DNA from: Nitrospirota bacterium
GTDB taxonomy: Bacteria > JACPQY01
NCBI GenBank assembly: GCA_016180645.1
Contig: JACPAV010000002.1
Location: 300,628-364,627, forward strand
Direction of reading: 5' to 3'
DNA: 64,000 bases
In this document: in pieces, positions 1 to 64,000 of the stretch
How the letters are laid out: each line of letters starts with the position of its first letter
Position numbering within the stretch: position 1 is the first letter of the stretch
Translations under genes and position numbers: made by a program
Notes under the pieces: generated by a model
What the model saw: the letters and a program-made list of their open reading frames with translations, nothing else
Databases searched by the model: none
What the model was told of the DNA's origin: nothing

Positions 1-1734
1 GACGTCGAGAAGCGCGTCTTTCACCTTGTTGCGCGAAAGCTGCGGGATTCCGCCCACGGTGTTGAGAACCAAGGCCGCCGTGTCGTAGGCCAACGATTCG
101 ATGTCCCCCAAAGGCTGTCCATATTTCTGCTCAAAGAGGGTCGCGACGTTCCGGGCTTTTTCATACTCGGTCTCGGCGAAAAAGACGTCCACAAAGACGG
201 CTCCGTCCACATGTTCGCCGGCAATCTTGACCAGTTGGGGATAGTTCCATCCGCTCGGGCCCAGCAGTTGGGCGGTCTTGATCTCATAGAACGCCAGTTG
301 GGGTGCCAATAGCCCTACACTGTCGTAGTAATCCGGGACAAACAGCCCCGTCCTCTCCGGGGGGGGGGCGTCTTCCGGCAGGTCGGGGAATGCCTCGGCT
401 TTGATCTTCTCGATCGGCGCCTTGAAATCGGTGGACTTGGGCTCGTAGGCCGCTTCCGAAACGAGAACCCCGCCTTGGGCCGCCAGTTCCGCCTTGAAGA
501 GCGATTCCATATCCGTTCCGTAAGGCTCCAGCGGGAAGAGGATCGCAAACCGCTTCAGACCCAGGTTCTGCATGGCGTAGGTCACGAGGGCTCGGACTTG
601 TGCGGAAGCGGTGAGCGCGTGCCGGAATGCGTATTCACCCAGATCCGGCAATCCCTCGCGCGGGGCCATCAACATGATCGGAAGTTTTGCAGAGTCCGCC
701 AAAGGCCCCACGGCGGCCGCCGTCTTAGAAAGAAGAGGGCCGATGACCGACAGCACCTTTTCGTTCGCCGAGAAGGCTTTGAAGAGCGCCGCCGCCGCCT
801 CGGGGTCACCCTTTGTGTCCTGACAATCCACGTCCACATCCTTGATCTCGCTGGAAAGCGTGTCGAGCGCCAACTCGATGCCCCGCCGGGCGCGTTGACC
901 GTAGATCGACGGTTTTCCGGTGAGGGGAAGGAGGCAGCCGATTTTCCATTTCCCCTTTCCCAACACGGTCTTGATCTCTCCGAGCAGTTTCCGGGCTTCC
1001 TGTCCGTAGTCATCCTGGCGATCGGCGAGGGTCTCCAACAGGCTCCGCGCTTCCACGAATTCCGACTCCGCCCTCAGCGCGCGCGCGAGGGCCAGCGCCG
1101 CCATGGCGTCGAAGGGATAGACCGGCTTCAGTTCCACGATACCCCTCAATTCCTTTGGGTTGAGTTTCTGGGTGATCATCAAATCGACGCGCGAACGGAT
1201 TTCGCCGGCCTCGTCGTAATTCTGCGAGCCCTGAAGGTACTTGAGGTACCACTGGGTGCTTTCGAAGAATCGCCCCTGATCGAAATGACTTTCCGCGATG
1301 AGCGTCATCACGTGCTGCGCGAATCCCGCGTCGCCGGCAGGGTCGTAGGCTCTCGTGAACGCCTCGGCGGCCTCTTTGAAGTGGCTGAGCCCGCGTTCGA
1401 TCTGACCCAAATAGTAATGCGAGTAGCGCTGGATCTTGGAACTTTCGAAGGTTGTTCCGATCTCGAATTGCTTTCGGGCACGATCCAGATCTTTGAGTTT
1501 GTAGTAGCACTGACCCAGGCGATAGTGGGCGTTTGGGGCGCGCACGGAGGCCGGATACGTCTTCAAGAATTCTTCGAAACGCTGGGCGGCGGCGGTGAAA
1601 TCGCCCTCCTTGTAGGATGCCTCCCCGTCGTCGTAGAGGCGTATGCCCGCTTGAGGAACCGTTTCCTGTCCCCACGCCGTCGTAGTGAGCAGACCAAGGA
1701 AAAGGATCCCGAACCAATGCGCCGCGAAGGGCAT
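1..1734 (-). CDS. TPR plus periplasmic-binding-type protein (LivJ/LpoA-like), C-terminus cut by window edge
   Basis: The reading frame is open from an ATG at 1734 to the first base of the window (578 codons seen). The N-terminus (MPFAAHWFGILFLGLL, then AWGQ) looks like a Sec signal peptide. Residues about 24-255 are helical TPR-type repeats (for example YKEGDFTAAAQRFEEFLKTY). From about residue 262 (KWKIGCLLPLTG) a type 1 periplasmic-binding fold follows, with the branched-chain amino acid receptor style IGCLLPLTG, VIGPLLS and FAILFP strands. This TPR plus binding-fold layout is known in LpoA-type penicillin-binding-protein activators and in LivJ-like receptors. It begins 44 nt after dnaJ on the same strand, so it is probably the last gene of the chaperone operon. 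Substrate or partner is not known. Confidence 0.8.
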   Translation of the reverse strand, partial: MPFAAHWFGILFLGLLTTTAWGQETVPQAGIRLYDDGEASYKEGDFTAAAQRFEEFLKTYPASVRAPNAHYRLGQCYYKLKDLDRARKQFEIGTTFESSKIQRYSHYYLGQIERGLSHFKEAAEAFTRAYDPAGDAGFAQHVMTLIAESHFDQGRFFESTQWYLKYLQGSQNYDEAGEIRSRVDLMITQKLNPKELRGIVELKPVYPFDAMAALALARALRAESEFVEARSLLETLADRQDDYGQEARKLLGEIKTVLGKGKWKIGCLLPLTGKPSIYGQRARRGIELALDTLSSEIKDVDVDCQDTKGDPEAAAALFKAFSANEKVLSVIGPLLSKTAAAVGPLADSAKLPIMLMAPREGLPDLGEYAFRHALTASAQVRALVTYAMQNLGLKRFAILFPLEPYGTDMESLFKAELAAQGGVLVSEAAYEPKSTDFKAPIEKIKAEAFPDLPEDAPPPERTGLFVPDYYDSVGLLAPQLAFYEIKTAQLLGPSGWNYPQLVKIAGEHVDGAVFVDVFFAETEYEKARNVATLFEQKYGQPLGDIESLAYDTAALVLNTVGGIPQLSRNKVKDALLDV

Positions 1735-1778
1735 CCGTCGGCGATTCGAGAAGTCAGAATGGGCTCTTGCGAACCCGA

Positions 1779-2903
1779 TCACGACTTCCAGAACTTCCTC
1801 GCTTTTTCGAGGAAGCTTCGCCTCCGGGGGGCTTCCGAATCCTGGCTGACCCGTGCAAACTCCTCCAGGAGCCGCTTCTGCTCGCGCGAGAGACGATCGG
1901 GAACTTCGACAAAGATTCTGATCAAGAGGTCGCCGCGCCGCCCCGAACGAAGGTCCGGAATGCCACACCCCTTCACGCGCAGGGTATCGCCGGTCTGAGT
2001 TCCCGACGGGATCTCCATGGACTGCGGACCGTCCAAAGTGGGCACCTGCACTTTTCCTCCCAGTGCGGCGAGGGGGAAATCGATCGGCATATCGCACACC
2101 AGGTCGTTCTCGACGCGCTGGAAGAGGGGATGATTCTCCACGATGATCCGCACGTAAAGGTCCCCCGGCTGGGCGCCCTGGCGCCCCATGACTCCCTCGC
2201 CCCGATATCGAATCCGGGTGCCCGTATCCACCCCCGGCTGGATCTTGATTGAAACCTTCTTCTTCCGCGGAACCCGGCCCTCCCCGCGGCACGCCGTGCA
2301 GGGTTCCCGCACCACCTCTCCTTGCCCATGGCAGGAGGGACAGGTGCGTGCAATGGTGAAAAAGCCCTGTTGGATCTGCACGCGTCCCCGCCCACGGCAG
2401 GTCGAGCAGGTTTCCGGCCGCGTGCCGGGCCGGATTCCGTTCCCGCCGCATGCGTCGCATGGACCGTAGATGGAGAGTTCCGTCTCCCGCTCCCCGCCAC
2501 GCACGGCCTCTTCGAGAGTGACGATCAGTTCGAGCTCGAGATCCGCGCCTTTCTCCTCGCGGCGCGAGCCTCCCCGCCGCGCCCGCCGGCCGCCGAAAAT
2601 GTCTCCGAAGAAATCTTCAAAGATGTCCTCGAACAGGCCTCCGCCGAAATCGACACCGGCGGCTCCTCCCGCCGCCCCTCGAAGGCCGGCCCGGCCGTAC
2701 TGATCGTACACGGCCCGCCTCTCAGGATCACGGAGCACTTCGTAGGCCTCGTTGACTTCCTTGAAGCGCTCCTCGGCCTGTTTGTTGCCCTGGTTCTTGT
2801 CGGGATGATGCTCCATCGCCATTCGGCGGAAGGCTTTCTTGAGATCGTCCGCCGAGGCGTTCCGCGGGACGCCGAGAATTTCGTAAAAATCCCGTTCAGC
2901 CAT
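1779..2903 (-). CDS. dnaJ: Chaperone DnaJ (Hsp40)
   Basis: This is a 374-residue co-chaperone that stimulates DnaK ATPase and delivers unfolded clients. The J domain is at residues 1-70 with the HPD signature (HHPDKNQ). A Gly/Phe-rich linker follows ([17 protein letters not shown]). Four zinc-binding repeats are complete: [24 protein letters not shown] and CTACRGEG. The substrate-binding beta domains complete a type I DnaJ. The gene starts 44 nt after dnaK. The usual length is 370-380, so the protein looks whole. Confidence 0.97.
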
Positions 2904-2947
2904 GGTTGGTCCGAGGGAATGTCCGCCGGGAAGTCACCCGGATCACA

Positions 2948-4759
2948 CTATCCGGGGCTTGTCTCGTAAAGCTTGCTGGCGAAAGTATTCACAAGGGACG
3001 TGAGCATTCGGGAGAGCTCCCTCACCTGCGCCAGGTCATCTTTCTCCATCGCCGTCTCCAGCAGGTCGACCGTTTTTTCCAGGTCTCCACGGGTCGTCTC
3101 ATCCAATTTGTCCGTGTAGTCCGCCAGAATCTTGTTCGCCCCGTAGAGAATGCTTTCCGCAAGGTTCCGAGCCTCGGCGGCCTCGCGCTTCTCCCGGTCG
3201 GTTTGCGCGTGATCCTCCGCTTCCTTCTGGAGCCGCTCGACTTCGCCACGCCCCAATCCCCCGAAACTTTTCACCTGGATGGCCTGCTCCTGGCCCGTCC
3301 CGAGGTCTCTCGCGGTCACCCGGACCAGTCCGTCCGCGTCAATTTCGAATTGCACCTCAATTTGGGGAACGCCGCGCGGAGAGGGCGGGATGCCGATGAG
3401 CTGGAATTTGCCGAGGCTGAGGTTGTCCTCCGCCATTTCGCGCTCGCCCTGGAGAACGTTCACCTCCACCATGGGCTGCTGGTCATAGGCCGTGGTGAAA
3501 ATCCGCGAGCGTTTGATGGGAATGGTGGTGTTCCGATCGATGATCTTGGTGAAAATCCCTCCCCCCGTTTCGATTCCCAGGGAGAGAGGGGTCACATCAA
3601 GCAGCAGTATTTTTTCGAGCGCACCGGAGATGATTCCCGCCTGAATGGCCGCGCCAATGGCCACGGCCTCGTCCGGATTGATGTCCCCCCGGGGCGGTTT
3701 CTGGAAGACCTGCTCGGCCAGCCGGCGGACGGCGGGCATGCGCGTCATCCCGCCGACGAGCAGCACCGCATCGATACTCTTGGGTGTCAATTTCGCATCG
3801 GACATGGCCCGCTGGCAGAAGGGCGCGAGCCGTTGCACAAGACCGTCGACCAGTTTCTCCATGTCCGCCCGGGCGAATCGAAATTGGATCGAGTGGGAAT
3901 GGCCGCCGCCCGTGGTCAGGAAGGGGATCGAAACAAGCGTTTCCGATGAGAAGGAGAGCTCGTGCTTGGCATTTTCAGCCGCTTCTTTCAAGCGCTGGAA
4001 GACGAAGGGATCCTTCGGCAGTTTCATGTTGAGGGTCCCTTCGCACACGCCGATGAAATGCTTGAGAATTTCCTGGTCGAAATCCTCGCCGCCGAGGAAG
4101 GTGTCCCCGCAGGTGGAGAGCACGTGGAAAATGCCCTTTTTCACTTCCAGCATGGAGATATCGAACGTTCCTCCACCGAGATCGAACACGGCCACCGTGC
4201 CTGTGTCGGCTTTGTCGATACCGTAGGCCAGCGCCGCGGCGGTGGGTTCATTGATGATGCGAACGACATTCAGTCCGGCGATCTCGCCGGCATCTTTAGT
4301 GGCTTGACGCTGGCGATCGTCGAAATAGGCCGGCACGGTCACGACCGCGTCCTTGACTTCACCGCTCGTGTGCCGCTCGGCGGCCTGCCGCAACTTGGCA
4401 AGAATTTTGGACGAGATTTCCGGCGGGCTAAACTTGCGGCCGTCCAGTTGGACCCACGCGTCCCGGCTGTCCCCCTCCACAATGTCGTACGGGTAATGCG
4501 ATCGCGCCTGTTGGACCACGTCGGAGAAGTAGCTTCTCCCCATCAGCCGTTTCACCGCAAAAACGGAGGATTTGGGGTTGACCACCATCTGCCGCTTGGC
4601 CGGATGGCCCACGAGGAGTTCGCTGTTCTGACCGAACGCAACGACCGATGGCGTGGTGCGCGTTCCCTCCTGATTGACGACCACCACCGGACGACCTCCC
4701 TCGATCACCGCGCAGCACGAATTCGTCGTGCCGAGGTCGATCCCGATGGTCGGCGGCAT
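2948..4759 (-). CDS. dnaK: Chaperone DnaK (Hsp70)
   Basis: The Hsp70 ATPase is 603 residues. The N-terminal phosphate loop GIDLGTTNSCCAV, the connector region and the motifs AVFDLGGGTFDIS and LVGGMTRMPAVR are present, followed by a substrate-binding domain (LLDVTPLSLGIETGGG) and a helical lid. It ends about 30-35 residues earlier than a typical DnaK of about 638 and lacks the acidic disordered tail with EEV-type ending. The core domains seem intact, so this is probably a natural short form. It begins 4 nt after the grpE stop, so the two are translationally linked. Confidence 0.97.
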   Translation of the reverse strand: MPPTIGIDLGTTNSCCAVIEGGRPVVVVNQEGTRTTPSVVAFGQNSELLVGHPAKRQMVVNPKSSVFAVKRLMGRSYFSDVVQQARSHYPYDIVEGDSRDAWVQLDGRKFSPPEISSKILAKLRQAAERHTSGEVKDAVVTVPAYFDDRQRQATKDAGEIAGLNVVRIINEPTAAALAYGIDKADTGTVAVFDLGGGTFDISMLEVKKGIFHVLSTCGDTFLGGEDFDQEILKHFIGVCEGTLNMKLPKDPFVFQRLKEAAENAKHELSFSSETLVSIPFLTTGGGHSHSIQFRFARADMEKLVDGLVQRLAPFCQRAMSDAKLTPKSIDAVLLVGGMTRMPAVRRLAEQVFQKPPRGDINPDEAVAIGAAIQAGIISGALEKILLLDVTPLSLGIETGGGIFTKIIDRNTTIPIKRSRIFTTAYDQQPMVEVNVLQGEREMAEDNLSLGKFQLIGIPPSPRGVPQIEVQFEIDADGLVRVTARDLGTGQEQAIQVKSFGGLGRGEVERLQKEAEDHAQTDREKREAAEARNLAESILYGANKILADYTDKLDETTRGDLEKTVDLLETAMEKDDLAQVRELSRMLTSLVNTFASKLYETSPG

Positions 4760-4763
4760 GGCG

Positions 4764-5417
4764 TCAGCCGCCTGATTCGGACTTCTTGGCCGAACCAGGG
4801 ACCGCGATTGTCACGAGCGCCGGACGCACCAGCTTCCGATCCAAGACATAACCGCGCTGGTGCTCCCCGATCACCTGATTGCGCCCGTCTTCCTTTTCCA
4901 CTTTCGAAATCGCCTCATGAAAATTGGGATCGAACGCCGCGCCCACGGCCTCCACGGGCTCGACGCCGAATTTCTTCATCGCCGCCATCAGGCCCTTGTG
5001 TGTCATTTCCACGCCGTTGAAAAGCGGGCTGTCTTCTTTTCGCTCCCTTGCGTGCTGCAGGGCGTATTCGAGGTTATCGATGCTCGGAAGAATTTCCCGG
5101 ATCAGCGCTTCCTTGGCCTGGCGGATGTAGTCTTCGCGTTCCCGGACGAGGCGCTTTTTCAGATTCTCGAAATCCGCCTGGAGATGGATGAGCTGGTTGT
5201 ACGTCGCCTTCGCGTCCTTTCGTGCCGCCTTCAGCTCCATGCGGAGTTCCTTGCGGGACAGTTTCCGCTTCGCCGGGATTTCCGCCTTGGCTTCGGCGGC
5301 TTGACCCGCAGCCGAAGGGGCGACGGCACCTCCACCGTTGTTGGGCACGACAGAATCCTTCGACCCTTCCGTGCCTTCCGTTTCATCCGACTTTTTCGAC
5401 GTTTCGCTGTCCATCAT
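4764..5417 (-). CDS. grpE: Nucleotide exchange factor GrpE
   Basis: GrpE releases ADP from DnaK. A charged low-complexity head (residues 1-60) is followed by a long coiled coil (QLIHLQADFENLKKRLVRER) and the C-terminal beta domain (GVEPVEAVGAAFDPNFHEAI, then GYVLDRKLVRPALVTI), the family signature. I chose the ATG at 5417 (protein MMDSETSKK..., 217 residues). A TTG at 5453 would add 12 residues, but that would put the start inside the likely promoter. No hrcA precedes it and no CIRCE inverted repeat was found. Confidence 0.93.
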   Translation of the reverse strand: MMDSETSKKSDETEGTEGSKDSVVPNNGGGAVAPSAAGQAAEAKAEIPAKRKLSRKELRMELKAARKDAKATYNQLIHLQADFENLKKRLVREREDYIRQAKEALIREILPSIDNLEYALQHARERKEDSPLFNGVEMTHKGLMAAMKKFGVEPVEAVGAAFDPNFHEAISKVEKEDGRNQVIGEHQRGYVLDRKLVRPALVTIAVPGSAKKSESGG

Positions 5418-5431
5418 GACAAGAATTTGGG

Positions 5432-5460
5432 ATGTTATCGTTTCGCCGGACAAACTTCAA
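5432..5460 (-). promoter_or_regulatory. Candidate sigma-70 promoter of grpE-dnaK-dnaJ
   Basis: On the minus strand TTGAAG (5460-5455) and TAACAT (5437-5432) are separated by exactly 17 nt. The -10 box ends 14 nt before the ATG at 5417, implying a very short leader. Both boxes match the consensus at 4 of 6 positions. No sigma-32 type site (CTTGAA with CCCCAT at proper spacing) was found. Confidence 0.35.
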
Positions 5461-5596
5461 TCGCGCGAGCGGTGACCTTGAGGCAACACGGCATCCCGGT
5501 AACTGCGGGAACCCCCGAAGATCGACCAGTTTGCCTCTTCCATGCGATCCCTTCAGAATAGCCGAATGATCCTATTGGATCACAACTGAGGAAGTC

Positions 5597-5923
5597 GTGA
5601 AGCTCCCACCAGATACCATTATTGCTCCGCAAAAGCTGACGGGCTACTTGCTTTGTCCGCGAGTGGACGACGACAAATCGCGGTTCCTTGCCTTGGCCGG
5701 ATACACCATCGAAAACGCCGACCGATTGATGAAGGACCTCCGGGAAAAGATTCTTCCCTTGGACGCCGAGCTGTTCGATAGAACCGAGTATGGCACGAAG
5801 TACCGGATTCGCGGCTCACTGGCGGGTCCGAATGGCCGTGTCCTCCGTGTTGTCACGATTTGGATGATGGAAGAAGCGACAAGTCAGACAAAGTTTGTTA
5901 CGCTGATACCGGACAGCCAATGA
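5597..5923 (+). CDS. DUF6883-family small protein, copy 1 of 2
   Basis: The product is 108 residues starting at GTG (MKLPPDTIIAPQKLTGYLL), with GAGGAAG just upstream as ribosome binding site. It is a clear paralogue of the protein at 20267-20599: shared blocks include KLP.DT.IAP, LAGY/AAGY, DLR..ILPL, GPNG and TKFVTLIPD. I recognise it as DUF6883, a family also met as a domain in polymorphic toxins. Its stop overlaps the next gene's start (ATGA). The gene pair is therefore a bicistron that recurs twice in this window, an arrangement suggestive of a toxin-antitoxin or similar two-part module. The function is unproven. Confidence 0.75.
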   Translation: MKLPPDTIIAPQKLTGYLLCPRVDDDKSRFLALAGYTIENADRLMKDLREKILPLDAELFDRTEYGTKYRIRGSLAGPNGRVLRVVTIWMMEEATSQTKFVTLIPDSQ

Positions 5924-6162
5924 AATACGAATTGTTCACGAGAGTCGCCTTGAGAGAAGACCTGCCGGATCACGGTCTCCGGCGCGGCGACGTCGCAACC
6001 TTGGTCGAACACCACCCCGGCCGAGCCGGCCAGGAGTCAGGCTACAGCCTCGAAGTGTTCAACGCCGTCGGCGACACCGTGGCGGTTGTTACCGTGCGTG
6101 AATCACAGGTCGAGCCGCTGACCGCCAACGAACTCCTGCACGTCCGCCCGCTCGCCGCATAA
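5920..6162 (+). CDS. DUF4926-family small protein, copy 1 of 2
   Basis: The product is 80 residues, MKYELFTRVALREDL, with the DUF4926 core HGLRRGDVATLVEHH, then YSLEVFNAVGDTVAVVTV and the tail LLHVRPLAA. The start ATG at 5920 overlaps the upstream TGA by 4 nt; a longer reading upstream from 5860 would run inside the DUF6883 gene and is unlikely. The small all-beta (SH3-like) look of the family fits a binding partner or antitoxin for DUF6883. The paralogue at 20596-20838 shares GLRRGD, EVFNAVGDT.AV and VRPLAA. Confidence 0.75.
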   Translation: MKYELFTRVALREDLPDHGLRRGDVATLVEHHPGRAGQESGYSLEVFNAVGDTVAVVTVRESQVEPLTANELLHVRPLAA

Positions 6163-6231
6163 TTCCGTCCGACTCCCCCTGCCCCCGGCCCCGCCGTCAA
6201 CCTCAAAACTCCGCGCAAGCCTCGTCCAAAG

Positions 6232-6255
6232 GTGTCAACCCCTGTGCCTGACCCC
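6232..6255. repeat. 24-bp interspersed repeat (GTGTCAACCCC type)
   Basis: This copy begins GTGTCAACCCC and ends GCCTGACCCC. Related copies are at 6907-6930, 20896-20919, 21704-21726 and 21794-21817. It follows the DUF4926 gene, as does the copy at 20896. The sequence type resembles REP elements mobilised by RAYT transposases, but no such transposase is in the window. Confidence 0.6.
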
Positions 6256-6276
6256 AGCGCCCCCAGACGCAATTTC

Positions 6277-6390
6277 ATGTACGGTCAAGAGTGGCAGGGC
6301 CGGCTATTCGCCACGAAGCAGGTCGAAGCGTATGCGGTTCAACAGGATGAGGGTTGGCTGGTCGTCACGGTCGAGGTAAAGTATTTCTGA
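6277..6390 (+). pseudogene. Remnant of a small toxin-like gene (DUF4258-like C-terminus)
   Basis: A 37-codon frame (MYGQEWQGRLFATKQVEAYA, ending WLVVTVEVKYF) ends 5 nt before the DUF2283 gene. The ending recalls the C-terminal strand of small DUF4258-type proteins that normally precede DUF2283 antitoxins. The first half of such a protein is missing, and a REP-like repeat (6232-6255) lies just upstream at the break. I infer that it is a truncated toxin. The family call is tentative. Confidence 0.4.
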
Positions 6391-6395
6391 CCAGA

Positions 6396-6635
6396 ATGAA
6401 GATTCAATTTGATTCACGGCAGAACATCGCATACATCGGCCTTCGAGAGAAGCCCGCGCAAGTCCAAACGATCAAGATCAGCGATGAACTGAACGTCGAT
6501 CTGGCGCCGGATGGCACGATCTACGGGATCGAACTGTTGAACGCAAACGAACAACTGCTCTCGCTGGGCAATGGGCAACTGGTCTTCGAGGACCAGTCGA
6601 CCGGGAATGCCGTCGGCCTGATGCTCCCTCGCTAG
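6396..6635 (+). CDS. DUF2283-family protein (probable antitoxin)
   Basis: The product is 79 residues: MKIQFDSRQNIAYIGLRE, then KISDELNVDLAPDGTIYGIE and LLNANEQL, the typical DUF2283 pattern of a short beta-rich protein. I start at the ATG 6396; an upstream in-frame start at 6354 would overlap the broken upstream gene. DUF2283 proteins usually form the second gene of a toxin-antitoxin pair, which fits the remnant 5 nt upstream. This antitoxin gene is intact while its toxin is broken. Confidence 0.7.
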   Translation: MKIQFDSRQNIAYIGLREKPAQVQTIKISDELNVDLAPDGTIYGIELLNANEQLLSLGNGQLVFEDQSTGNAVGLMLPR

Positions 6636-6810
6636 TCACCGTTCAAGCGGCTCAGGTACGGATCCAGTTCGAAGAGGGGGCCGATGCGAACGTCCTCCCC
6701 ACCGCATATCTCGTACCGCTACGTGAGAACAAAGTGCTTTGCGGTCGAGCGTGAGGCGAGCCGCACTCGCATCATCTGCCGCCGGCCATGGAGGGACGGC
6801 ATGACGAGGG

Positions 6811-6930
6811 AAGTGCGTCCGTCCGCTGGCTGCCTGAGATCGTCGGATTCCACCTGCCTCCGGCTCCGCCCTCACCTTCAAGACTCCGCGCAAGCCTCGC
6901 CCGAATGTGTCAACCCCCATGCCCGACCCC
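6811..6930 (+). pseudogene. Tail of a third DUF4926 gene plus its downstream repeat
   Basis: Codons 6814-6837 read CVRPLAA and stop, the same ending as the intact DUF4926 proteins. The following 45 bases align with the sequence after the stop at 20838 (ATCGTC, GATTCC, GCCTC), and the 24-bp repeat (6907-6930) follows as in the other copies. Nothing of the upstream coding part is recognisable in 6636-6810, which otherwise shows no supported gene. Confidence 0.5.
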
Positions 6931-7007
6931 GGCACCCTTAGCCCCATCGATTCTTGCATTAGATGTCAACACCGATTCCTTGCCTATGCAATCCGTTGGC
7001 CACCGCG

Positions 7008-8681
7008 CTATTCCTTCTTTCTGCCAGATGGGGCACTCTCATGAATGTATTCGGCCCTATGCGCTCCCCACCAGACCTTCCAATGGTTGATGATCTTCGA
7101 CAACGACTCACCCGACCATTCACGTCCCGACAGCATGGATAGGCGGGGATCTTCGAAGTAGGCCAGCGTGTCACTGTCCTTCGGGAGGGTAAACTCGGCA
7201 CCCTCAGGGTTGATGAAAGTGTGGGTGGCGCGTTCAAGCGCCTCAACAACGTCATTGCGGTCCCACTCATTCAAATCCTGGCGATCAAGCGCATTCATGA
7301 GATGCGGGGTGGCCGCCGTCCCCAAGATAACCGGTAACAACAGTGCCTCGTCTCCCAAGCGAGGTTTCTTTTCCAGCCGCTGGACCAGAAAGTCTCCAAC
7401 CTTCGCATCACCCCGGAAGTATTTGAGGGAATCCAGCGCTCCAGAAAACGCCCTGGCACCCCCCGGCTCTCCAATCTTTGAAAGGAGAAAGTCCCGCCAA
7501 TCCAAGTCACTCCCCCTCCCCGGCCCGCTGAATCCGCGAACGATGCAATCAAAATGCACACCATACGGCACCGGCGATTTCAGCAACTCCTCTCGGAGCG
7601 ACTTGAAGTTCTGCATCCTGCTAGCGAGGAATTCCATCTCCTCGCAACCCCACCTGCTTGGAGGCATGGAACGAACATAGCGCTCCACAAAGTTTGGTCT
7701 GAATCGAGACAGTGGGGAAAAGAATTGCGCATAGAATGAATCACCGATCAATTCGTCCGCTGCTCCCCGTGGAAGGAAAGATATCAGGCTCTTGTACGTC
7801 GCGTCACACGTCGTTTCCCGCATGGGCGGCTTCTTGTCGGGCTGCGGGACATAGTGCCTCCAGGTCTCAGCCTGGAAGTCGAGCCGGGAAAGTCCCAAGT
7901 CCGTTGCCACCCACAGAGCGCCACTGTCCGCCAAGATGTCATGAACAATGAATCCGCACGGGCCGCTTTCGGTGCCTGCGAATGTCTGAACCTGATCCTT
8001 CTCCCAGTCGTATCTTACGAGGCCATGCGTTGGCTCGGCCCCGAGGCACTCGCAGCCTCTCTCCGTGCCGAACCAAAGACTTTTTCCATCGTAGGCGAGA
8101 TGCGAGGCACCAGAGTCCATCAGAACACTTGGTCGGCGGATCTCCAACTTCCCAGTCTTCGGTAGGAATCTGCCGATTCCGCCTACGAGGCCCCCGCCTT
8201 CACACACAGTTGATCCCATGACGAACCAAACATCATCTCCCACTTCCACGCAGGATGATGGCGACTGCGCAACCTCATCCACATCTTGGTACTGGTAGTG
8301 GGGATTGATTTCCGCAGCCCGCTCCTTCGAGATCGGAAGTTCCGGAAGCGTGACCTCACATCCACGTTCGTACTTGAAGCATTCGCTCCCTGAGCACTTG
8401 AGATCGGGCTGTCGTGCCCAATCCTTTCCCTCATGAAGCTGGAGGACCAAGATGGAGGCCCGTTCCACGTAAACTCGCGGGTCTCCTGTGCGCGCGAACT
8501 TGCCGCCCAGAAAGACCTCCAATCCGTTTTCACCCTTCTCCAGATGCCAAACTGCCGGATAGTACTTCTCATCAGAGCAAACGAACGCCGCGAAGCTTGT
8601 TGAAGCCGGGACAACATACGCCCCAAACACGGCTACGATCAGAAAAACCTTATGCCCGAAGAGGTGATTGAGCTTGCCCAT
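7008..8681 (-). CDS. Secreted protein, beta-propeller-like N-terminal half, function unknown
   Basis: This is a 557-residue protein with a Sec-type signal (KVFLIVAVFGAYVVPASTSFA). Residues about 130-270 contain short repeated strands such as DDVWFVMGSTVCEGGG, KSLWFGTERGCECLG and GALWVATDLGLSRLD. The xLWxATxxGLxR pattern resembles the propeller blades of two-component-regulator sensor proteins. The C-terminal half is helical with no motif I know. It has many cysteines, in keeping with an exported protein. The gene stands alone, between the repeat-rich 6.6-7.0 kb and 8.7-9.2 kb gaps, and is less GC-rich than the core genes, which hints at acquisition. I do not recognise a function. Confidence 0.7.
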   Translation of the reverse strand: MGKLNHLFGHKVFLIVAVFGAYVVPASTSFAAFVCSDEKYYPAVWHLEKGENGLEVFLGGKFARTGDPRVYVERASILVLQLHEGKDWARQPDLKCSGSECFKYERGCEVTLPELPISKERAAEINPHYQYQDVDEVAQSPSSCVEVGDDVWFVMGSTVCEGGGLVGGIGRFLPKTGKLEIRRPSVLMDSGASHLAYDGKSLWFGTERGCECLGAEPTHGLVRYDWEKDQVQTFAGTESGPCGFIVHDILADSGALWVATDLGLSRLDFQAETWRHYVPQPDKKPPMRETTCDATYKSLISFLPRGAADELIGDSFYAQFFSPLSRFRPNFVERYVRSMPPSRWGCEEMEFLASRMQNFKSLREELLKSPVPYGVHFDCIVRGFSGPGRGSDLDWRDFLLSKIGEPGGARAFSGALDSLKYFRGDAKVGDFLVQRLEKKPRLGDEALLLPVILGTAATPHLMNALDRQDLNEWDRNDVVEALERATHTFINPEGAEFTLPKDSDTLAYFEDPRLSMLSGREWSGESLSKIINHWKVWWGAHRAEYIHESAPSGRKKE

Positions 8682-8939
8682 GTGATCCCCAGACCTTGAC
8701 TACGGCTTGCGGCTCGCGCTCTTGCAACGCAGCTGTCGCAACATGGCCCATTCAGTGTAGTCCCCTTCACAAGAACCAACAAGGGCTGGCCTGTCTACAA
8801 GCCATGTCGCCCCAGTGCCTTGGTGATGGTCCGATCCGCAACCCTGTTGAAAGCCAGCGAACGAGGGCTAAGGTGTCGGTTTTGCAGATTGAGTTGTGCT
8901 TTCATTCTACCGATGGGAGACGTCTTTACAAAGGTGCGG

Positions 8940-9077
8940 TCATCTTCTCCCTCGAATCCGCTGGAGTTCATCAGGGTCGATTTCAATATCCTTTAGAATG
9001 GAGCGTATCGTTCCTCGTCGAAGGTCCTCCCCGCGATGAACAGGTACGACGGTGGCCCTACCATCTTCGTCAATCTG
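8940..9077 (-). pseudogene. hicA: C-terminal remnant of a HicA-type toxin
   Basis: The minus-strand frame reads DEDGRATVVPVHRGEDLRRG then TIRSILKDIEIDPDELQ and stops at 8940. This is the characteristic C-terminal half of HicA mRNA interferases (VPVH, then GTxRSIL). The frame is lost exactly where the palindromic repeat begins at about 9077, with an in-frame stop inside the repeat. No hicB follows in 8682-8940. The remaining part of the 8682-9177 gap shows no other gene. Confidence 0.7.
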
Positions 9078-9168
9078 GGGACACCATACCTATTTTCACG
9101 AACTGAGTAAGGTGTCCCCCGATTCCCCCTTCTGTTTTCATGAAATGAGTAAGGTGCCCCCCGATTCC
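9077..9168. repeat. Palindromic REP-like repeat, one full and one half copy
   Basis: The left arm GGGGACACCATAC and right arm GTAAGGTGTCCCC are inverted repeats with one mismatch, separated by about 20 nt (9077-9120). A second right half (GAGTAAGGTGCCCCCCGATT) follows at 9146-9165. Related copies are at 9941-9996 and 21552-21603. The type resembles RAYT-associated REP sequences. Confidence 0.7.
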
Positions 9169-9177
9169 GAAAATAAT

Positions 9178-9933
9178 TTAGAAGAATGGGGCGGAATCGA
9201 GCGATGATCGGCTTGTCGGTGGATTTAGCCGGTACTGTTTTGCGACCGATTGAACGGCCTCGAGGTACCAGTCGGGTGCTAAGGGACTAACTAACACCTT
9301 CTCTATCAACAAATTTAGTTCGACCTGAACGAGCGTACCCTGGTCTGGCGGAACTGCCTCAAAGTCATACACAACCATACGGGGAGGTCGAGCCGACTTA
9401 CTTCTCTTATATTTCAATGGCCAGTCGTCGGTTAGAATTGCCCGCAACTCACGTTCATGCTCGAATGATTTTCTTTTGTATAGGAATGGAGCGATGTACA
9501 TGTCTTCAGGAATGGGCTGAGTCGCATAGTCGACATACGCAACCTTCCCACACAAAATACTTTCATGCAGCAACCTGCGTAATCGCCCGAATGTAGATTG
9601 AATGGCTATCGCCTTGCCTGAATCCGAATAGAGGCGCCACATTGCCTCTGACTCACCATCGTTTATATGCCAGCAGCTCACCTTGGTCCACTGGCGAATC
9701 GACTCTCGAAAAAGTGATTGAACTTCTCGAATCTCCTTTGGAGTTCTTGACTTGGAATTGCGGTTGCTCTTATTTGCTATCGGCAACGAGCCTTCGTGCG
9801 CATCCGCCAACGTCGAAACTCGTGAGAAATATAAGCCCCCCTTGGCCAACATGGATACAAATTTGGCGAAATCCATGTAACGCCAGATCCTGACCTTGGG
9901 ATTTCCAGGCTCCCGGATATTGGGATGGATCAT
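9178..9933 (-). CDS. DUF2971-family protein
   Basis: The product is 251 residues from the ATG at 9933 (MIHPNIREPGNPKVRIWRYM). The family pattern is present: YFSRVSTLADAHEG, SCWHIN, ESEAMWRLYSDSGKAIAIQS, GKVAYVDYA and KRKSFEHERELRAIL. An upstream start at 9969 would lie inside the repeat. DUF2971 proteins have no settled function and are often found in accessory or defence regions. The gene is bracketed by direct copies of the palindromic repeat (9077-9120 and 9941-9996). Confidence 0.7.
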   Translation of the reverse strand: MIHPNIREPGNPKVRIWRYMDFAKFVSMLAKGGLYFSRVSTLADAHEGSLPIANKSNRNSKSRTPKEIREVQSLFRESIRQWTKVSCWHINDGESEAMWRLYSDSGKAIAIQSTFGRLRRLLHESILCGKVAYVDYATQPIPEDMYIAPFLYKRKSFEHERELRAILTDDWPLKYKRSKSARPPRMVVYDFEAVPPDQGTLVQVELNLLIEKVLVSPLAPDWYLEAVQSVAKQYRLNPPTSRSSLDSAPFF

Positions 9934-9940
9934 CTTCTTT

Positions 9941-9996
9941 CGATCTGGGGGCATCATACCTATTTTCATGAATTGAGTAAGGTGTCCCCCGATTTC
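9941..9996. repeat. Palindromic REP-like repeat, upstream side of the DUF2971 gene
   Basis: The arms GGGGGCATCATAC and GTAAGGTGTCCCCC flank a short spacer. It has the same orientation as the copy at 9077, so the DUF2971 gene lies between direct copies. A run of GATTTCCCC units follows up to about 10010. Confidence 0.7.
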
Positions 9997-10050
9997 CCCG
10001 ATTTCCCCAATTTCGAAAGGACGGGGGTAAGCTCCCTTTCCATCAGCCGC

Positions 10051-10968
10051 TCAAAGAATCTCGTGGATGCGAAGGTAGATGTTGCCAGTTTGCGACGCCT
10101 CTCTGCGCTTTCTCAGGAGAAGCTGAATGAGATCAATGCGCCCTTCCAGAACCGCCATCAGATCGCTGCCGTCTACAAGCAGCATCATCCGGCGGCCGGA
10201 CGAGTGAGCCCTTACGCCGTCCTCCGAGAAACCATTGATCGAGAGGAAGAACCCCAGGGTGTTGTCGAGCTTACGGGCCAGCTTCCCGGCAAGAACATCC
10301 AGGTCTGCCGCACCGATAGCCTCCTGCTGCCACTTGCCCTCGAATAGGTAATCCGTAGCGTCGAAGGTGAAGGCCCCGTCGATCTGCTCTCCGACGATCT
10401 TGAAAGACGCGCGGGGGTCCAGATCAAAGAGTTCAAACAGCTCGCGAATGATCTTCTCCAAGCGGTAGCCGCGCTGCTGCGGCTCTTGGGAGTTCAAGAG
10501 GCTGAAGTATTCCTTTGTCAGATCCTCCAGCTTGGACCGGACGGCTGTCGTCCGGAGCATCTCCTCATGCGCTTTCCGCCGTCGCTCCTCCATCCGCTTC
10601 TGCTCGTCAAACAGAGCTTCGTGGGCTTCTGTCAGTTTCCGAAGCGCCCGTACGGACGCACGAGCTGCGGCAGCCTTCTCCTTTCCGCCCTCAAGACGCT
10701 CCAGATGCGAGAAGTCGTCGACTCTCGCGACCTCTGCCATCAACCTGAGGATGTCCGCCTGGTATTCATCCTGCCGGCGCTCAAGAAAGCCAATCAACTC
10801 GCTGACGATGTTCCTCTTGTAGTCACCCCAATTTAGACGGCTCAGCAAGGCCGGGTTGGTGACCGTGGTCGTCAGGAAGCTCCTGAGATCGCCCTTGTAC
10901 CAGTAGAGATTGGTCAGAGCATCTTTGAGAGCGACGATCGCGGCTGACGCGATCTTCTTGGTCGACAT
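10051..10968 (-). CDS. PD-(D/E)XK restriction-endonuclease-like protein with helical N-terminal domain
   Basis: The product is 305 residues. Residues 1-95 form a helical domain (KDALTNLYWYKGDLRSFL, then NWGDYKRNIVSELIGFLERR), 100-160 a charged coiled coil, and 165-300 a nuclease-like domain. The likely catalytic set is E171/E176, D197 in GEQIDGAF and E210-x-K212 in YLFEGKWQQ. Restriction-endonuclease-like (Mrr/RE_Mrr-type) proteins have this order. It is a single gene with no methylase beside it, suggesting a type IV or abortive-infection-style effector; this is inference. The dndCDE island is 11 kb away. Confidence 0.65.
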   Translation of the reverse strand: MSTKKIASAAIVALKDALTNLYWYKGDLRSFLTTTVTNPALLSRLNWGDYKRNIVSELIGFLERRQDEYQADILRLMAEVARVDDFSHLERLEGGKEKAAAARASVRALRKLTEAHEALFDEQKRMEERRRKAHEEMLRTTAVRSKLEDLTKEYFSLLNSQEPQQRGYRLEKIIRELFELFDLDPRASFKIVGEQIDGAFTFDATDYLFEGKWQQEAIGAADLDVLAGKLARKLDNTLGFFLSINGFSEDGVRAHSSGRRMMLLVDGSDLMAVLEGRIDLIQLLLRKRREASQTGNIYLRIHEIL

Positions 10969-11226
10969 GTGCGTCTCTAGTGTTCCTCCAGGTGGCTAAC
11001 GCTCCGGTTCAGCGGCGGCGGAACGCCGTCCGTGCATTTGGGGCGTGCATTTGGGGTCAACTCCACACACTTGACAGAACGGACGGTCGGGTCAGTCCGA
11101 CGGGAGCGGAGTGCCTTGTGTACAGAGTGTAGAGCTCCTCCCAATACTTGCCTTGCTTGGTCCCCCAACATCGGATGGAAGATTCCCACGGCGGTCTTGG
11201 TGCTGTCAAGCGCGGGGAAAGCACAT
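10969..11226. other. Intergenic gap with degenerate REP-like sequence
   Basis: No gene is seen. A short direct repeat, GTGCATTTGGGGCGTGCATTTGGGG, occupies about 11032-11056 and runs into GTCAACTCCACACACTTGACA, which resembles the TTGACCCC-type repeats near 21760. The rest carries no recognisable feature. Confidence 0.4.
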
Positions 11227-11256
11227 TTGAAAACCGCAGGAGGGGTCTGATAGAGT
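11227..11256 (+). promoter_or_regulatory. Candidate promoter of rfbA
   Basis: TTGAAA (11227-11232) and TAGAGT (11251-11256) are 18 nt apart. The -10 box ends 9 nt before the rfbA ATG, so the transcript would be almost leaderless. Confidence 0.35.
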
Positions 11257-11265
11257 GAAACCCTC

Positions 11266-12330
11266 ATGAAAGGTCTCATCCTCAGCGGCGGGAAGGGCAC
11301 GCGGCTCCGCCCGATGACGTACACGAGCGCGAAGCAACTCCTCCCCGTTGCCAATAAGCCGATCATCTTCTATGGAATTGAAGCTCTCCGCGAAGCGGGA
11401 ATCGTAGACATCGGAATCATTGTCGGAGAAACCAAGAAGGAAATCGTCGAAGCGGTGGGCGACGGCTCGCGATGGGGCGTGTCGATCACGTACATCGAGC
11501 AGGACGCCCCCCTCGGACTGGCCCACGCGGTCAAGACGGCCCGAGACTATCTCAAGAAAGATCGTTTCGTCATGTATCTCGGCGACAACCTCCTCCTCGA
11601 AGGCATCAAGAAGTGGGCCGACCTCTACAGCCAGGATAATGCTCATTCTCACATTCTGCTCGTGAAGGTGCCAAACCCGTCCTCCTTTGGAGTGGCCGAG
11701 GTGAAGGATGGGCGTGTGGTGAAGCTCGTCGAGAAACCGAAGCAGCCGAAGAGCGATCTCGCTCTGGTCGGGGTTTATTTCTTCGATCACCACGTGTTTG
11801 AGGCCGTGGATCAACTGAAACCCTCGGCGCGTGGCGAACTGGAAATTACCGATGCCATCCAGTGGCTCGTCGATCACGATTTCAAGGTCGTCCCCCACCA
11901 GATCACGGGGTGGTGGAAGGACACCGGCAAGCTGGAGGATATCCTGGAGGCAAACCGGATGGTGCTCGACAATCTCACGATGCGCGTGGAGGGAAAAGTC
12001 AGCGAGTCGTCACGCGTGGAATTCAAAGTTGTGATCGAGCAGGGCGCCGAAATCGTCGGCAGCGTCGTCCGCGGGCCCGCGATTATCGGCCGCGGGGCAC
12101 GGGTGGAGGGATCCTACGTCGGGCCTTTCACGGCCATCGGGGAGAATGCGGTGATCCAGAACAGCGAAGTGGAGCACAGCATCATCCTGGGAGGCAGCCG
12201 GATTCTCGATCTGGAAGGGCGCATTGAAGACAGCCTGGTGGGAAAGGACAGCGTGATCACACGGGCGAAGAAGTTCCCGCGGGTGCACCGGTTCATGATC
12301 GGAGACAGTTCCCAGGTCGAAATCGTTTGA
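11266..12330 (+). CDS. rfbA: Glucose-1-phosphate thymidylyltransferase, long form
   Basis: It makes dTDP-glucose from dTTP and glucose-1-phosphate, the first step of dTDP-sugar synthesis. The nucleotide-binding motif LSGGKGTRLRPMT is at residues 5-17 and YLGDNLL marks the metal-binding aspartate region. Residues about 245-354 form a left-handed beta-helix tail (IIGRGARVEGSYVGPFTAIG), which defines the long form of 350-355 residues. rfbB starts 7 nt after its stop, so the two are one operon. Confidence 0.95.
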   Translation: MKGLILSGGKGTRLRPMTYTSAKQLLPVANKPIIFYGIEALREAGIVDIGIIVGETKKEIVEAVGDGSRWGVSITYIEQDAPLGLAHAVKTARDYLKKDRFVMYLGDNLLLEGIKKWADLYSQDNAHSHILLVKVPNPSSFGVAEVKDGRVVKLVEKPKQPKSDLALVGVYFFDHHVFEAVDQLKPSARGELEITDAIQWLVDHDFKVVPHQITGWWKDTGKLEDILEANRMVLDNLTMRVEGKVSESSRVEFKVVIEQGAEIVGSVVRGPAIIGRGARVEGSYVGPFTAIGENAVIQNSEVEHSIILGGSRILDLEGRIEDSLVGKDSVITRAKKFPRVHRFMIGDSSQVEIV

Positions 12331-12337
12331 GGCGGAG

Positions 12338-13363
12338 ATGAAGCTGCTCGTCACAGGCGGCGCGGGTTTCATCGGGTCGGCGTTCATCCGGCTGGTTCTC
12401 CGCGAGAGAGCCGCATGGAGCGTCGTTAACGTCGACACGCTCACCTACGCGGGTAATCTGGAGAATCTTGCCGAGGTCGAAACCAACTCCCGGTACCAAT
12501 TCGTCAAGGCGGACATCACGGACGGCAAGGCGATCCAGGAGGTCCTATCGAACGGATTGGATGCCATTGTCCATTTTGCCGCCGAAAGTCACGTAGATCG
12601 GAGCATTCAGGACTCCCATCCGTTCATCGCCACCAACGTCCTCGGCACACAAATCCTCCTCGATGCGGCCCGCGCGCGCAAGGTTCCCCGTTTTCTCCAC
12701 ATATCCACCGATGAAGTCTACGGCTCACTCGGGGAGACAGGCCACTTCACCGAGGACAGCCCCTTGCAACCCAACAGCCCTTACGCGGCCACAAAAGCCG
12801 CCGCCGACCTTCTTGTGAGAGCCGCCTTCGTCACCCACAAGATGGGCGCTCTGATCACGCGCTCGTCCAACAACTACGGCCCCTACCAGTTTCCCGAGAA
12901 GCTCATCCCGCTCATGATCACGAATGCGATGGACGATCAGCCGCTTCCCGTCTACGGCAAGGGCGAGAACGTGCGGGATTGGACGTATGTGGACGACAAC
13001 GCGAGGGGGATCCTCACGGTTCTGGAGAAGGGCAAGGACGGCGAGGTGTACAACATCGGCGCCGGGGAGGAGCGGAGAAATCTCGAAATCTGTGAAATCA
13101 TCCTAAAGGAACTTGGGAAGTCTCGATCGCTCCTTCGTTTTGTGACGGATCGGCCGGGGCACGACTGGCGGTACGCGCTAAAGAGCGACAAGGTCCGTGC
13201 ACTCGGCTGGTCGCCCGCTCTCGATCTGCCGCGCGGCCTCCATCAAACCGTGGAATGGTACAAAGCCCAACGCACATGGTGGGAGCGCGTCAAGTCCGGC
13301 GAATACAAGAACTACTACGAACAGGCGTACGGTCGCAGGCTCCAGGCCGCTCGCGCTCGCTGA
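12338..13363 (+). CDS. rfbB: dTDP-glucose 4,6-dehydratase
   Basis: The enzyme turns dTDP-glucose into dTDP-4-keto-6-deoxyglucose. It is 341 residues with the Rossmann motif TGGAGFIGSAF near the start, HISTDEVYGSLGE with the catalytic Thr-Asp-Glu set and YAATKAAAD with the YxxxK pair. It is placed directly after rfbA and 6 nt before uvrC. The rest of the rhamnose pathway (rfbC, rfbD) is not in the window. Confidence 0.95.
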   Translation: MKLLVTGGAGFIGSAFIRLVLRERAAWSVVNVDTLTYAGNLENLAEVETNSRYQFVKADITDGKAIQEVLSNGLDAIVHFAAESHVDRSIQDSHPFIATNVLGTQILLDAARARKVPRFLHISTDEVYGSLGETGHFTEDSPLQPNSPYAATKAAADLLVRAAFVTHKMGALITRSSNNYGPYQFPEKLIPLMITNAMDDQPLPVYGKGENVRDWTYVDDNARGILTVLEKGKDGEVYNIGAGEERRNLEICEIILKELGKSRSLLRFVTDRPGHDWRYALKSDKVRALGWSPALDLPRGLHQTVEWYKAQRTWWERVKSGEYKNYYEQAYGRRLQAARAR

Positions 13364-13369
13364 CATGGC

Positions 13370-15214
13370 ATGAGCGCCGACAGCGCGCTCCTCGAAAAAA
13401 TCGGGCGGTTTCCCCACTCCCCTGGCGTTTACCTCATGAAATCGGCCCGCGGGGACGTTCTCTATGTCGGCAAATCCACCGACCTCCGCTCCCGCGTGAG
13501 GCAGTACTTCGCGGGACAGGATACCCGGCCGCGCATCCACTCCCTCATGAAACAAGTCTCCGATGTGGACTGCATCGTCACCGCGAGCGAAAAAGAGGCC
13601 CTCCTACTCGAAAATTCGCTGATCAAGGAGCACCAGGCTCCTTACAACGTGTCGTTCCGCGACGACAAGGACTATCTCTGGCTCAAGATGGACATGCGGC
13701 ATGATTTCCCCCGCCTGGTCTTCGTGCGCCGCCCCAAACACGATCAGTCCAAGCTATTCGGTCCCTTCGCCTCCGCGCGGGCGGCGCGGGAAACCGTCCG
13801 ATTCGTCAGCTCGATGTTCCCCCTCCGCACCTGCTCCGATTTCGAGTTCGCGAACCGGAGCCGACCCTGCCTCGAATACCAGATGATGCGATGTCCCGCC
13901 CCGTGCGTCGGCAACATAAGCCGGGAGGATTACGGGAATCGCGCCAGGGAGGCGATGCTATTCCTGAGCGGAAAGAGATCGGAGGTCGTGCGCGAGCTGG
14001 AAGCCGAGATGGCCGCCCTCTCCGCCGAGGAACGCTTCGAAGAGGCGGCCGCGGTCCGCGACCGGATCGACGCCATCCGGAAAACACTCGAACCGCAGTC
14101 GGTGAATCGGGCGGAATCCCAGGACCAGGACGTGCTAGGCATGGCGAGAGAGGCCGATCGGTTGACCGTCATCCTCATGGCCATCCGGCAGGGGAAACTG
14201 ACGGACACCAAGACCTACCACCGGCACGATGTTATGGAAGACGATCCCGAAGTTCTGGCCGCGTTTCTCTTGCAGCACTACGAGAAGAACGCCGTCCCAA
14301 GTCAGATTCTGCTCCCTTTTTCCGTTGCCGGCATGGAAGAGATGCAGGGGGAACTGAAATCCAAGGCCCTGCACGCGGTATCTCTGGAGGTTCCGGAGAG
14401 GGGCATGCGCAAGTCGCTGACCGAACTGGCGAGGAAGAATGCGGAGAATGCGCTTCAAATCGCCCGGCGGGAAGAGGAGCGGAATCATGATCTGCTTGCC
14501 GGTCTCCAAAAAGAGCTCTCTCTCCGGAATTTCCCCGCCGTGATGGACTGTCTGGACATCTCCAACATTTCGGGCGAGCACGCCGTGGGATCGGCCGTTG
14601 TCTTCAGAGACGGGATTGCGTCGAAAAAAGATTACCGGAAGTTCCGTGTTCGCCTTCGGACGTCGGATGGAACCACGCTCGTGGATGACTACGCCATGAT
14701 GCGCGAGGTGGTCCGTCGAAGATACGCGCGCCTTCTCCGGGAGTCCAAACCGCTGCCGGATTTGATCGTCATTGATGGCGGACGAGGGCACGTCGAGGCT
14801 GCCCGCACTGTTTTGGCGGAGTTGAACGCGGAGACTGATCTGATCGGCTTGGCGAAGGACAAGGAATCAGGAGTCCAGCCCCGTGTGGATAGGGTTTACA
14901 AGGCCGGGGCCGTCGCCCCAATCATCCTTTCAAGCAACGCGGCGGCCGCCTTCGTTCTGATGCGGTTGAGGGACGAAGCGCACCGGTTCGCCATCACCTA
15001 CCATCGGGTCCTGAGATCGAAAAACACCATCGCCGGCGAACTTGAAAAGATTCCGGGAATCGGGCCGAAGACCTTGCGAAAAATCATGCGGGCATTTGGA
15101 AGCCCGGACGCAGTGAAAAAGGCCACAGTGGAGGATCTTGTGGGCAGGGGGAAACTGCATGCGGCACTCGCCGATCGATTGTATCGCCACTTTCATCCTG
15201 AGACACCCGCCTGA
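13370..15214 (+). CDS. uvrC: Excinuclease ABC subunit C
   Basis: UvrC cuts DNA on both sides of a lesion in nucleotide excision repair. The 614-residue protein has the GIY-YIG nuclease (GVYLMKSARGDVLYVGKST) at residues 20-100, a UvrB-binding UVR motif (ERFEEAAAVRDRIDAI) near 225, an RNase H-like nuclease (MDCLDISNISGEHAVGSAV and IVIDGGRGHVEAA) and a C-terminal helix-hairpin-helix (IPGIGPKTLRKIMRAFGS). Length is normal. It is probably cotranscribed with rfbB and comEC. Confidence 0.97.
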   Translation: MSADSALLEKIGRFPHSPGVYLMKSARGDVLYVGKSTDLRSRVRQYFAGQDTRPRIHSLMKQVSDVDCIVTASEKEALLLENSLIKEHQAPYNVSFRDDKDYLWLKMDMRHDFPRLVFVRRPKHDQSKLFGPFASARAARETVRFVSSMFPLRTCSDFEFANRSRPCLEYQMMRCPAPCVGNISREDYGNRAREAMLFLSGKRSEVVRELEAEMAALSAEERFEEAAAVRDRIDAIRKTLEPQSVNRAESQDQDVLGMAREADRLTVILMAIRQGKLTDTKTYHRHDVMEDDPEVLAAFLLQHYEKNAVPSQILLPFSVAGMEEMQGELKSKALHAVSLEVPERGMRKSLTELARKNAENALQIARREEERNHDLLAGLQKELSLRNFPAVMDCLDISNISGEHAVGSAVVFRDGIASKKDYRKFRVRLRTSDGTTLVDDYAMMREVVRRRYARLLRESKPLPDLIVIDGGRGHVEAARTVLAELNAETDLIGLAKDKESGVQPRVDRVYKAGAVAPIILSSNAAAAFVLMRLRDEAHRFAITYHRVLRSKNTIAGELEKIPGIGPKTLRKIMRAFGSPDAVKKATVEDLVGRGKLHAALADRLYRHFHPETPA

Positions 15215-15229
15215 TCCTGGGCGCATGCC

Positions 15230-17668
15230 GTGAATCCGCCGCCTCCACGGCAGGCCACGCCGCTCATTCAATCCCTCTTCCTTCAGCCGCTCATCGTGTG
15301 TCTGGCCGGTGTCGCAATCGGCATCCTCCTCTCGTCATCCATCCATTTCTCGCTCCCCATCCTTCTCATTCTGGATGCCATTCTCGTATTGCCCCTGATT
15401 TGGACTCACACCAAACCCACGCTCTACCTCTTCCTGCTCCTCGCGACGGCCGCCTTATTCGGAGCAGCAAGGACAAGGGCATCCCTCACCCCTCCAGCCT
15501 CAGACGACGTTTCCAAGTCGGATTCCAGCAAGTCGGTCATTCTCGAAGGTCAGATCGACGAGGTTCCGGATCTGACCCGCAATGGAACACGCTTTGTGCT
15601 CCGCGCCACCAGGCGGATTCTGGGTCCGGCGGAATGGCAGCCGCTCACCGGGCGAATCCTCATCTACCTGCCGGAGAAGATTCCCGATCTCGCTTTCGGC
15701 GACAGGCTCCGAGCACGCGTGAAGGTCTCGCCACCCCGGAACTACCGGACGCCCGGGGCGTTTGACTACGTCCGGCACCTGGAACGTCGGAACATCCATG
15801 TTGTGGGCTATGTGCATGACAGCCGTCACCTCGCCGTGCTCGGTGATCGGCCCTCGACCGGTTTTCGCGGTTGGATCCTTCGCGTTCGGAATCGATTGGA
15901 TGACGCACTCTCCCGCCACTTCCCGCCGCGATCGGCGGGCCTGGCCAAGGCCTTCCTCATCGGCCGGCGCGACGCTCTGTCCGAGCAGGATGAAGATATT
16001 TTCCGCCGGGCGGGCGTTGTTCACATTCTATCCGTGTCCGGACTGCACATGGGCGTGGTGGGCCTGTCGGTCTTCGCCGTTCTCTGGCGCCTTCTCGCCG
16101 CGATTCCGGGGCTTGCGCTGCGAATGTCCGTCCGAAAAATGGCGGCCGTGTTCGCCATCGGGCCGACGGTCTTGTACCTCTTCCTCTCCGGAGCGGAACC
16201 GCCGGCCGTCCGCTCCACTCTCCTGATCGGGCTTTTCTGCATGGCCCAGTTGGTGGAGAGGCCGAAAGAACCGTTCCACGCCCTCGCTGTTTCGGCGCTC
16301 ATCATGCTGGTTGCCCGCCCCCTTCTTCTGTTCGACATTTCATTCCAGCTCACGTTTCTCTCTGTCCTCGGCATTCTGATGGCCATGCACGGCTTTCCCG
16401 TCCTGGAGTTCGATGCTGAAGGTATCACTCGCATCTTGTTCAAACCGATCCGGGGGCTTATTCAGGGCCTGACCGCCACGATCGGGGCCACGCTGCTTAC
16501 CGCTCCGCTCGTCCTTCAAGCGTTCAACCTTTTCTCTCCGGTCGCCATTCTCTCGAACCTGGTGATCGCGCCCCTGTCGAGCGTGGCCGTCGTTCTTCTC
16601 CTCCTGCTGACGCCTGCGGCCCTGTCGGGATCGTCCATCCTTCCGGTCCTAATCACCCCGGTTCAGGCCCTCCTGAATGGAATCACGGATTGCGCGAAGC
16701 TCCTCTCCAATCTCCCCGCCGCCTCCCTCTGGCTGCCGGAACCCACCCTCACAGAAACCTGCCTCCTTGTCACCCTGGGCACAAGCCTCCTGTTGATCCG
16801 GAGGCGCGTGGGACGCGCAGGGCTCGCGCTCTCAGTTCTTGGCCTGGGCGCGGTTATGGGCGGAGGCTTCCTCCACGAACACCGTGCGGGGACCTTCAAG
16901 GCCGTCTTCCTCGATGTCGGGCAGGGAGACTCCGCCTGGGTCCGGCTTCCCTCGGGTAAGACCATGCTGATCGATGCCGGTGGAGGGGCCTTTCAGACCT
17001 TCGACGTGGGAAAAAACGTCGTGGCCCGATACCTCTGGTTGCGAAAACAACTCCGCGTGGATGTTCTGGCCATTTCGCATCCTCATCCGGACCACGCGGA
17101 TGGGGCAAAGTTCATCCTCGAACACTTTCGGGTCGGGGAGCTGTGGACATCGCCCGAATTCCCCGGCCCGGACGGCTACGGTGCCGAACTTCTGGACATC
17201 GCAAAGCACAAGGGAATCCCCCACCGCGTGCTCCAGGCAGGGGACGTCGCATGGCAGGGACCGAGCGAGATCATCCGCGCTCTTGCACCGCCGACGGCGC
17301 TTTACGATGACGTCAACGACAACTCACTGGTACTCCGAATTGATGCGGATGGCGCGAACGCACTTTTCCCCGGCGATATCGGAACCCGATCCGAAACCCG
17401 GATGTGGCTCGCCGGTGAGGATCTACACGCCGCTTTGCTTAAAGTCCCTCACCACGGCTCGCGCACCTCCAGTTCGGAAGCGTTTCTGCAAGCGGTCCTC
17501 CCGAAGCATGCGGTCGTTTCGGTGGGAGCGGACAATCGATACGGACTTCCCGATGAAGAAATCTTGGAGCGAATTGCTAAGGTTGGTGCTGAAGTTGTGC
17601 GATTGGATCAGACCGGCGCCGTCGCCTTCGAATGGAAGAATGGAAAATGGCAAAGGGCGACTCCATAG
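15230..17668 (+). CDS. comEC: DNA internalisation protein ComEC/Rec2
   Basis: This is an 812-residue inner-membrane channel for single-stranded DNA uptake. Two N-terminal membrane helices and the DUF4131 soluble domain are followed by the competence domain (AFLIGRRDALSEQ, then VHILSVSGLHMGVVGL) with many membrane spans. From about residue 550 a metallo-beta-lactamase domain follows (LDVGQGDSAWV, ISHPHPDHADG with the HxHxDH metal motif, LLKVPHHGSRTS). The start is a GTG at 15230, 15 nt after uvrC. The protein looks complete. Confidence 0.95.
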   Translation: MNPPPPRQATPLIQSLFLQPLIVCLAGVAIGILLSSSIHFSLPILLILDAILVLPLIWTHTKPTLYLFLLLATAALFGAARTRASLTPPASDDVSKSDSSKSVILEGQIDEVPDLTRNGTRFVLRATRRILGPAEWQPLTGRILIYLPEKIPDLAFGDRLRARVKVSPPRNYRTPGAFDYVRHLERRNIHVVGYVHDSRHLAVLGDRPSTGFRGWILRVRNRLDDALSRHFPPRSAGLAKAFLIGRRDALSEQDEDIFRRAGVVHILSVSGLHMGVVGLSVFAVLWRLLAAIPGLALRMSVRKMAAVFAIGPTVLYLFLSGAEPPAVRSTLLIGLFCMAQLVERPKEPFHALAVSALIMLVARPLLLFDISFQLTFLSVLGILMAMHGFPVLEFDAEGITRILFKPIRGLIQGLTATIGATLLTAPLVLQAFNLFSPVAILSNLVIAPLSSVAVVLLLLLTPAALSGSSILPVLITPVQALLNGITDCAKLLSNLPAASLWLPEPTLTETCLLVTLGTSLLLIRRRVGRAGLALSVLGLGAVMGGGFLHEHRAGTFKAVFLDVGQGDSAWVRLPSGKTMLIDAGGGAFQTFDVGKNVVARYLWLRKQLRVDVLAISHPHPDHADGAKFILEHFRVGELWTSPEFPGPDGYGAELLDIAKHKGIPHRVLQAGDVAWQGPSEIIRALAPPTALYDDVNDNSLVLRIDADGANALFPGDIGTRSETRMWLAGEDLHAALLKVPHHGSRTSSSEAFLQAVLPKHAVVSVGADNRYGLPDEEILERIAKVGAEVVRLDQTGAVAFEWKNGKWQRATP

Positions 17669-17808
17669 TCACCCTTTGAAACTCTATCCCTGTATTCAGC
17701 CAGAACGCCCTCCGTCCTGCCGAAGGCCACCGTCGCCTTATCTGATCGTCAGAACTCGGCCAAAGTTTAGCGTTTTACACTCGGGGCCTTCTCCGCAACA
17801 ATGCGCGC

Positions 17809-18963
17809 ATGCGAATACTGGTCACAGGCATCGATGGGTACATCGGCTGGCCGCTGGCGCTGCGCCTTTCCCGAAGGCTTCCGAAAGCGAAAATCGTGGG
17901 CGTGGACAATCTGGCACGCCGAAAATGGGTGCGGGAATCGAAATCCACCTCTGCAATCCCGATCCAAGGAATGGAAACCCGGCTCAAAGCCGCCCGCGCG
18001 AACGGGTTTGAACGCATCTCCTTTCAGAAATTGGACCTCACCCGGCTGGACGAAGTCCACGATCTGATCCGGCGGACCAAGCCCGACCTTATCCTTCATC
18101 TTGCGGCACAACCGTCGGCGCCCTACTCCGAGTCGAGTCCCGCACGGGCCCATTACACCCAGGCCAACAACGTGCTCGGCACGCTGAACCTGCTTTGGAG
18201 TTTGCGGAAAACGGGTTTGGAGAAAGATTGCACGTTCGTCGAAACGACCACGATGGGCATTTATGGCGCTCCGGAGATTCCGATTCCCGAGGGATTCCTC
18301 GACGTGAGCCGGGATGGAAAACAGGATCGGCTTCCCTATCCCGGCCTGGCGAGTTCCTGGTACCACATGACCAAGGCCCACGACTTCAACAACCTCTACC
18401 TCGCACACCGCCAGTGGAAACTGAAGGCGATCGATCTTCGCACGGCCATCGTCTACGGGACCGGAACCGTGGAAACGAGCGTCCATCCACACCTCGCTAC
18501 CCGTTTCGATTTCGATTTCTACTTTGGGATCGTCATCAATCGATTTTGCGCGATGGCCATGATCGGCCACCCCATCAGCATCTATGGTACGGGCGAGAGG
18601 GGCAAACCGTTCATTGCGCTGGAGGACTGCGTCGAGTCGCTCGTGCGCATCGCCGAGAAGCCGCCCGCGGGCGGTTTCCACGTTCTCAATCAGTTCACGG
18701 AGATCGTGACCATTACGGAACTCGCCCGCCTCGTGGAGGCGGCAGCGCAAGAGCTGAACTTGAAGTGCGAAATGAATTGGATCGAAAATCCGCGTTCAGA
18801 GAAGGACGTTCACAAGATGGCCGTGGACTCTCCGGCCTTTCAGCGTCTGCTCGGCGAGCCCAAAGTCCGGGTCAGCGCCGGCATCCGCGAGATCATGAAA
18901 CGTCTCCTCCCCGCCCGCCCCGTCATCGAAAACCACCGCTCCGCCATCCTGCCGAAAAAATAG
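17809..18963 (+). CDS. sqdB: UDP-sulfoquinovose synthase-like NAD-dependent epimerase/dehydratase (SQD1/Agl3 type)
   Basis: The 384-residue protein has the Rossmann start MRILVTGIDGYIGWPLAL. It follows plant SQD1 and archaeal Agl3 closely at diagnostic places: VDNLARRKW, QPSAPYSESS, YTQANNVLGTLNLLW, TTTMGIYGAPEIPIPEG, LPYPGLASSWYHMTKAHD (catalytic Tyr and Lys), INRFCAMAMIGHPISIYGTG and VLNQFTE. SQD1 adds sulfite to UDP-glucose to give UDP-sulfoquinovose, the head group donor of sulfolipid. No sulfolipid glycosyltransferase is adjacent, so the end product is open. It stands alone after a 140-nt gap from comEC; that gap shows nothing. The subfamily call is by memory of the motifs. Confidence 0.75.
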   Translation: MRILVTGIDGYIGWPLALRLSRRLPKAKIVGVDNLARRKWVRESKSTSAIPIQGMETRLKAARANGFERISFQKLDLTRLDEVHDLIRRTKPDLILHLAAQPSAPYSESSPARAHYTQANNVLGTLNLLWSLRKTGLEKDCTFVETTTMGIYGAPEIPIPEGFLDVSRDGKQDRLPYPGLASSWYHMTKAHDFNNLYLAHRQWKLKAIDLRTAIVYGTGTVETSVHPHLATRFDFDFYFGIVINRFCAMAMIGHPISIYGTGERGKPFIALEDCVESLVRIAEKPPAGGFHVLNQFTEIVTITELARLVEAAAQELNLKCEMNWIENPRSEKDVHKMAVDSPAFQRLLGEPKVRVSAGIREIMKRLLPARPVIENHRSAILPKK

Positions 18964-18988
18964 CAGGGCTGGCGTTCAGCGCGCTAAT

Positions 18989-19063
18989 TCAGGAGGCGGA
19001 CGAACGGAGGGCCTTGGCGCCCGGAAAGATGGCGCGTTGGCCAAGGAGTTCCTCGATGCGGAG
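18989..19063 (-). pseudogene. eno: 25-codon remnant of a second enolase gene (3' end)
   Basis: The minus-strand frame reads [20 protein letters not shown], then four more residues and a stop at 18989. The intact enolase at 29863-31143 ends [24 protein letters not shown]. About 55 of 66 bases agree by eye. Similarity ends sharply upstream at 19063. It is a relic of a different or divergent copy, since a recent duplication would be more alike. Confidence 0.8.
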
Positions 19064-19090
19064 ATGAGGCACCCCGCGTGAACCCAACCT

Positions 19091-19119
19091 TTGCCTGTTC
19101 GGTACTGTAACAATACAAT
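19091..19119 (+). promoter_or_regulatory. Promoter of the cysteine desulfurase gene, probably leaderless
   Basis: TTGCCT (19091-19096) and TACAAT (19114-19119) are exactly 17 nt apart. TACAAT ends 6 nt before the ATG at 19126, so transcription would begin at or next to the start codon. No ribosome binding site is present. Confidence 0.55.
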
Positions 19120-19125
19120 GGCGCC

Positions 19126-20256
19126 ATGATTTACCTTGACCACAACGCCACAACGCCCGTGTTGCCGGAGGTACTTGAGACGATGATGCCCTACTTCACC
19201 AAGGAATGGGGCAACCCCTCCAGCAGCTACAAATTCGGATCCAAATTGAAAACCGTGATCGAGCAGGCGCGGGAGCAGGTAGCTCAACTGATAGGCGCGC
19301 ACCCAATGGAAATCATCTTCACCTCGTGCGCCACGGAGAGCAACAACGCGGCGATCCATGCAGTGCTCAAAGCCAATCCGGGCAAGCGGCACATCATCAC
19401 GTCATCTGTGGAACATTCGTCGGTGCTCAACTACTGCAAGGCACTGGAGAAGGATGGTTATCGCGTCACGTATCTGCCGGTGGATCGCGAAGGGCTGATG
19501 AAGCCGGCGGATTTGGAGACTGCGATCACCGGCGAAACGGCCATCGTCTCATTGATGTGGGCGAACAACGAGACGGGGGTGCTGTATCCGGTGAAAGAAA
19601 TCGCGGAGATTTGCCGGTCCCGCGGGGTATTCTTCCACTGTGATGCGGTGCAGGCAGCGGGCAAAGTGGAAATCGACGCACGAAAAGCGCCCTTAGACTT
19701 CCTTTCACTGACAGGCCACAAATTTCATGCGCCGAAGGGCATCGGGGCGTTGTACATCCGCCGAAAGGCGCCGTTTTCACCTCTCATCGTTGGTGGGCAT
19801 CAGGAGCGACGTCTGCGCGGGGGAACCGAGAGCGTCCCGTTGATCGTTGGGATGGGCAAGGCGGCGGAGTTGGTGGGCAAGAGTCTGCCCGCCTACGACA
19901 AGAGAGTCGGGCCGTTGCGTGATGCGTTGGAGGCCGGGATCCTTGGGTCAATTCCTTACGGGGAATTGAATGGGCATAAGACCTTCCGTTTGGCGAATAC
20001 CACCAACCTCACATTCAGAGGAATCGAATCGGAGGCTTTGCTTTTGCTGCTCGATCAGGAGGGAATATGTGCCTCATCGGGATCGGCCTGCCTTGCCGGG
20101 TCGGACGAACCTTCGCACGTCGTCAAGGCCATGAAGCCCGATTCCTCCGCTTCCCGTCAGATGATCCGATTTTCGCTGGCCCCTTCGAATACGTCCGATG
20201 AGGTATCGGCAGCCGTCGGGGCCGTGCTCCACGCTGTCACCGATTTGCGGGGCTGA
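19126..20256 (+). CDS. Cysteine desulfurase (NifS/IscS family)
   Basis: This PLP enzyme takes sulfur from cysteine as a persulfide for Fe-S clusters, tRNA thiolation or DNA phosphorothioation. It is 376 residues: MIYLDHNATTPV, GHKFHAPKG with the PLP lysine K199, RGGTESVPLIVGMG, and the persulfide cysteine C322 in SSGSACLAG. The long loop around SSGSACxxG is that of the NifS/IscS group. No IscU, suf or thiI gene lies beside it. It is followed 10 nt later by the DUF6883/DUF4926 pair. Because the dnd operon lacks dndA, this enzyme is a candidate sulfur donor for DndC; that is inference. Confidence 0.92.
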   Translation: MIYLDHNATTPVLPEVLETMMPYFTKEWGNPSSSYKFGSKLKTVIEQAREQVAQLIGAHPMEIIFTSCATESNNAAIHAVLKANPGKRHIITSSVEHSSVLNYCKALEKDGYRVTYLPVDREGLMKPADLETAITGETAIVSLMWANNETGVLYPVKEIAEICRSRGVFFHCDAVQAAGKVEIDARKAPLDFLSLTGHKFHAPKGIGALYIRRKAPFSPLIVGGHQERRLRGGTESVPLIVGMGKAAELVGKSLPAYDKRVGPLRDALEAGILGSIPYGELNGHKTFRLANTTNLTFRGIESEALLLLLDQEGICASSGSACLAGSDEPSHVVKAMKPDSSASRQMIRFSLAPSNTSDEVSAAVGAVLHAVTDLRG

Positions 20257-20266
20257 CTTCTCTCTC

Positions 20267-20599
20267 ATGAAACTTCCGGCGGACACGGTGATCGCCCCCG
20301 AGAAGGTGACGCGATACCTGCTTGTACAGTATGCCCGTGGCGACAAGTCAAAGTTTCTGGCGGCGGCAGGCTATTCTCTCGAAGACCCTGACAGGCTCCT
20401 CCACGATCTCCGCGCGCAGATTCTCCCGTTGGAGGCAACGGCCGTGGAATCGAATCAGTTCGGGGAATATTTTGAAATCCGAGGCACGCTGACCGGCCCC
20501 AACGGCGTAACGTTGGCTATCCGAACCATCTGGCTCAAGGAACGTTTGTCCGGCGCCACGAAATTCGTTACACTAATTCCAGACAGGCGGAAAAAATGA
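20267..20599 (+). CDS. DUF6883-family small protein, copy 2 of 2
   Basis: The product is 110 residues, MKLPADTVIAPEKVTRYLL, paralogous to the protein at 5597-5923. I use the ATG at 20267; an earlier in-frame start at 20198 would lie inside the cysteine desulfurase gene. Shared blocks are GDKSKFLAAAGYSLEDPDRL, ILPLEA, EIRGTLTGPNG and TKFVTLIPD. It begins 10 nt after the desulfurase stop, suggesting cotranscription. The stop overlaps the DUF4926 start by 4 nt. Confidence 0.75.
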   Translation: MKLPADTVIAPEKVTRYLLVQYARGDKSKFLAAAGYSLEDPDRLLHDLRAQILPLEATAVESNQFGEYFEIRGTLTGPNGVTLAIRTIWLKERLSGATKFVTLIPDRRKK

Positions 20600-20838
20600 C
20601 GGAATTGACATTGTACAGAGATGCCGTGCTCACGGCCGACCTGCCCAAGCATGGCCTCAGGCGTGGCGATATCGTCAAATTGGTGGACCACCATGTTGCT
20701 CCAGATGGGACGGAGGGTTACTCCATCGAGGTGTTCAATGCCGTGGGCGACACCATCGCCGTCACCGCCGTTCCAGCCGCTTCGCTCGAACCCCTAAGCG
20801 AGAACGAAATCCTCTGCGTCCGCCCCCTCGCCGCGTAA
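20596..20838 (+). CDS. DUF4926-family small protein, copy 2 of 2
   Basis: The product is 80 residues: MTELTLYRDAVLTADLPKHG, then GLRRGDIVKLVDHH, GYSIEVFNAVGDTIAVTAV and the ending CVRPLAA. It is the paralogue of 5920-6162 and has the same ATGA coupling to its DUF6883 partner. The conserved pairing, order and overlap in two places support a two-component module in which this may be the neutralising partner. Confidence 0.75.
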   Translation: MTELTLYRDAVLTADLPKHGLRRGDIVKLVDHHVAPDGTEGYSIEVFNAVGDTIAVTAVPAASLEPLSENEILCVRPLAA

Positions 20839-20919
20839 TATCGTCCGATTCCCCCCGCCTCAGGGTCCACCCCCTACCTGAAGCTTCGTCCAAATGTGCC
20901 AAACCCCATGCCTTACCCC
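20839..20919. repeat. Downstream repeat of the DUF6883/DUF4926 module
   Basis: The sequence after the stop (ATCGTCCGATTCCCCC) and the 24-bp repeat at 20896-20919 (GTGCCAAACCCCATGCC) match the regions after the other DUF4926 ends at 6163-6255 and 6838-6930. The repeat therefore travels with the gene pair. Confidence 0.55.
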
Positions 20920-20988
20920 GGCCGTGCGGTTGCCGCTCGGGCCGCTCTTGAGGAGCGTGGAGGCCTCTGCTAGACTCCGATTGAGATC

Positions 20989-21162
20989 ATGACCATTACC
21001 ACGCTCGCCCAAACTATCCGCCACCTTCCTACTCCGGACCGGATCAAGCTCTTTGATCGGCTTGGCCCGACGCTGGAAGATTACCTTCTCGCCAAGATAG
21101 CCTACGACCGCTTCAGGAAGGCATCTCACAAGCGGATTCCCTGGGCGGACCTCAAGCCCTGA
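20989..21162 (+). CDS. Small RelB-like antitoxin
   Basis: A 57-residue frame, MTITTLAQTIRHLPTPDRIK, continues LFDRLGPTLEDYLLAKIAYD and ends RIPWADLKP. It lies 2 nt before a RelE/ParE-type toxin, the canonical antitoxin position, and its C-terminal basic/Trp tail is typical of toxin-wrapping antitoxin ends. No other reading frame is plausible here. Confidence 0.6.
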   Translation: MTITTLAQTIRHLPTPDRIKLFDRLGPTLEDYLLAKIAYDRFRKASHKRIPWADLKP

Positions 21163-21164
21163 CG

Positions 21165-21443
21165 TTGTACAAGGTCGAATTCCTCGAGGAAGCCGCACAG
21201 GACTGGCTTGACCTCGATCATTCCGTCCGCAAGAGACTTTTCGCGGCCATTGAACGATTGAGGTCGCATCCCGATCTGTACGGGAAACCTCTCGCCCAGC
21301 CTCTCCACCGTCTGCGACGCATCCGAAGCGGCGACTTCCGAATCGTCTACAGGGTGAACGAAGGAACCAAGACGGTCGAAGTTGGAGTCGTCTGCCACAG
21401 ATCGCAGGTCTACCAAATCGCCCTCCGTCGCCGGCTCGTCTGA
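21165..21443 (+). CDS. RelE/ParE-family toxin
   Basis: The product is 92 residues with a TTG start, MYKVEFLEEAAQDWLDLDHS, then FAAIERLRSHPDLYGKPL, LHRLRRIRSGDFRIVYRV and VGVVCHRSQVY. This is the mRNA-interferase/gyrase-toxin fold with the typical R.R.G.FRI.Y strand and terminal RSxVY. The start is 2 nt after the antitoxin stop, so the pair is one operon. It converges with the dnd operon. Confidence 0.8.
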   Translation: MYKVEFLEEAAQDWLDLDHSVRKRLFAAIERLRSHPDLYGKPLAQPLHRLRRIRSGDFRIVYRVNEGTKTVEVGVVCHRSQVYQIALRRRLV

Positions 21444-21852
21444 ACCTCCCGCATAACGCCGCGGTTCACGCGCGCCAAGGGGGAGTGGCACAATCGGGGT
21501 ACATTCAAAACCACGCTCTGGCGGAATTGCGAGATCCGCGCTGTCGGGGGGAATCGGGGGACGCCATACTTATTTGTGAATTGAGTACGGTATCCCGGGA
21601 ATCCAGACCGTATCGAGCCATCGAGAGAATGCTCACAATCACGTTGTCGGGATCAGCCTTGTCCGTGCTGCCCCACGGAGTGTCAGAACACGCCGGACTC
21701 AAAGTATCAACCCCCATGCGCCATGCCAGCCGCCGCGAAATGTCCTGTGTCTAGAGTTGACCCCACTGCCCGCTAGAGTTGACCCCACTGCCCGCATCAA
21801 CCCCCATGCCTGACCCCCGCCAGCCGCCGTTGATTTCACCTTCACCCGCAGA
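21444..21852. repeat. Intergenic repeat cluster between the toxin and dnd operons
   Basis: It holds a third copy of the palindromic repeat (21552-21603, arms GGGGGACGCCATAC and GTACGGTATCCC), two 24-bp-type repeats (21704-21726 and 21794-21817) and a tandem duplicate of TAGAGTTGACCCCACTGCCCG (about 21751-21793). No gene is supported. Confidence 0.6.
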
Positions 21853-22851
21853 TCAGGGAAATAGCACCTCCGAAAAGGATGGGAAGTATCGATACACCTC
21901 CGCATATCTCTTGACATCCGATTCAGGCACGCCGGGCACGCGCAGTTTTCCTGAGGATATCTTGGGCAACTGCGAGTTAAGATGACGAATTTCTTTCGGC
22001 GTCAGACAGGGCGCCTTTATGTGGCAAGGATCGGAACTGGCGCGAATGAACGGCAACGTATCAAAGTTGCACTCTAGGAATTTCTGCTCCTCTTCCGCAC
22101 GGAAAAAGATTCCACCGACCGTAACCATCTGGGCTCCATCCTTGTAGCGGAAGTGAAATAGTTGCCGATATTGGACCTTTTCATTCAGCGGAAGCATTGA
22201 ATTTCGCAAAGATATTTGCTCGGAAATTACGTTATCAATGACCTTGCGAAACACGCTAGCAAGCCCTTGACCACGCAAGTCAGTTCCAGAAGTGCCAGCC
22301 GGCAGTTGCCCCCCCAAAAGCTCCTTGGCGATACGCAGGCGATACTCGTCGAGATCGAACGTTTTGCCAGTTTCCTTTTCATACGTTTCGCGATCCTCCT
22401 TGGCTGGCTCGGCGTCTGGGTGTGCGTTTACGGTGACTACCAACGAACTGCCGCTGGCCGCACGCAGACAGACGGTTGCGATATCCCCCAATATTCCAGT
22501 ATCAAGACGATTCTCGTAGTCCAACCATGCGATGGTGCGACGCCGCCAGTCTATTGTAGGCAGAACCTCACCAGAGTTTGCAAACTTCAATTGTATGCAC
22601 CGGTAAGGGCGGTTGAATCGGAAGCAGGCTCTCGACGACGTTTCTTTTTCAATACTCAGCATGTTGGTTATGCCGAGTTCGCGATGGAGGAGTTGGAAAT
22701 CGCTGAAGTAGATGGAGCCAAATCCCACGTAGCGGTATTCCTGAATCCGCTGGAAGGGATGCAGACGTTCGAACGCCGCACACAGCATCCTCCGTTCAAT
22801 CGCCTTTCCCGGACGCAGTGCATAGTTGATGATTCGGAAGCTGTCCGACAC
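21853..22851 (-). CDS. Methyltransferase-like protein, last gene of the dnd operon
   Basis: This is a 332-residue protein with a GTG start that overlaps the GHKL stop by one base. The segment YRYVGFGSIYFSDFQLLHRE, then LGITNMLSIEKE, resembles the first and second strands of a Rossmann-type methyltransferase (a VGFGS loop and an acidic strand end), but no clear catalytic motif such as NPPY is present. Further parts (TIAWLDYENRLD, GDIATVCLR, SSLVVTVNAHPD) fit later strands. I recall similar proteins annotated as O-methyltransferase-like. The role is unknown; its position suggests a dnd accessory or restriction function. It is visibly less GC-rich than dndC/dndD. Confidence 0.6.
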   Translation of the reverse strand: MSDSFRIINYALRPGKAIERRMLCAAFERLHPFQRIQEYRYVGFGSIYFSDFQLLHRELGITNMLSIEKETSSRACFRFNRPYRCIQLKFANSGEVLPTIDWRRRTIAWLDYENRLDTGILGDIATVCLRAASGSSLVVTVNAHPDAEPAKEDRETYEKETGKTFDLDEYRLRIAKELLGGQLPAGTSGTDLRGQGLASVFRKVIDNVISEQISLRNSMLPLNEKVQYRQLFHFRYKDGAQMVTVGGIFFRAEEEQKFLECNFDTLPFIRASSDPCHIKAPCLTPKEIRHLNSQLPKISSGKLRVPGVPESDVKRYAEVYRYFPSFSEVLFP

Positions 22852-24215
22852 TATTCTTCCCCTTCGGCTTCGTAGCGCATGAAATATTCGAACGTTTTCT
22901 CCCCAACGCCAGTGAAGGTTTTCGATTTAAGAATCAGCTTGGCTCTCTCAACCTCACTCGCAGGCTTCCAGTATTGAATTCTACACATTCTCGGCCCGGC
23001 AGCGGCGGGAGCCATTGACGGAGCTACGAAATTACCCCCACGCTTAATCATGTTGACCTGTTTCGAGTCGGCGGTCTCGATTGCATTTTCGAGGGGATGT
23101 TGGCCCTCACCGGCAGTCTTTTCCTTGACAAGATTAGTTAGAAAAGTCAGTACCGGCCTGGTCATCTCGATCATCTCGCGCTGGACAGCCTTGTAGACGG
23201 GGGAGTCGGCGTCCACTCCGGTTTTCGTCGTTGTCCAAGGCAGCAAAGAACCATCATCAGAGTCGAGATAAGCGTAGCCACGAAAATAGGCAAAATCAGG
23301 ATGGTATGCCCGCATGTTGTGACGATTCCCCCAGACTGTTGCGTCTGATTGGTCGGCGCGCAATATTAGGCGTCCGTTGCAGAAGACATACCAGCCGCCA
23401 TCGTGGAAGCTACGCTCCGCAACGCCAGCATATAGCCTTACTCGCACCGGCGGGCCCGGCTTACCTACGAGTATTTTGCTCGGATAAGACTTCTCCACAT
23501 AGCCGGGCTGCAACATCTTCGAAACAAAAAGCTCCTGCGGATCATGCTTGATCGGCAGACCGTTCAAGGTGATGGCAAGCTCGCGATCCAAAGTTAAGGG
23601 GTGAGCTTGGCTCATCTCCTCTGCAAGCCTGCTCTTAAAGTTATCCAATGCGAAAGTATCCGCAACATTCGCCAGGAGCCGGTCGACCTCGATGCGCGTG
23701 CCGGTGTCCTTCTCCGGAACGTGCAAACCAGTCTCTAGTTCACTGAAAGTGAAGTGCCACTCCTCGGGAGATTGGGCATCAGCCATCCATTGATCCACAT
23801 CGACATCCACCGTGAATCGCGCCTCCCTTGTTGTCGAGCGCACGACAAAATGGCGTCCAAGCCTAAAGAAGGTCCGCTTCATGCCTACTCCGAACTGTCC
23901 CATTGAGCCAGGGGTGCCCTCAGTTTCTTCTGGCCGCCCAAAGCGAAATGCGTAGCCGCGTGCGACATCAACGGGAATTCCGCCACAGTTATCGGCAATG
24001 AGAAAATGCCTAGCATCCAGTTTCATTTCCACCCTTAGCCCGCCATAGTTGCCAGCGGGACGAAGTCTCCGTGCTCCGTCCACCGAATTATCTACGAGAT
24101 CAAGAATGGCTCGCGTTAGCGGGATGTCCCTTGTGAGCATGTGAATGAAGAATTCCTTTGTTGGAGACGCATTGATGAGCTTCTGCCCACCTTGGGAGGA
24201 TGAAGTAGGTGCCAT
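22851..24215 (-). CDS. GHKL (Hsp90/MORC-like) ATPase of the dnd operon
   Basis: The product is 454 residues. The ATP-binding motifs are an N-box at residues 38-47 (DLVDNSVDGA), G1 at 75-79 (IADNCGGIP) and G2 at 106-113 (GQFGVGMKR). This is the GHKL fold of Hsp90, MutL and MORC. The start was set at the ATG 24215, which has GGGGGGAGG 8 nt upstream; the frame is open further but would overlap the previous gene. It starts 4 nt after the HerA stop and its own stop overlaps the next gene. MORC/GHKL ATPases occur in other defence systems; here it probably acts with the HerA and methyltransferase-like neighbours. Confidence 0.8.
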   Translation of the reverse strand: MAPTSSSQGGQKLINASPTKEFFIHMLTRDIPLTRAILDLVDNSVDGARRLRPAGNYGGLRVEMKLDARHFLIADNCGGIPVDVARGYAFRFGRPEETEGTPGSMGQFGVGMKRTFFRLGRHFVVRSTTREARFTVDVDVDQWMADAQSPEEWHFTFSELETGLHVPEKDTGTRIEVDRLLANVADTFALDNFKSRLAEEMSQAHPLTLDRELAITLNGLPIKHDPQELFVSKMLQPGYVEKSYPSKILVGKPGPPVRVRLYAGVAERSFHDGGWYVFCNGRLILRADQSDATVWGNRHNMRAYHPDFAYFRGYAYLDSDDGSLLPWTTTKTGVDADSPVYKAVQREMIEMTRPVLTFLTNLVKEKTAGEGQHPLENAIETADSKQVNMIKRGGNFVAPSMAPAAAGPRMCRIQYWKPASEVERAKLILKSKTFTGVGEKTFEYFMRYEAEGEE

Positions 24216-24219
24216 GCGT

Positions 24220-25701
24220 CTACCTCCCCCCATCACGCCAGAATTGGCGGGCTGGGCCGGTGATGAGCTTGCCTTGCAAGCGCAGAGCGGCTTCGGCTTT
24301 CGTGAGTTTCTGATGAACCACACCGCCGAGGATCATTCGTTGTTCGGCGTCTTTCAGCGTGTGCGGCGAGAAGTGGGCTCCGCATTCGGCCAACTCGGCG
24401 AAATTGGTATCGTTGGCGCCCGGCGTCAGGAATTTATCGGCGTCCTGCGAAGCCAGCCAGACGGGGAAGCCCCATGATCGACCCTGCCTCGCGAGCAGGC
24501 TCAGCAGGCCGGCCTTGCTCTCCTTCGGCAGAATCAGATGCGCTTCATCCACAAATAGCACCATCTTGAGAGGCTGGATGTCATTCTTCACGGCCAGTTG
24601 CCGGCTCAATTTCTTGATGAGGAAGTTCAGAATGAGGGCGGCCGACAATGCCTTCGTATCGTTGTCCGTCCCGAACTCCTTGAAATCGATGACCAGGGAA
24701 CCATTCAACCATTCCTCCGGGGTGATCGCGGTCCGGGCGGAGGCGAACAGATTGAACCGCTCGATCTTTTGAACGATGCGCTGTTCAACACCCTCCGTGC
24801 CGCTGTTCACGAGCTCCGCCGACAAGGACGCGAAATCCGGTTCGGCGAGTCGCTGGTAGCAGTCGCTGAGATTGCCCTCCTGTCTAGCGCCGAGTTGCGG
24901 CGCGAAGCATCGGATAAGGCCCGCCATCTCGTAGGCAACCTGGGCATTCTGTGTTGGGTTCTGATGGCGGTAGAGTGGGTTGATCGGCAGGCTCTGCTGG
25001 ATCAGGCGGACATACCGCGCGCCGGTCTGTTCCAGGAAGCGCCTGCGATTCTCCGTCTGCCTTGCGTCCTTGGGATTGTCTTCAAGCTCGCCCTTCATGT
25101 CGAAAAACACGAAACGAACGCCACCATTCGCCGCTTGCGCCAGGAGGTCGAGCGCAAGCTGGCTCTTGCCGCTGCCGGGTTGACCGGAAATCACCAGCAA
25201 GCCGTTGTTCGTGCCCGGACCGTTTACCGACCATTCCGGACCGTCCGTCAATACTTTCAATTTCACTTCGGTCTCGACCACCGGCATCGGTCGAGCGACG
25301 GGCTCCGCGCCGGGAAGCCCAGACTCGCCACTCGCCAAACGCAAGAGAGACGCCACGAACCGGGCCTGATCGTTCCCCGATTCCGACCATATCTGCCCCA
25401 AGCGTTGGCAGCCAAACTCAAAGTGACGACGAAACTCCTGCCGGTACCCGGCTTCGTCGAGGGTCCGTCCGGCCCGGTGGTTCAATGCGGCGCGGACCAG
25501 ATCCCGGAGATCATCGCCGACAACCTGCTCGTCATTCAGCGTCACGCCTTTGGAGTCCTTGGGTTTGTACTCGGTGGGCACGCCCTGCCCCAGAGCGAGG
25601 AAGAGCGCCGCGCGTCCGACAATCGCCTGATTCCGCGCGCCGACGCGGGCAAAGACGTTCTCGATGAACTCGTGAGCTTCGCCGCTGGTCTCGAATTTCA
25701 T
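24220..25701 (-). CDS. DndE-like domain fused to a HerA/FtsK-type ATPase
   Basis: The product is 493 residues from the ATG at 25701 (ATGA overlap with the preceding gene). Residues 1-105 match the DndE pattern: GARNQAIVGRAALFLALGQG, then VTLNDEQVVGDDL and FRRHFEFGCQRLGQI, like the GxxxNxxxRxA and HxxxGxxxL marks of DndE. Residues 160-493 are a HerA/DUF87-type pump ATPase: Walker A GQPGSGKS at 173-180, FFDMKGELED, Walker B MVLFVDEAH at 380-388, and the ending KLITGPARQFWRDGG. DndE binds nicked DNA and is essential for phosphorothioation; HerA-type ATPases occur in the DndH/DptH restriction factor. A fusion would join modification and motor activity in one chain. Confidence 0.75.
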   Translation of the reverse strand: MKFETSGEAHEFIENVFARVGARNQAIVGRAALFLALGQGVPTEYKPKDSKGVTLNDEQVVGDDLRDLVRAALNHRAGRTLDEAGYRQEFRRHFEFGCQRLGQIWSESGNDQARFVASLLRLASGESGLPGAEPVARPMPVVETEVKLKVLTDGPEWSVNGPGTNNGLLVISGQPGSGKSQLALDLLAQAANGGVRFVFFDMKGELEDNPKDARQTENRRRFLEQTGARYVRLIQQSLPINPLYRHQNPTQNAQVAYEMAGLIRCFAPQLGARQEGNLSDCYQRLAEPDFASLSAELVNSGTEGVEQRIVQKIERFNLFASARTAITPEEWLNGSLVIDFKEFGTDNDTKALSAALILNFLIKKLSRQLAVKNDIQPLKMVLFVDEAHLILPKESKAGLLSLLARQGRSWGFPVWLASQDADKFLTPGANDTNFAELAECGAHFSPHTLKDAEQRMILGGVVHQKLTKAEAALRLQGKLITGPARQFWRDGGR

Positions 25702-25964
25702 GGGCCTTTTCCTTCCCGAACAAGCCGCTGCCCTGTGGGAGAGGCCCAAAAAGCTGCGAGAACGCCGTCGCGGAATTCTTCGTAAACCCCTCGATCAGCC
25801 TCAAGCATCTTGGCTGCCTTTCGCGCAGCGCGGCGAAACTCAGCCGCAGTTTGCCAGTCCAGCGTACTGTGAAATATCTCGTTGCGCATGATCTCTTCAA
25901 TCATCCCTGCGTCCACCGGACTGCAACCCGTAGCTTCGATGATGTCTTCAGCGTAGCCGCTCAT
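25698..25964 (-). CDS. Small conserved protein in the dnd operon
   Basis: The product is 88 residues, MSGYAEDIIEATGCSPVDAG, then MIEEIMRNEIFHSTLDWQTA. The EEIMRxxIFHSTLDWQ block is one I recall from small proteins on plasmids and accessory islands; no function is known to me. It is all helical by look. It lies between dndD (18 nt gap) and the dndE-herA gene (4-nt overlap), so it is made with them. It is not a DndE, since that domain is on the next gene. Confidence 0.7.
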   Translation of the reverse strand: MSGYAEDIIEATGCSPVDAGMIEEIMRNEIFHSTLDWQTAAEFRRAARKAAKMLEADRGVYEEFRDGVLAAFWASPTGQRLVREGKGP

Positions 25965-25982
25965 GGTATTCCTCCTTCGTTG

Positions 25983-28046
25983 TTACAGGTCCTTTCCGAA
26001 GTAGTCGCTTGTGATGCGCACTTCGTAGTTCGGGCTGTCGGGTCTGCCATGCGGGTGCAACGTGTAGGCACGCGCAAACCGGCCACGGGCGCGGTCAAAC
26101 AGCGGTCCATCCGGATCAATCTCAGCATTCGTGCTGAGGATGATGGACTGGTGGCCGCTGAGGTAAAGCCGGTCGAGCACGTTGGCGCGGACTTCTTTGT
26201 CGAGGCGGGCCAGTGGCGTGTCCACAACCAGCGGCGGAACGAGCTTGGCCAGACGACGCAGGGCTTCGTAGAACGCCAGCATTCGCACCTGTCGCTGACC
26301 GGCGGACGTGTTCGTTTCCTCCCAGGTAACTTTCCTGCCATCCCGGCGCACGAGCCAGCATTGCCAATGGCCGTCAAAGTCCATGCCCTCGAACTCCCGC
26401 TCCCGCTCGGTAATTTCCACCCACAACTTGCCGACTTCCTCGGAGAGCTTCCGCCGCATCAGAATTGCGGCTCGGCTGCGAATCTCGCCGGCGGCCTCGC
26501 GGTAGCGGGTCGCCATCGCCGCCAAACTTTCGCCCCGCTTGGCACGTTCGGCAATTTCCGACTGCGTCGTCTCCTGGCGTTTCAGATCCACAAGCTCAAC
26601 CTCAAGACGCGCGATTTCGGCATCAATATCCTTCAGTCGTTTGGAGATTTGATCGCGGCGAGTGATGAGGCCGCCCCGCTTTTCGTGGAGTTCCACGCCT
26701 CGTTTGTACGCCGCCGTGTTTTGTTGCATCTGTCTCAGCTTCTGGTTCAACTCGCGTAGCTCAACGTCCATTCGGTCGATCTCCGCACACCTGTCCGATA
26801 GGTCGCGAATATCGCTCTGGTTCAGGGCAAGCTGTCGGCGAATCTGCGCACTCGTGTCGTTGCGGTCGGCAATGTAGATGCGGTCGGGCATCCCTTGCGG
26901 TGGTGGATGGAACAGGCTGTGGAGAGCGTCTTCCAATCGCTTCATGTAGAAGGATTCGACATCAGGTTGGAGCTCGAATTCCTTGGGAACACCACCAAAC
27001 ACGTCCTGCTTTACCTGCGGAATCTTCGGCTCGACCGTGGACTTGGCGCTTTCCCACTCGCGACGACGTTCCTCGGATAGCAAAGCGCCATGCAATTCCT
27101 TGCAGTAGACCCCAAGCAACGAGACCGGTAGAGCCAACTCCCAAGCTTCTGTGAGTCTGGCTTCGAGTTTGGCTTTGGCCCCTGTAAGTTCGCCGCGGCG
27201 TTCTTGAGCTCTCTGCAACTCATCGGGGTCGACTGCTCCAAGCGTTTTCAAGTCGTCTTCGACTTCAACCAGTTCGGCTTCGACTTCTTTCAAGTCGCGG
27301 TCAAGGGTTTCGCGTTCAAGATGTCTGACCTTCAAGTTGCCCTCCACAGTCCTCACCTTGCTGTTCAACTCGTTGAGGGTCGTCAATGGGTCAGGGCCGC
27401 CGGTGGAATTGAACACGCGTGGGATCTTCGAGCTGATCAGTTGACGGAGATCGTTTTCCAGTTCGGCATAGGCCTGAAGGCCAAGGATTCGACTCACGCC
27501 TTCAACGATGTCCTGCTGTCCCAAGTTGATGGCCTGGCTGCGCTCAGCATCGAAAAAGAAGAACCGCGCCAGATGGCGCGGCAGGAAAGCGTCCCGAAGT
27601 TTGTGTATCTCTTGTTCGTCTTGGATGGTGCCCGGCTTGTCGGACCGTGTGGCATGATGCTCCCAGACTGGCGCCGAGTTGGAGCGGAACCGCACTTGGC
27701 GAAGGATCTCCACTTTCCGACTGCCCACTTTGTCATCGCGGAGACTCACCACCGCCTTGAGACGCACTAAGTCTTTACCTTCAGACAGTGCATGCCGATT
27801 GAGCGACTTCTCGAAGGTGAACCGCGTCGCATCTGACCCAGTCTCCACCTTCTTCAAGTCGCCGACGCCGCTCTCGCCGACCACCGCAAGATATAGGGCG
27901 CGCAGCAGGTGAGTTTTTCCGGCACCATTCTTTCCGCCCACGATAACGCCACACTTGCCCTCAAGACTTCGGAAGTCAACGGTGTGCTCGCCGTAGAATG
28001 GCCCAAAGTTCTCCAGCGTTAGTGAGTCGATATGGACTTCCGCCAT
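25983..28046 (-). CDS. dndD: DNA sulfur modification protein DndD (SMC-like ATPase)
   Basis: The product is 687 residues. The N-terminal ATPase half has Walker A GGKNGAGKT at residues 37-45 after LENFGPFYGEHTVDF. A long central coiled coil follows (about 210-520). The C-terminal half has the signature-like TSAGQRQVRMLAFYEALRRL and Walker B PPLVVDTPLARLD, then HQSIILSTNAEID. This RecF/SMC-like layout at 650-700 residues is that of DndD, the ATPase thought to nick or open DNA for sulfur insertion. It starts 2 nt after dndC. Confidence 0.9.
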   Translation of the reverse strand: MAEVHIDSLTLENFGPFYGEHTVDFRSLEGKCGVIVGGKNGAGKTHLLRALYLAVVGESGVGDLKKVETGSDATRFTFEKSLNRHALSEGKDLVRLKAVVSLRDDKVGSRKVEILRQVRFRSNSAPVWEHHATRSDKPGTIQDEQEIHKLRDAFLPRHLARFFFFDAERSQAINLGQQDIVEGVSRILGLQAYAELENDLRQLISSKIPRVFNSTGGPDPLTTLNELNSKVRTVEGNLKVRHLERETLDRDLKEVEAELVEVEDDLKTLGAVDPDELQRAQERRGELTGAKAKLEARLTEAWELALPVSLLGVYCKELHGALLSEERRREWESAKSTVEPKIPQVKQDVFGGVPKEFELQPDVESFYMKRLEDALHSLFHPPPQGMPDRIYIADRNDTSAQIRRQLALNQSDIRDLSDRCAEIDRMDVELRELNQKLRQMQQNTAAYKRGVELHEKRGGLITRRDQISKRLKDIDAEIARLEVELVDLKRQETTQSEIAERAKRGESLAAMATRYREAAGEIRSRAAILMRRKLSEEVGKLWVEITEREREFEGMDFDGHWQCWLVRRDGRKVTWEETNTSAGQRQVRMLAFYEALRRLAKLVPPLVVDTPLARLDKEVRANVLDRLYLSGHQSIILSTNAEIDPDGPLFDRARGRFARAYTLHPHGRPDSPNYEVRITSDYFGKDL

Positions 28047-28048
28047 GA

Positions 28049-29347
28049 TTAGGCCTTCTTCTCTGCCTCCTGTTTCGCCAAATCGTCTTTCAAGATGAAG
28101 AGCAGATCGTCCGGGAGGCCGTGGGCGCGGTGGCTTTCGCTGTATTCCTCCACCTTGGCAAGCATCCGACGGAGCGTGTCGGTGTTGATCCCCTTTTCCC
28201 GGGCGATTTCGTCCTCCAGCTCCCGAAGTTTGTTGAGTTCCTTCAGATCCGTGCTCATCATGACACCTCGCTGTTTGTTGAGGATACGGGCGACGCCCCG
28301 GCCGTCATCGGGATCGCGCGCGGCCTTCCACATTTGTTGGATCAAGAGGAGCTCCTCGGAGGCTATAATGGGCAAACGGGTTTCCTCCTGCAACGCGAGC
28401 AATCGGGCCAGCAACTCACGCCGGGCCTCAATGTGCAAAGGCCCCGGGCCCTTGTCGCCATTCATCCGTTTCATGTCGCGCTTGCCGTTGGCGGGGTCGC
28501 GGTAGAACTGTAGGGTTTCTCGAAATTCGATGAGCTTCTCCATCCGCTCGTCGCCGGCGGCCAGCAGCCCCTCACTGGCTTTGTCGCGATCCACCACGGT
28601 GCAGGTCCAGCAGCCGAAGCGGGAGTTGCCGCAGCTTGGAGTGCTGGTGTCGATCTGAATGGGACATTCACCGTTGGAGGCGCTGGAGTAGAGTTTGTAT
28701 AGTGCGCGGTTGTCGCCACCCCAGGGGTTCGGCGTTTGGAGGAGATAGGCCCAAACTTCCTCGGTGGTCAGGTATTCGATTGGATTGGAGACCCACACGC
28801 GCGGCAGGTCCGGGTGACGGCGCAAGCCGTTGCGGGTCTCGATACCCGCCATTGTTTGCGCCCGAGTTGCGCTTTCCTCCCGCCGCGCCCCCAAATGCAG
28901 GATGGCATCGCCCCAGTGTCCTATCCGTTTCTTTACAAAGTCATTTACCGGATCTATCTTCATCCGCTGAGTACACCAACGAAAGGTGCGATTGGGAGGG
29001 GGGTATCCACGCCCGATGATGTTGACCCAGAACGATTGTTCGGCCGGGGGTTTCAGGAGGTGGGCTTCGAAGTTCAACTCGTTCTGGCTGGAGAACTTCC
29101 TCATTTTGTCGAGCGTGCCCTCTACCATCCCGACGATGGCCGGGATTTCCACGCGCGTGTCCGTACAGAGGAGATTGATCGGCTTCTTGCGATTTTCCCT
29201 GGGGATGGACGCGACCGCGTCGAAGAGGAGCGAGGCCAGCATGGTGCTGTCCTTCCCCCCGCTGAATCCGACGAGCCACGGACGAGGATCCTCGATGTAG
29301 AGGCGGCTGAGGGATTCGCGAATTTCTTGATATCCGCCGGTCACCAC
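28049..29347 (-). CDS. dndC: DNA phosphorothioation protein DndC (PAPS-reductase family)
   Basis: The product is 432 residues. The PP-loop SGGKDS is at residues 29-34 (VGFSGGKDSTMLASLL). Four cysteines fit the 4Fe-4S ligands of DndC: C125 (RWCTQRMK), C239, C246 and C249 (SCGNSRFGCWTC). The adenylating and iron-sulfur parts activate DNA for sulfur transfer from a cysteine desulfurase. It is the first gene of the operon. The start is GTG at 29347. No dndB repressor gene precedes it. Confidence 0.92.
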   Translation of the reverse strand: MVTGGYQEIRESLSRLYIEDPRPWLVGFSGGKDSTMLASLLFDAVASIPRENRKKPINLLCTDTRVEIPAIVGMVEGTLDKMRKFSSQNELNFEAHLLKPPAEQSFWVNIIGRGYPPPNRTFRWCTQRMKIDPVNDFVKKRIGHWGDAILHLGARREESATRAQTMAGIETRNGLRRHPDLPRVWVSNPIEYLTTEEVWAYLLQTPNPWGGDNRALYKLYSSASNGECPIQIDTSTPSCGNSRFGCWTCTVVDRDKASEGLLAAGDERMEKLIEFRETLQFYRDPANGKRDMKRMNGDKGPGPLHIEARRELLARLLALQEETRLPIIASEELLLIQQMWKAARDPDDGRGVARILNKQRGVMMSTDLKELNKLRELEDEIAREKGINTDTLRRMLAKVEEYSESHRAHGLPDDLLFILKDDLAKQEAEKKA

Positions 29348-29352
29348 GGGCG

Positions 29353-29382
29353 ACAGTAAGCGACCCCCAGCGAGCTTGTCAA
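29353..29382 (-). promoter_or_regulatory. Promoter of the dnd operon, probably leaderless
   Basis: On the minus strand a perfect TTGACA (29382-29377) and TACTGT (29358-29353) are 18 nt apart. The -10 box ends 5 nt before the GTG of dndC, and no ribosome binding site is seen. Confidence 0.5.
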
Positions 29383-29427
29383 GCCGGGCCTGCCACAGGG
29401 GAGGAGGTCGGCAAAGTCAGGGAAGAA

Positions 29428-29695
29428 TCGTCATTCCCGCGGAGGCGGGAATCCAGAGCTTCTTGATTTCACTGGACCCCCGCCTTCGCGGGGGTGACGG
29501 ATAGGGTCGGGATTCCATTCTCATGATTCCCGATTGTTCATGGGCAGTTGGCATGGAACCTGCCGTGACCGTGGCCACAGGGGTACGTTAGGGGTTGCGA
29601 GGAAAGAACCTACTCAATTTTCCATCTTCTCGTCATGCCCGCGGAGGCGGGCCTCCAGTCTGGATTCCCGTCTTCACGGGAATGACGGAGCGAGG
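29428..29695. repeat. Two inverted CCCGC-type interspersed repeats
   Basis: Palindromic segments around 29430-29455 (ATTCCCGCGGAGGCGGGAAT), 29475-29500 (CCCCGCCTTCGCGGGGGTG) and 29633-29690 (two arms beginning ATGCCCGCGGAGGCGGG and GATTCCCGTCTTCACGGG) are of the widespread GTCATTCCCGC type. The rest of the 29348-29862 gap has no supported gene. Confidence 0.6.
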
Positions 29696-29862
29696 GACTT
29701 GTTCACTTTGTTTCCACGCGACCCCTTGCCTCCGTCTCACCCCCTTTTCCCGGCTTGGCATGTTGGCTTGGAAACGAGTTGTCAGAGTTGAGTGGGGCGT
29801 AGGGAATTCAGCATCCAACGGCGTCTCGCTTACGCCGCCGACTATGCTGACCGTGCGTGGAG

Positions 29863-31348
<1,486 letters not shown>

Positions 31349-31450
31349 CGGGCGTGAACGTAACGGAAGCGGTCCGCATTCGCAAGAGAAAACGGGGTCA
31401 ATTTCCGGGTTTACGCGGCCGGCCGATCATGGTATGGCTGGGCTCCGGCG

Positions 31451-31774
31451 ATGAACGCCCCATCAACAAACATCGAAGTTCGCATCCCATCGCCCGTCTG
31501 GATCATGCTCACACTGATGTGGGCCTTTCTAATCGGACTAGGGTTCATGGTCCGGCTGCCCAACGAGTCCCTCCAGGGTTTCATCCGATTCGCCTTCTGG
31601 GTCGTTCTGATCGCACACTTCGGCGAGGGCCTTGTCGGCGCCTATTTCGGTTTCCAAGCCAAGCAGAACCCCGTGAAGTGGTTTCTCCTCACCGTGTTTC
31701 TCGGCTTTCCGGCCTGGATAGCCCTGCGCCGGGCGATTCGCAAGGCCCGGATTCCTGCTTCCGCCAAGGCCTGA
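31451..31774 (+). CDS. Small membrane protein (DUF4499/TMEM254-like)
   Basis: The product is 107 residues with three likely membrane spans: WIMLTLMWAFLIGLGFMV, FWVVLIAHFGEGLVGAYFGF and KWFLLTVFLGFPAWIALRRA. The central HxxEGLxxAYF and the FLGFPAW ending recall DUF4499. The next gene starts 16 nt later. Confidence 0.55.
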   Translation: MNAPSTNIEVRIPSPVWIMLTLMWAFLIGLGFMVRLPNESLQGFIRFAFWVVLIAHFGEGLVGAYFGFQAKQNPVKWFLLTVFLGFPAWIALRRAIRKARIPASAKA

Positions 31775-31790
31775 TCCGTCGGCAGGCTTC

Positions 31791-32255
31791 ATGCCTGAAA
31801 ACACCTTCGCGCAGCTCGCCCAGCGGTTCCTATCGAACTGGGGACTGCGAGATCGGGCCTTCGAGCAGAAACTTGTCGCGCAATGGCCGGACGCCGTGGG
31901 TCCGTTTCTTGCCGGACTGACCATGCCGACGGGTTTCAAGAAAGGCTTCCTCTACCTGGCGGTGAACAACTCGGTGCTCCTGCACGAGCTGTTCTACCAG
32001 AAGCCGCAGATGCTGGAAAAAGTTCAGTCCTATTTTGGAACGGCGATACGGGACATCAAATTCTCCCTGCGTCCCCGATTCCTGGAGACCCCTCCGGCGG
32101 GCAAGCCCAAAGCAACCGGACCCGCCCCGCTCAGTCCAGAAGAACGGGCCTCGACGCTCCGCATCACCGAGGGAATCGCCGATGACGAACTGCGTTCCAG
32201 CCTGGTGAATCTTTTCGCGAACTCGAAACGGCGCCTGGCCGCCCGGAAACGCTGA
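31791..32255 (+). CDS. DUF721/DciA-like protein
   Basis: The product is 154 residues. Residues 1-95 fit the DciA (DUF721) domain: VAQWPDAVGPFLAGLTMP, GFLYLAVNNSVLLHELFYQ and KVQSYFGTAIRDIKFSLRP. DciA loads the replicative helicase in many bacteria; whether this protein does so is inference. A Pro-rich linker and a basic tail (SKRRLAARKR) complete it. It converges with the rhodanese gene 3 nt away. Confidence 0.7.
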   Translation: MPENTFAQLAQRFLSNWGLRDRAFEQKLVAQWPDAVGPFLAGLTMPTGFKKGFLYLAVNNSVLLHELFYQKPQMLEKVQSYFGTAIRDIKFSLRPRFLETPPAGKPKATGPAPLSPEERASTLRITEGIADDELRSSLVNLFANSKRRLAARKR

Positions 32256-32258
32256 GAC

Positions 32259-33053
32259 TCACTCTTCGAGGGGGAGATCTTTTCGATTTCCCCATTCGCC
32301 CCACGATCCGATGTAGTTGCGAACCCGATCCGCTCCGATCAGCCAAAGGGCCAGAAAGGTGTGTGCAGATCGGTAGCCGCCGTGACAGTAAGTAATGAAC
32401 TCCTTCTTGGGATCGATCCCTACCCCCCGGTACACACTCTCCAGTTCGGAGGGCGGCAGAAAGTATCCGTCGGACGTCAGATTCCTCTTCCACTCCACGT
32501 TCACGGCGCCGGGGATGTGCCCTCCTCGATCCGCACGCACGTGTTGTCCTGAAAATTCATCCGGCGTCCGGCAGTCGATGATCCTCGCTCCCATGCCTGA
32601 GAGGTTTGAATGCGTCGAATCGACCGTCGCCAGGAGTTCGGCGCGCGGCGTGTACTGAAATCCCTCGATTCCCGGAAGCGCCGCCGGGTCGGTCGAAAGG
32701 TCGTGGCCGCACCGCAACCATTCGCGCAATCCGCCGTCCAGCATGAGCGGTTCCTTGAATGAAAAGTAGTGAAGTACCCAAATCATCCGCGCGGCAAGCA
32801 TTCCCGAGTAGCCCTCGTAGACCACCGTGGTCCGGTCGGGATGGAGTCCCGCCTCGCGCAGCCCCGCCGCCATCCACTCATTGAATTTTTTCATTCCAGC
32901 CTGGGTCGTATCGAACCAATGGTACTCCCAGATGTCGAAAAGAATCGCCCCGGGGATGTGTCCCTTGTCGTATTCCTCCCGCGGCCGCACGTCCACCACC
33001 GCGGCGTCCTGAAGGTGTTCCCGCAGCCAACTTCCTTCCGTCAAAATGCGCAT
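32259..33053 (-). CDS. Sulfurtransferase with two rhodanese domains
   Basis: The product is 264 residues from the ATG at 33053. Domain 1 (VVDVRPREEYDKGHIPGAI) lacks an active cysteine (VVYEGYSGMLAARM there) and domain 2 has the active site CHGGYR in ITYCHGGYRSAHTFLAL. This inactive-plus-active layout is normal for thiosulfate sulfurtransferases; the CxGGxR loop fits thiosulfate or mercaptopyruvate. A TATACT box ends 11 nt before this start, favouring it over the ATG at 33080. Confidence 0.88.
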   Translation of the reverse strand: MRILTEGSWLREHLQDAAVVDVRPREEYDKGHIPGAILFDIWEYHWFDTTQAGMKKFNEWMAAGLREAGLHPDRTTVVYEGYSGMLAARMIWVLHYFSFKEPLMLDGGLREWLRCGHDLSTDPAALPGIEGFQYTPRAELLATVDSTHSNLSGMGARIIDCRTPDEFSGQHVRADRGGHIPGAVNVEWKRNLTSDGYFLPPSELESVYRGVGIDPKKEFITYCHGGYRSAHTFLALWLIGADRVRNYIGSWGEWGNRKDLPLEE

Positions 33054-33127
33054 GAGAAGGGTGAAGTATAGCAGCATCATGATGGCGAAGGTTGTGTTCG
33101 CCGCGAAAGTTCCTTATATTGATTTCC

Positions 33128-34420
33128 GTGCGTAAGAAATTGTTCGCGTGGGGCATCGTGGCATTCGTGCTCGTTGGATGGGCGGCGCATGCGCAGGATG
33201 TCCCAAACCCCTCCGCCCTGCTCCATCTCAAGATCGATGGGGCCATCAACCCGGTCGTCGCCGAGTTCATCATCGACGCGATTGAGCAGGCCGAGCGGGA
33301 AGGCGCGCAGGGCGTGCTCGTCGAGCTGGACACGCCGGGCGGTCTGGACGAATCCATGCGGGACATCATCAAGAAAATCCTCAACACCCCCGTCGTGGTG
33401 ATCGTGTACGTCTCACCCTCCGGAGCACGGGCCGCCTCGGCGGGAGCTCTCATCACACTTGCGGCCGATGTGGCCGCCATGGCGCCCGGCACGAACATCG
33501 GCGCGGCACACCCGGTCGCCATGGGCGGCGGCATGGACAAGACCATGGAGAAGAAGGTGGTGAACGACGCCGTCGCCTACATCAAGGGCCTCGCCAAAAA
33601 GCGAAACCGAAATGAGCGATGGGCTGAGCGCGCCGTGAAGGACAGCATCTCTACCTCGGCGGACGAGGCGTTGAAACAGAATGTGGTGGACGTAGTGGCC
33701 GCGAGCGTGACGGAGTTGATGGAGAAGATCCACGGGAAAGTCCTGAAAAAGGGAACCGAATCCCTCACTCTCGCCACCCGGGGAGCCGAGCTTCGCCCCG
33801 TTGGAATGAGTTTCCGGCAACGGCTCCTCAACACCCTCTCCAATCCAAACATCGCCTACATCCTCATGATGATCGGCGTGTGGGGAATGTTCTTCGAGCT
33901 GACGAATCCGGGCGCCATTTTCCCCGGCGTGGTCGGTGGTCTCTGCCTTCTCCTCGGTCTGTACTCGCTTCAAACACTTCCGGTCAACTACGCCGGGTTC
34001 GCCCTCATCGGCCTTGGCATCGTGCTCCTCATTCTCGAAATCAAAGTCACCAGCTACGGCCTGCTGACGATCAGCGGACTCATTGCGATGGCCCTCGGCT
34101 CGATGATGCTCATCAAGGGGCCGGCGCCGTTTTTCACCATCTCCAAATCCGTGGTGCTGGCGACCGTGGGGGCCACGGGGCTGCTGTTTGCCTTCGTCAT
34201 GCTCGCCGTGGCCCGCGCTCAACGATCCCTGCCGGCCTCCGGAGCGGAAGGGCTCGCCGGCGAAGTCGGTCACGCCCTGAGTCCGATCTCGTCCGGCGGG
34301 GGGAAAGTGTTCGTCCACGGGGAATACTGGGACGCCGTCAGCGATGAGTCGCTGGAGGCCGGATCAAAAGTCAAAGTGAAATCCGTGAACGGCCTCACGA
34401 TAAAGGTCGGAAGAGTTTAA
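33128..34420 (+). CDS. nfeD: NfeD-family membrane-anchored serine protease
   Basis: The product is about 430 residues from the GTG at 33128 (MRKKLFAWGIVAFVLVGWAA); a TTG at 33092 is possible. A signal peptide is followed by a ClpP-like protease domain (VLVELDTPGGLDESMRDI, ASAGALITLAADVAAMAPGT with the catalytic serine, KKVVNDAVAYIKGLAKKRNR with the lysine), 4-5 membrane spans and a C-terminal OB-fold (NfeD) domain. It is paired with a slipin 14 nt downstream, the standard partner that binds it in the membrane. Confidence 0.9.
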   Translation: MRKKLFAWGIVAFVLVGWAAHAQDVPNPSALLHLKIDGAINPVVAEFIIDAIEQAEREGAQGVLVELDTPGGLDESMRDIIKKILNTPVVVIVYVSPSGARAASAGALITLAADVAAMAPGTNIGAAHPVAMGGGMDKTMEKKVVNDAVAYIKGLAKKRNRNERWAERAVKDSISTSADEALKQNVVDVVAASVTELMEKIHGKVLKKGTESLTLATRGAELRPVGMSFRQRLLNTLSNPNIAYILMMIGVWGMFFELTNPGAIFPGVVGGLCLLLGLYSLQTLPVNYAGFALIGLGIVLLILEIKVTSYGLLTISGLIAMALGSMMLIKGPAPFFTISKSVVLATVGATGLLFAFVMLAVARAQRSLPASGAEGLAGEVGHALSPISSGGGKVFVHGEYWDAVSDESLEAGSKVKVKSVNGLTIKVGRV

Positions 34421-34434
34421 CGTAAGGAGGACTC

Positions 34435-35202
34435 ATGGGACTCGGACTACTGGTCGTCATCGCCATCATCATTTTCGGATTCATCTCGGGCGTCCGGGTC
34501 TTGAATGAGTACGAACGCGGCGTCCATTTCCGGCTGGGACGCATCCAGGACACCAAGGGCCCCGGCCTGCGCTGGATCATTCCCTTCGTCGATCGGCTTG
34601 TGAAAGTCAGCCTCCGAACCGTGGTGCTGGACGTTCCTCCGCAGGATGTCATCACCAAAGACAACGTCTCCGTGAAAGTGAACGCCGTGGTGTATTTCCG
34701 CGTGCTGGACGCGCGCAAGGCCGTGATCGAGGTTGAAAACTACCTCTATGCAACCTCTCAGCTCGCGCAAACAACTTTGCGAAGCGTGTTGGGAGAAACC
34801 GAACTGGATGAATTGCTGGCCGACCGCGAAAAGATCAACCACAAGCTCCAGGAAATTTTGGACCGACACACAGACCCGTGGGGCATCAAGGTGGCCAACG
34901 TGGAAGTGAAACACGTGGACCTCCCGCAGGAAATGCAGCGGGCGATGGCCAAGCAGGCGGAGGCGGAACGGGAGCGGCGCGCAAAGATCATCAACGCCGA
35001 GGGCGAATTCCAGGCGGCCCAGAAGCTCTCAGAGGCGGCGAACATCATGTCCAAGAACCCCACCACGCTGCAGCTTCGATACCTTCAAACGCTTGTGGAG
35101 ATTTCCTCCGAGCGGAATTCCACCGTCATCTTCCCCCTGCCCATGGACATCATCCGGCCCTTCCTGGACACCGTATCGAAGAAGGAGTTGAGCGGGTCGT
35201 AA
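34435..35202 (+). CDS. Slipin, SPFH/stomatin-family protein
   Basis: The product is 255 residues: an N-terminal membrane helix ([19 protein letters not shown]), then the SPFH core [40 protein letters not shown] and [19 protein letters not shown], and a helical tail rich in Ala/Glu/Arg. GTAAGGAGG lies just before the ATG. It forms a membrane scaffold with NfeD, which it follows. Confidence 0.93.
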
Positions 35203-35238
35203 GGTCTTCCCGAGAGGACCCTCCCGTTCGGGCCCCGC

Positions 35239-36075
35239 ATGGATGTCCTTTCCTATTCTTCTCCGGACGTGGTGGCGCCCTACGCCGCCTACTGTAAGAG
35301 TCTCAAGTCACGGAACGCCTATGTCTCCCTCGCCCGTCACCTGATCCACACGGCCGCGCTGAAGAAGGGCGAGAGAGTCCTCGATCTCGGCTGCGGCTGT
35401 GGCGAATCGACCAAGGCGATTCTGCAGGTCATCGGCAAAACCGGGACGGTCATCGGCGTCGATCCCTCGGAACCGATGATCGAAAGTGCCCGCCGAAATC
35501 TCGGTGACTCGAACGTTGCTTTCAACGTCTCCACCGCGGAGGCGGTTCAACAATGGGTGAAACCGGAGTCGGTCGACTCGGTCATCTCCAGCGCCGCGAT
35601 CTGGTATCTGGATTTTTCGCTCACCTTGGCCGCCGCCCGGGCCGTGCTCAAAGCCCACGGCGCACTCGCATTCAACTTGCGATGGGATGTCATGCCGGAC
35701 GATCTCCCGCTCGCCAAGGCATCGGCCCGATTCATGACCGAATTCGGAAAGAAGGTGGTGGAACTGGCCCAACATGTGGAGCCCGGATATTCACCCACGG
35801 CTCATCCGGCCCCTGAAAGGCGGATCTTCAAGTTCATTGAAATGTACAAGACCATTCCGACCTCCGGTTTCACGCTCATGCAGTGCAAGGTCTTTGAAGT
35901 CGGAACCAGCCCGCAGGACTTCCTCGCCTGGCTCAAGTGCCCCAGGGAGGGCGCGCGTTTTCTTCCCGGCCTGGCGCCGAAGAAGCAGGAACGGGTCTTT
36001 CAGCAGGTTTTGAAGGAACTGAAGCCCAAAGCCATCCGTCAGAAGTTCGCCGACGTCCTTCTCTACCGCGACTGA
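35239..36075 (+). CDS. Class I SAM-dependent methyltransferase
   Basis: The product is 278 residues with SAM motif I at VLDLGCGCGESTKAILQV, the acidic strand end IGVDPSEPMI and NLGDSNVAFNVSTAEAV. This is a UbiE/type 11 methyltransferase pattern. The C-terminal helical region (residues 150-278) carries no recognised substrate motif. It sits 36 nt after the slipin gene. The substrate is unknown. Confidence 0.8.
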   Translation: MDVLSYSSPDVVAPYAAYCKSLKSRNAYVSLARHLIHTAALKKGERVLDLGCGCGESTKAILQVIGKTGTVIGVDPSEPMIESARRNLGDSNVAFNVSTAEAVQQWVKPESVDSVISSAAIWYLDFSLTLAAARAVLKAHGALAFNLRWDVMPDDLPLAKASARFMTEFGKKVVELAQHVEPGYSPTAHPAPERRIFKFIEMYKTIPTSGFTLMQCKVFEVGTSPQDFLAWLKCPREGARFLPGLAPKKQERVFQQVLKELKPKAIRQKFADVLLYRD

Positions 36076-36082
36076 GTTCAAT

Positions 36083-37435
36083 TCATCCGCTGCCGCAGCG
36101 GACTCGCAGGCCGAGCCTGCCGGAGCAGGAATCGGTTTCCTTCCAGCAAAAATCCTTCGATCGTTCGGCGCCGGCGGGAGCCGACACCGTCACCATCCAC
36201 TCCGTACCCGAAAGCGGTTCAATCGTGATCCCTCCGGGCAGGCCCTCGCGCGCGGGGAGGGAACCGTTTTCTCGATACTGCCTGCAGGAGGCCGCGGCCG
36301 TTTCCACAATCCGAATTCTCATCGGCACTCGATCGATCCGCTCGCGAAGCATCGCATGCGGGAGATCGGTCATGGCTTCCATCAACAGCCGTTGAACGGG
36401 TCCCGCGGGAGAGTAGTACCACGCGACCGGAGAGATCATCTGCCGACTCTCCCGCGCCTGGATTTGTACAAGGCTTGGAACGCCCTCCATCCAACCGGCC
36501 AGGAGGCGCGCCGCCTCGGACTCGATCTCGAGAAGACGATCTGCATCGAGCGATCCGGCCGCGACGGAAGAGCCGAGAACGGTAAACGCCTGAGCCGCGA
36601 GGCTTCCGGCAAGGATCAACCCTTCGACCGTGTGGCTGGAGAGGGCCACATGGAGGCCCAATCGCGCCGTGTCGAAATAGGTACGAACCGCGGCCTCCGG
36701 TTCTCCCGATTTCTGCTCGCCTGAGCCCAGGAGAAGCAGGAAGCATCCGAGGTCGCGCGCCTTGAGGAGTGCCTCCGCAAGCACCGGATTGTCCAACTCC
36801 ATGGCTGAACGAGCGGGCAGGATCTGAAGTGCCCGGTGCACCGCCTCGATGGCTCTCGACTGCCTGCGAAGTTGGACCATCGCCCGTGTCCACTGCTCAT
36901 CGGTCCAAAGATCCTCTGCATCAACGAGTTCCCGGCAGGAAGTAAGTTGGGTATCATCGACTTGGATTTCGTGCGACGCGGTGAGGAATTCCAGCAGGAA
37001 ATCCGAGTCCCGAGGAACGGCTCGCGAGTGAACGGAGACGCTACCGGGAAACTTCAGGGCTCGGCCGTCATGCGAATAGACGGAGAGATTCGTCATCTCC
37101 AGCTGTGTCGTCCCGACCTGAAGAGGCGGCAATTCGATTCGCAGATCTTCAAGCGTGGTGACCCTGCCGGAATCCAGCGGCACGTTTGATCCCGCCGGGC
37201 TCTTGTAGGATTGGCCGTTCCACACCACCTGAGCTCCCGTGGTCCAGAACCCGCGGCCGGCCGACGTCGATATCCGCAATTGGACTTGAGGCTTTTCTCC
37301 CTCACGACCCGCCAGAAGGTTGACGGAGTAGCCGTAGGAACGCGTTCGCTCACGCATCTGCATCACTCCGAGGCAGGCCCATCCAACCAGCAGGCTGGAC
37401 AGCGCGAGCGAATAGGCCAACCGCCGATGCTTCAT
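36083..37435 (-). CDS. Envelope protein of unknown function with N-terminal membrane anchor
   Basis: The product is 450 residues from the ATG at 37435 (MKHRRLAYSLALSSLLVGWACL), which overlaps the previous stop. After the anchor comes a beta-rich segment to about residue 150 (AQVVWNGQSYKSPAGSN), then helices (LRRQSRAIEAVHRALQ, LLIEMESEAARLLAGW-like) and a short beta C-terminus. I recognise no family. Translational coupling to the Yip1-like gene suggests a joint role at the membrane. Confidence 0.6.
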   Translation of the reverse strand: MKHRRLAYSLALSSLLVGWACLGVMQMRERTRSYGYSVNLLAGREGEKPQVQLRISTSAGRGFWTTGAQVVWNGQSYKSPAGSNVPLDSGRVTTLEDLRIELPPLQVGTTQLEMTNLSVYSHDGRALKFPGSVSVHSRAVPRDSDFLLEFLTASHEIQVDDTQLTSCRELVDAEDLWTDEQWTRAMVQLRRQSRAIEAVHRALQILPARSAMELDNPVLAEALLKARDLGCFLLLLGSGEQKSGEPEAAVRTYFDTARLGLHVALSSHTVEGLILAGSLAAQAFTVLGSSVAAGSLDADRLLEIESEAARLLAGWMEGVPSLVQIQARESRQMISPVAWYYSPAGPVQRLLMEAMTDLPHAMLRERIDRVPMRIRIVETAAASCRQYRENGSLPAREGLPGGITIEPLSGTEWMVTVSAPAGAERSKDFCWKETDSCSGRLGLRVRCGSG

Positions 37436-37965
37436 CGAAGGAGGTTGATAAGGGGAAAGGCCGTGACCGCCGCGGCGGCCAAGACGGGGGCGTAGAAGCA
37501 GGTCAATGTGGCCACCCAGGTTTCCTTGCGGCTCAGCAGGTGGACCTTTCCCCACGTCCTTCCCGTCCAACCCAGCACGGACAGGAATCCAAGCATGAAT
37601 CCAGCGAAGCCGGCCCATTCGTGCAGTCCATTGAGCGTCGCGCCCAAACGCGCGGCTTCAAGAAGAGCGATGATCCCGATCATTCGTCCTGTCATTCTCA
37701 TGCTGTCCATCAACGATCCCTTGCCGTTTATAAACCAGGCGATGATGTGGAGAATCAGGCTGAAACCGAGCCACCCCAGGAGGAGATAGGCAATGGGCAT
37801 GAGATCTGGAAAGTGTTGAGTGGACGAGGCCGACCATGGCCTCTGCAGGGCGAGTTCGGCCTCATGGGCCATCTCCATCCCTTCGTACAGCATCAGAAGG
37901 CAGGCCAAGAGAGGAGAGCCGAAGGAGAAAAGCGTTCCGAACAGCCCCGGTTCCCTTCGTTCCAA
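37432..37965 (-). CDS. Multi-span membrane protein, Yip1-like
   Basis: The product is 177 residues with about five membrane spans (LFSFGSPLLACLLMLYEGM, IAYLLLGWLGFSLILHIIAW, IIALLEAARLGATLNGL, GFAGFMLGFLSVLGW and CFYAPVLAAAAVTAFPLI). The spacing and the terminal AFPLINLL resemble Yip1-domain proteins. It overlaps the following gene by 4 nt (ATGA). Function unknown. Confidence 0.55.
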   Translation of the reverse strand: MERREPGLFGTLFSFGSPLLACLLMLYEGMEMAHEAELALQRPWSASSTQHFPDLMPIAYLLLGWLGFSLILHIIAWFINGKGSLMDSMRMTGRMIGIIALLEAARLGATLNGLHEWAGFAGFMLGFLSVLGWTGRTWGKVHLLSRKETWVATLTCFYAPVLAAAAVTAFPLINLLR

Positions 37966-38066
37966 GATGACGCGAGTATATCACCCACCGAAAGAAAAAC
38001 CTTCCACTTGAGGCTCATCGCTTCAAATTGACAATCGTCGTGGGGGTGTCGTAGGTTCACGTCGAA

Positions 38067-38354
38067 ATGCCGGTCACCAAAGAAACCGTCGATCACGTCG
38101 CCAAGCTCGCCCGGCTGGAATTTCCCGAGGAAAAAAAGGCCAAGCTCACCGAGCAGCTCGGGAACATTCTCGACTATGTCTCGAAGTTGAATGAATTGAA
38201 GACGGATGACGTGGCGCCCCTCACTCATACCCTCGATCTGGAGACGCCATATCGAGAGGACGCCGTGAAACCTTCGCTCGGGCTGGAAGACGCCCTGGCC
38301 AACGCGCCCGCCAAGGAAGGCCCGTACTTCAAAGTGCCGCCGATCATTGAATAG
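38067..38354 (+). CDS. gatC: Glu-tRNA(Gln)/Asp-tRNA(Asn) amidotransferase subunit C
   Basis: The product is 95 residues, MPVTKETVDHVAKLARLEFP, with EEKKAKLTEQLGNILDYVSK and the conserved ending PLTHTLDLETPYREDAV, KEGPYFKVPPIIE. GatC stabilises GatA/GatB in the transamidosome. gatA follows, but gatB is not in the window. Confidence 0.95.
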   Translation: MPVTKETVDHVAKLARLEFPEEKKAKLTEQLGNILDYVSKLNELKTDDVAPLTHTLDLETPYREDAVKPSLGLEDALANAPAKEGPYFKVPPIIE

Positions 38355-38358
38355 TGCC

Positions 38359-38423
38359 GAGTCCTGAGTCCCGAGCCATGAGTCGAAGCGAAGTTTTCTC
38401 TGCTCAGCACTCAGCACTTCCAG
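38359..38423. repeat. Heptamer tandem repeats in the gatC-gatA spacer
   Basis: Units of 7 bp: GAGTCCT, GAGTCCC, GAGCCAT, GAGTCGA (38359-38386), then CTCAGCA, CTCAGCA, CTTCCAG (38403-38423). They end 2 nt before the gatA ATG. Confidence 0.6.
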
Positions 38424-38425
38424 CG

Positions 38426-39913
38426 ATGGATCTCCTAGATCTGACTCTGAAGGAAGCGCGCGACGGGCTCCGTGCCCGGAAATTCTCCTCCGTCGATCTC
38501 ACCAAGGCTGTTCTGGCCGAAGTGGAAAAGCGGGAGCCTGAAATCCACAGCTTCATCACCCTCACGCCGGATCTCGCGATGGCCCAAGCCAGGGAAGCCG
38601 ATGCGGCACTCGACAAAGGGAACGCGCCGCCGCTGTGTGGAGTGCCCATCGCGCTGAAGGACATCTTCTGCACGAGAGGCGTCAAGACCACCTGCGGCAG
38701 CCGGATTCTAGAAAACTTCGTGCCCCCCTTCGACGCCACCGTCACGCGAAAACTTCGAGACGCCGGCGCCGTGATTGTAGGAAAGGCCAATATGGACGAA
38801 TTCGCCATGGGTTCCTCCACGGAACGCAGTGCGTTCGGCCCGACGAGGAATCCGGTGAACACCGCCTGCGTTCCGGGCGGCTCCAGTGGTGGTTCCGCGG
38901 CCGCGGTGGCCGCGAAGTTTGCGTTCGGTTCAATCGGCACCGATACGGGCGGGTCGATCCGCCAGCCGGCGGCCTTTTGCGGCGTGGTCGGCATGAAGCC
39001 CACATACGGCCGGGTGAGCCGATACGGCATGATCGCCTTTGCCTCGTCGCTCGATCAGGCCGGACCCTTCGCGCGGAACACCGATGACGCCGCACTTCTC
39101 CTCCAAGCCATCATGGGGCACGATCCGCTCGACTCCACGTCCTCCCCTCTGCCGGCCCCCAACCTGCAATCGGAATTGGAGCCCGTGAGCAAGGGCCTCC
39201 GGCTCGGCAAGCCGAAGGAGTACTTCGTGCAGGGTCTCGATCCGGAAATCCGCGCGGCCATCGACGGAGCGCTCAAGAAAATGGAATCCGCAGGCGCGGC
39301 GGTGGAAGAAGTCACGTTGCCGCACACGGAGTACGCCGTGCCGACCTACTACGTCCTGGCGCCGGCCGAAGCCAGCTCGAATCTTTCACGCTTCGATGGC
39401 GTGCGATACGGATTCCGCGCCAGGATGGCTGGCGGTCCCCGGAGCACCATGGACGGTAGCGGAGGGGGCCGCGCCCCCGGCACGGACAGACTCCTCGAGG
39501 TGTTCACGGAGTCACGGTCACAGGGATTCGGCGAAGAGGTGAAGCGTCGCATCCTGATCGGCACCTACGCCCTGAGCGCCGGATATTACGACGCCTACTA
39601 CCTCAAGGCCCTGAAAGTGCGCCGGCTCATCAAGCAGGATTACGACCGCGCGTTTTCAAGGGTCGACGTTATCGTCACTCCCACGACTCCATCACCGGCC
39701 TTCAAGCTCGGCGAGAAGCTGGACGATCCGCTCCAGATGTACCTGTCGGACATCTTCACCATTCCTTGCAATCTGGCGGGTCTCTGCGGCATTTCGATTC
39801 CCTGCGGGAAAACGAAGAGCGGACTCCCCATCGGCCTCCAGATCCTGGGCAAACCGCTCGACGAGCAGAAGGTGCTCCGCGTCGCAAAGGCGTTTGAGGA
39901 ATGTCTCAGATAG
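38426..39913 (+). CDS. gatA: Glu-tRNA(Gln)/Asp-tRNA(Asn) amidotransferase subunit A
   Basis: GatA is the amidase that makes ammonia from glutamine for the transamidation. The protein is 495 residues from the ATG at 38426; the frame is open upstream through the heptamer repeats. The amidase signature Ser-cisSer-Lys set is present: IALKDIFC, PGGSSGGSAAAVAAKFAFGS and GSIGTDTGGSIRQPAAFCG. Between RYGFRA and LLEVF there is an extra stretch of about 18 residues (near 39427-39484, GC-rich and repeat-like) compared with usual GatA proteins, on the surface side before GFGEEVKRRI. Confidence 0.96.
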   Translation: MDLLDLTLKEARDGLRARKFSSVDLTKAVLAEVEKREPEIHSFITLTPDLAMAQAREADAALDKGNAPPLCGVPIALKDIFCTRGVKTTCGSRILENFVPPFDATVTRKLRDAGAVIVGKANMDEFAMGSSTERSAFGPTRNPVNTACVPGGSSGGSAAAVAAKFAFGSIGTDTGGSIRQPAAFCGVVGMKPTYGRVSRYGMIAFASSLDQAGPFARNTDDAALLLQAIMGHDPLDSTSSPLPAPNLQSELEPVSKGLRLGKPKEYFVQGLDPEIRAAIDGALKKMESAGAAVEEVTLPHTEYAVPTYYVLAPAEASSNLSRFDGVRYGFRARMAGGPRSTMDGSGGGRAPGTDRLLEVFTESRSQGFGEEVKRRILIGTYALSAGYYDAYYLKALKVRRLIKQDYDRAFSRVDVIVTPTTPSPAFKLGEKLDDPLQMYLSDIFTIPCNLAGLCGISIPCGKTKSGLPIGLQILGKPLDEQKVLRVAKAFEECLR

Positions 39914-39922
39914 CCCTCAGCG

Positions 39923-40030
39923 GTCAGCTGTCAGCTTTCAGTGCCGTAGGGGAGGACCTTCAGGTCCTCCCTGCTTGGGAGCAGCTAAAGCTGCTCCCCT
40001 ACACTGAATACTGACAACTGAGAACTTGGA
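39923..40030. repeat. Heptamer repeats flanking a double hairpin before purD
   Basis: GTCAGCT, GTCAGCT, TTCAGTG (39923-39943) precede a pair of 22-nt perfect hairpins (39950-39971 and 39977-39998, both of form GGGAG-NNN-CT, 2-nt loop, mirror arm). ACTGAAT, ACTGACA, ACTGAGA, ACTTGGA (40003-40030) then run right up to the purD ATG. No U-run is present, so it is not a simple terminator. Confidence 0.7.
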
Positions 40031-41314
40031 ATGAACATTCTAGTCGTCGGCGGCGGAGGGCGGGAGCATGCCCTTGTCTGGAGGCTGGCTCAGAGTCCCG
40101 AGAAACCCCGCATCTTCTGTGTTCCGGGAAGCGATGGGATTTCTCACCTCGCGGAAACCGCCAATATCCGCGTGGACCAGATTCCTCACCTCGTCCAGTT
40201 CGCGAGAGAAGAGAGAATCGACGTCGCCGTGGTGGGTCCCGAACAGCCGCTTGTTGCCGGTCTGATCGACGAACTCCAGAAGGCGGGCGTCCCATCCGTA
40301 GGACCTACCCGCACCGCGGCAGAAATCGAAGGAAGCAAGGTCTTCATGAAAGAACTTATGACGCGCGTCGGCGTGAAAACGGCACCCTTCAAGGTTCTTT
40401 CCGGCAAGACCGACACGCTGACCTACATCCGGCACCGGCCCTTCCCTCAAGTGCTCAAAGTGGACGGACTCGCCGGCGGCAAGGGCGCCTTTGTTTTGAA
40501 TGAACTTGCGGACGCATGGGCGGCCCTGGGGATGATCTTCGACTCGAAGGAACTCGCCGAAGCTGGAAAACGGCTGATCGTGGAAGATTTTCTGCCCGGA
40601 GAGGAGGCCTCGTTCATTGTGCTGACCGACGGAGAGAACTGCGTTCCACTTCCACCGGCGCAGGACCACAAAAGGCTCAACGACGACGACCAAGGCCCCA
40701 ACACCGGCGGCATGGGCGCGTACGTCCCCGCCCCCGTCCTCACCGACGAACTGCAACAGCGCGTCCTGAAAGAGATCATCCGGCCCGTTCTGCACGGCAT
40801 GGCGCAAATGGGACGTCCCTATCGGGGATTTCTCTACGCCGGCCTCATGATCACAAAAGAGGGGCCGTCCGTACTGGAGTTCAATGCCCGTCCTGGAGAT
40901 CCGGAGACGCAGCCCCAAATGTTTTCGCTCCGCGAAGATCTCCTTCCCGTTCTGGTCCAAGTGGCGCAGGGCAGATTGGAGGGTCGCCCTCAGTCGATCG
41001 AGTTTTCTCCTTCAGCGTGTGTCGTGGTGTCCTCGGCCGGATATCCCGGAACCCCGGAGAAAGGAAAAGTCATACAAGGGCTGGGGAAGAAAGAAACCGA
41101 TCCGGACGTGGCCGTCTTTCATGCGGGCACAAAGAAATCCGGGGAAAATTGGATCACCAACGGCGGGCGCGTGCTCGGAGTGACGGCGCGCGGCAGCTCG
41201 CTCCAAAACGCCCTTCAGAAGGCCTACGGCCGCCTCGAAACCATCCAGTTTGAAGGCATGCATTTCCGAAAAGACATCGGGCGGAAAGGCCTGAACCGAC
41301 CGGAGGCGCCCTGA
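40031..41314 (+). CDS. purD: Phosphoribosylamine-glycine ligase
   Basis: It joins glycine to phosphoribosylamine (second step of IMP synthesis). The 427-residue ATP-grasp enzyme has MNILVVGGGGREHALVW, PQVLKVDGLAGGKGAFVLN, FLPGEEASFIVLTDGENCVP and DQGPNTGGMGAY, then EFNARPGDPETQ. Length is normal. It is directly followed by cutA (6 nt), purE and tsaC. Confidence 0.96.
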   Translation: MNILVVGGGGREHALVWRLAQSPEKPRIFCVPGSDGISHLAETANIRVDQIPHLVQFAREERIDVAVVGPEQPLVAGLIDELQKAGVPSVGPTRTAAEIEGSKVFMKELMTRVGVKTAPFKVLSGKTDTLTYIRHRPFPQVLKVDGLAGGKGAFVLNELADAWAALGMIFDSKELAEAGKRLIVEDFLPGEEASFIVLTDGENCVPLPPAQDHKRLNDDDQGPNTGGMGAYVPAPVLTDELQQRVLKEIIRPVLHGMAQMGRPYRGFLYAGLMITKEGPSVLEFNARPGDPETQPQMFSLREDLLPVLVQVAQGRLEGRPQSIEFSPSACVVVSSAGYPGTPEKGKVIQGLGKKETDPDVAVFHAGTKKSGENWITNGGRVLGVTARGSSLQNALQKAYGRLETIQFEGMHFRKDIGRKGLNRPEAP

Positions 41315-41320
41315 GGCCCC

Positions 41321-41650
41321 ATGGCTGATTTCGTTGACGCCATCGTCGTTCTCATCACCGCTCCTCCCGGCGAAGCGGCGGACACAATCAGCCGCAAGAT
41401 CCTGGAGGACAAGCTCGCCGCCTGCGTGAATCAAATTCCCCAGATCCGCTCACTGTATGGGTGGGAAGGAAAAATCAACGACGATTCCGAGGTGTTACTG
41501 GTTGTCAAGACCACTCGATCACACTTCCAGAAACTCGTCCACGTTGTGAAGAGCGTCCACCCCTATGAAGTGCCGGAGATCATCGCGCTGCCCGTGGTGG
41601 ACGGTTCGGACTCGTATTTGAAATGGATTGCCGAAGCCACGCGAACGTGA
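41321..41650 (+). CDS. cutA: Divalent cation tolerance protein CutA
   Basis: The product is 109 residues: VVLITAPPGEAADTISRKIL, EDKLAACVNQIPQIRSLYGW and HPYEVPEIIALPV, all marks of the trimeric CutA1 family. Its role in metal tolerance is loosely defined in bacteria. It is embedded in the purine cluster and lies just before purE. Confidence 0.93.
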   Translation: MADFVDAIVVLITAPPGEAADTISRKILEDKLAACVNQIPQIRSLYGWEGKINDDSEVLLVVKTTRSHFQKLVHVVKSVHPYEVPEIIALPVVDGSDSYLKWIAEATRT

Positions 41651-41663
41651 TAGCCAGAGCCAC

Positions 41664-42206
41664 GTGGCTCGTAAGACGGTTCGAGGTGTATCAGTCAAGA
41701 AAGGGCGGGACGGTCCGCTCGTGGCCATTCTCATGGGCAGCCTATCGGATCAAGACTCCATGCAAGAAGCGGCTAAGGCCTTGTCGGACTTTGGAATCCC
41801 ATACGAGTCCCACGTCACGTCGGCCCATCGCACACCTTCGCGAACCGAGAAACTGGTACACGATTGCGAAGCGAACGGCGTGGAAGTATTCATCGCGGGC
41901 GCCGGCGGAGCGGCTCACCTCGCCGGCGTGGTGGCGGCGCGAACTCTCGTTCCGGTGATTGGGGTTCCGCTCGATTCGTCCCCACTCAGGGGAATCGATG
42001 CCCTCCTCTCCACTGCCCAGATGCCCCCGGGAGTTCCCGTGGCCTCCATGGGCATCGGCCGATGGGGAGCAAGGAATGCGGGGATTCTGGCCGTCCAAAT
42101 TCTTTCCCTGAGCCGGCCGCCTCTCCGGGAGGCCCTGGCGAAACATCGAAAGACCATGGAAGAAGGTGTTGAGGAAGCGGATGGAAAACTCAAGAAGGGT
42201 GCGTAG
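41664..42206 (+). CDS. purE: N5-carboxyaminoimidazole ribonucleotide mutase
   Basis: PurE moves the carboxyl group on AIR to give CAIR. The core VAILMGSLSDQDSM, YESHVTSAHRTPSRTE, IAGAGGAAHLAGVVAARTLV and PGVPVASMGIGRWGARNAGIL is complete. The start is uncertain; I chose GTG at 41664 to avoid overlap with cutA, and a TTG at 41628 would add 12 residues. No purK is adjacent. The 3' end overlaps tsaC. Confidence 0.92.
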   Translation: MARKTVRGVSVKKGRDGPLVAILMGSLSDQDSMQEAAKALSDFGIPYESHVTSAHRTPSRTEKLVHDCEANGVEVFIAGAGGAAHLAGVVAARTLVPVIGVPLDSSPLRGIDALLSTAQMPPGVPVASMGIGRWGARNAGILAVQILSLSRPPLREALAKHRKTMEEGVEEADGKLKKGA

Positions 42207-42876
42207 GAAGTCCGGTGACGCCCGACGAATTTCGAATGCAAGATTCCCCCAACTTGTTCCGATCCGAGAGGCCTACCCGGATGGAGACGTGCTGGACCGC
42301 GCCCGCCTTGAAATCTATGCCGGTGGAATTGTGGCGTACCCCACGGAAACGTTTTTCGGACTTGGCGTGAACGCGCTCGACTCAAAGGCCGTGGAGAAAC
42401 TCTTTGCCCTCAAGGGAAGAGATCGAAAGAAAGCCATGCCGATGCTGCTCCCCTCGCGCAATTCCCTCGATCAGTGGGCGCGCAAGGTGACGCCCCTCGC
42501 CCGAAGGCTGATGGAGGCCTTCTGGCCGGGGCCGCTCACGCTCCTGCTCGCCGCCCGTCCCGGATTGCCCGCTCCGCTCATCGGTCAGGACGGCACACTG
42601 GGGGTTCGGGAGACCCGACTCCGCTGGGTTCAGGATTGGGTGGCGGCTTGCGGCACGTTGATCACCTCCACGAGCGCGAATCGATCCGGCCGTTCCCCGG
42701 CCACTCGCGGCGCCCAGGTGGCGCGGGAGTTCGGACTGGGAGTCGATCTGGTTCTCGACGCGGCGGGATGCACCTTGCGCGCGCCATCCACGGTGGTGGA
42801 CGCCCGCCAAAAGCGGCCGGTGATCGTCCGTGAAGGCGCCATCGCGCGAAAAGACATCCTGGAGGCCGCCCAGTGA
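42181..42876 (+). CDS. tsaC: Threonylcarbamoyl-AMP synthase (TsaC/Sua5, YrdC domain)
   Basis: It makes threonylcarbamoyl-AMP for the t6A modification of ANN-decoding tRNAs. The YrdC core is GIVAYPTETFFGLGVNALD, KGRDRKKAMPMLLPSRN, FWPGPLTLLLAARPGLP and LITSTSANRSGRSPATRG, then PSTVVDA. The product is about 231 residues, a TsaC-size protein without the Sua5 extra domain. The ATG at 42181 overlaps the purE end by 26 nt. Confidence 0.92.
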   Translation: MENSRRVRRKSGDARRISNARFPQLVPIREAYPDGDVLDRARLEIYAGGIVAYPTETFFGLGVNALDSKAVEKLFALKGRDRKKAMPMLLPSRNSLDQWARKVTPLARRLMEAFWPGPLTLLLAARPGLPAPLIGQDGTLGVRETRLRWVQDWVAACGTLITSTSANRSGRSPATRGAQVAREFGLGVDLVLDAAGCTLRAPSTVVDARQKRPVIVREGAIARKDILEAAQ

Positions 42877-42893
42877 TTCACCAGCCTCCAGCC

Positions 42894-42928
42894 GATTTGA
42901 GATTTGAGATTTCAAATTTGAAATCCTC
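42894..42928. repeat. Heptamer tandem repeat before the DUF1015 gene
   Basis: GATTTGA, GATTTGA, GATTTCA, AATTTGA, AATCCTC occupy the short spacer; the middle part also forms an inverted repeat around TTTCAAATTTGAAA. Confidence 0.6.
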
Positions 42929-42943
42929 TGAACGGGTGGTGGG

Positions 42944-44281
42944 ATGATCGAGATCAAACCCTTCCGGGGGGTGCGGTACAGCGCCTCCCACATCCGCGAC
43001 CTCTCGAACGTGGTGGCCCCTCCTTACGACGTCATCACGCCTGATCTCCAGGAATCGCTCTACGAAACGCACCAGTACAATTGCGTCCGTCTGACCTTCG
43101 GAAAGATTTACGGGAGCGACACGCCGGATGACAATCGATACACCCGTTCGGCGCAATTGCTGCACGACTGGATGGCCAAGGGAACTCTGGCCGCGGATGC
43201 CGAGCCCTCCATCTACATCACCCAGCAGGAATATCCGGTTCCCCTCTGGCCTCACGGCCCCATGACCCCGACCCGGCGCAAGCAGGTCGGGTTCGTCGCT
43301 TTGTTCAAACTTAGGCCGCTGACATCGGGAGACATTTTCCCGCATGAGAAGACGCACGGGCCCCCGAAGGAAGACCGGTACAAGCTCCTCGAATCCACCC
43401 GCGCCAATTTCTGCCAGGTGTTCGGACTCTACTCCGATCCCTCGGGAAAGATCGAGGAGCTCCTAAAAAAACGGATCAGGGGCAAGGCCTCCAAGGTCCA
43501 ATTCCAAACGGTGGAAGGATCGGAACACCGGATGTGGGTCGAGTCCGACAAGGCTTTTCTCGGTCCCTTCATCCAGTTGGTTCAGAAAAGCGCCCTGATG
43601 ATCGCGGATGGCCATCACCGCTATGAAGCGGCCCTTCGCTTCTCCAAAGATCATCCGGGCCGGGAAACCCCGTGGTCGCACGTCCTCATGTACTTCACGC
43701 GGATGGAAGGCGAAGGGGTCTCCGTGTATCCCACCCACCGTCTCGTCGGGGGTCTGGAAAAGCGGGATGCGCAGGCCTTCGTGGCCCAACTGCGAAAAGA
43801 CCACCCGACGGACATCGTCTCGTTCGACCGGACAAACCCCCAGAAGATGGCGCGGCGCCTCCTCAGCCAACTCGAGAAAAAAGGCAAGTTCCCCTATTTC
43901 GGAATCTACATTGCGGACAGCACCGAGCTCGTTTTCGTGAACGCCAGGAACGCGAAGGTGAAAGTCCCGGCGGCGTTGAAACAGATGACCGTCCCGATCC
44001 TCCATGAAGGATTCATCGAACCCCTCTTGGGAAAAGGGAAAGAGCGCGAAACGCGCACCTTGAGTTACGGCGTCGATCCTATTGAACTAATGCGGTGGGT
44101 GGACGAGGGCCAATATCAGATCGCCTTCTTGGTGCCGCCCGTCGATACCAAATCCGTGTTCGAGGCCGCCTCCCAATCGATCATCCTCCCGCCAAAGACG
44201 ACTTTCTTTTTTCCCAAGCGCCTCTCCGGGATGGTCATGTACAAGTGGGAACTGCCCGTCAAGCAGGAGCAGGCGGGGTGA
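42944..44281 (+). CDS. DUF1015-family protein
   Basis: The product is 445 residues: MIEIKPFRGVRYSASHIRDL, NVVAPPYDVITPDLQESLYE, HQYNCVRLTFGK, SIYITQQEYPV, IADGHHRYEAALRFSKDHPG and PTHRLVGGLEKRD. These are the core blocks of DUF1015 (a ParB-like-fold family without settled function, sometimes placed near purine or serine genes). It lies between tsaC and purQ on the same strand. Confidence 0.88.
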   Translation: MIEIKPFRGVRYSASHIRDLSNVVAPPYDVITPDLQESLYETHQYNCVRLTFGKIYGSDTPDDNRYTRSAQLLHDWMAKGTLAADAEPSIYITQQEYPVPLWPHGPMTPTRRKQVGFVALFKLRPLTSGDIFPHEKTHGPPKEDRYKLLESTRANFCQVFGLYSDPSGKIEELLKKRIRGKASKVQFQTVEGSEHRMWVESDKAFLGPFIQLVQKSALMIADGHHRYEAALRFSKDHPGRETPWSHVLMYFTRMEGEGVSVYPTHRLVGGLEKRDAQAFVAQLRKDHPTDIVSFDRTNPQKMARRLLSQLEKKGKFPYFGIYIADSTELVFVNARNAKVKVPAALKQMTVPILHEGFIEPLLGKGKERETRTLSYGVDPIELMRWVDEGQYQIAFLVPPVDTKSVFEAASQSIILPPKTTFFFPKRLSGMVMYKWELPVKQEQAG

Positions 44282-44296
44282 CCCCGCCTCCACGGC

Positions 44297-44317
44297 GAGA
44301 TTTGAGATTTGAGATTT
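44297..44317. repeat. Heptamer tandem repeat (GAGATTT) before purQ
   Basis: Three perfect GAGATTT units are followed by a degenerate CAAATGG. It matches the array at 42894 in base content but is shifted in phase. Confidence 0.6.
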
Positions 44318-44348
44318 CAAATGGGGAATCCGCGGAGGGGAGCGGATC

Positions 44349-45047
44349 ATGAGATTCGGCGTCGTCGTCTTCCCGGGCTCCAATTGCGATCTGGATGCGC
44401 TGTATGTTCTGAGGAACGTCCTCGGCGTGCCGGCCGATCTCGTTTGGCACGGTCAAGCGGATCTCTCCGGATATGACACCGTCATTCTACCCGGAGGTTT
44501 TTCGTACGGGGACTACCTCCGCGCCGGCGCCCTCGCCGCCTTCTCTCCCGTCATGGGCGCCGTGAAATCCTATGCGGAGCGGGGCGGCCTCGTAGTGGGC
44601 ATCTGCAATGGCTTCCAGATCCTGGTCGAAGCCGGTCTCCTGCCGGGCGCCTTGATTACGAACAAAACGCTCTCCTTCATCTGCCGTGAGGTCCCCCTGA
44701 GGGTGGAGCGAACGGACACCCCCTTCACCAAGCTCTATCGCCTGGGCGAAATCATCCGCTTGCCCATCGCCCACCAAACCGGAAACTACATGGGAAACCC
44801 CGACACCCTCGCGCAGATCCAGAACCACCGCCAGATCCTATTCCGCTACTGCGGCGAAGAAGGGGAATCGTCGCCGGACGCCAATCCAAACGGCTCGGCC
44901 CTGGACATTGCAGGGCTCCAGAACCTCCAAGGCAACGTGCTCGGCATGATGCCCCACCCCGAACGCGCCTCCGAATCCGTTCTGGGGCGCGCGGACGGAC
45001 TCAGACTCTTCGAATCCATCCTTGCCCACGCCCAACACCGGAACTGA
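44349..45047 (+). CDS. purQ: Phosphoribosylformylglycinamidine synthase subunit PurQ
   Basis: The glutaminase subunit supplies ammonia to PurL. The 232-residue class I amidotransferase has FPGSNCDLDALYVL, VILPGGFSYGDYLRAGALAA, VVGICNGFQILVEAGLLPGA with the catalytic cysteine, and MMPHPERASESVLG with the His/Glu. No purS is found between DUF1015, purQ and purL although separate PurQ/PurL forms normally need it. Confidence 0.96.
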   Translation: MRFGVVVFPGSNCDLDALYVLRNVLGVPADLVWHGQADLSGYDTVILPGGFSYGDYLRAGALAAFSPVMGAVKSYAERGGLVVGICNGFQILVEAGLLPGALITNKTLSFICREVPLRVERTDTPFTKLYRLGEIIRLPIAHQTGNYMGNPDTLAQIQNHRQILFRYCGEEGESSPDANPNGSALDIAGLQNLQGNVLGMMPHPERASESVLGRADGLRLFESILAHAQHRN

Positions 45048-45086
45048 ACGCTCGCCTGCCGAATCCGCCGCCCCTTCCGCGGCGCT

Positions 45087-45119
45087 TCAGGGACGGCCCC
45101 CTGCGCTCCGCTTCGGGGA
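45087..45119. repeat. GC-rich interspersed repeat before purL
   Basis: CAGGGACGGCCCCCTGCGC followed by TCCGCTTCGGGGACG is the reverse-strand form of a repeat also seen inside the SDR gene (55345-55419) and gatA (39427-39484). Confidence 0.5.
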
Positions 45120-45167
45120 CGATGAAAGGACTCGTCATGGGGTCTCTGCATCGCGAATGGAATTGCA

Positions 45168-47348
45168 ATGCTGACTCTCGCCGCTCGCCACGGTCTCGGA
45201 CCGGCCGAATACGAGCGCCTGAGAGAGCTGCTCGGCCGGGAACCGGACGAGATCGAAATGGGCGTCATGGGCGCCATGTGGAGCGAGCATTGCAGCTACA
45301 AAAGCTCCAAGGTACATCTCCGCAAGTTGGCGAGTTCCAGCCCGCGCCTCGTGCAGGGCCCCGGCGAAAATGCAGGCATCGTCGAGCTGATGGACGGCTG
45401 GTGCGCCGCTTTCAAGATCGAGAGCCACAATCATCCCTCGTACATCGAGCCGTTCCAGGGTGCGGCCACCGGCGTGGGCGGAATCATCCGCGACATCCTC
45501 GCCATGGGCGCCCGCCCCATCGCCCTGCTCGACTCCCTCCGCTTCGGCTGGCCCGATCATCCGAAAACGAAATACCTCGTGAACGGAGTCGTCTCCGGCG
45601 TCGGCTCCTACGGAAACTGTGTCGGCGTGCCCACCGTGGGCGGTGAAATCCAGTTCCATCGCTCCTACAATCGGAACAATCTCGTCAATGCGTTCTGCCT
45701 CGGCATCGTCCGGAAGGACCGCATCATTCGCGGACGCGCCGAGGGCATTGGAAATCCTCTGATCTACACAGGCGCAAAGACCGGAAGGGACGGCATCCAC
45801 GGCGCCACGATGGCCTCGGCCGCATTCGGCTCCAAGGATGAGGAGGTCAAGCGGCCCAACGTCCAGATCGCGGATCCGTTCATGGAAAAACTTCTGATCG
45901 AAGCCTGCCTCGAAGCCATCGACAAGGGCCTCGTCCTCGGGATGCAGGACATGGGCGCGGCCGGCATCATCAACTCCACGTCCGAAATGGCGGGGCGCGG
46001 GGGAAACGGAGTGGATCTCCAACTGGAACGCGTGCCTCTCCGGGAGCCGGCGATGAGACCCTACGAAATCGTGCTTTCTGAGTCGCAGGAACGAATGGTC
46101 CTCGTGGTTCCCTCTTCGAGAGCCTCGGAAGCCGTCGAACTGTTCCGCAAGTGGGGTCTGAATACGGAAGTCTTCGGAAATGTCACGGATCACGGCGCCG
46201 TCCGACTGCTCTCCGACGGCCGGGAGGTCGGGCGGATTCCCGTTCACGTGATCGTGGACGGCGCGCCGCAATACACCCGTGCCTTCGAGGCCGACCCGCG
46301 CCCGGCCGCGACCCCCCCCCCGGCGCTCCGCGAGGAACCGGAACGGATCTTCAAGGCGCTGCTGGCCGACCCGAATCTGAAGAGCAAGCGCTGGGTGTGG
46401 GAGAAATACGATTGGAGCGTGGGCACCAACACCGTGTTAGGGCCGGGTTCCGATGCCGCCGTCCTCCGTCTGAAGGGATCGCGGGGGGGGATCGCACTGA
46501 CGGTGGATGCCAACCCGCGGTGGTGCTTCGCCGACCCGAAAAAGGGAACGATCCTGACGCTTCTCGAATCCTTCCGAAATCTTGCCTGCGTGGGAGCGGA
46601 ACCCGTGGGGGTGACCAATTGCCTGAACTTCGGGAACCCGGAGAATCAGCGCGTGATGGGCCAATTCGCCGCCGCCGTGGCCGGTTTGCAAGAGGCCTGC
46701 AAAAACCTTACACTCCCGATTGTGAGTGGAAACGTCAGTTTCTACAACGAAACCGAAGGGGACCAAATCCATCCAACACCCGCTTTGGCTCTCGTTGGGA
46801 CACTCGAAGACGTATCCAAGCCGGTAGGCGCTTCGTTCAGGAAAGATAATCAGATCATCGGGTTGGTTGGAGACTCATTGGGTTCGGCAATGCATCTTGT
46901 TGGTTCAGAAGCCCTCGCATTCCTCGAGGACGCAGAAGGGATTCCTCCTTACGAACCCAGTTTCCAAAAGGAGCAGGCCACCGCTTCGTTTCTCCGCGAG
47001 GCTCTGAACGCAGCGATAGTTTCTTCTGTGCACGACGTATCGGATGGGGGGCTTGCCGTGGCGCTCATGGAATGTTGTCTGGGTGCGGCAAGCATCGGCG
47101 GCATCGGAGCCCGCGTGTCCCTGAAGAACTCAAATCATCCCATTGCCGAATTGTTCGGCGAAGGTCCTCCCCGATTCGTGATCTCGGCGGACGCCGATTC
47201 GGCTGGGCGTCTCCATGAGCTCGCCTCCTCGCACCAGGTCACGTTCTCCGAGATCGGCCGCACGGGCGGCGACGCCCTCGTCCTCGATCCTTTCCTCCGA
47301 ATCCCACTCCGCGCTCTCCGGGAGCAATGGGAGGCCCCGTGGCGTTAG
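45168..47348 (+). CDS. purL: Phosphoribosylformylglycinamidine synthase subunit PurL
   Basis: The small-form PurL is 726 residues and converts FGAR to FGAM using ammonia from PurQ and ATP. The motifs [79 protein letters not shown] and [20 protein letters not shown] are present. The C-terminal half with [19 protein letters not shown] is complete. A Pro-rich stretch near residue 385 is encoded by a C-run (46311-46321). Confidence 0.97.
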
Positions 47349-48850
47349 AGCTTCGCGAGGGCTGCGGCGTATTCGGCATCTATTCTCACAGCGAGGCCGC
47401 GAACATGACCTACCTCGGCCTGCACGCCCTCCAGCACCGGGGTCAGGAGAGCGCCGGCATCGCCACGGCGGACGGACAGAGAATCATGACCCACCGAGGC
47501 ATGGGCCTCGTGGCGGACATCTTCGATGAAGACACCCTGGCGAAGTTGCACGGACACCACGCCATCGGTCATGTGCGCTATTCGACGGCCGGAAGCAGCG
47601 ACCTCAAGAACGCGCAGCCCCTGCTCGTCACGTCTTCCAAAGGCGCCGTCGCCCTCGCCCACAACGGCAATCTCGTCAATTACGAAATCATCCGCAACGA
47701 ACTGGAAAACCACGGAGCCATCTTTCAATCCTCCACGGACACCGAAGTGATCGCGCATCTGATGGCCATCTCCCAGCAAGAGAAGCTCATCGACCGGATC
47801 ATATCGGCCCTGTCCTACGTCCGGGGGGCCTTCTCGCTCGTGTTTCTGACCGAGAAGGCGCTGATTGCCGCCCGTGACCCGCAGGGATTCCGCCCGCTCG
47901 TCCTGGGAACGCTCGGTGATTCGTATGTCGTCGCCTCCGAAACCTGCGCCTTCGACCTCATCGGCGCGAAATTCGAGCGCGAGATCGAACCCGGCGAAAT
48001 CATCGTGGTGGACGAATGGGGCCTCAACAGCCTCAAGCCCTTCACGCAGCAACAACACGCGAAATGCGTGTTCGAGTTCGTCTACTTTGCGCGACCGGAC
48101 AGCACCATCTTCGGCCGCAATGTCTATGAAGTGCGCAAGGAGCTTGGCCGCCAGCTCGCGCGCGAGGCTCCCGTGCCGGCCGATCTCGTGATGGCCGTGC
48201 CCGATTCCGGTGTGCCCGCCGCCATCGGATTCGCGGAAGAATCCGGGATCCCGTACGAAATAGGAATGATCCGAAATCACTACGTCGGCCGCACCTTCAT
48301 CGAACCCCAGCAGAGCATTCGCAACTTCGGCGTGAAGCTGAAACTCAATCCCATTCCGCACGTTCTCAAGGGAAAGCGTGTGATCGTGGTCGACGATTCG
48401 ATCGTACGGGGCACCACGGGCCGGAAGATCATGAAGATGCTCCGCCACGCCGGCGCGCGGGAAGTCCACGCCCGCATTACCTCTCCGCCCTTCGCCTGGC
48501 CCTGCTATTACGGCATCGACACACCCACCCGGAAAGAGTTGATCGCCGCGGTGCATACCATTGAAGAAATGAACCAGTTCCTGACAAGCGATTCTCTCCG
48601 CTACCTCAGCCTGGACGGTCTGCTGAAAATCGCCGCCAAGAACGATATCGAAGGGTTCTGTCGCGCCTGCTTCTCGGGGCAGTATCCCGTGAAAATTCCC
48701 CAACCCAGCACAGTGGAACAGATCCCGCTTTTCCGGGGCCACGCCAAAACAAACGGCGAATCCCCGGGGGCGAGAGAGGAAAAGCCGCCCGTCCCGGCGG
48801 AAACGCCGGTCGCCAAGGAAAAAGGCACCCGCACGGATTTTGTCTACTGA
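47327..48850 (+). CDS. purF: Amidophosphoribosyltransferase
   Basis: PurF makes phosphoribosylamine, the first purine step. The product is 507 residues. The nucleophile cysteine follows a short propeptide ([12 protein letters not shown]), and [16 protein letters not shown] belongs to the glutaminase. The phosphoribosyltransferase has [20 protein letters not shown]. The C-terminal 35-40 residues are charged and variable. The start overlaps the purL end by 22 nt; a GTG at 47339 is another possible start. Confidence 0.96.
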
Positions 48851-48875
48851 GAGCGGGCCCCAAGGTCCACACGTT

Positions 48876-48934
48876 GTAGGGGAGCATCTTCAGATGCTCC
48901 CTCTTGACGGGAGGGTCTGAAGACCCTCCCCTAC
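48876..48934. repeat. Double hairpin between purF and pyrE
   Basis: Two perfect 22-nt hairpins (48880-48901 and 48909-48930) have the form GGGAG-NNN-CT, loop, mirror arm, and the whole is bracketed by GTAGGGG and CCCCTAC. The same layout with different stem bases is before purD. The pyrE ATG lies 10 nt after the element. Confidence 0.75.
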
Positions 48935-48944
48935 GTATCCGGGA

Positions 48945-49508
48945 ATGCGTTCCGAAATCCGACAAGTCTCCCGGCTCCGCACGCTCCTCAAGACAATCGC
49001 CCTTCAGCGCGGACCGTTCGTCCTCTCCTCCGGCAAGACCTCCAGCTACTATTTGGATTGCCGCCGAGTAACGCTCGACCCGGAAGGCGCTTTCCTGATT
49101 GGCAGCCTCCTGTTCAATCGCCTGACACAGGGCCGACCCAAAGTCGCCGGAGTGGGTGGACCGACCATGGGCGCCGATCCGATCGTTTCCGCCATCACCG
49201 TGATCAGTCAACTGAAGAAAAAACCGCTGGGTGGGTTCTACGTACGAAAAGAGCCCAAGAGTCATGGGATGGCTCAATGGGTTGAAAAGTCGGGACGCCT
49301 CCGCGTGGGCGCCAAGGTAGCCATCGTGGAAGACGTGGTCACGAGCGGCGGATCGATCGTGAAAGCCATCGAACGCGCGCGGCTGGATGGCTTCCATGTG
49401 GTCCGGGCCATGGTCGTGGTGGATCGGGAGGAAGGAGGCCGCGAAGCGGTCGAAGCCGCCGGCATTCCCCTGGAAAGCCTGTTCAAGGTGGGCGAGCTGC
49501 TGAAATGA
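48945..49508 (+). CDS. pyrE: Orotate phosphoribosyltransferase
   Basis: It makes OMP from orotate and PRPP in pyrimidine synthesis. The product is 187 residues: GPFVLSSGKTSSYYLDCRRV, GVGGPTMGADPIVSAI, FYVRKEPKSHG and the PRPP loop VAIVEDVVTSGGSIVKAI. Only this pyrimidine gene is present. A short heptamer-like stretch (GTCAGCT, TTCAGCA, TGCAGCC) follows its stop; the 49509-49651 gap holds nothing else. Confidence 0.95.
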   Translation: MRSEIRQVSRLRTLLKTIALQRGPFVLSSGKTSSYYLDCRRVTLDPEGAFLIGSLLFNRLTQGRPKVAGVGGPTMGADPIVSAITVISQLKKKPLGGFYVRKEPKSHGMAQWVEKSGRLRVGAKVAIVEDVVTSGGSIVKAIERARLDGFHVVRAMVVVDREEGGREAVEAAGIPLESLFKVGELLK

Positions 49509-49651
49509 AAGACTGTCAGCTTTCAGCATGCAGCCATCGGCCCCAAGCCAGGAGGGCCTTCCCTTGTTGAATGCCGAAGCGGCCAAGGTGCGCGCCATGA
49601 ACCGGAACAACTGCGCACCATGAGCGGAATACGCAACGATGCGGACATTAG

Positions 49652-51883
49652 TCAAGGAGACAATTTCCTCTGCCCTGCCTTCAACCGTTTTGCAGCGGCA
49701 AGCAACCTCCGTATTTCCACGGAGTCTGGCTGTATTCGTAGGGCTTCCGTGTAATGGTATATGGCTTCTTCACGCCTCCCCTGTTCACCTAGAAGGTTGG
49801 CTAGATTAATGTGTGCCACCACGTCTTCTGGCTTGCTTTGAATGGCCTTCTGGTAATGTTTTACAGCCTCTTCCACGTTCCCGCGCTCGGCCAGGAGATT
49901 TCCCAAGTTATTGTGGGACTCAACATGATCAGGATCGAGTCGGAGCACCTCGGAGTAATGCGCCATGGCCTCGTCAACCTTGCCCTGCGCGAACAAAGCT
50001 ACTCCCAAACTATAGTGGGCGTCCTTGTGATCGGGTCTTATCCGTAGTGCTTTCCTGTAACAAACGATGGCTTCTTCAACCTTGCCCTGCCTGGCCATAG
50101 CAATACCAAGATTAACGTGAGCATTGGCAAAGTTCGGAGCAGTTTCAATGGCCCTCTGGTAATGTTTTACGGCCTCTTCCACGTTCCCGCGCTCGGTCAG
50201 GAGATTTCCCAAGTCATTGTGTGTCTCAACATCTTCAGGATCGAGTCGGAGAATCTCGGAGTAATGCGCCATGGCCTCGTCAACCTTGCCCTGTCGTATG
50301 AGCAGATTCCCTAGCCTGTGATGAGCCTTCCGATAGGTTGGTAAGATGCTTAGAGCGTAAATATAATGAGCGACAGCTTTGTCCGGTGCACCTTGCCTCT
50401 CGGCTGCAACGCCCAAGTTGTAGTGCGTTCTCACACTACTTGGGTCAAGCCGCAGGGACTCGGAGTAATGCGCTATGGCCTCATCAACCTTGCCCTGTCG
50501 CATAAGCGCAGCTCCTAGGCTGTTGTGCGCGGGGCTCGATAGCGGCGCTTTCTTGACCGTATCTTCGAAAAGAGACAGTTCAGAAGCCCACAATCCACTC
50601 CGTTCGAATGTAGCAATCAACAAGGGCAATATGAGTACTCCTAGAAGAAACGGAACCGAAAACGCTTTTGAAAGCTTACAGATCATGGATTGGAGGAGCA
50701 GGACTAATCCTATCGAAGGCAGGTAGATGCGGTGTTCGAACACTAAAGCCAGTTGGGGATGGAACACCTCGACGCCGCTGGCTACCAAGAAAAACAACCA
50801 ACCAAAGGATGCGGAGGGCCAACGCCTTGACAAACACCCCGTTACGACGACACTTGCGAGCAGCAAGACCAATGCTGTTGCCGTAGTGGGCGGATCCCCT
50901 AAAGAAGTAGATAGAGGAAAATCATGCACAACGCTGAGCCTACTTGGTGCGGGAAATAGAAAAAGAGAGATATAGTACCACAGCGCCCTAGCCTCTGTTA
51001 GCCACCTTTCTAGTAAGGTCCACTCCTTGCCCTCAACGGTCGATCCAGTTTCAAGAGACACAACAAGCTGTGTGACTCCGGCCCGGAACTCAGCTGAGGA
51101 AATGAGCAGTAGCACACCCGGTATGAACCAAAGGATAGTCCTACGAAGTGCGGTCTTCACGTCGGTTTTGAGGAGCATGACTTCACTCAAGAACAACACC
51201 GCAGGGAATGACACAGCCAACTCTTTGGTACCCAAGGCGAGAAGGTAGAGAACGCAGGCAAGTGCGAAGAAATGGTGGCACCCGGGTCGAGGCCCAAGCC
51301 TAGCGCGGAGATAACACACCAGGGACCATATGTAGAAGGCCGCGCAGAGGGAAGTCATTCGCTGGACAACATATGCTACAGCCTGGGTTTGGACGGGGTT
51401 GAGGGCCCAGATTAGAGTAAGTACTAGAGGTATACCAAACTTCGATGGAGTGTTGCCATCTTGGTCTACAACATGACGCACAAAGTACAATAGAAGGAAA
51501 AGGCCGATCGAGGCTCCAACATGGATCAGGATGTTGGTTACATGATAGGTAACAGGATTCAACCCTCCAAGGCGGTAATTGAGTACAAATGTGAGATTTG
51601 CAATAGGACGAGGGGCGGCAACCGTAGGGCTGCGTACCATCGCACGCCACAAGGCGCCTGGGCTAATATCATCCAAGTGCAGCGCGTAGTTGTCGACAAT
51701 ATTACCGCTATCATCATAGACAAACGGACCGAACAAGGCAGGCCAATACGCGAGAAAAACAAGAAGTGTAAGAGCTATGATACTGGCGATGGCTTTTCGC
51801 CAAGATCTCAACTCTAGGAGATCAAAACCTCCATCTGCTGTGAGCTGTCCGCCCACGCTTTTCGGAGAAATAGACTCCCCCAA
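49652..51883 (-). CDS. Polytopic membrane protein with C-terminal TPR repeats
   Basis: The product is 743 residues. An N-terminal polytopic half (about residues 30-440, from ALTLLVFLAYWPALFGPFVY; YDDSGNIVDN and PRPIANLTFVLNYRLGGLNP resemble glycosyltransferase-type or TMTC membrane proteins) is followed by about eight TPRs. The repeat unit is like HYSEILRLDPEDVETHNDLG; several repeats are near-identical at DNA level. The start is a TTG. The region is clearly poorer in GC (some lines about 43%) than its surroundings. The lipoprotein gene upstream ends 23 nt before it. Confidence 0.7.
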   Translation of the reverse strand: MGESISPKSVGGQLTADGGFDLLELRSWRKAIASIIALTLLVFLAYWPALFGPFVYDDSGNIVDNYALHLDDISPGALWRAMVRSPTVAAPRPIANLTFVLNYRLGGLNPVTYHVTNILIHVGASIGLFLLLYFVRHVVDQDGNTPSKFGIPLVLTLIWALNPVQTQAVAYVVQRMTSLCAAFYIWSLVCYLRARLGPRPGCHHFFALACVLYLLALGTKELAVSFPAVLFLSEVMLLKTDVKTALRRTILWFIPGVLLLISSAEFRAGVTQLVVSLETGSTVEGKEWTLLERWLTEARALWYYISLFLFPAPSRLSVVHDFPLSTSLGDPPTTATALVLLLASVVVTGCLSRRWPSASFGWLFFLVASGVEVFHPQLALVFEHRIYLPSIGLVLLLQSMICKLSKAFSVPFLLGVLILPLLIATFERSGLWASELSLFEDTVKKAPLSSPAHNSLGAALMRQGKVDEAIAHYSESLRLDPSSVRTHYNLGVAAERQGAPDKAVAHYIYALSILPTYRKAHHRLGNLLIRQGKVDEAMAHYSEILRLDPEDVETHNDLGNLLTERGNVEEAVKHYQRAIETAPNFANAHVNLGIAMARQGKVEEAIVCYRKALRIRPDHKDAHYSLGVALFAQGKVDEAMAHYSEVLRLDPDHVESHNNLGNLLAERGNVEEAVKHYQKAIQSKPEDVVAHINLANLLGEQGRREEAIYHYTEALRIQPDSVEIRRLLAAAKRLKAGQRKLSP

Positions 51884-51906
51884 GTTAGGGCGGACGGAGC
51901 TATAGG

Positions 51907-54432
51907 CTACTTCCCCCGTTCTATCACCTTGATGGTATCTGTCACCGAGAACGTACTGCCAGTAGTAAGTTGGCCCTGAATCTGAATCGTTGCGTCACCC
52001 TCGCCAAAGCCGAGACCTTTAAGAGCGCTGATGAGCGCTTGACGACTGAACTGAACCTTCAAATCTTGTACGCCATTTCCGTTCGCATCAGCCAACTCAA
52101 CAGGCTTGTTGAAAGGAGACAACGCAGCGATTGCCTGACTATTTACGGCATTCAAAGTCAAGGTTGCCACAACAATCTGGGACGAGTCTCCTCCTTGTGT
52201 TACCTCAAGAACAGCAGTGACAGGATTACCCTGGCTCCTAATATTCAGAGTATTCGGATCAATATCCAGAGCCACAACAAGCTGGGAAGGTGGAGGAGGC
52301 ACATTCAGCACAGTTACCTGAACGCTCCCACTGGTCACCCCACCTTGACCATCGGAGACCTGCACCGTAATTGTGATTGTCTGGTCAGCATCAACCTGGG
52401 GAGATGTCCACATCGGATTTTGCAAAGAGGGATTTGAAAAGGTGCCCGCTGGAGCCGACCACAAGAACGACAAGGGATCCCCATCGGGATCGGACGCCTG
52501 TACGGATAGACTGACAGTTCCACCCTCATTGACAGTCGTTGGATCCGCCGAAGGACCAGAGGTGATCACTGGAGGGTTATTGGGAAGAGGACATTCTTGA
52601 ACCTCGGACGAAACTGTATCGGATACAATGGCTGATGTGGGACTCGGACTCACCGTGGTGGCGGTAATTCCAGAAGATGTCGGTTGTGCACCTGCGAGCG
52701 TGTTCGTTACCGTAGCCAAAGTATCGCCGAGTGGAGGGCAGATCGGTACGTTACCGCCAGCGTCGACGTTGAGAACAACGACGCCACTCCCGAAGCCAGA
52801 CACGGCAAAGCCACCCCCGACCGTATGGACGATCTCCGTTGCAAAACCAAACGACACGAGGTTGAAGACCTTCTGCCACTCTGCGTTGCCGGCGGCGTCA
52901 AGCCTCACAACCCAGGCGTCGGTGTCGCCAGCGTCGAATGAATCGGTCCGACCAGCAAACGCAAATCCTCCGCCTACCACGTTGACTATGGAGAACGCCA
53001 CATCCATGCCACTGCCACCATACGCCTTCTGAGACATCACATTCCCTGCCGAGTCAATCCGTAAAACCCAGGCGTCAGAGGAACCGGCCCCGAAGGATCC
53101 AGTGCTACCGGCAACTGCAAACCCACCATCGGATGTCTGCACGATCGACTGCCCAGAATCGCCAGCGGCTCCACCATATGCCTTCTGCCATATTACGTTC
53201 CCAGCTCCATCAAGCCTCACAACCCAGGCGTCACCAATCCCGAAAGATGACGTGGAACCAGCAACCGCGAACCCCCCATCCATGGTCTGAACAATGGATT
53301 GAAAGCCATCCGCGCTCGGTCCGCCAGACGCTCGCTGCCATATGATGTTTCCACTTCCGTCCAACCTCAGAATCCAGCCACGCAAAACACCACCTGGAGC
53401 AAAAGATGTTGCTTCGCCAGCAACCGCAAACCCACCATCCCCCGTTTGAACAATAGACCGGGCGGCATCAAAGGTGCTGCCACCATATGCCTTCTGCCAT
53501 ATTACGTTCCCAGCTCCATCAAGCCTCAACACCCAGAAGTCAGCATTACCTGCGCCAAAGGATTCTGTATGCCCGGCCAAGGCAAACCCACCATCGGATG
53601 TCTGCACGATCGACTGCGCAAAATCGGCAGCGGCTCCACCATATCTTTTCTGCCATATGACGTTGCCTGATGGATCGAGCCTAACCAGCCAGAGATCGTT
53701 TGGACCCGCCACGACACTTGCTTCGCCAGCAACCGCAAATCCTCCATCTCCTGTCTGGACAATAGACCAACCTCGCCCACCAAACAGTTGAGGAGTAAAC
53801 ACTTTCGCGAAGGGGGGATCGTTAATTTGTGTCGTTTCAACCGACTTGATTTCCACGATCGGAAAAAGCAGTAGGCCTTGGCCTTGTCTTTCGACAACCG
53901 ACCTTTTCGCATCAAAATCGAGGGTGATAGAAAGCTGTTCACCCTTTCCCACGCCGTAGGATGTTTCAAAGTCAACGCTAACACGAGTACCGGTAGGTAC
54001 GTCAACAGGTACCCGCTGGCCACCAACGACAGCAGTTGCTGAAGAAACGCCAAACCCAATTCCAATCAACGTGCCCTGTCCGAGACCCACACTGCCAAGT
54101 TTCAGGGTCTGTCCATTTTGCAGAGATAGAAGCTCAACCTGTGTCTCGCCACTTATACGGATCCATTGAGACCCGGTGCCGGATGCACGGAAATGAATCA
54201 AGAGCTCAGAGAGCGTGACTGAAAGAGCTTCCAAATCAGCCGGAGCATCCGTCAATTTGACAACGATGCGCGATTCGCCGGTGAGGTTTTTTCCATCCAC
54301 GATTTCGCCAGGCGTGATTTCGCCGGGCGTATTGCTACCTGAATTCGTACAGCTCAGCCCAAGCAAGCTGAGAACAAGCAGAACATAGGAAGAGAGGGAA
54401 AACCCCTTGGAGATGGAACGCTCACCAGTCAT
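51907..54432 (-). CDS. Large lipoprotein: DUF4382, seven propeller-like repeats and a PKD/Ig-type domain
   Basis: The product is 841 residues with a lipobox (LLGLSC). Residues about 60-200 fit DUF4382 (RIVVKLTDAPADLEALSVTL). Residues about 210-570 hold repeats of 50-55 residues built on SIVQTGDGGFAVAGEAxSF, then DAWVLRLDGAGNVIWQKAYG. A PKD/cadherin-like domain follows (PVITSGPSADPTTVNEGGTV, SDPDGDPLSFLWSAPAG), then a further C-terminal domain. AAGGGGGAT precedes the ATG. It probably works at the outer surface with the TPR membrane protein. Confidence 0.8.
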   Translation of the reverse strand: MTGERSISKGFSLSSYVLLVLSLLGLSCTNSGSNTPGEITPGEIVDGKNLTGESRIVVKLTDAPADLEALSVTLSELLIHFRASGTGSQWIRISGETQVELLSLQNGQTLKLGSVGLGQGTLIGIGFGVSSATAVVGGQRVPVDVPTGTRVSVDFETSYGVGKGEQLSITLDFDAKRSVVERQGQGLLLFPIVEIKSVETTQINDPPFAKVFTPQLFGGRGWSIVQTGDGGFAVAGEASVVAGPNDLWLVRLDPSGNVIWQKRYGGAAADFAQSIVQTSDGGFALAGHTESFGAGNADFWVLRLDGAGNVIWQKAYGGSTFDAARSIVQTGDGGFAVAGEATSFAPGGVLRGWILRLDGSGNIIWQRASGGPSADGFQSIVQTMDGGFAVAGSTSSFGIGDAWVVRLDGAGNVIWQKAYGGAAGDSGQSIVQTSDGGFAVAGSTGSFGAGSSDAWVLRIDSAGNVMSQKAYGGSGMDVAFSIVNVVGGGFAFAGRTDSFDAGDTDAWVVRLDAAGNAEWQKVFNLVSFGFATEIVHTVGGGFAVSGFGSGVVVLNVDAGGNVPICPPLGDTLATVTNTLAGAQPTSSGITATTVSPSPTSAIVSDTVSSEVQECPLPNNPPVITSGPSADPTTVNEGGTVSLSVQASDPDGDPLSFLWSAPAGTFSNPSLQNPMWTSPQVDADQTITITVQVSDGQGGVTSGSVQVTVLNVPPPPSQLVVALDIDPNTLNIRSQGNPVTAVLEVTQGGDSSQIVVATLTLNAVNSQAIAALSPFNKPVELADANGNGVQDLKVQFSRQALISALKGLGFGEGDATIQIQGQLTTGSTFSVTDTIKVIERGK

Positions 54433-55113
54433 GTATCCCCCTTTCGCCTAGAGCAGCTGTGTGACACGTGTTACGATCCGCCCGCGTATGCACAATTACT
54501 GCCCTTTCGTCCACAGTCTTCTCTTTTTTGTACCGAAGTTGGACGCGATCATATGGTTATCTCGTGGAGGAAAGTGGCGGTGCCGACCTCAGAACTGAGG
54601 AGAAGTTTCAGGCCGACGTCTATGGACCCACTGCCAAATCGACGCTTGCATGCCGCGCCAAGGATAACCAGGCTGAGAAGCAAGAGGCTAAACCCATGCC
54701 TGCTAACGAATCGCCCTGCCCTACTCCTGAACCTTTTTCCCAATCGACCTCACTTATCGTATCGTGTCCATCCGTGGGTCGACCAACTCTACCGTTTTTC
54801 TTTCGCTGATACCCGATTACCACGAGGGTGTAGTCTTGTCAAGCAAATTGGGCGCTTCGCGTCGGCACGTGTGCAACTCGCGCCGCCATCTGCCCCGAAG
54901 TTTGCCTCGGATCCGAGATTGCTTCACCCTCGTCCTGCCTGCCCACACCCACGCAGGCGGATCGTACAAACTGCTCGCAATGCCACCTTGTGTTGTCATT
55001 GCGAGGGAAGGTCCTCGACGTTAGTCGAGGGCCCCGTGGCAATCCCGGACGAGTCGTCCGATAAACTCAAATTGTGACAGCAACAAGTAGGCTATCTATG
55101 ATTGTGGGGTCAC
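54433..55113. other. Gene-poor gap with one interspersed repeat
   Basis: No reading frame is convincing. The segment near 54990-55060 (TTGTCATTGCGAGGGAAGG, then a short palindrome GTCCTCGACG/CGTCGAGG-like and GTGGCAATCCC) is of the widespread GTCATTGCGAG type of dispersed repeat. The remainder is unremarkable. Confidence 0.5.
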
Positions 55114-55141
55114 TTGACATTTCGATGCACGGCTCTACTGT
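55114..55141 (+). promoter_or_regulatory. Candidate promoter of the SDR gene
   Basis: A perfect TTGACA (55114-55119) and TACTGT (55136-55141) are 16 nt apart. The ATG is 50 nt downstream with AAAGGA as ribosome binding site. The -10 sequence is the same as that of the dnd promoter. Confidence 0.4.
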
Positions 55142-55191
55142 GGTTTTCACTGGGAAGTCGCGCACAACAGTCACTTGGAAAGGACGCGAAC

Positions 55192-56031
55192 ATGCGATTG
55201 CAAAACCAGGTAGCCCTCATCACCGGTGGGGGGGACGGGATCGGACGGGCGATCGCGAGAGCTTACGCGCGCGAAGGCGCCCGAGTCGTCATCTCCGGCC
55301 GGAGAGCCGAGAAGCTGGAAGAGACCAGAAGCCAGATTCTCGGCGAGGGGGCTGCGCCGGGACCCCATAGCGATTCTGCTCGCCGTCCCCGGAGCGAAGC
55401 GGAGGGGGCTGCGCCAGGATCGGTGGTCACGGTTCCGGGGGATGTTTCGAGCGAACCGGACGTGCGCGGGCTTGTGCAGGAAACGCTCCGGCAATTCGGC
55501 CGGATCGATATTCTCGTGAACAACGCCGGCATCATCGGTCCCACCGCTCCGGTCGAACAGGTTCGGACGGAGGAGTGGGACGAAGTTCAAGCCATCAATC
55601 TCCGTGGTCCCTTTCTCACCTGTCGTGAAGTCGTTCCCCTTATGCTGAAGCAGGATCGAGGCGTCATTATCAACATCGCGTCCGTCGCGGGACGCATCGG
55701 GTATCCCACCCGAAGCCCCTACGCCGCTTCGAAGTGGGGGCTGATCGGATTCAGCCGGACACTGGCTCTGGAGTTGAGCACCACCGGCGTTCGGGTGAAC
55801 TGCGTCTGCCCCGGTGCTGTCATGGGAGAGCGGCTCGCCACGATCCTCGGAAACTTCAATCGCATCATTCAGGATCAAGCGAACTCGCGGCTGAAGGCTG
55901 CCCTTTCTTACGTGAAAGCCTCGAAACTTCTCCCACCGGAAGAGATCGCTTCCGTTTGCGTCTTCCTCGCGTCCTCGGAGGCGGCGGGAGTGTCCGGACA
56001 GGAAATCGTTGTCGCGGGCGTGACGGGGTAG
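55192..56031 (+). CDS. SDR-family oxidoreductase (3-oxoacyl reductase-like)
   Basis: The product is 279 residues: cofactor motif TGGGDGIGRAIARAYAREGA, NNAGIIGPT, catalytic Ser/Tyr/Lys set IASVAGRIGYPTRSPYAASK and NCVCPGAVMGERL. It is about 25 residues longer than a usual classical SDR of 250. The excess is an in-frame insertion at residues about 52-72 (DNA 55345-55401) bracketed by a repeated GAGGGGGCTGCGCC. The start ATG at 55192 follows AAAGGACGCG. Confidence 0.9.
   Translation: MRLQNQVALITGGGDGIGRAIARAYAREGARVVISGRRAEKLEETRSQILGEGAAPGPHSDSARRPRSEAEGAAPGSVVTVPGDVSSEPDVRGLVQETLRQFGRIDILVNNAGIIGPTAPVEQVRTEEWDEVQAINLRGPFLTCREVVPLMLKQDRGVIINIASVAGRIGYPTRSPYAASKWGLIGFSRTLALELSTTGVRVNCVCPGAVMGERLATILGNFNRIIQDQANSRLKAALSYVKASKLLPPEEIASVCVFLASSEAAGVSGQEIVVAGVTG
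55345..55419 (+). repeat. In-frame repeat insertion in the SDR gene
   Basis: An 18-bp unit GAGGGGGCTGCGCCGGGA (55345-55362) recurs at 55402-55419 with one change. The 57 nt from the first to the second copy is 19 codons and does not shift the frame. The middle part (GGAGCGAAGCGGAGGGGGC) matches repeats found in gatA and before purL. Confidence 0.6.
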
Positions 56032-56038
56032 TTCCGCC

Positions 56039-56956
56039 GTGCGCATCGCCCTCTTCGGTCTGCCCAAGCGCGCTACACATTTCGTCCCGGTCCTCGTTCA
56101 GGAGAACTACAAGGTCGTCGCCCTGTTTCTTTCGGAGCCGCATGAGCCCTATTTTCCGCAGATCCAGGCCATTGCCGAGGCCTTCAAGATCCCCTGCATC
56201 TACCCGGCGGACGCCGCCGATCCCACGCTGCCGGGACGCCTCCACCAACTCGAGATCGACCTCCTCATCTCGATCAATTTCACCAAGCGCCTCCCGAAAA
56301 GCATTCTGAGCGCGCCTCGCCGCGCGGCGATCAATCTCCACCCCTCCCTCCTGCCCAAGTACCGGGGACCGAATCCCTATTTCTGGGTTCTTCGAAACGG
56401 CGAGCCCCGCACCGGCGTGACCGCCCACTACATGGAGGAAACCCTGGACACCGGGCCGATCATTCTCCAGAAAGCGATGGAGATCGAAGCCCATGAGACG
56501 TTGGGCGGTCTGCTTGGAAAACTGGAGGCCCTGGGTGAACAGGTCCTGTTGGACACTCTCCGACTTTTCAAGAGCCGGGATGACGTGCCTTCTTCGCCGC
56601 AGGATCCGGCCGAGGCCACGCTTGCGCCGCAAATCAAGGAGGAGGATTTGGTCCTCAATTTCGCCAACCCGACCGCCGATATTCTCCGCCAGATCCGTGC
56701 CTGCAATCCGGCCTATGGAGCGTGGACTTCACTCGACGGTCGGGCCGTCAAGTTCTTCTCGGCGTCGATGGTGCAGGGGGCGATATCGCTCGCCGCTCCA
56801 GGCACTTGTTTTCTACACGAGGGACATTTCCTCATTGCCACGGGGGACGGCGCGATTCGTCCGGAGGTGATTCTCCTGGAGGACGGCGGATTCTACTCCG
56901 CCGATTCGCTCGCCCGACTCGGTCTCCTCATCCCCGGCTCCCGCTTCGGCGCGTAG
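56039..56956 (+). CDS. Methionyl-tRNA formyltransferase-like protein
   Basis: The product is 305 residues with a GTG start. The formyltransferase core includes the catalytic Asn-His-Asp set: INFTKRLPKSIL, INLHPSLLPKYRGPNPYFWV, RTGVTAHYMEETLDTGPIIL. The C-terminal OB-fold-like part (LNFANPTADILRQIRACNPA, YGAWTSLDGRAVKFFSA) is like that of Fmt. Length is near Fmt (about 310). It could be Fmt itself or a sugar-nucleotide formyltransferase; the nearby SDR leaves both open. Confidence 0.75.
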   Translation: MRIALFGLPKRATHFVPVLVQENYKVVALFLSEPHEPYFPQIQAIAEAFKIPCIYPADAADPTLPGRLHQLEIDLLISINFTKRLPKSILSAPRRAAINLHPSLLPKYRGPNPYFWVLRNGEPRTGVTAHYMEETLDTGPIILQKAMEIEAHETLGGLLGKLEALGEQVLLDTLRLFKSRDDVPSSPQDPAEATLAPQIKEEDLVLNFANPTADILRQIRACNPAYGAWTSLDGRAVKFFSASMVQGAISLAAPGTCFLHEGHFLIATGDGAIRPEVILLEDGGFYSADSLARLGLLIPGSRFGA

Positions 56957-56964
56957 GTCGGGGT

Positions 56965-57882
56965 TCAATCGCAGATCTGGAAGCCTTCCGCGGGGTAGTG
57001 GTACATGAGCGTCACGCACATCTCCTCGGGGAACTGGAGGATGTGGTCGGTCGTGTTGTCGAATTCGCACACCATTCGAAACCGGTCACCCTTTTCCACA
57101 CGCAGCGGCGCATCGACCGGAAAATTCATGATCGGCGGATCTCGCTGGAGTTGCGCGCCCGCCCCAACCTGTTTGTAGATCAACCTCTCCTCCCCCTGCT
57201 GGGTGAGCCAGAGCTCAAAATTCACACCCCACTGGTGGGTGTGGCCGAGGACCGTGATGATGCTGGACGTTCGTTCGGCGCTGCACGTTGCTTCGGAGCG
57301 GTGGGTTTTTCCCGGCTGGATCTGGAAACTACTCTCGTTGATCGCCCACGGAGCCGCAGAGGATAGCGCCGGAGTGGGATCGACCGTGTGGAGGTTCACC
57401 GTGTCAGTCTGAAGGGCCGCATCGCTCCCCGGGTTGATGTAGTGCGATTGGAGCATGATCTGCGATCCCCGCGGGACCAGGATGGCCACGTCCTTCGGCA
57501 GACGCGTCACGGCCGCCGGAACATCGCCTGAACCGCCGCCCGCCCCACCGACAAACATCAGCCAGGGAGCTGCCATGTCGAAATCTGCGCACACATGCGA
57601 AGTCGGATCGTACTTGATCGAGCTTCTATACACCGCCACGTGATGACCCGTTTTGCCACCGCTTTGACGCCCTTCGATGAGCGTGACGTACATGTCGTCC
57701 GTGGTCACCACATCCGTGTACGTGCAGACAAAGACTTCGGAATACGGCTCGATGCGCAGCTCGGGGGTATGCACTTGTATTCCGCGCGCCGGTTTCGCCA
57801 GTCCCTCCGAATCCTCCGAACAGGAAATCGACCCCATCATGACTAATGAGGTCACCAATAACGCAAGAAAAACACCTCTCAC
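56965..57882 (-). CDS. Lipoprotein resembling copper type II ascorbate-dependent monooxygenases (PHM/DBH type)
   Basis: The product is 305 residues, with lipobox GSISC and a start GTG at 57882 preceded by GGAAGGAGGG. Ligands of both copper sites of PHM-type enzymes seem present: HH in TGHHVAVYRS and H in LQSHYINPG (CuH), HTH in LGHTHQWGVNFELW and Met in EEMCVTLMYHY (CuM). Many cysteines could pair. In PHM/DBH the enzyme hydroxylates a carbon next to an N-terminus or side chain. Here the substrate is unknown, and the protein may only bind copper. Confidence 0.65.
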   Translation of the reverse strand: MRGVFLALLVTSLVMMGSISCSEDSEGLAKPARGIQVHTPELRIEPYSEVFVCTYTDVVTTDDMYVTLIEGRQSGGKTGHHVAVYRSSIKYDPTSHVCADFDMAAPWLMFVGGAGGGSGDVPAAVTRLPKDVAILVPRGSQIMLQSHYINPGSDAALQTDTVNLHTVDPTPALSSAAPWAINESSFQIQPGKTHRSEATCSAERTSSIITVLGHTHQWGVNFELWLTQQGEERLIYKQVGAGAQLQRDPPIMNFPVDAPLRVEKGDRFRMVCEFDNTTDHILQFPEEMCVTLMYHYPAEGFQICD

Positions 57883-57921
57883 ACCACCCTCCTTCCGGTT
57901 GGGAATCAGCGAATCAGGGAA

Positions 57922-59106
57922 TCAGTTCTTCCGGTAGACCGCCACGAAGCACGCCCCGCCGAGGCCGATGTTGTGTTGGAGTGCGATCTTGGCGTTCGGC
58001 ACCTGTCGCGGACCGCAAAGTCCACGAAGCTGCTGGTTGAGTTCGAAACATTGGGCCAAGCCGGTGGCGCCCAGCGGATGCCCTTTGGAAAGCAGGCCTC
58101 CGGAGGGATTGACAACCCATTTGCCGCCGTAGGTGGTTTGATTCTCATCGAGCAGACGCCCGGCCTCCCCTTCTTTGCAGAGACCCAGCGCCTCATACGT
58201 GATCAGCTCGTTGGCCGTGAAACAGTCGTGAAGTTCGATGACGTTTACGTCCTTCGGACCCAGTCCCGACTGCTCATAGGCGCTGTCCGCAGCCTTCTTC
58301 GCCATATCATAGCCAACGACTTTGATCATCGAGGGGGGATCGAAAGCGGTCTTCACATCCGTCTTGAGCGCGGCCGCGGCAATCCACACCGGATCGGACT
58401 TGCCCATTTTTTTCGCGAACTCTTCCGAGCAGACGACGGCCGCCGCCGAGCCGTCCGTAGTGGGGCAGCACTGAAGTTTCGTCAGGGGATCGAAAATCAT
58501 GGGAGAGGCCATCACTTCCTCGAGCGAGACGGCCACGCGGAACTGCGACCGCTCATTGTGCACCGCATGCTTCTTGTTTTTCACGGCGATCTTGGCGATC
58601 TGTTCCTTGGTCGTGCCGTACTTCTTCATGTGCTCGCGTCCTGCCCCACCGAACAATTGGGCGGCGGGAGGTGCCATCTCGAATCCCTGCACGGAACTCA
58701 TCACTTCCACGTGCTTATCCATCGGATTCGTTCGATCGCTGTATTTGGGCGCGAGCGATCCCTTCTCCATCTTTTCAAATCCAAGCGCGAGCGCGCATTC
58801 CACCGCTCCGCCCGCCACCGCCTGCGTGGCCAGGAAAAGCGCGGAGGAGCCCGTGGAGCAGTTGTTGTTGACGTTCACGACCGGGATACCCGTCAGACCG
58901 AGCTGGTACACCGCCCGTTGGCCGCAGGTGGATTCCCCATACACATATCCGACAAATGCCTGCTCGATCTTGTCATAGCTCACGCCGGCGTCTTTGAGGG
59001 CCATCTCCCCCGATTCCTTTGCCAATTCGGGATAGTCGTGTTCTCCCGGTTTGTGAAACTTGGTCATTCCGACGCCGATAATGCAGACTTTGCGGCCTTT
59101 ACCCAT
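57922..59106 (-). CDS. SCP2/lipid-transfer-type thiolase (acetyl-CoA acetyltransferase family)
   Basis: The product is 394 residues: [40 protein letters not shown] with the nucleophilic cysteine, [39 protein letters not shown] with the catalytic His and [15 protein letters not shown] with the second cysteine region. It has the SCP-x thiolase subfamily pattern. It would act in beta-oxidation or side-chain degradation. GAAAGGGG precedes the ATG. It is a single gene, 39 nt upstream of the copper lipoprotein gene on the same strand. Confidence 0.9.
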
Positions 59107-59206
59107 GGAAAACCCCTTTCGCTTTGAAAGATGTCAGTCGCGGCTGGTGCGAGTACGCGCTTTTCTCTTTAAGCACGCCGCGAAGTCTAGCTAACCGGAT
59201 GGTTAA

Positions 59207-59237
59207 TTGCAACATAGCCGGGTGGGAGTGGTAAAGT
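59207..59237 (+). promoter_or_regulatory. Candidate promoter of the GH2 lipoprotein gene
   Basis: TTGCAA (59207-59212) and TAAAGT (59232-59237) are 19 nt apart; the -10 ends 8 nt before the ATG at 59246, another short-leader case. Spacer length is not optimal. Confidence 0.3.
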
Positions 59238-59245
59238 ACGCGCCC

Positions 59246-61444
59246 ATGGGGAGCCGCTTCACCCGATTGGCCGTCGCCCTTCTCATCTTCTCTTGCGACA
59301 GCCCAAAGCCTTGGGACGGAACCTTTCCCGAGCCTGTCGCCCGGCCTGAACACCCAAGGCCCGATTTCCGGCGCAACACCTTCATCAACCTGAACACGAA
59401 GTGGGATTTCGCGTACGACCCGGACGACCGCGGACTGCGCGAGGAATGGTTCAAACGCGAGGACGTTTGGACCCACAAGATTCAAGTGCCGTTCGCATGG
59501 GAGGCGCCCCTCTCGGGGCTCGTCCCGCCGCATGAAGGTCCGTACACGATTTTCGAGACACTCCAAGCCAAGACGTACCGAGGAGTGGGCTGGTACCGGC
59601 TCAAGCTTCCCGGCCGTTTACCGCAGACGAAGGGTCTCAACTGGCATCTGATCTTCGGCGCCGTCGATTTCAAGTCCACCGTCTGGATCAACGACAAGCA
59701 GGCAACCGAACACGAGGGCGGCTACGATCCGTTCTCGGTGAATCTGGCCGACTGGGCCGGTCCCAACGACGTTCCCGAAATCGTCCTTCGCGTCGAGGAC
59801 TTCACCGAACTCAACGACTACGCCCAGCCCGTCGGCAAACAGGGCGGCGTCTGGTACACCCGCACGAGCGGCATCTGGCAGACGGTGTATCTGGAACAAC
59901 GACCGAAGTTCTATTTGGCCGGGCTGCGATTGAATACATACATGGGCGTGCAGGAGGTTGCCATCGAACCCCAATTCAGCGGCACGCCGCAGGGCGAATT
60001 CAAGCTGGATTCGACTGAAGAGCCGGGATCATTCAACCCCGGGGAGAGCACGGCATGTTGCTGGTGGGAAAACCCAAATCCCCACGTTCAAGAGATTGCA
60101 GTTCGGCTCACCGATGAACGTGGAACGCCCGACGTGGTCCACACATACTTCGGAAAACGGGACCTTCACATTCTGAGAACTCAAACAGAGACAAGGATGA
60201 ACGCGGCTTACTATCACGCGCCGATCGAATCCTCGGTGCTTGCGGTAAACCTCTACCCACGGTATCTCCGTTGCGTCCTCGACCAGTCCTACTACCCGGA
60301 TGGCATCTACACCGCGCCGAGCGTGGATCGAATCCGGGCCGATCTCGAACTCGCCAAGTCGTTCGGGTTCAACTGCATCCGGCTCCACATCAAGATGGAT
60401 GAACCGATCAAATATCGAATTGCGGACGAACTGGGACTTTACGTCGTCTACGATATTCCCGCTCTCGATCTTCAAGCCGAGAACCTGCCGGGTTTCAAAG
60501 GCCGCGATTACTTCGAACACACGCTCCGCGCTGCCATCGAACGCGACGCCAACCATCCCAGCATCATCGCGTGGACCATCTTCAACGAAAACTGGGGGCT
60601 CCTCTCGAACGGCTCACTGACCAACCCCGTCCCGATGGGTGACAACCCGGAGATCCAGAAATGGGTGAAGGACATGGTCACCCTTGCGCGCTCCCTCGAT
60701 CCCACGCGCCCCGTCGAAGACAACAGCGCGGGCGGAGTGACGCAACGTTTCGAACACATCGACACCGACCTCAATTCCTTCCACTACTATGGAAACGACA
60801 TGGCCAAGTTCAGAGAGTTTCTGCAAACCGAATCGGATGGGACCTACCCAGGCAGCCCCCGGAACTTCGTCGGCGGCGCCGTCCAGGATGGCGATCCCTG
60901 GTGGAACTCCGAATTCGCCAGTTTCAGCGCGCTGGGCGGAACCGAAGGGCCCGGGATCTATTGCGATCTTTTCGGCCTCCTCAATGAGATGCGACGCTTC
61001 CCCAAGCTCGTCGGTTACGTGCTCACGCAACTTACGGACGTGGAGTACGAACGAAACGGTCTCGTAAATTATGACCGCTCACCCAAACCGGATCTCTGCG
61101 CGAGATTCGGCGTCAGCCTGAAGGATGTCCTTGGCGAAGATTTCATCGCCTTCGACTGGCTGCCGAATCATGAGCTCGGGGCCGGCGCAACCATCCATGT
61201 CCCGCTTCGCTACTCCCACTGGTCCGGCTCCACCATCGAGCCGAGGAAGGTCCGTTTGAGTTGGGAGAACGCCGCTCCAGTGGAATGGACGCTGGCCTCC
61301 TATGCGCCGTACGATGCCACCACCGTCGAGAGCCCCGATTTCATCACGCCCGCCGACCCCGGCGATCACACTCTGATCGCGGAGGTTTTCGACGCTCAAG
61401 GCAAGCGCACCTGCGCCAACCGGTTGACGGTCACGATCAGGTGA
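59246..61444 (+). CDS. Glycoside hydrolase family 2 lipoprotein
   Basis: The product is 732 residues from the ATG at 59246, with a lipobox (LLIFSC). The GH2 order is a sugar-binding N-domain (TYRGVGWYRLKLPGRLPQ, WHLIFGAVDFKSTVWIND), an Ig-like beta domain and a TIM barrel. The general acid/base is likely E448 (WTIFNENWG) and the nucleophile E556 (PWWNSEFASF). It resembles beta-galactosidase, beta-glucuronidase or beta-mannosidase; the sugar cannot be told. It lies before the membrane TPR genes. Confidence 0.88.
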   Translation: MGSRFTRLAVALLIFSCDSPKPWDGTFPEPVARPEHPRPDFRRNTFINLNTKWDFAYDPDDRGLREEWFKREDVWTHKIQVPFAWEAPLSGLVPPHEGPYTIFETLQAKTYRGVGWYRLKLPGRLPQTKGLNWHLIFGAVDFKSTVWINDKQATEHEGGYDPFSVNLADWAGPNDVPEIVLRVEDFTELNDYAQPVGKQGGVWYTRTSGIWQTVYLEQRPKFYLAGLRLNTYMGVQEVAIEPQFSGTPQGEFKLDSTEEPGSFNPGESTACCWWENPNPHVQEIAVRLTDERGTPDVVHTYFGKRDLHILRTQTETRMNAAYYHAPIESSVLAVNLYPRYLRCVLDQSYYPDGIYTAPSVDRIRADLELAKSFGFNCIRLHIKMDEPIKYRIADELGLYVVYDIPALDLQAENLPGFKGRDYFEHTLRAAIERDANHPSIIAWTIFNENWGLLSNGSLTNPVPMGDNPEIQKWVKDMVTLARSLDPTRPVEDNSAGGVTQRFEHIDTDLNSFHYYGNDMAKFREFLQTESDGTYPGSPRNFVGGAVQDGDPWWNSEFASFSALGGTEGPGIYCDLFGLLNEMRRFPKLVGYVLTQLTDVEYERNGLVNYDRSPKPDLCARFGVSLKDVLGEDFIAFDWLPNHELGAGATIHVPLRYSHWSGSTIEPRKVRLSWENAAPVEWTLASYAPYDATTVESPDFITPADPGDHTLIAEVFDAQGKRTCANRLTVTIR

Positions 61445-61467
61445 GTCCTCCGACCGGAAGGAGTAAC

Positions 61468-63459
61468 ATGCCCGCCATGGCACGAGTCCGGCGATACCTC
61501 CCGTGGCTGATCGGACTCTTCTGGCTCGCCTTCTACCTCACTTACCCTTACCGGGAACTGGTGGACGACTCCCAGCATAGGGGGATCCTGGAAAACCGCT
61601 ACTTCGCTATTTTCGATGAACTGAAGTACTCCCGGCCCCTTCACGCGCTCCTCCTGCACGCCCAGGGCCATTTCTTGAGCAAAGCGATGGACAAGGCAAT
61701 GCTCGTTTCGATGATTCTCCACCTGCTGATCGCCTTGATCGCGTGGCGTGTTGTTATTCCACGAATGCCCGAACGAATGCACTCCTGGGCAAGATTCGGC
61801 CTCACGGCTTTCATGCTTCATCCCATCGCGCTGCAAACCACCGTCCATGTTTCACAGCGCGTCGAACTGCTGGGCACGTTCTTCGTGGCTCTTTCCCTGG
61901 CCGTCTTCTTTCGCGCTCGGTCACGGACAACTCCCCTTCCATCCTCGGCTCCTCCTACTCACCACTCACCACTCACCACTCACCACTTCTTCTGGCTCAC
62001 CCTCTGCGCCCTCGGCGCCCTGGCCTCGAAGGAAAATTACGTACTCATCCCCTTCGCACTGACGCTGGCGCTCGCCATCCGGGCAAAATCCAACGCGGGA
62101 GCGATCGCCGCAGGCGTCATGGTCGCCTTCATAGTCCTCGGCTCCTATTTGAACACCTTTTCGCATGAGGAAATCCGGAGTGAAGACAATTACAGCCGCA
62201 GCCGGGCCTTCAGGCAGGCGGTCCTCGATGGTCGCGAGGTCACGAACGAGGAGTCCATCTTCCTCCCGCTGCGATCACCGGTGGAAAACCTGAAACTCCA
62301 GGTAGCATTGGTACCTCTCATCCTGAGAATCGTGTTCGTGCCCTTCGGACTCACCAAGGACTACGGCCACTTCCCCTACGGCCGCCAGACCTATTCCCCC
62401 GACCTCCCATGGCTTTGGATCGGGCTCGCGATCCTGATCGGCATCACCGCGCTCATTTTTGTGAAACGCAAAGCGGCGACCTTCGAACAATGGGTCCTCA
62501 TCCTGTCGCCCGCCGTTCTCTACAGCGCGTACGTCGTCTTCGTGGTCTACGATCCGCTCTTCCTCTACCGGCTCTATGGAGTCTCTTTTCTCACCTTCGT
62601 GGTGGCCCTCCCCACACTGGCCGGCATCCTTGTGGACGTGAAGAAGATCGGCCTGGAACGCGCCGAAAAGATTGCCGCGGGCCTGGCAGGAATCTGTGTC
62701 CTGGGCGGGGTTGTTCGTTTTTATGAGATGAAAAACCCGATCGCGGAGACCGCCATCGACCTGAGACGTCGGCCGGACAATTTCCGGCTGTACGTTTCCC
62801 ATATGCGCAAACTCGTGGAATCGGGAAAACGTCCCGTCGATTGCGGAGCCGAACTGGCCCCCGCGCTGAAGTATGCCCCGAGCAGTTCGCACGTCTATGT
62901 CCAGTGGGCGTGGTGCCTGAAACAACAGGGCAAGATTGAGGAAGCGCAGACCTATGCCATGAAGTCGCTCGAGCAGCAGACCGGATTCATCGAAGCCCAA
63001 ACCGCGCTCGGATATCTCTCCGAACCTCCCTTCCCCAAGATCGACATCGATCGGGTCCACCCCATGAACAAGGCATATCTGGCGCCGACTCCGATTCAAG
63101 ATGCGGCCGGAGCGCCCCGTCCGCAGAGTCCACCGCCCGGGGATGGACGAAGCACGTTCTGGTCCCCCAGTCCTCCTACCGGTCAGGGAGTCACTTCGGG
63201 CGCAGCGCGCCCGCTCGATGAACAATCAAAGATGTTCATCGACCTCTACGAACAGGGTCTCACGCGGGATCCAGGCAACATGAAGATTCGGGAAAAGTAC
63301 GCGGAGTTCCTGGCCGGTCGCGGCGATTGGAGCAAGGCGCTGGAGCACTACAGAATTCTTCTCGACAAGGACCCCACGAATGCCGACCTGAAGAAAAGAG
63401 TGCAGGAAGCGGAACTTCGGGCCGGATCGCCCGCTTCCGGAACCGCGCCGTCCAAGTAA
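61468..63459 (+). CDS. Polytopic membrane protein with C-terminal TPR-like region, copy 1 of a tandem pair
   Basis: The product is 663 residues from the ATG at 61468, with GGAAGGAG 5 nt before it. An N-terminal half of about 9 membrane spans (YLPWLIGLFWLAFYLTYPYR, FLLHIAL-type helices) is followed from about residue 440 by TPR-like helices (WAWCLKQQGKIEEAQTYAMK, WSKALEHYRILLDKDPTNAD). The upstream frame to 61261 is within the GH2 gene and not used. A heptamer array (61957-61984) encodes SPLTTHH-type repeats in a loop. Function unknown; it is a paralogue of the next gene. Confidence 0.75.
   Translation: MPAMARVRRYLPWLIGLFWLAFYLTYPYRELVDDSQHRGILENRYFAIFDELKYSRPLHALLLHAQGHFLSKAMDKAMLVSMILHLLIALIAWRVVIPRMPERMHSWARFGLTAFMLHPIALQTTVHVSQRVELLGTFFVALSLAVFFRARSRTTPLPSSAPPTHHSPLTTHHFFWLTLCALGALASKENYVLIPFALTLALAIRAKSNAGAIAAGVMVAFIVLGSYLNTFSHEEIRSEDNYSRSRAFRQAVLDGREVTNEESIFLPLRSPVENLKLQVALVPLILRIVFVPFGLTKDYGHFPYGRQTYSPDLPWLWIGLAILIGITALIFVKRKAATFEQWVLILSPAVLYSAYVVFVVYDPLFLYRLYGVSFLTFVVALPTLAGILVDVKKIGLERAEKIAAGLAGICVLGGVVRFYEMKNPIAETAIDLRRRPDNFRLYVSHMRKLVESGKRPVDCGAELAPALKYAPSSSHVYVQWAWCLKQQGKIEEAQTYAMKSLEQQTGFIEAQTALGYLSEPPFPKIDIDRVHPMNKAYLAPTPIQDAAGAPRPQSPPPGDGRSTFWSPSPPTGQGVTSGAARPLDEQSKMFIDLYEQGLTRDPGNMKIREKYAEFLAGRGDWSKALEHYRILLDKDPTNADLKKRVQEAELRAGSPASGTAPSK
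61957..61984 (+). repeat. Four perfect ACTCACC heptamers inside a coding region
   Basis: Four tandem ACTCACC units give a protein loop with a 7-residue period (THHSPLT). The 28 nt lie in frame in a loop of the membrane protein, so the array has not broken the gene. Confidence 0.7.
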
Positions 63460-63534
63460 CGCGTGGCCGCACCCTCCGCAAAGTTTTCAGAAGCCATCCT
63501 GGCCTCTGGTCACAGCTCCGGGTACAGGCCTTCC

Positions 63535-64000
63535 GTGGCCGAACGCCTCCGACGATACTGTCCCTGGTCGGTTGCGGCTTTCTGGCTCCTTTTCTACCTC
63601 GCGCATCCTTATCGGATTCTCGTCGACGACACGACCTACCGCGGGATTCTGGAGAACAAGTTCTTCCACTACCACATCGAGCAACGCTACTCGCGCCTCC
63701 TGCACGACGGGCTGCTGTATCTCCAGGGATTCCTCTTCGAGCCGTCCATGCAAAAGGCGATGTTCGTGGCGATTCTCCTGCATCTGCTGACGGGATGGAT
63801 CACGTGGAGAAGGGTGATCCCGGCGCTCCCCTCACGGAGCCAGGTCCCTGCGCTCATGGGCCTCGTCGCCTTCCTTCTCCATCCGGTCTCGATGCAAACA
63901 GTGGTTCATGTGTCCCAGAGCGGCGAAGTCCTCGGCGGCGTCTTTCTGGCTCTCTCGCTGGCTGTCTTCTTCCGAGCTCATTCTTCCGATCCTTTGCCTC
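63535..64000 (+). CDS. Paralogue of the preceding membrane protein, cut by the window edge
   Basis: The frame is open from GTG 63535 (VAERLRRYCPWSVAAFWLLF) to the last base, 155 codons. It follows the preceding protein closely: LLFYLAHPYR/LAFYLTYPYR, RGILENKFF/RGILENRYF, KAMFVAILLHLL/KAMLVSMILHLL, LLHPVSMQTVVHVSQ/MLHPIALQTTVHVSQ and LALSLAVFFRAHS/VALSLAVFFRARS. I set the start at 63535 from this alignment; a GTG at 63463 would add 24 residues. The rest of the gene is outside the window. Confidence 0.75.
   Translation, partial: MAERLRRYCPWSVAAFWLLFYLAHPYRILVDDTTYRGILENKFFHYHIEQRYSRLLHDGLLYLQGFLFEPSMQKAMFVAILLHLLTGWITWRRVIPALPSRSQVPALMGLVAFLLHPVSMQTVVHVSQSGEVLGGVFLALSLAVFFRAHSSDPLP

What the first reader, a model, noticed from the sequence alone, without database searches (positions are those of the whole stretch)
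21853..29347. Non-canonical Dnd phosphorothioation island with HerA, GHKL and methyltransferase-like partners
Six minus-strand genes with 1-18 nt gaps or overlaps run dndC, dndD, small protein, DndE-HerA fusion, GHKL ATPase, methyltransferase-like. Seen: PP-loop and Cys cluster in DndC, Walker motifs in DndD and HerA, GHKL boxes. Known: canonical loci pair dndBCDE with dndFGH (or SspABCD with SspE/SspFGH, or archaeal PbeABCD). Here dndB and dndFGH are absent and the second half is a HerA, GHKL and methyltransferase-like set. Inference: a modification-plus-defence system in which these three form the restriction or sensing arm. I cannot tell from sequence alone whether this exact set has been named.
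Basis: partly seen in the sequence, partly recalled or inferred. Interest (0 to 1): 0.9.

Follow-up and report, generated by a model that had tools for sequence, protein, structure and literature searches.

The report
Sulfur-DNA island with MORC–methyltransferase pair
A bacterial gene island that probably puts sulfur into DNA ends in two tightly coupled genes, a MORC-type ATPase and a methyltransferase, and the same pair sits elsewhere next to ordinary DNA cytosine methylases, so it looks like an unnamed nuclease-free arm that can be paired with different DNA marks.

Summary
In detail: dndC, dndD, small ORF, dndE-herA, GHKL ATPase and methyltransferase (PF20553) run on the minus strand with gaps of 2, 18, -4, 4 and -1 nt. 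DndC passes its equivalog cut-off; dndB and dptF are absent from the genome. Three corrections. (1) The small ORF is not core. (2) A NifS/DndA 1.6 kb away belongs to the unit: comparing the window with seven loci from at least four phyla leaves exactly six conserved ORFs (DndA, DndC, DndD, DndE-HerA, GHKL, MTase) and no nuclease. (3) DndE-HerA fusions beside DndD are already published, so HerA goes with the modification core; the new part is GHKL-MTase. That pair is together in 80/80 genome loci, usually overlapping. Of 47 loci held with 20 kb or more, 22 have DndC, 23 a cytosine-C5 methylase, none both, and two a different PP-loop gene; 1/40 control stretches has either. The GHKL tree needs at least five partner swaps. 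In P2-like prophages the pair plus Dcm lies in a known anti-phage hotspot. Models: MORC-type ATPase, class I SAM-methyltransferase. I found no named system or paper for it. Best reading: the pair is the mark-reading defence arm; mechanism inferred, no wet evidence.

The parts
28049..29347 (-). dndC: PP-loop sulfurtransferase of DNA phosphorothioation (432 aa)
   Evidence: TIGR03183 374.8 bits, above equivalog cut-off; SGGKDS PP-loop, RWCT and PSCGNSRFGCWTCT cysteines aligned with canonical DndC
25983..28046 (-). dndD: ABC/SMC-like ATPase (687 aa)
   Evidence: PADLOC DndD 203 bits over the full length; TIGR03185 162 bits, below cut-off; Walker A GKNGAGKT, SAGQ signature, no CxC hook
25698..25964 (-). 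small ORF, 88 aa, not part of the conserved unit
   Evidence: no family in Pfam/NCBIfam/PADLOC; homologue in only 2 of 7 close relatives, L029 and L030
24220..25701 (-). dndE-herA fusion: DndE DNA-binding domain + HerA/FtsK-type translocase ATPase (493 aa)
   Evidence: PF08870 DndE residues 3-101, 29.0 bits over cut-off; AAA_10, HerA_C; weak HerA-like YjgR match
22851..24215 (-). MORC-type GHKL ATPase with S5 domain (454 aa; ATG 24215, ORF open to 24323)
   Evidence: PF13589; MORC motif GWYVFCNGRLI; AF2 pLDDT 91.9, best PDB match MORC2-DNA E 2.3e-14
21853..22851 (-). MT35: Methyltransf_35 class I SAM-methyltransferase, coupled to the GHKL gene (332 aa)
   Evidence: PF20553 344 bits; AF2 pLDDT 93.9, SAM-methyltransferase fold; invariant G43, E68, W109, D111 in 75 homologues
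19126..20256 (+). nifS/dndA: cysteine desulfurase, convergent, sulfur donor of the unit (inferred)
   Evidence: PADLOC DndA 482 bits; 70-78% identical to the desulfurase beside the same operon in L027-L033, 50% to the nearest paralogue in its own genome

Best explanation
This is a transferable six-gene DNA-phosphorothioation island: NifS/DndA, DndC, DndD and DndE-HerA are the marking machinery, and the MORC-type GHKL ATPase plus the SAM-methyltransferase MT35 are a separate, obligate two-protein arm. Shown by sequence: membership of the families, the conserved unit, the coupling of GHKL and MT35, and the exchange of the marking partner (sulfur or cytosine-C5 methylation). Inferred: DndA-C-D-E put sulfur into host DNA; HerA helps the DndE complex move along DNA; the GHKL-MT35 pair reads the mark and acts on DNA that lacks it (or on an infected cell), replacing DndFGH. 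Because neither the island nor the three-gene Dcm-GHKL-MT35 form has a recognisable nuclease, the most likely action is non-nucleolytic: ATP-driven dimerisation of the MORC-type protein clamps or compacts unmarked DNA and blocks its replication or transcription, while MT35 either gates the clamp by sensing SAM/DNA or adds a methyl group to nucleic acid or protein at the site. The role of MT35 is the least certain step.
For: DndC over its equivalog cut-off and catalytic residues intact. Exactly six conserved ORFs in window + L027-L033, no nuclease and nothing else in the flanks. No DptF in any of these genomes with positive control ringing. GHKL-MT35 together in 80/80 genome loci, stop and start within 30 nt in 69/70, and both plasmids with an MT35 also carry the GHKL beside it. 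Partner is DndC or Dcm in 45 of 47 loci >= 20 kb, never both, against 1 of 40 control stretches (mutual exclusion p ~1e-12); >= 5 swaps on the GHKL tree. PF20553 searched on its own in 386 genomes gave three strong hits outside the window's genome, all three with GHKL adjacent and a DNA methylase next to it. In an E. coli P2-like prophage GHKL-MT35 with convergent Dcm sits between portal and replication genes, the locus reported as an anti-phage hotspot (PMC9122126). Fold: MORC2-DNA best match, MORC-family motif in 62/65; MT35 a SAM-methyltransferase with invariant cofactor-site residues.
Against: No experiment: neither phosphorothioate nor phage resistance has been shown for this locus or for the pair. 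In many Dnd-type loci the pair lies beside another restriction arm (DptFGH, PbeA/CxC, GmrSD, HNH, PIN) and often beside DndB, so it may be an accessory rather than the effector. The near-universal catalytic Glu of GHKL ATPases is Asp in 61/65 rows, so hydrolysis could be slow or altered. Foldseek matches have modest TM scores (about 0.5 for GHKL, below 0.6 for MT35), so substrate and action are not read from the fold. Most relatives are metagenome-assembled.
Confidence: 0.5

Rival explanations
1. GHKL-MT35 is a second modification or maturation step: MT35 methylates DNA (or the sulfur/cytosine-marked site) and the GHKL ATPase loads it, and restriction is done by whatever nuclease lies elsewhere in the genome.
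For: MT35 is a SAM-methyltransferase with invariant cofactor residues; many loci carry other PT restriction genes next to the pair.
Against: The three-gene form in prophages has only Dcm + GHKL + MT35 and sits in a defence hotspot; MT35 lacks the DPPY-type motif of amino-DNA-methylases (WLDY instead), although that motif is not required of all DNA methylases.
Confidence: 0.2
2. The pair is a regulator or safety device of the marking enzymes (a functional stand-in for DndB), limiting toxicity of PT or 5mC rather than acting on phages.
For: DndB is absent from the window genome and from the close unit; the pair accompanies marking enzymes almost without exception.
Against: Other Dnd loci have both the pair and DndB; a regulator alone would not explain carriage in a prophage defence hotspot.
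Confidence: 0.13
3. One reading: DndE-HerA, GHKL and MT35 together are one restriction complex, HerA translocating along DNA and the pair acting at the blocked site.
For: Fixed gene order in L027-L033 and, divergently, in L072, L089, L094, L096, L097, L101; DndH, a known PT restriction subunit, also carries a HerA/FtsK ATPase (PMC10853773).
Against: HerA is fused to the modification subunit DndE; DndD + DndE-HerA exist without the pair, and the pair exists with stand-alone DndE and with Dcm.
Confidence: 0.15
4. The pair is a DNA-repair module of MutL/Vsr type that cleans up lesions caused by the mark, not a defence arm.
For: Vsr-like endonucleases accompany many Dcm forms and MutL is a GHKL ATPase.
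Against: DndC-type loci have no Vsr, PT is not known to cause T:G mismatches, and Vsr is missing from most prophage forms.
Confidence: 0.05

Closest known systems
Dnd phosphorothioation systems, DndABCDE with DndFGH (TIGR03183/03185/03184; PMC10853773)
   Same: DndC equivalog, DndD, DndE domain, cysteine desulfurase; operon organisation
   Different: no DndB, no DptF; DndE fused to HerA; GHKL-MT35 pair added
DndD-(DndE-HerA) subset of Rakesh, Aravind & Krishnan 2024 (HerA/FtsK clade 3; citing Krishnan 2020, not held)
   Same: DndE fused to a HerA/FtsK ATPase next to a DndD-type ABC ATPase: this architecture is already published
   Different: the main text of that survey does not mention MORC, GHKL, MutL, HATPase or O-methyltransferase; stand-alone pairs seen here lack DndC, GHKL and MT35; supplements not searched
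Prokaryotic MORC/paraMORC restriction-modification operons (Iyer, Abhiman & Aravind 2008, PMC2292703)
   Same: GHKL + S5 ATPase beside DNA methylases and Vsr nucleases; MORC motif GhXhhpXXRhl present
   Different: those operons are described mainly with SFII helicases and endonucleases; the inseparable SAM-methyltransferase partner and the phosphorothioation partner are not described in the parts read
HEF_HK / Response_reg_2 two-gene elements beside Dcm (PMC8011034)
   Same: HATPase_c_3 protein plus a second protein next to cytosine methylases
   Different: window, prophage and phage proteins match PF13589 and PF20553, not PF19191/PF19192
PbeABCD (CxC) and SspABCD-SspE phosphorothioation defence
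   Same: PT mark with a partner arm other than DndFGH
   Different: DndD here has no CxC motif; no SspB/C/D/E arrangement at the locus

Membership tests
Dnd phosphorothioation module | DndC sulfurtransferase over the equivalog cut-off with PP-loop and Cys residues | tested here: met
   TIGR03183 374.8 > 290.4 bits; residues aligned with canonical DndC
Dnd phosphorothioation module | DndD ABC ATPase paired with DndE | tested here: met
   full-length DndD matches; TIGR03185 below its cut-off, so a divergent DndD; PF08870 over cut-off in the next conserved gene
Dnd phosphorothioation module | cysteine desulfurase DndA (or a stand-in) in the locus | tested here: met
   NifS/DndA at 19126-20256, conserved beside the operon in 7/7 relatives; just below the NifS equivalog cut-off and below the DndA one
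Dnd phosphorothioation module | sulfur actually present in DNA | not testable with these tools
   needs iodine cleavage or LC-MS/MS
Dnd-DndFGH restriction-modification system | DptF/DptG/DptH restriction genes | tested here: not met
   TIGR03238 absent from the window genome and from 7 relatives, positive controls ring; only DptF was searched genome-wide
Dnd canonical operon | DndB | tested here: not met
   PF14072 absent from G000; not in the conserved unit
PbeABCD / CxC system | CxC hook in the ABC ATPase, HKD-SF2 helicase PbeA | tested here: not met
   no CxC in DndD; no PbeA or other conserved flank gene
prokaryotic MORC (Iyer 2008) | GHKL boxes, S5 domain, family motif GhXhhpXXRhl | tested here: met
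   motif at the S5 position in 62/65 aligned rows, 0.25% in shuffles; boxes and S5 Lys (K331) invariant; best fold match MORC2. Rows are homologous, so 62/65 is not 62 independent tests
MORC/paraMORC restriction-modification operon | SFII helicase and/or restriction endonuclease in the operon | tested here: not met
   neither among the conserved ORFs of the island nor in the three-gene prophage form
Class I SAM-dependent methyltransferases | Rossmann fold with cofactor-binding Gly motif and acidic residue | tested here: met
   PF20553 344 bits; AF2/Foldseek; G43, E68 invariant in 75. Activity not tested
SspABCD-SspE | SspB/SspC/SspD/SspE genes | tested here: not met
   the sulfurtransferase is DndC-type; SspD only 41 bits; no such conserved neighbours. 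SspE was not searched genome-wide

The most novel reading that the evidence does not exclude
GHKL-MT35 is a mark-agnostic, nuclease-free defence arm in which a bacterial MORC-type clamp together with a SAM-methyltransferase silences or compacts DNA that lacks the resident mark, and evolution plugs it into different marking chemistries: phosphorothioate (DndACDE, possibly also a lone PP-loop sulfurtransferase in Clostridia), 5-methylcytosine, and others. It would be a bacterial counterpart of eukaryotic MORC silencing guided by DNA modification.
Probability: 0.25. Interest if true: 0.92.

Novelty: new variant of a known kind. Interest (0 to 1): 0.72.

Why it matters
Phosphorothioation and cytosine methylation are chemically unrelated marks, one on the backbone and one on a base, normally served by different restriction machinery. 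Finding one inseparable two-protein arm that swaps between them at least five times says that the arm does not read the chemistry directly, or reads it through an adaptor, and that many Dnd loci classed as lacking a restriction arm may have one. The prophage three-gene version exists in sequenced E. coli (related cassettes in 48 of 5,426 genomes), so the question can be tested in laboratory strains at once. It would also tie bacterial MORC ATPases to DNA marking in a minimal system, which bears on the origin of eukaryotic MORC silencing.

Tried and rejected
PDB sequence search with the MT35 profile found nothing, so its class rests on Pfam and the predicted fold. Plasmid search with DndE-HerA found nothing. 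The small ORF as a core component: rejected, present in 2 of 7 relatives. A hidden nuclease in the island: not found; no conserved flank ORF, GHKL C-terminus helical without an invariant nuclease-like motif. GHKL-MT35 as the HEF_HK/Response_reg_2 element: rejected by Pfam. GHKL-MT35 as a DISARM component: found in one DISARM locus only (Microvirga plasmid); no DrmA/DrmB in any of the 80 genome loci. A PADLOC name for GHKL or MT35: none. Krishnan 2020, cited for the DndE-HerA fusion, is not held, so the earliest description could not be read. Upstream regions of dndC show no obviously conserved regulatory stretch.
Full report
WHAT IS THERE. With homologue-supported starts the gaps are 2 (dndC/dndD), 18 (dndD/small ORF), -4 (small ORF/dndE-herA), 4 (dndE-herA/GHKL) and -1 nt (GHKL/methyltransferase). 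DndC scores 374.8 bits against TIGR03183 (cut-off 290.4); DndD is a full-length but divergent DndD; the DndE domain passes its Pfam cut-off at the N-terminus of a HerA/FtsK-type ATPase; the GHKL protein matches HATPase_c_3; the last protein matches PF20553, Methyltransf_35, at 344 bits. The DndC PP-loop and cysteines align with canonical DndC. DndB and DptF are absent from the 97%-complete genome, with the DptF profile ringing in two positive controls.

WHAT THE UNIT IS. A scan of 84,980 species genomes with a GHKL alignment found 321 relatives; the best 80 loci were kept. Seven of them (L027-L033, named as Verrucomicrobia, Acidobacteria/Blastocatellia, Deltaproteobacteria and Nitrospiria) carry DndC, DndD, DndE-HerA, GHKL and methyltransferase in the same order, at 48-81% identity. 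All-against-all comparison of every ORF in the window stretch and these seven loci leaves exactly six ORF families present in all eight: those five and a convergent cysteine desulfurase. The only other shared ORF is an 80-aa one in two loci. The window's desulfurase (19126-20256) is 70-78% identical to the ones beside the seven operons, but only 50% to its nearest paralogue in its own genome, so it travels with the island and is its likely DndA. The 88-aa ORF is found in only two of the seven and is not core. Third-position-biased divergence shows protein-level constraint on the genes tested. A more distant set with the same layout occurs in Bacteroidota, Simkania and Methylobacter.

TWO MODULES. 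DndE fused to HerA beside a DndD-type ATPase is already described in a survey of Dnd systems (PMC10853773), and stand-alone DndD + DndE-HerA pairs without DndC, GHKL or methyltransferase were seen here (L013-L016). HerA therefore belongs with the modification core. GHKL and methyltransferase are the other module: together in 80 of 80 genome loci, with stop and start within 30 nt in 69 of 70 cases and mostly overlapping, adjacent on both plasmids that carry the methyltransferase, and adjacent in 70 of 74 viral contigs. An independent sample, PF20553 alone in 386 genomes, gave three strong hits outside the window's genome, each with GHKL adjacent and a DNA methylase beside it.

PARTNER SWAP. Of the 80 loci, 31 have DndC and 38 a cytosine-C5 methylase (37 by tblastn, one more by HMM), none both. 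Among the 47 loci held with at least 20 kb, 22 have DndC, 23 Dcm, none both; the remaining two (L068, L074) have a different PP-loop protein of the PAPS-reductase family directly upstream and overlapping GHKL. Only 1 of 40 control 20-kb stretches from 13 genomes has DndC or Dcm (Fisher p about 4e-21); the control genomes are few and not matched by taxon, so the p-value is indicative. Mutual exclusion has p about 1e-12 if loci are treated as independent. On the GHKL tree the Dnd/Dcm label needs at least five changes (quick method, SH-aLRT support only). All 31 DndC-type loci also have DndD and either DndE or DndE-HerA.

WHERE IT SITS. In 48 of 5,426 complete E. coli genomes a related cassette is found; in the one inspected it lies in a P2-like prophage between portal and replication genes, as GHKL, methyltransferase and convergent Dcm only. 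That position is the P2 hotspot in which anti-phage systems were found and tested (PMC9122126). The same three genes are in the filamentous Pseudomonas phage PfAC20, and the layout GHKL-methyltransferase with convergent Dcm is the commonest among viral contigs. In larger Dnd loci the pair often lies right after a nuclease or other restriction gene: GmrSD (L047, L088), HNH (L081, L084), PIN (L060), DptH (L048, L058).

WHAT THE TWO PROTEINS ARE. The GHKL model (pLDDT 91.9) has MORC2 bound to DNA as best PDB match, then Hsp90 family, MORC3 and SMCHD1; a sequence profile also finds MORC4 and HtpG. The motif that unites prokaryotic and eukaryotic MORCs in Iyer 2008 is present at the expected place in 62 of 65 members. 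ATP boxes and the S5 lysine are invariant or nearly so, but the general-base Glu is Asp in 61 of 65. MT35 (pLDDT 93.9) has the class I SAM-methyltransferase fold; matches include EgtD, Trm1, TrmM and MnmM, none close, so the substrate is open.

HOW IT MOST LIKELY WORKS. Shown: the gene unit, its conservation, the coupling, the partner swap, the fold classes. Inferred from established Dnd biochemistry: DndA-C-D-E place sulfur in DNA. Inferred from context: the pair is the arm that uses the mark, since it is the only thing that accompanies both marks and the only non-marking component in the three-gene prophage form. Inferred from fold and from the lack of a nuclease: it clamps or compacts unmarked DNA rather than cutting it. 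The survey text notes that PbeABCD has been reported to act without degrading viral DNA, though its authors dispute this. The pair's frequent company with other restriction genes argues that it may instead be accessory, which is why confidence stays at one half.

NOVELTY. The literature searches found no paper naming PF20553, none joining phosphorothioation with MORC/GHKL genes in this way, and PADLOC 2.0.0 has no model for either protein. The library is open-access only, supplements were not read and Krishnan 2020 is not held, so 'unnamed' means unnamed in what could be searched. The ingredients are known (Dnd modification, DndE-HerA fusion, MORCs in restriction-modification); the combination and the exchangeable pair are the new variant.

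Noticed in passing
L068:8968-12264, L074:8992-12264, L087:299-3574: In Clostridia a PAPS-reductase-family PP-loop protein (SGGSDSD, GCAGCPF; weak BrxP/SspD matches, no significant DndC similarity) overlaps the start of GHKL-MT35; in L068 and L074 no DndD or DndE was found nearby. Possibly a three-gene sulfur-marking system, more unusual than the window's own.
   Followed up: partly
L225:6283-9798 (E. coli 7/2) and L226:280-3711 (phage PfAC20): Three-gene GHKL, PF20553 methyltransferase and Dcm cassettes in a P2-like prophage defence hotspot and in a filamentous phage; 48 of 5,426 E. coli genomes have a related cassette.
   Followed up: partly
L013-L016: Stand-alone DndD + DndE-HerA pairs without DndC; near two of them (G035, G183) a 64-82 aa ORF matches only the C-terminal end of the DndC model.
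   Followed up: no
L010:1229-18981: A DISARM locus on a Microvirga terrae plasmid with the GHKL-MT35 pair inserted between the MmeI-like enzyme and drmA.
   Followed up: partly
L009:8205-13350: On Sinorhizobium meliloti KH46 psymA the MT35 gene is split by about 2.8 kb of inserted DNA holding transposase-sized ORFs.
   Followed up: no
window 24220-25701: The HerA part of DndE-HerA has a 61-bit PADLOC match to mad8 of the methylation-associated defence system, better than to other HerA models.
   Followed up: no
window 29420-29700: REP-like palindromic repeats (TCATTCCCGCGAAGGCGGGAATCC type) in the gap between dndC and the enolase gene.
   Followed up: no
G000:C2:298547-298744 (about 2 kb left of the window): A second PAPS-reductase-domain match in a 603-aa frame, not examined.
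   Followed up: no
L027:9800-10096 and 11367-12518: Beside one relative's operon the NifS gene is followed by a separate fragment of a NifS C-terminus, suggesting duplication or disruption.
   Followed up: no

Follow-up and report, generated by a model that had tools for sequence, protein, structure and literature searches.

Does the 493-residue protein encoded at 24220-25701 on the minus strand of the window (the whole 64,000-nucleotide stretch of DNA analysed here) join a DndE domain to a HerA-type ATPase, and what might such a motor do in a DNA sulfur-modification operon? The reading frame is intact in the sequence: it begins with an ATG at 25701, which overlaps the stop codon of the upstream ORF as ATGA, and ends with a TAG at 24222-24220. 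The gene order on the minus strand is dndC, dndD, a small ORF, dndE-herA, a GHKL ATPase and a methyltransferase, with neighbouring genes overlapping or separated by a few to about 20 bases. The dndD gene lies 281 bases upstream, separated from the fusion by the one small ORF, and the likely start of the GHKL ATPase is an ATG at 24215, behind GGGGGAGG and 4 bases past the fusion stop. The features are as follows.

28049..29347, minus strand: DndC sulfurtransferase, 432 residues (TIGR03183, 375 bits against a cut-off of 290)
25983..28046, minus strand: DndD-type coiled-coil ABC ATPase, 687 residues (PADLOC DndD, 3e-60), without a CxC zinc hook
25698..25964, minus strand: small ORF, 88 residues, between dndD and dndE-herA, in ATGA overlap with the fusion start
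24220..25701, minus strand: DndE-HerA fusion, 493 residues, composed of DndE domain, linker and HerA/FtsK-type ATPase
25366-25701, minus strand: DndE domain of the fusion, residues 1 to about 112
Fusion residues about 113-143: linker, of low model confidence (residues 125-151 by the structure comparison)
Fusion residues about 144-493: HerA/FtsK-type ATPase
22851..24215, minus strand: GHKL (HATPase_c_3) ATPase, 454 residues (Pfam, 9.9e-9)
21853..22851, minus strand: Methyltransf_35 protein (PF20553; Pfam, 9.6e-103), a Rossmann-fold SAM methyltransferase by its model
19126..20256, plus strand, opposite to the operon: dndA/IscS-type cysteine desulfurase (PADLOC DndA, 3e-145)

The fusion had been assigned to a sulfur-modification operon, and profile matches to DndC, DndD and dndA bear this out. 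With DndC, which keeps the PP-loop SGGKDS and four clustered cysteines, DndD, DndE and a cysteine desulfurase, the gene set for Dnd phosphorothioation is complete, and dndA accompanies the operon in most relatives that have enough flanking sequence. The DndD-type ATPase scores nearly level with PADLOC PbeC (1.6e-59) and stays under the cut-off of TIGR03185 (162 against 245.85 bits); an ABC partner with a zinc hook is ruled out, as none of 13 sequences carries the CxC. The product of the small ORF has no match in Pfam, PADLOC or NCBIfam, and its relatives occupy the same position in loci L006, L010 and L020 only. The locus is best explained as a phosphorothioation (sulfur-tagging) operon in which DndE, the subunit that recognises DNA, is covalently joined to a predicted dsDNA motor of HerA/FtsK type. 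On the other strand, genes for DUF6883 and DUF4926 proteins follow directly after dndA (20198-20838, plus strand), and since related pairs recur in L004, L008, L015, L028 and L035 they seem to accompany dndA repeatedly. A 92-residue ORF near the island (21165-21443, plus strand) reads like a RelE/ParE-type toxin.

The N-terminal domain matches Pfam DndE (PF08870) at 1.4e-6 with 29.0 bits, above the cut-off of 25, over profile positions 2-103 of 111; the hmmscan query was a mechanical ORF of 509 residues, offset by +16 relative to the 493-residue protein. The score against TIGR03184, the NCBI equivalog of stand-alone DndE, is 16.8 bits and far under the cut-off of 71.85, and the domain is therefore a divergent homologue rather than that equivalog. 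A sequence profile of this domain alone matched no solved DndE, and the profile of the whole fusion reaches the DndE structure 7x4e at E 0.23 only. In the reverse direction, we built a profile from nothing but the N-terminal domains of 28 fusions, and it picked up 19 of the 19 stand-alone DndE ORFs taken from other loci, at E-values no worse than 4e-7 in this small sequence set. The AlphaFold2 model of the fusion, for which a 17-row alignment (A1) was the input, is only moderate overall (mean pLDDT 70.8, with the linker and the C-terminus below 50), and its DndE part reaches 76-92 by ten-residue block. Residues 1-112 superimpose by VIA-align on DndE 7x4e with Z 13.7 (rmsd 2.2, 107 aligned) and on DndE 4lrv with Z 10.9. 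The modelled secondary structure (E2-4 H7-16 H25-39 / E54-56 H57-61 H66-77 H83-107 H112-123) corresponds to two tandem RHH units, that is strand-helix-helix twice, with a long last helix and a C-terminal helical extension.

The original prediction of a DndE domain at the N-terminus thus stands on 29.0 against 25 bits for PF08870 and Z 13.7 to 7x4e; profile and structure searches, which it had set beforehand as its own refuter, both matched. Of the two sequence marks it had relied on, HxxxGxxxL is present in the last helix (residues 93-101, H93 to L101), as it is in 18 of the 19 stand-alone DndEs. GxxxNxxxRxA is absent, the fusion reading GxxNxxxxxRxA with only RxA kept. Because the strict form occurs in just 5 of the 19 stand-alone DndEs, this motif does not define DndE, and we rejected it as evidence, missing as it is from the fusion and rare in the stand-alone proteins. 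The identity of the domain rests on comparison of the predicted structure, on Pfam and on the reciprocal profiles. That the operon has no separate dndE extends to the whole genome (4.7 Mb, 97% complete), in which the single PF08870 match is this fusion.

The remainder of the protein is, as predicted, a HerA-type ATPase. It matches Pfam AAA_10 (hmmscan, 1.5e-7) and the PADLOC motor profiles HerA, DndH and mad8, of which MADS mad8 is the best (2.5e-17). Walker A (G173-S180, GQPGSGKS) and Walker B (residues 381-386, VLFVDE) are in place, and K179, D385/E386, R405/R408 and Q419 are invariant in an alignment of 17 fusions down to 25% identity. These residues are the active HerA/FtsK set named in the main text of PMC10853773, which includes the sensor glutamine and an upstream arginine finger. 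The N-terminal HAS-barrel of HerA proper is missing from the model, and the DndE domain occupies its position. We regard it as supported that the motor is of HerA type with a full set of catalytic residues; ATPase and translocation activity are predicted. That the join is a sequencing error or a non-functional remnant is scarcely credible in view of this conservation, even though many of the source genomes are metagenome bins and one locus, L013, holds a broken copy of the fusion. The unbroken architecture recurs in 16 other loci and in independent genomes that include complete plasmid records of the FtsK type, and a sequencing artefact is ruled out by the conserved ORF in independent assemblies.

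Among solved chains the closest relative of the motor is the C-terminal domain of DptH/DndH (7es4), which comes first in the alignment-profile search (1.7e-15) and in Foldseek (3.6e-10) and onto which residues 144-486 superimpose with Z 24.7, as compared to Z 16.3 for HerA 4d2i (both by VIA-align). DndH is a restriction protein and not a modification enzyme, and this counts against the reading that we prefer below, in which the motor takes part in modification. It favours instead a restriction role, in which the DndE half would read sites or whether these carry sulfur, the HerA half intercepting or translocating foreign DNA as the DndH motor does; we consider this possible but doubtful. DndH and DndB have no match anywhere in the genome of the window, so that some other part would have to restrict if the operon is a defence; at the same time we recognised no nuclease domain among the genes of the window operon.

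How common, then, is the joining of DndE to a motor? A genome scan with the DndC of the window as query gave 41 loci in several phyla, 16 of them with an intact fusion; by annotation, the genomes of these 16 belong to Nitrospirota, Verrucomicrobiota, Acidobacteriota, Myxococcota and further groups. Just 2 of 40 scanned genomes also had a short frame for a stand-alone DndE. Most loci come from metagenome bins, and some of these are probably mis-binned (L013, labelled Klebsiella, and L040, labelled Limnohabitans). In a separate survey, which drew evenly from four phyla and left out the seed genomes, 14 DndE genes were motor fusions and 18 stood alone; the motors were checked by Pfam, alignment or tree, and three hits (G194, G171, G759) were left uncounted. 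The sampled phyla were chosen for holding fusions, and about 14 of 32 should therefore not be read as a global rate, yet it contradicts the earlier view that DndE is normally a separate protein. Of the surveyed fusions encoded near DndD, some have a HerA motor and others an FtsK motor, which suggests that selection acts on the pairing itself. All 8 sampled Pseudomonadota fusions carry an FtsK-type motor, with FtsK_alpha and FtsK_SpoIIIE in the three that were checked by Pfam, and in complete plasmid records DndE fusions annotated as FtsK lie beside dndD or a second ABC ATPase. In the motor tree FtsK-type and HerA-type motors separate at 100/100 on a long branch. The Pseudomonadota motors and this tree therefore indicate at least two captures of a motor, by what may have been either repeated fusion or one fusion followed by motor replacement, as far as the trees can tell. 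In the DndE tree the fused domains and five stand-alone DndEs are split from 14 stand-alone ones at 99/98. No hidden HerA motor, as gene fission might leave, was found beside stand-alone DndEs in loci of about 3.3 kb. The window protein had no match in plasmid and phage collections or viral contigs, and of the two genomes searched in its own order and phylum the other one lacks a copy.

Some loci of this sample show arrangements of their own. A Mesorhizobium amorphae plasmid (L095:3111-9488) has two ABC ATPase genes in a single Dnd cluster, arranged as tandem modules: a stand-alone DndE comes after one of them and a DndE-FtsK fusion after the other. In L014 (7467-8453) a HARE-HTH plus Mrr-type restriction endonuclease is encoded between dndD and dndE-herA, and in L085 (1492-3321) an ATPase that looks like GHKL when its sequence is read directly follows a stand-alone DndE from Bacteroidota, one that belongs to the fusion-rich clade.

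But why would DndE be tied to a ring motor? Free DndE binds the DndD coiled coil in pull-downs, and DndCDE is thought, partly by prediction, to encircle DNA (PMC12193691). The preference of DndE for nicks, on which the original prediction had built, was measured in vitro (PMC9239217) and stands as a binding property; its role is contested, since the main text of PMC10853773 makes the case that DndE, built of two RHH units, serves to recognise sites and has no catalytic residues. We favour, at slightly less than even chances, the explanation that the motor joined to DndE moves DNA during sulfur modification. The motor half would form a ring, and the DndE half may dock it on the DndD coiled coil as free DndE does; ATP-driven movement of DNA could then feed target sites past DndE and DndC, and sulfur insertion would take place as the complex scans or pumps the DNA. 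This mechanism, which puts modification and pumping on a single particle, is the best that we can propose and is inferred throughout. It starts from what sequences and models do establish: both domains are there, the ATPase residues are intact, the gene belongs to the operon, and the fusion is conserved across phyla and co-evolves with DndC and DndD. In other systems a stand-alone DndE is enough for modification, and the motor may therefore act at a different step. It might, for instance, assemble, load or remodel DndCDE on DNA without processive pumping, an improbable reading with which the absence of an adjacent motor gene from stand-alone DndEs of the same clade (L085-L087, L090) agrees, whereas the invariance of every catalytic residue of the motor, arginines included, and the capture of FtsK-type motors too, which are translocases elsewhere, speak against it.

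The genes downstream of the fusion bear on its partners. The GHKL and methyltransferase pair follows the fusion in the window and in L004, L006, L011, L020, L021, L022, L031 and L033, and DndB does so in L010, L013, L014, L015, L027, L028, L037 and L040. Where the downstream region is readable the two never occur together (Fisher p 4e-5, a descriptive value only, because the loci are related). By pairwise distances DndC, DndD and the fusion co-evolve closely (r 0.89-0.92, permutation p 0.0005 or less), fusion and DndD at r 0.92, and so do GHKL ATPase and methyltransferase (r 0.91); between these two blocks the coupling is looser (r 0.55-0.69). The GHKL protein (HATPase_c_3, 9.9e-9) has weak similarity to MORC2 (E 0.09), and the methyltransferase has invariant G43, G45, E68 and D111-Y112, is modelled as a class I SAM Rossmann fold and finds SAM methyltransferases as its top Foldseek matches. 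On a Microvirga terrae plasmid (L058:11971-14385) a GHKL and PF20553 pair lies inside a DISARM operon, in the order drmD, MmeI-like, GHKL, methyltransferase, drmA, DUF1998 protein, drmC; other GHKL relatives adjoin DptFGH, Vsr or Dam/Dcm genes, and a distant one, flanked by two Dam-type methyltransferases, adjoins dptF and dptG on a Natronorubrum aibiense plasmid (L061:3550-10784). The swap with DndB and the reuse in DISARM point to an undescribed accessory module of modification-based defences. Under the restriction reading, the pair or another nearby enzyme would be the effector and the fusion would link modification with defence, a doubtful proposal with which the company of DISARM, DptFGH, Vsr and Dam/Dcm is in keeping. 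Half of the fusion operons, however, have DndB instead, most of them also without an obvious nuclease, and the fusion co-evolves with DndC and DndD and less with the pair. If the motor instead acts in modification, as we prefer, the pair replacing DndB could serve the same complex as an added regulator or effector, either reading it or acting on it.

Beside dndC we also observed a protein of about 300 residues with an HNH_2 domain, right after or near the gene, in loci where DndD and DndE-HerA are missing or fragmentary (L003, L005, L007, L008, L013, L016, L019, L023, L024, L025, L030, L034, L035, L036, L039). Most of DndD is kept in 1 of 15 of these loci as compared to 19 of 22 without HNH_2 (Fisher p 1.5e-6, descriptive, some contigs ending early), and the association needs at least five switches on the DndC tree. 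The HNH_2 protein of L024 has an N-terminal match to the sulfur-binding domain 8h0l (1.3e-4). PT-dependent nucleases are rare beside dnd clusters (PMC7461809), and the pattern fits with this rarity.

The fusion, which covalently ties site recognition to a predicted ATP-driven DNA pump, bears on how the Dnd machinery finds and travels along DNA and on why only a small share of sites is modified, and the capture of different motors suggests a functional pairing of DndE with them. Walker A K179A offers a single-mutation handle on whether DNA translocation is required for phosphorothioation or for the use of phosphorothioation in defence. In a wider and rather speculative picture, DndE would have been captured repeatedly by ring motors, giving widespread one-particle machines that tag with sulfur and translocate without DndFGH, their DndB module swapped for the GHKL and methyltransferase pair shared with DISARM.

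How does this compare with known systems? With stand-alone DndE (E. coli B7A 4lrv, N. bangense 7x4e) the window protein shares the 112-residue fold, HxxxGxxxL and the adjacency to DndD, but it is fused to a motor, lies far below the NCBI cut-off and lacks the strict GxxxNxxxRxA. The C-terminal ATPase of DndH/DptH (7es4) is the best match of the motor by sequence profile and structure, whereas DndH, as described in the main text of PMC10853773, is a large restriction protein whose nuclease and TRD domains are absent from the fusion. HerA proper (4d2i and the defence HerAs) has the same RecA-like core and catalytic residues but a HAS-barrel where the fusion has DndE, and the partner genes NurA, SIR2 and DUF4297 were not recognised in the window operon. 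Although MADS mad8 is the best PADLOC profile for the motor, no other MADS gene was recognised there. Prokaryotic MORC and paraMORC proteins, which are GHKL proteins of restriction-modification operons (PMC2292703), resemble the product of the downstream gene in that this too is a GHKL ATPase of a DNA-modification operon, with a weak likeness to MORC2; Dnd and HerA do not come up in that paper. Finally, the DndE-HerA fusion is real and common, and it has been noted before: according to Rakesh, Aravind and Krishnan (2024; PMC10853773), DndE is joined to HerA/FtsK in some Dnd systems, and the fusion itself is thus not new. Theirs and ours share the one-polypeptide architecture, the adjoining DndD-related ABC ATPase and the Dnd modification system. 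Their main text names only HerA/FtsK clade 3, to which certain DndHs also belong, as fused to DndE, names neither fusions containing FtsK_alpha nor the GHKL and methyltransferase module, and makes no mention of GHKL, MORC or HATPase. FtsK-type fusions and the neighbouring pair therefore provisionally appear to be undescribed, and what we add, as far as searched, is the share of fusions (about 14 of 32 sampled), their FtsK motors and the alternation of the GHKL and methyltransferase pair with DndB.
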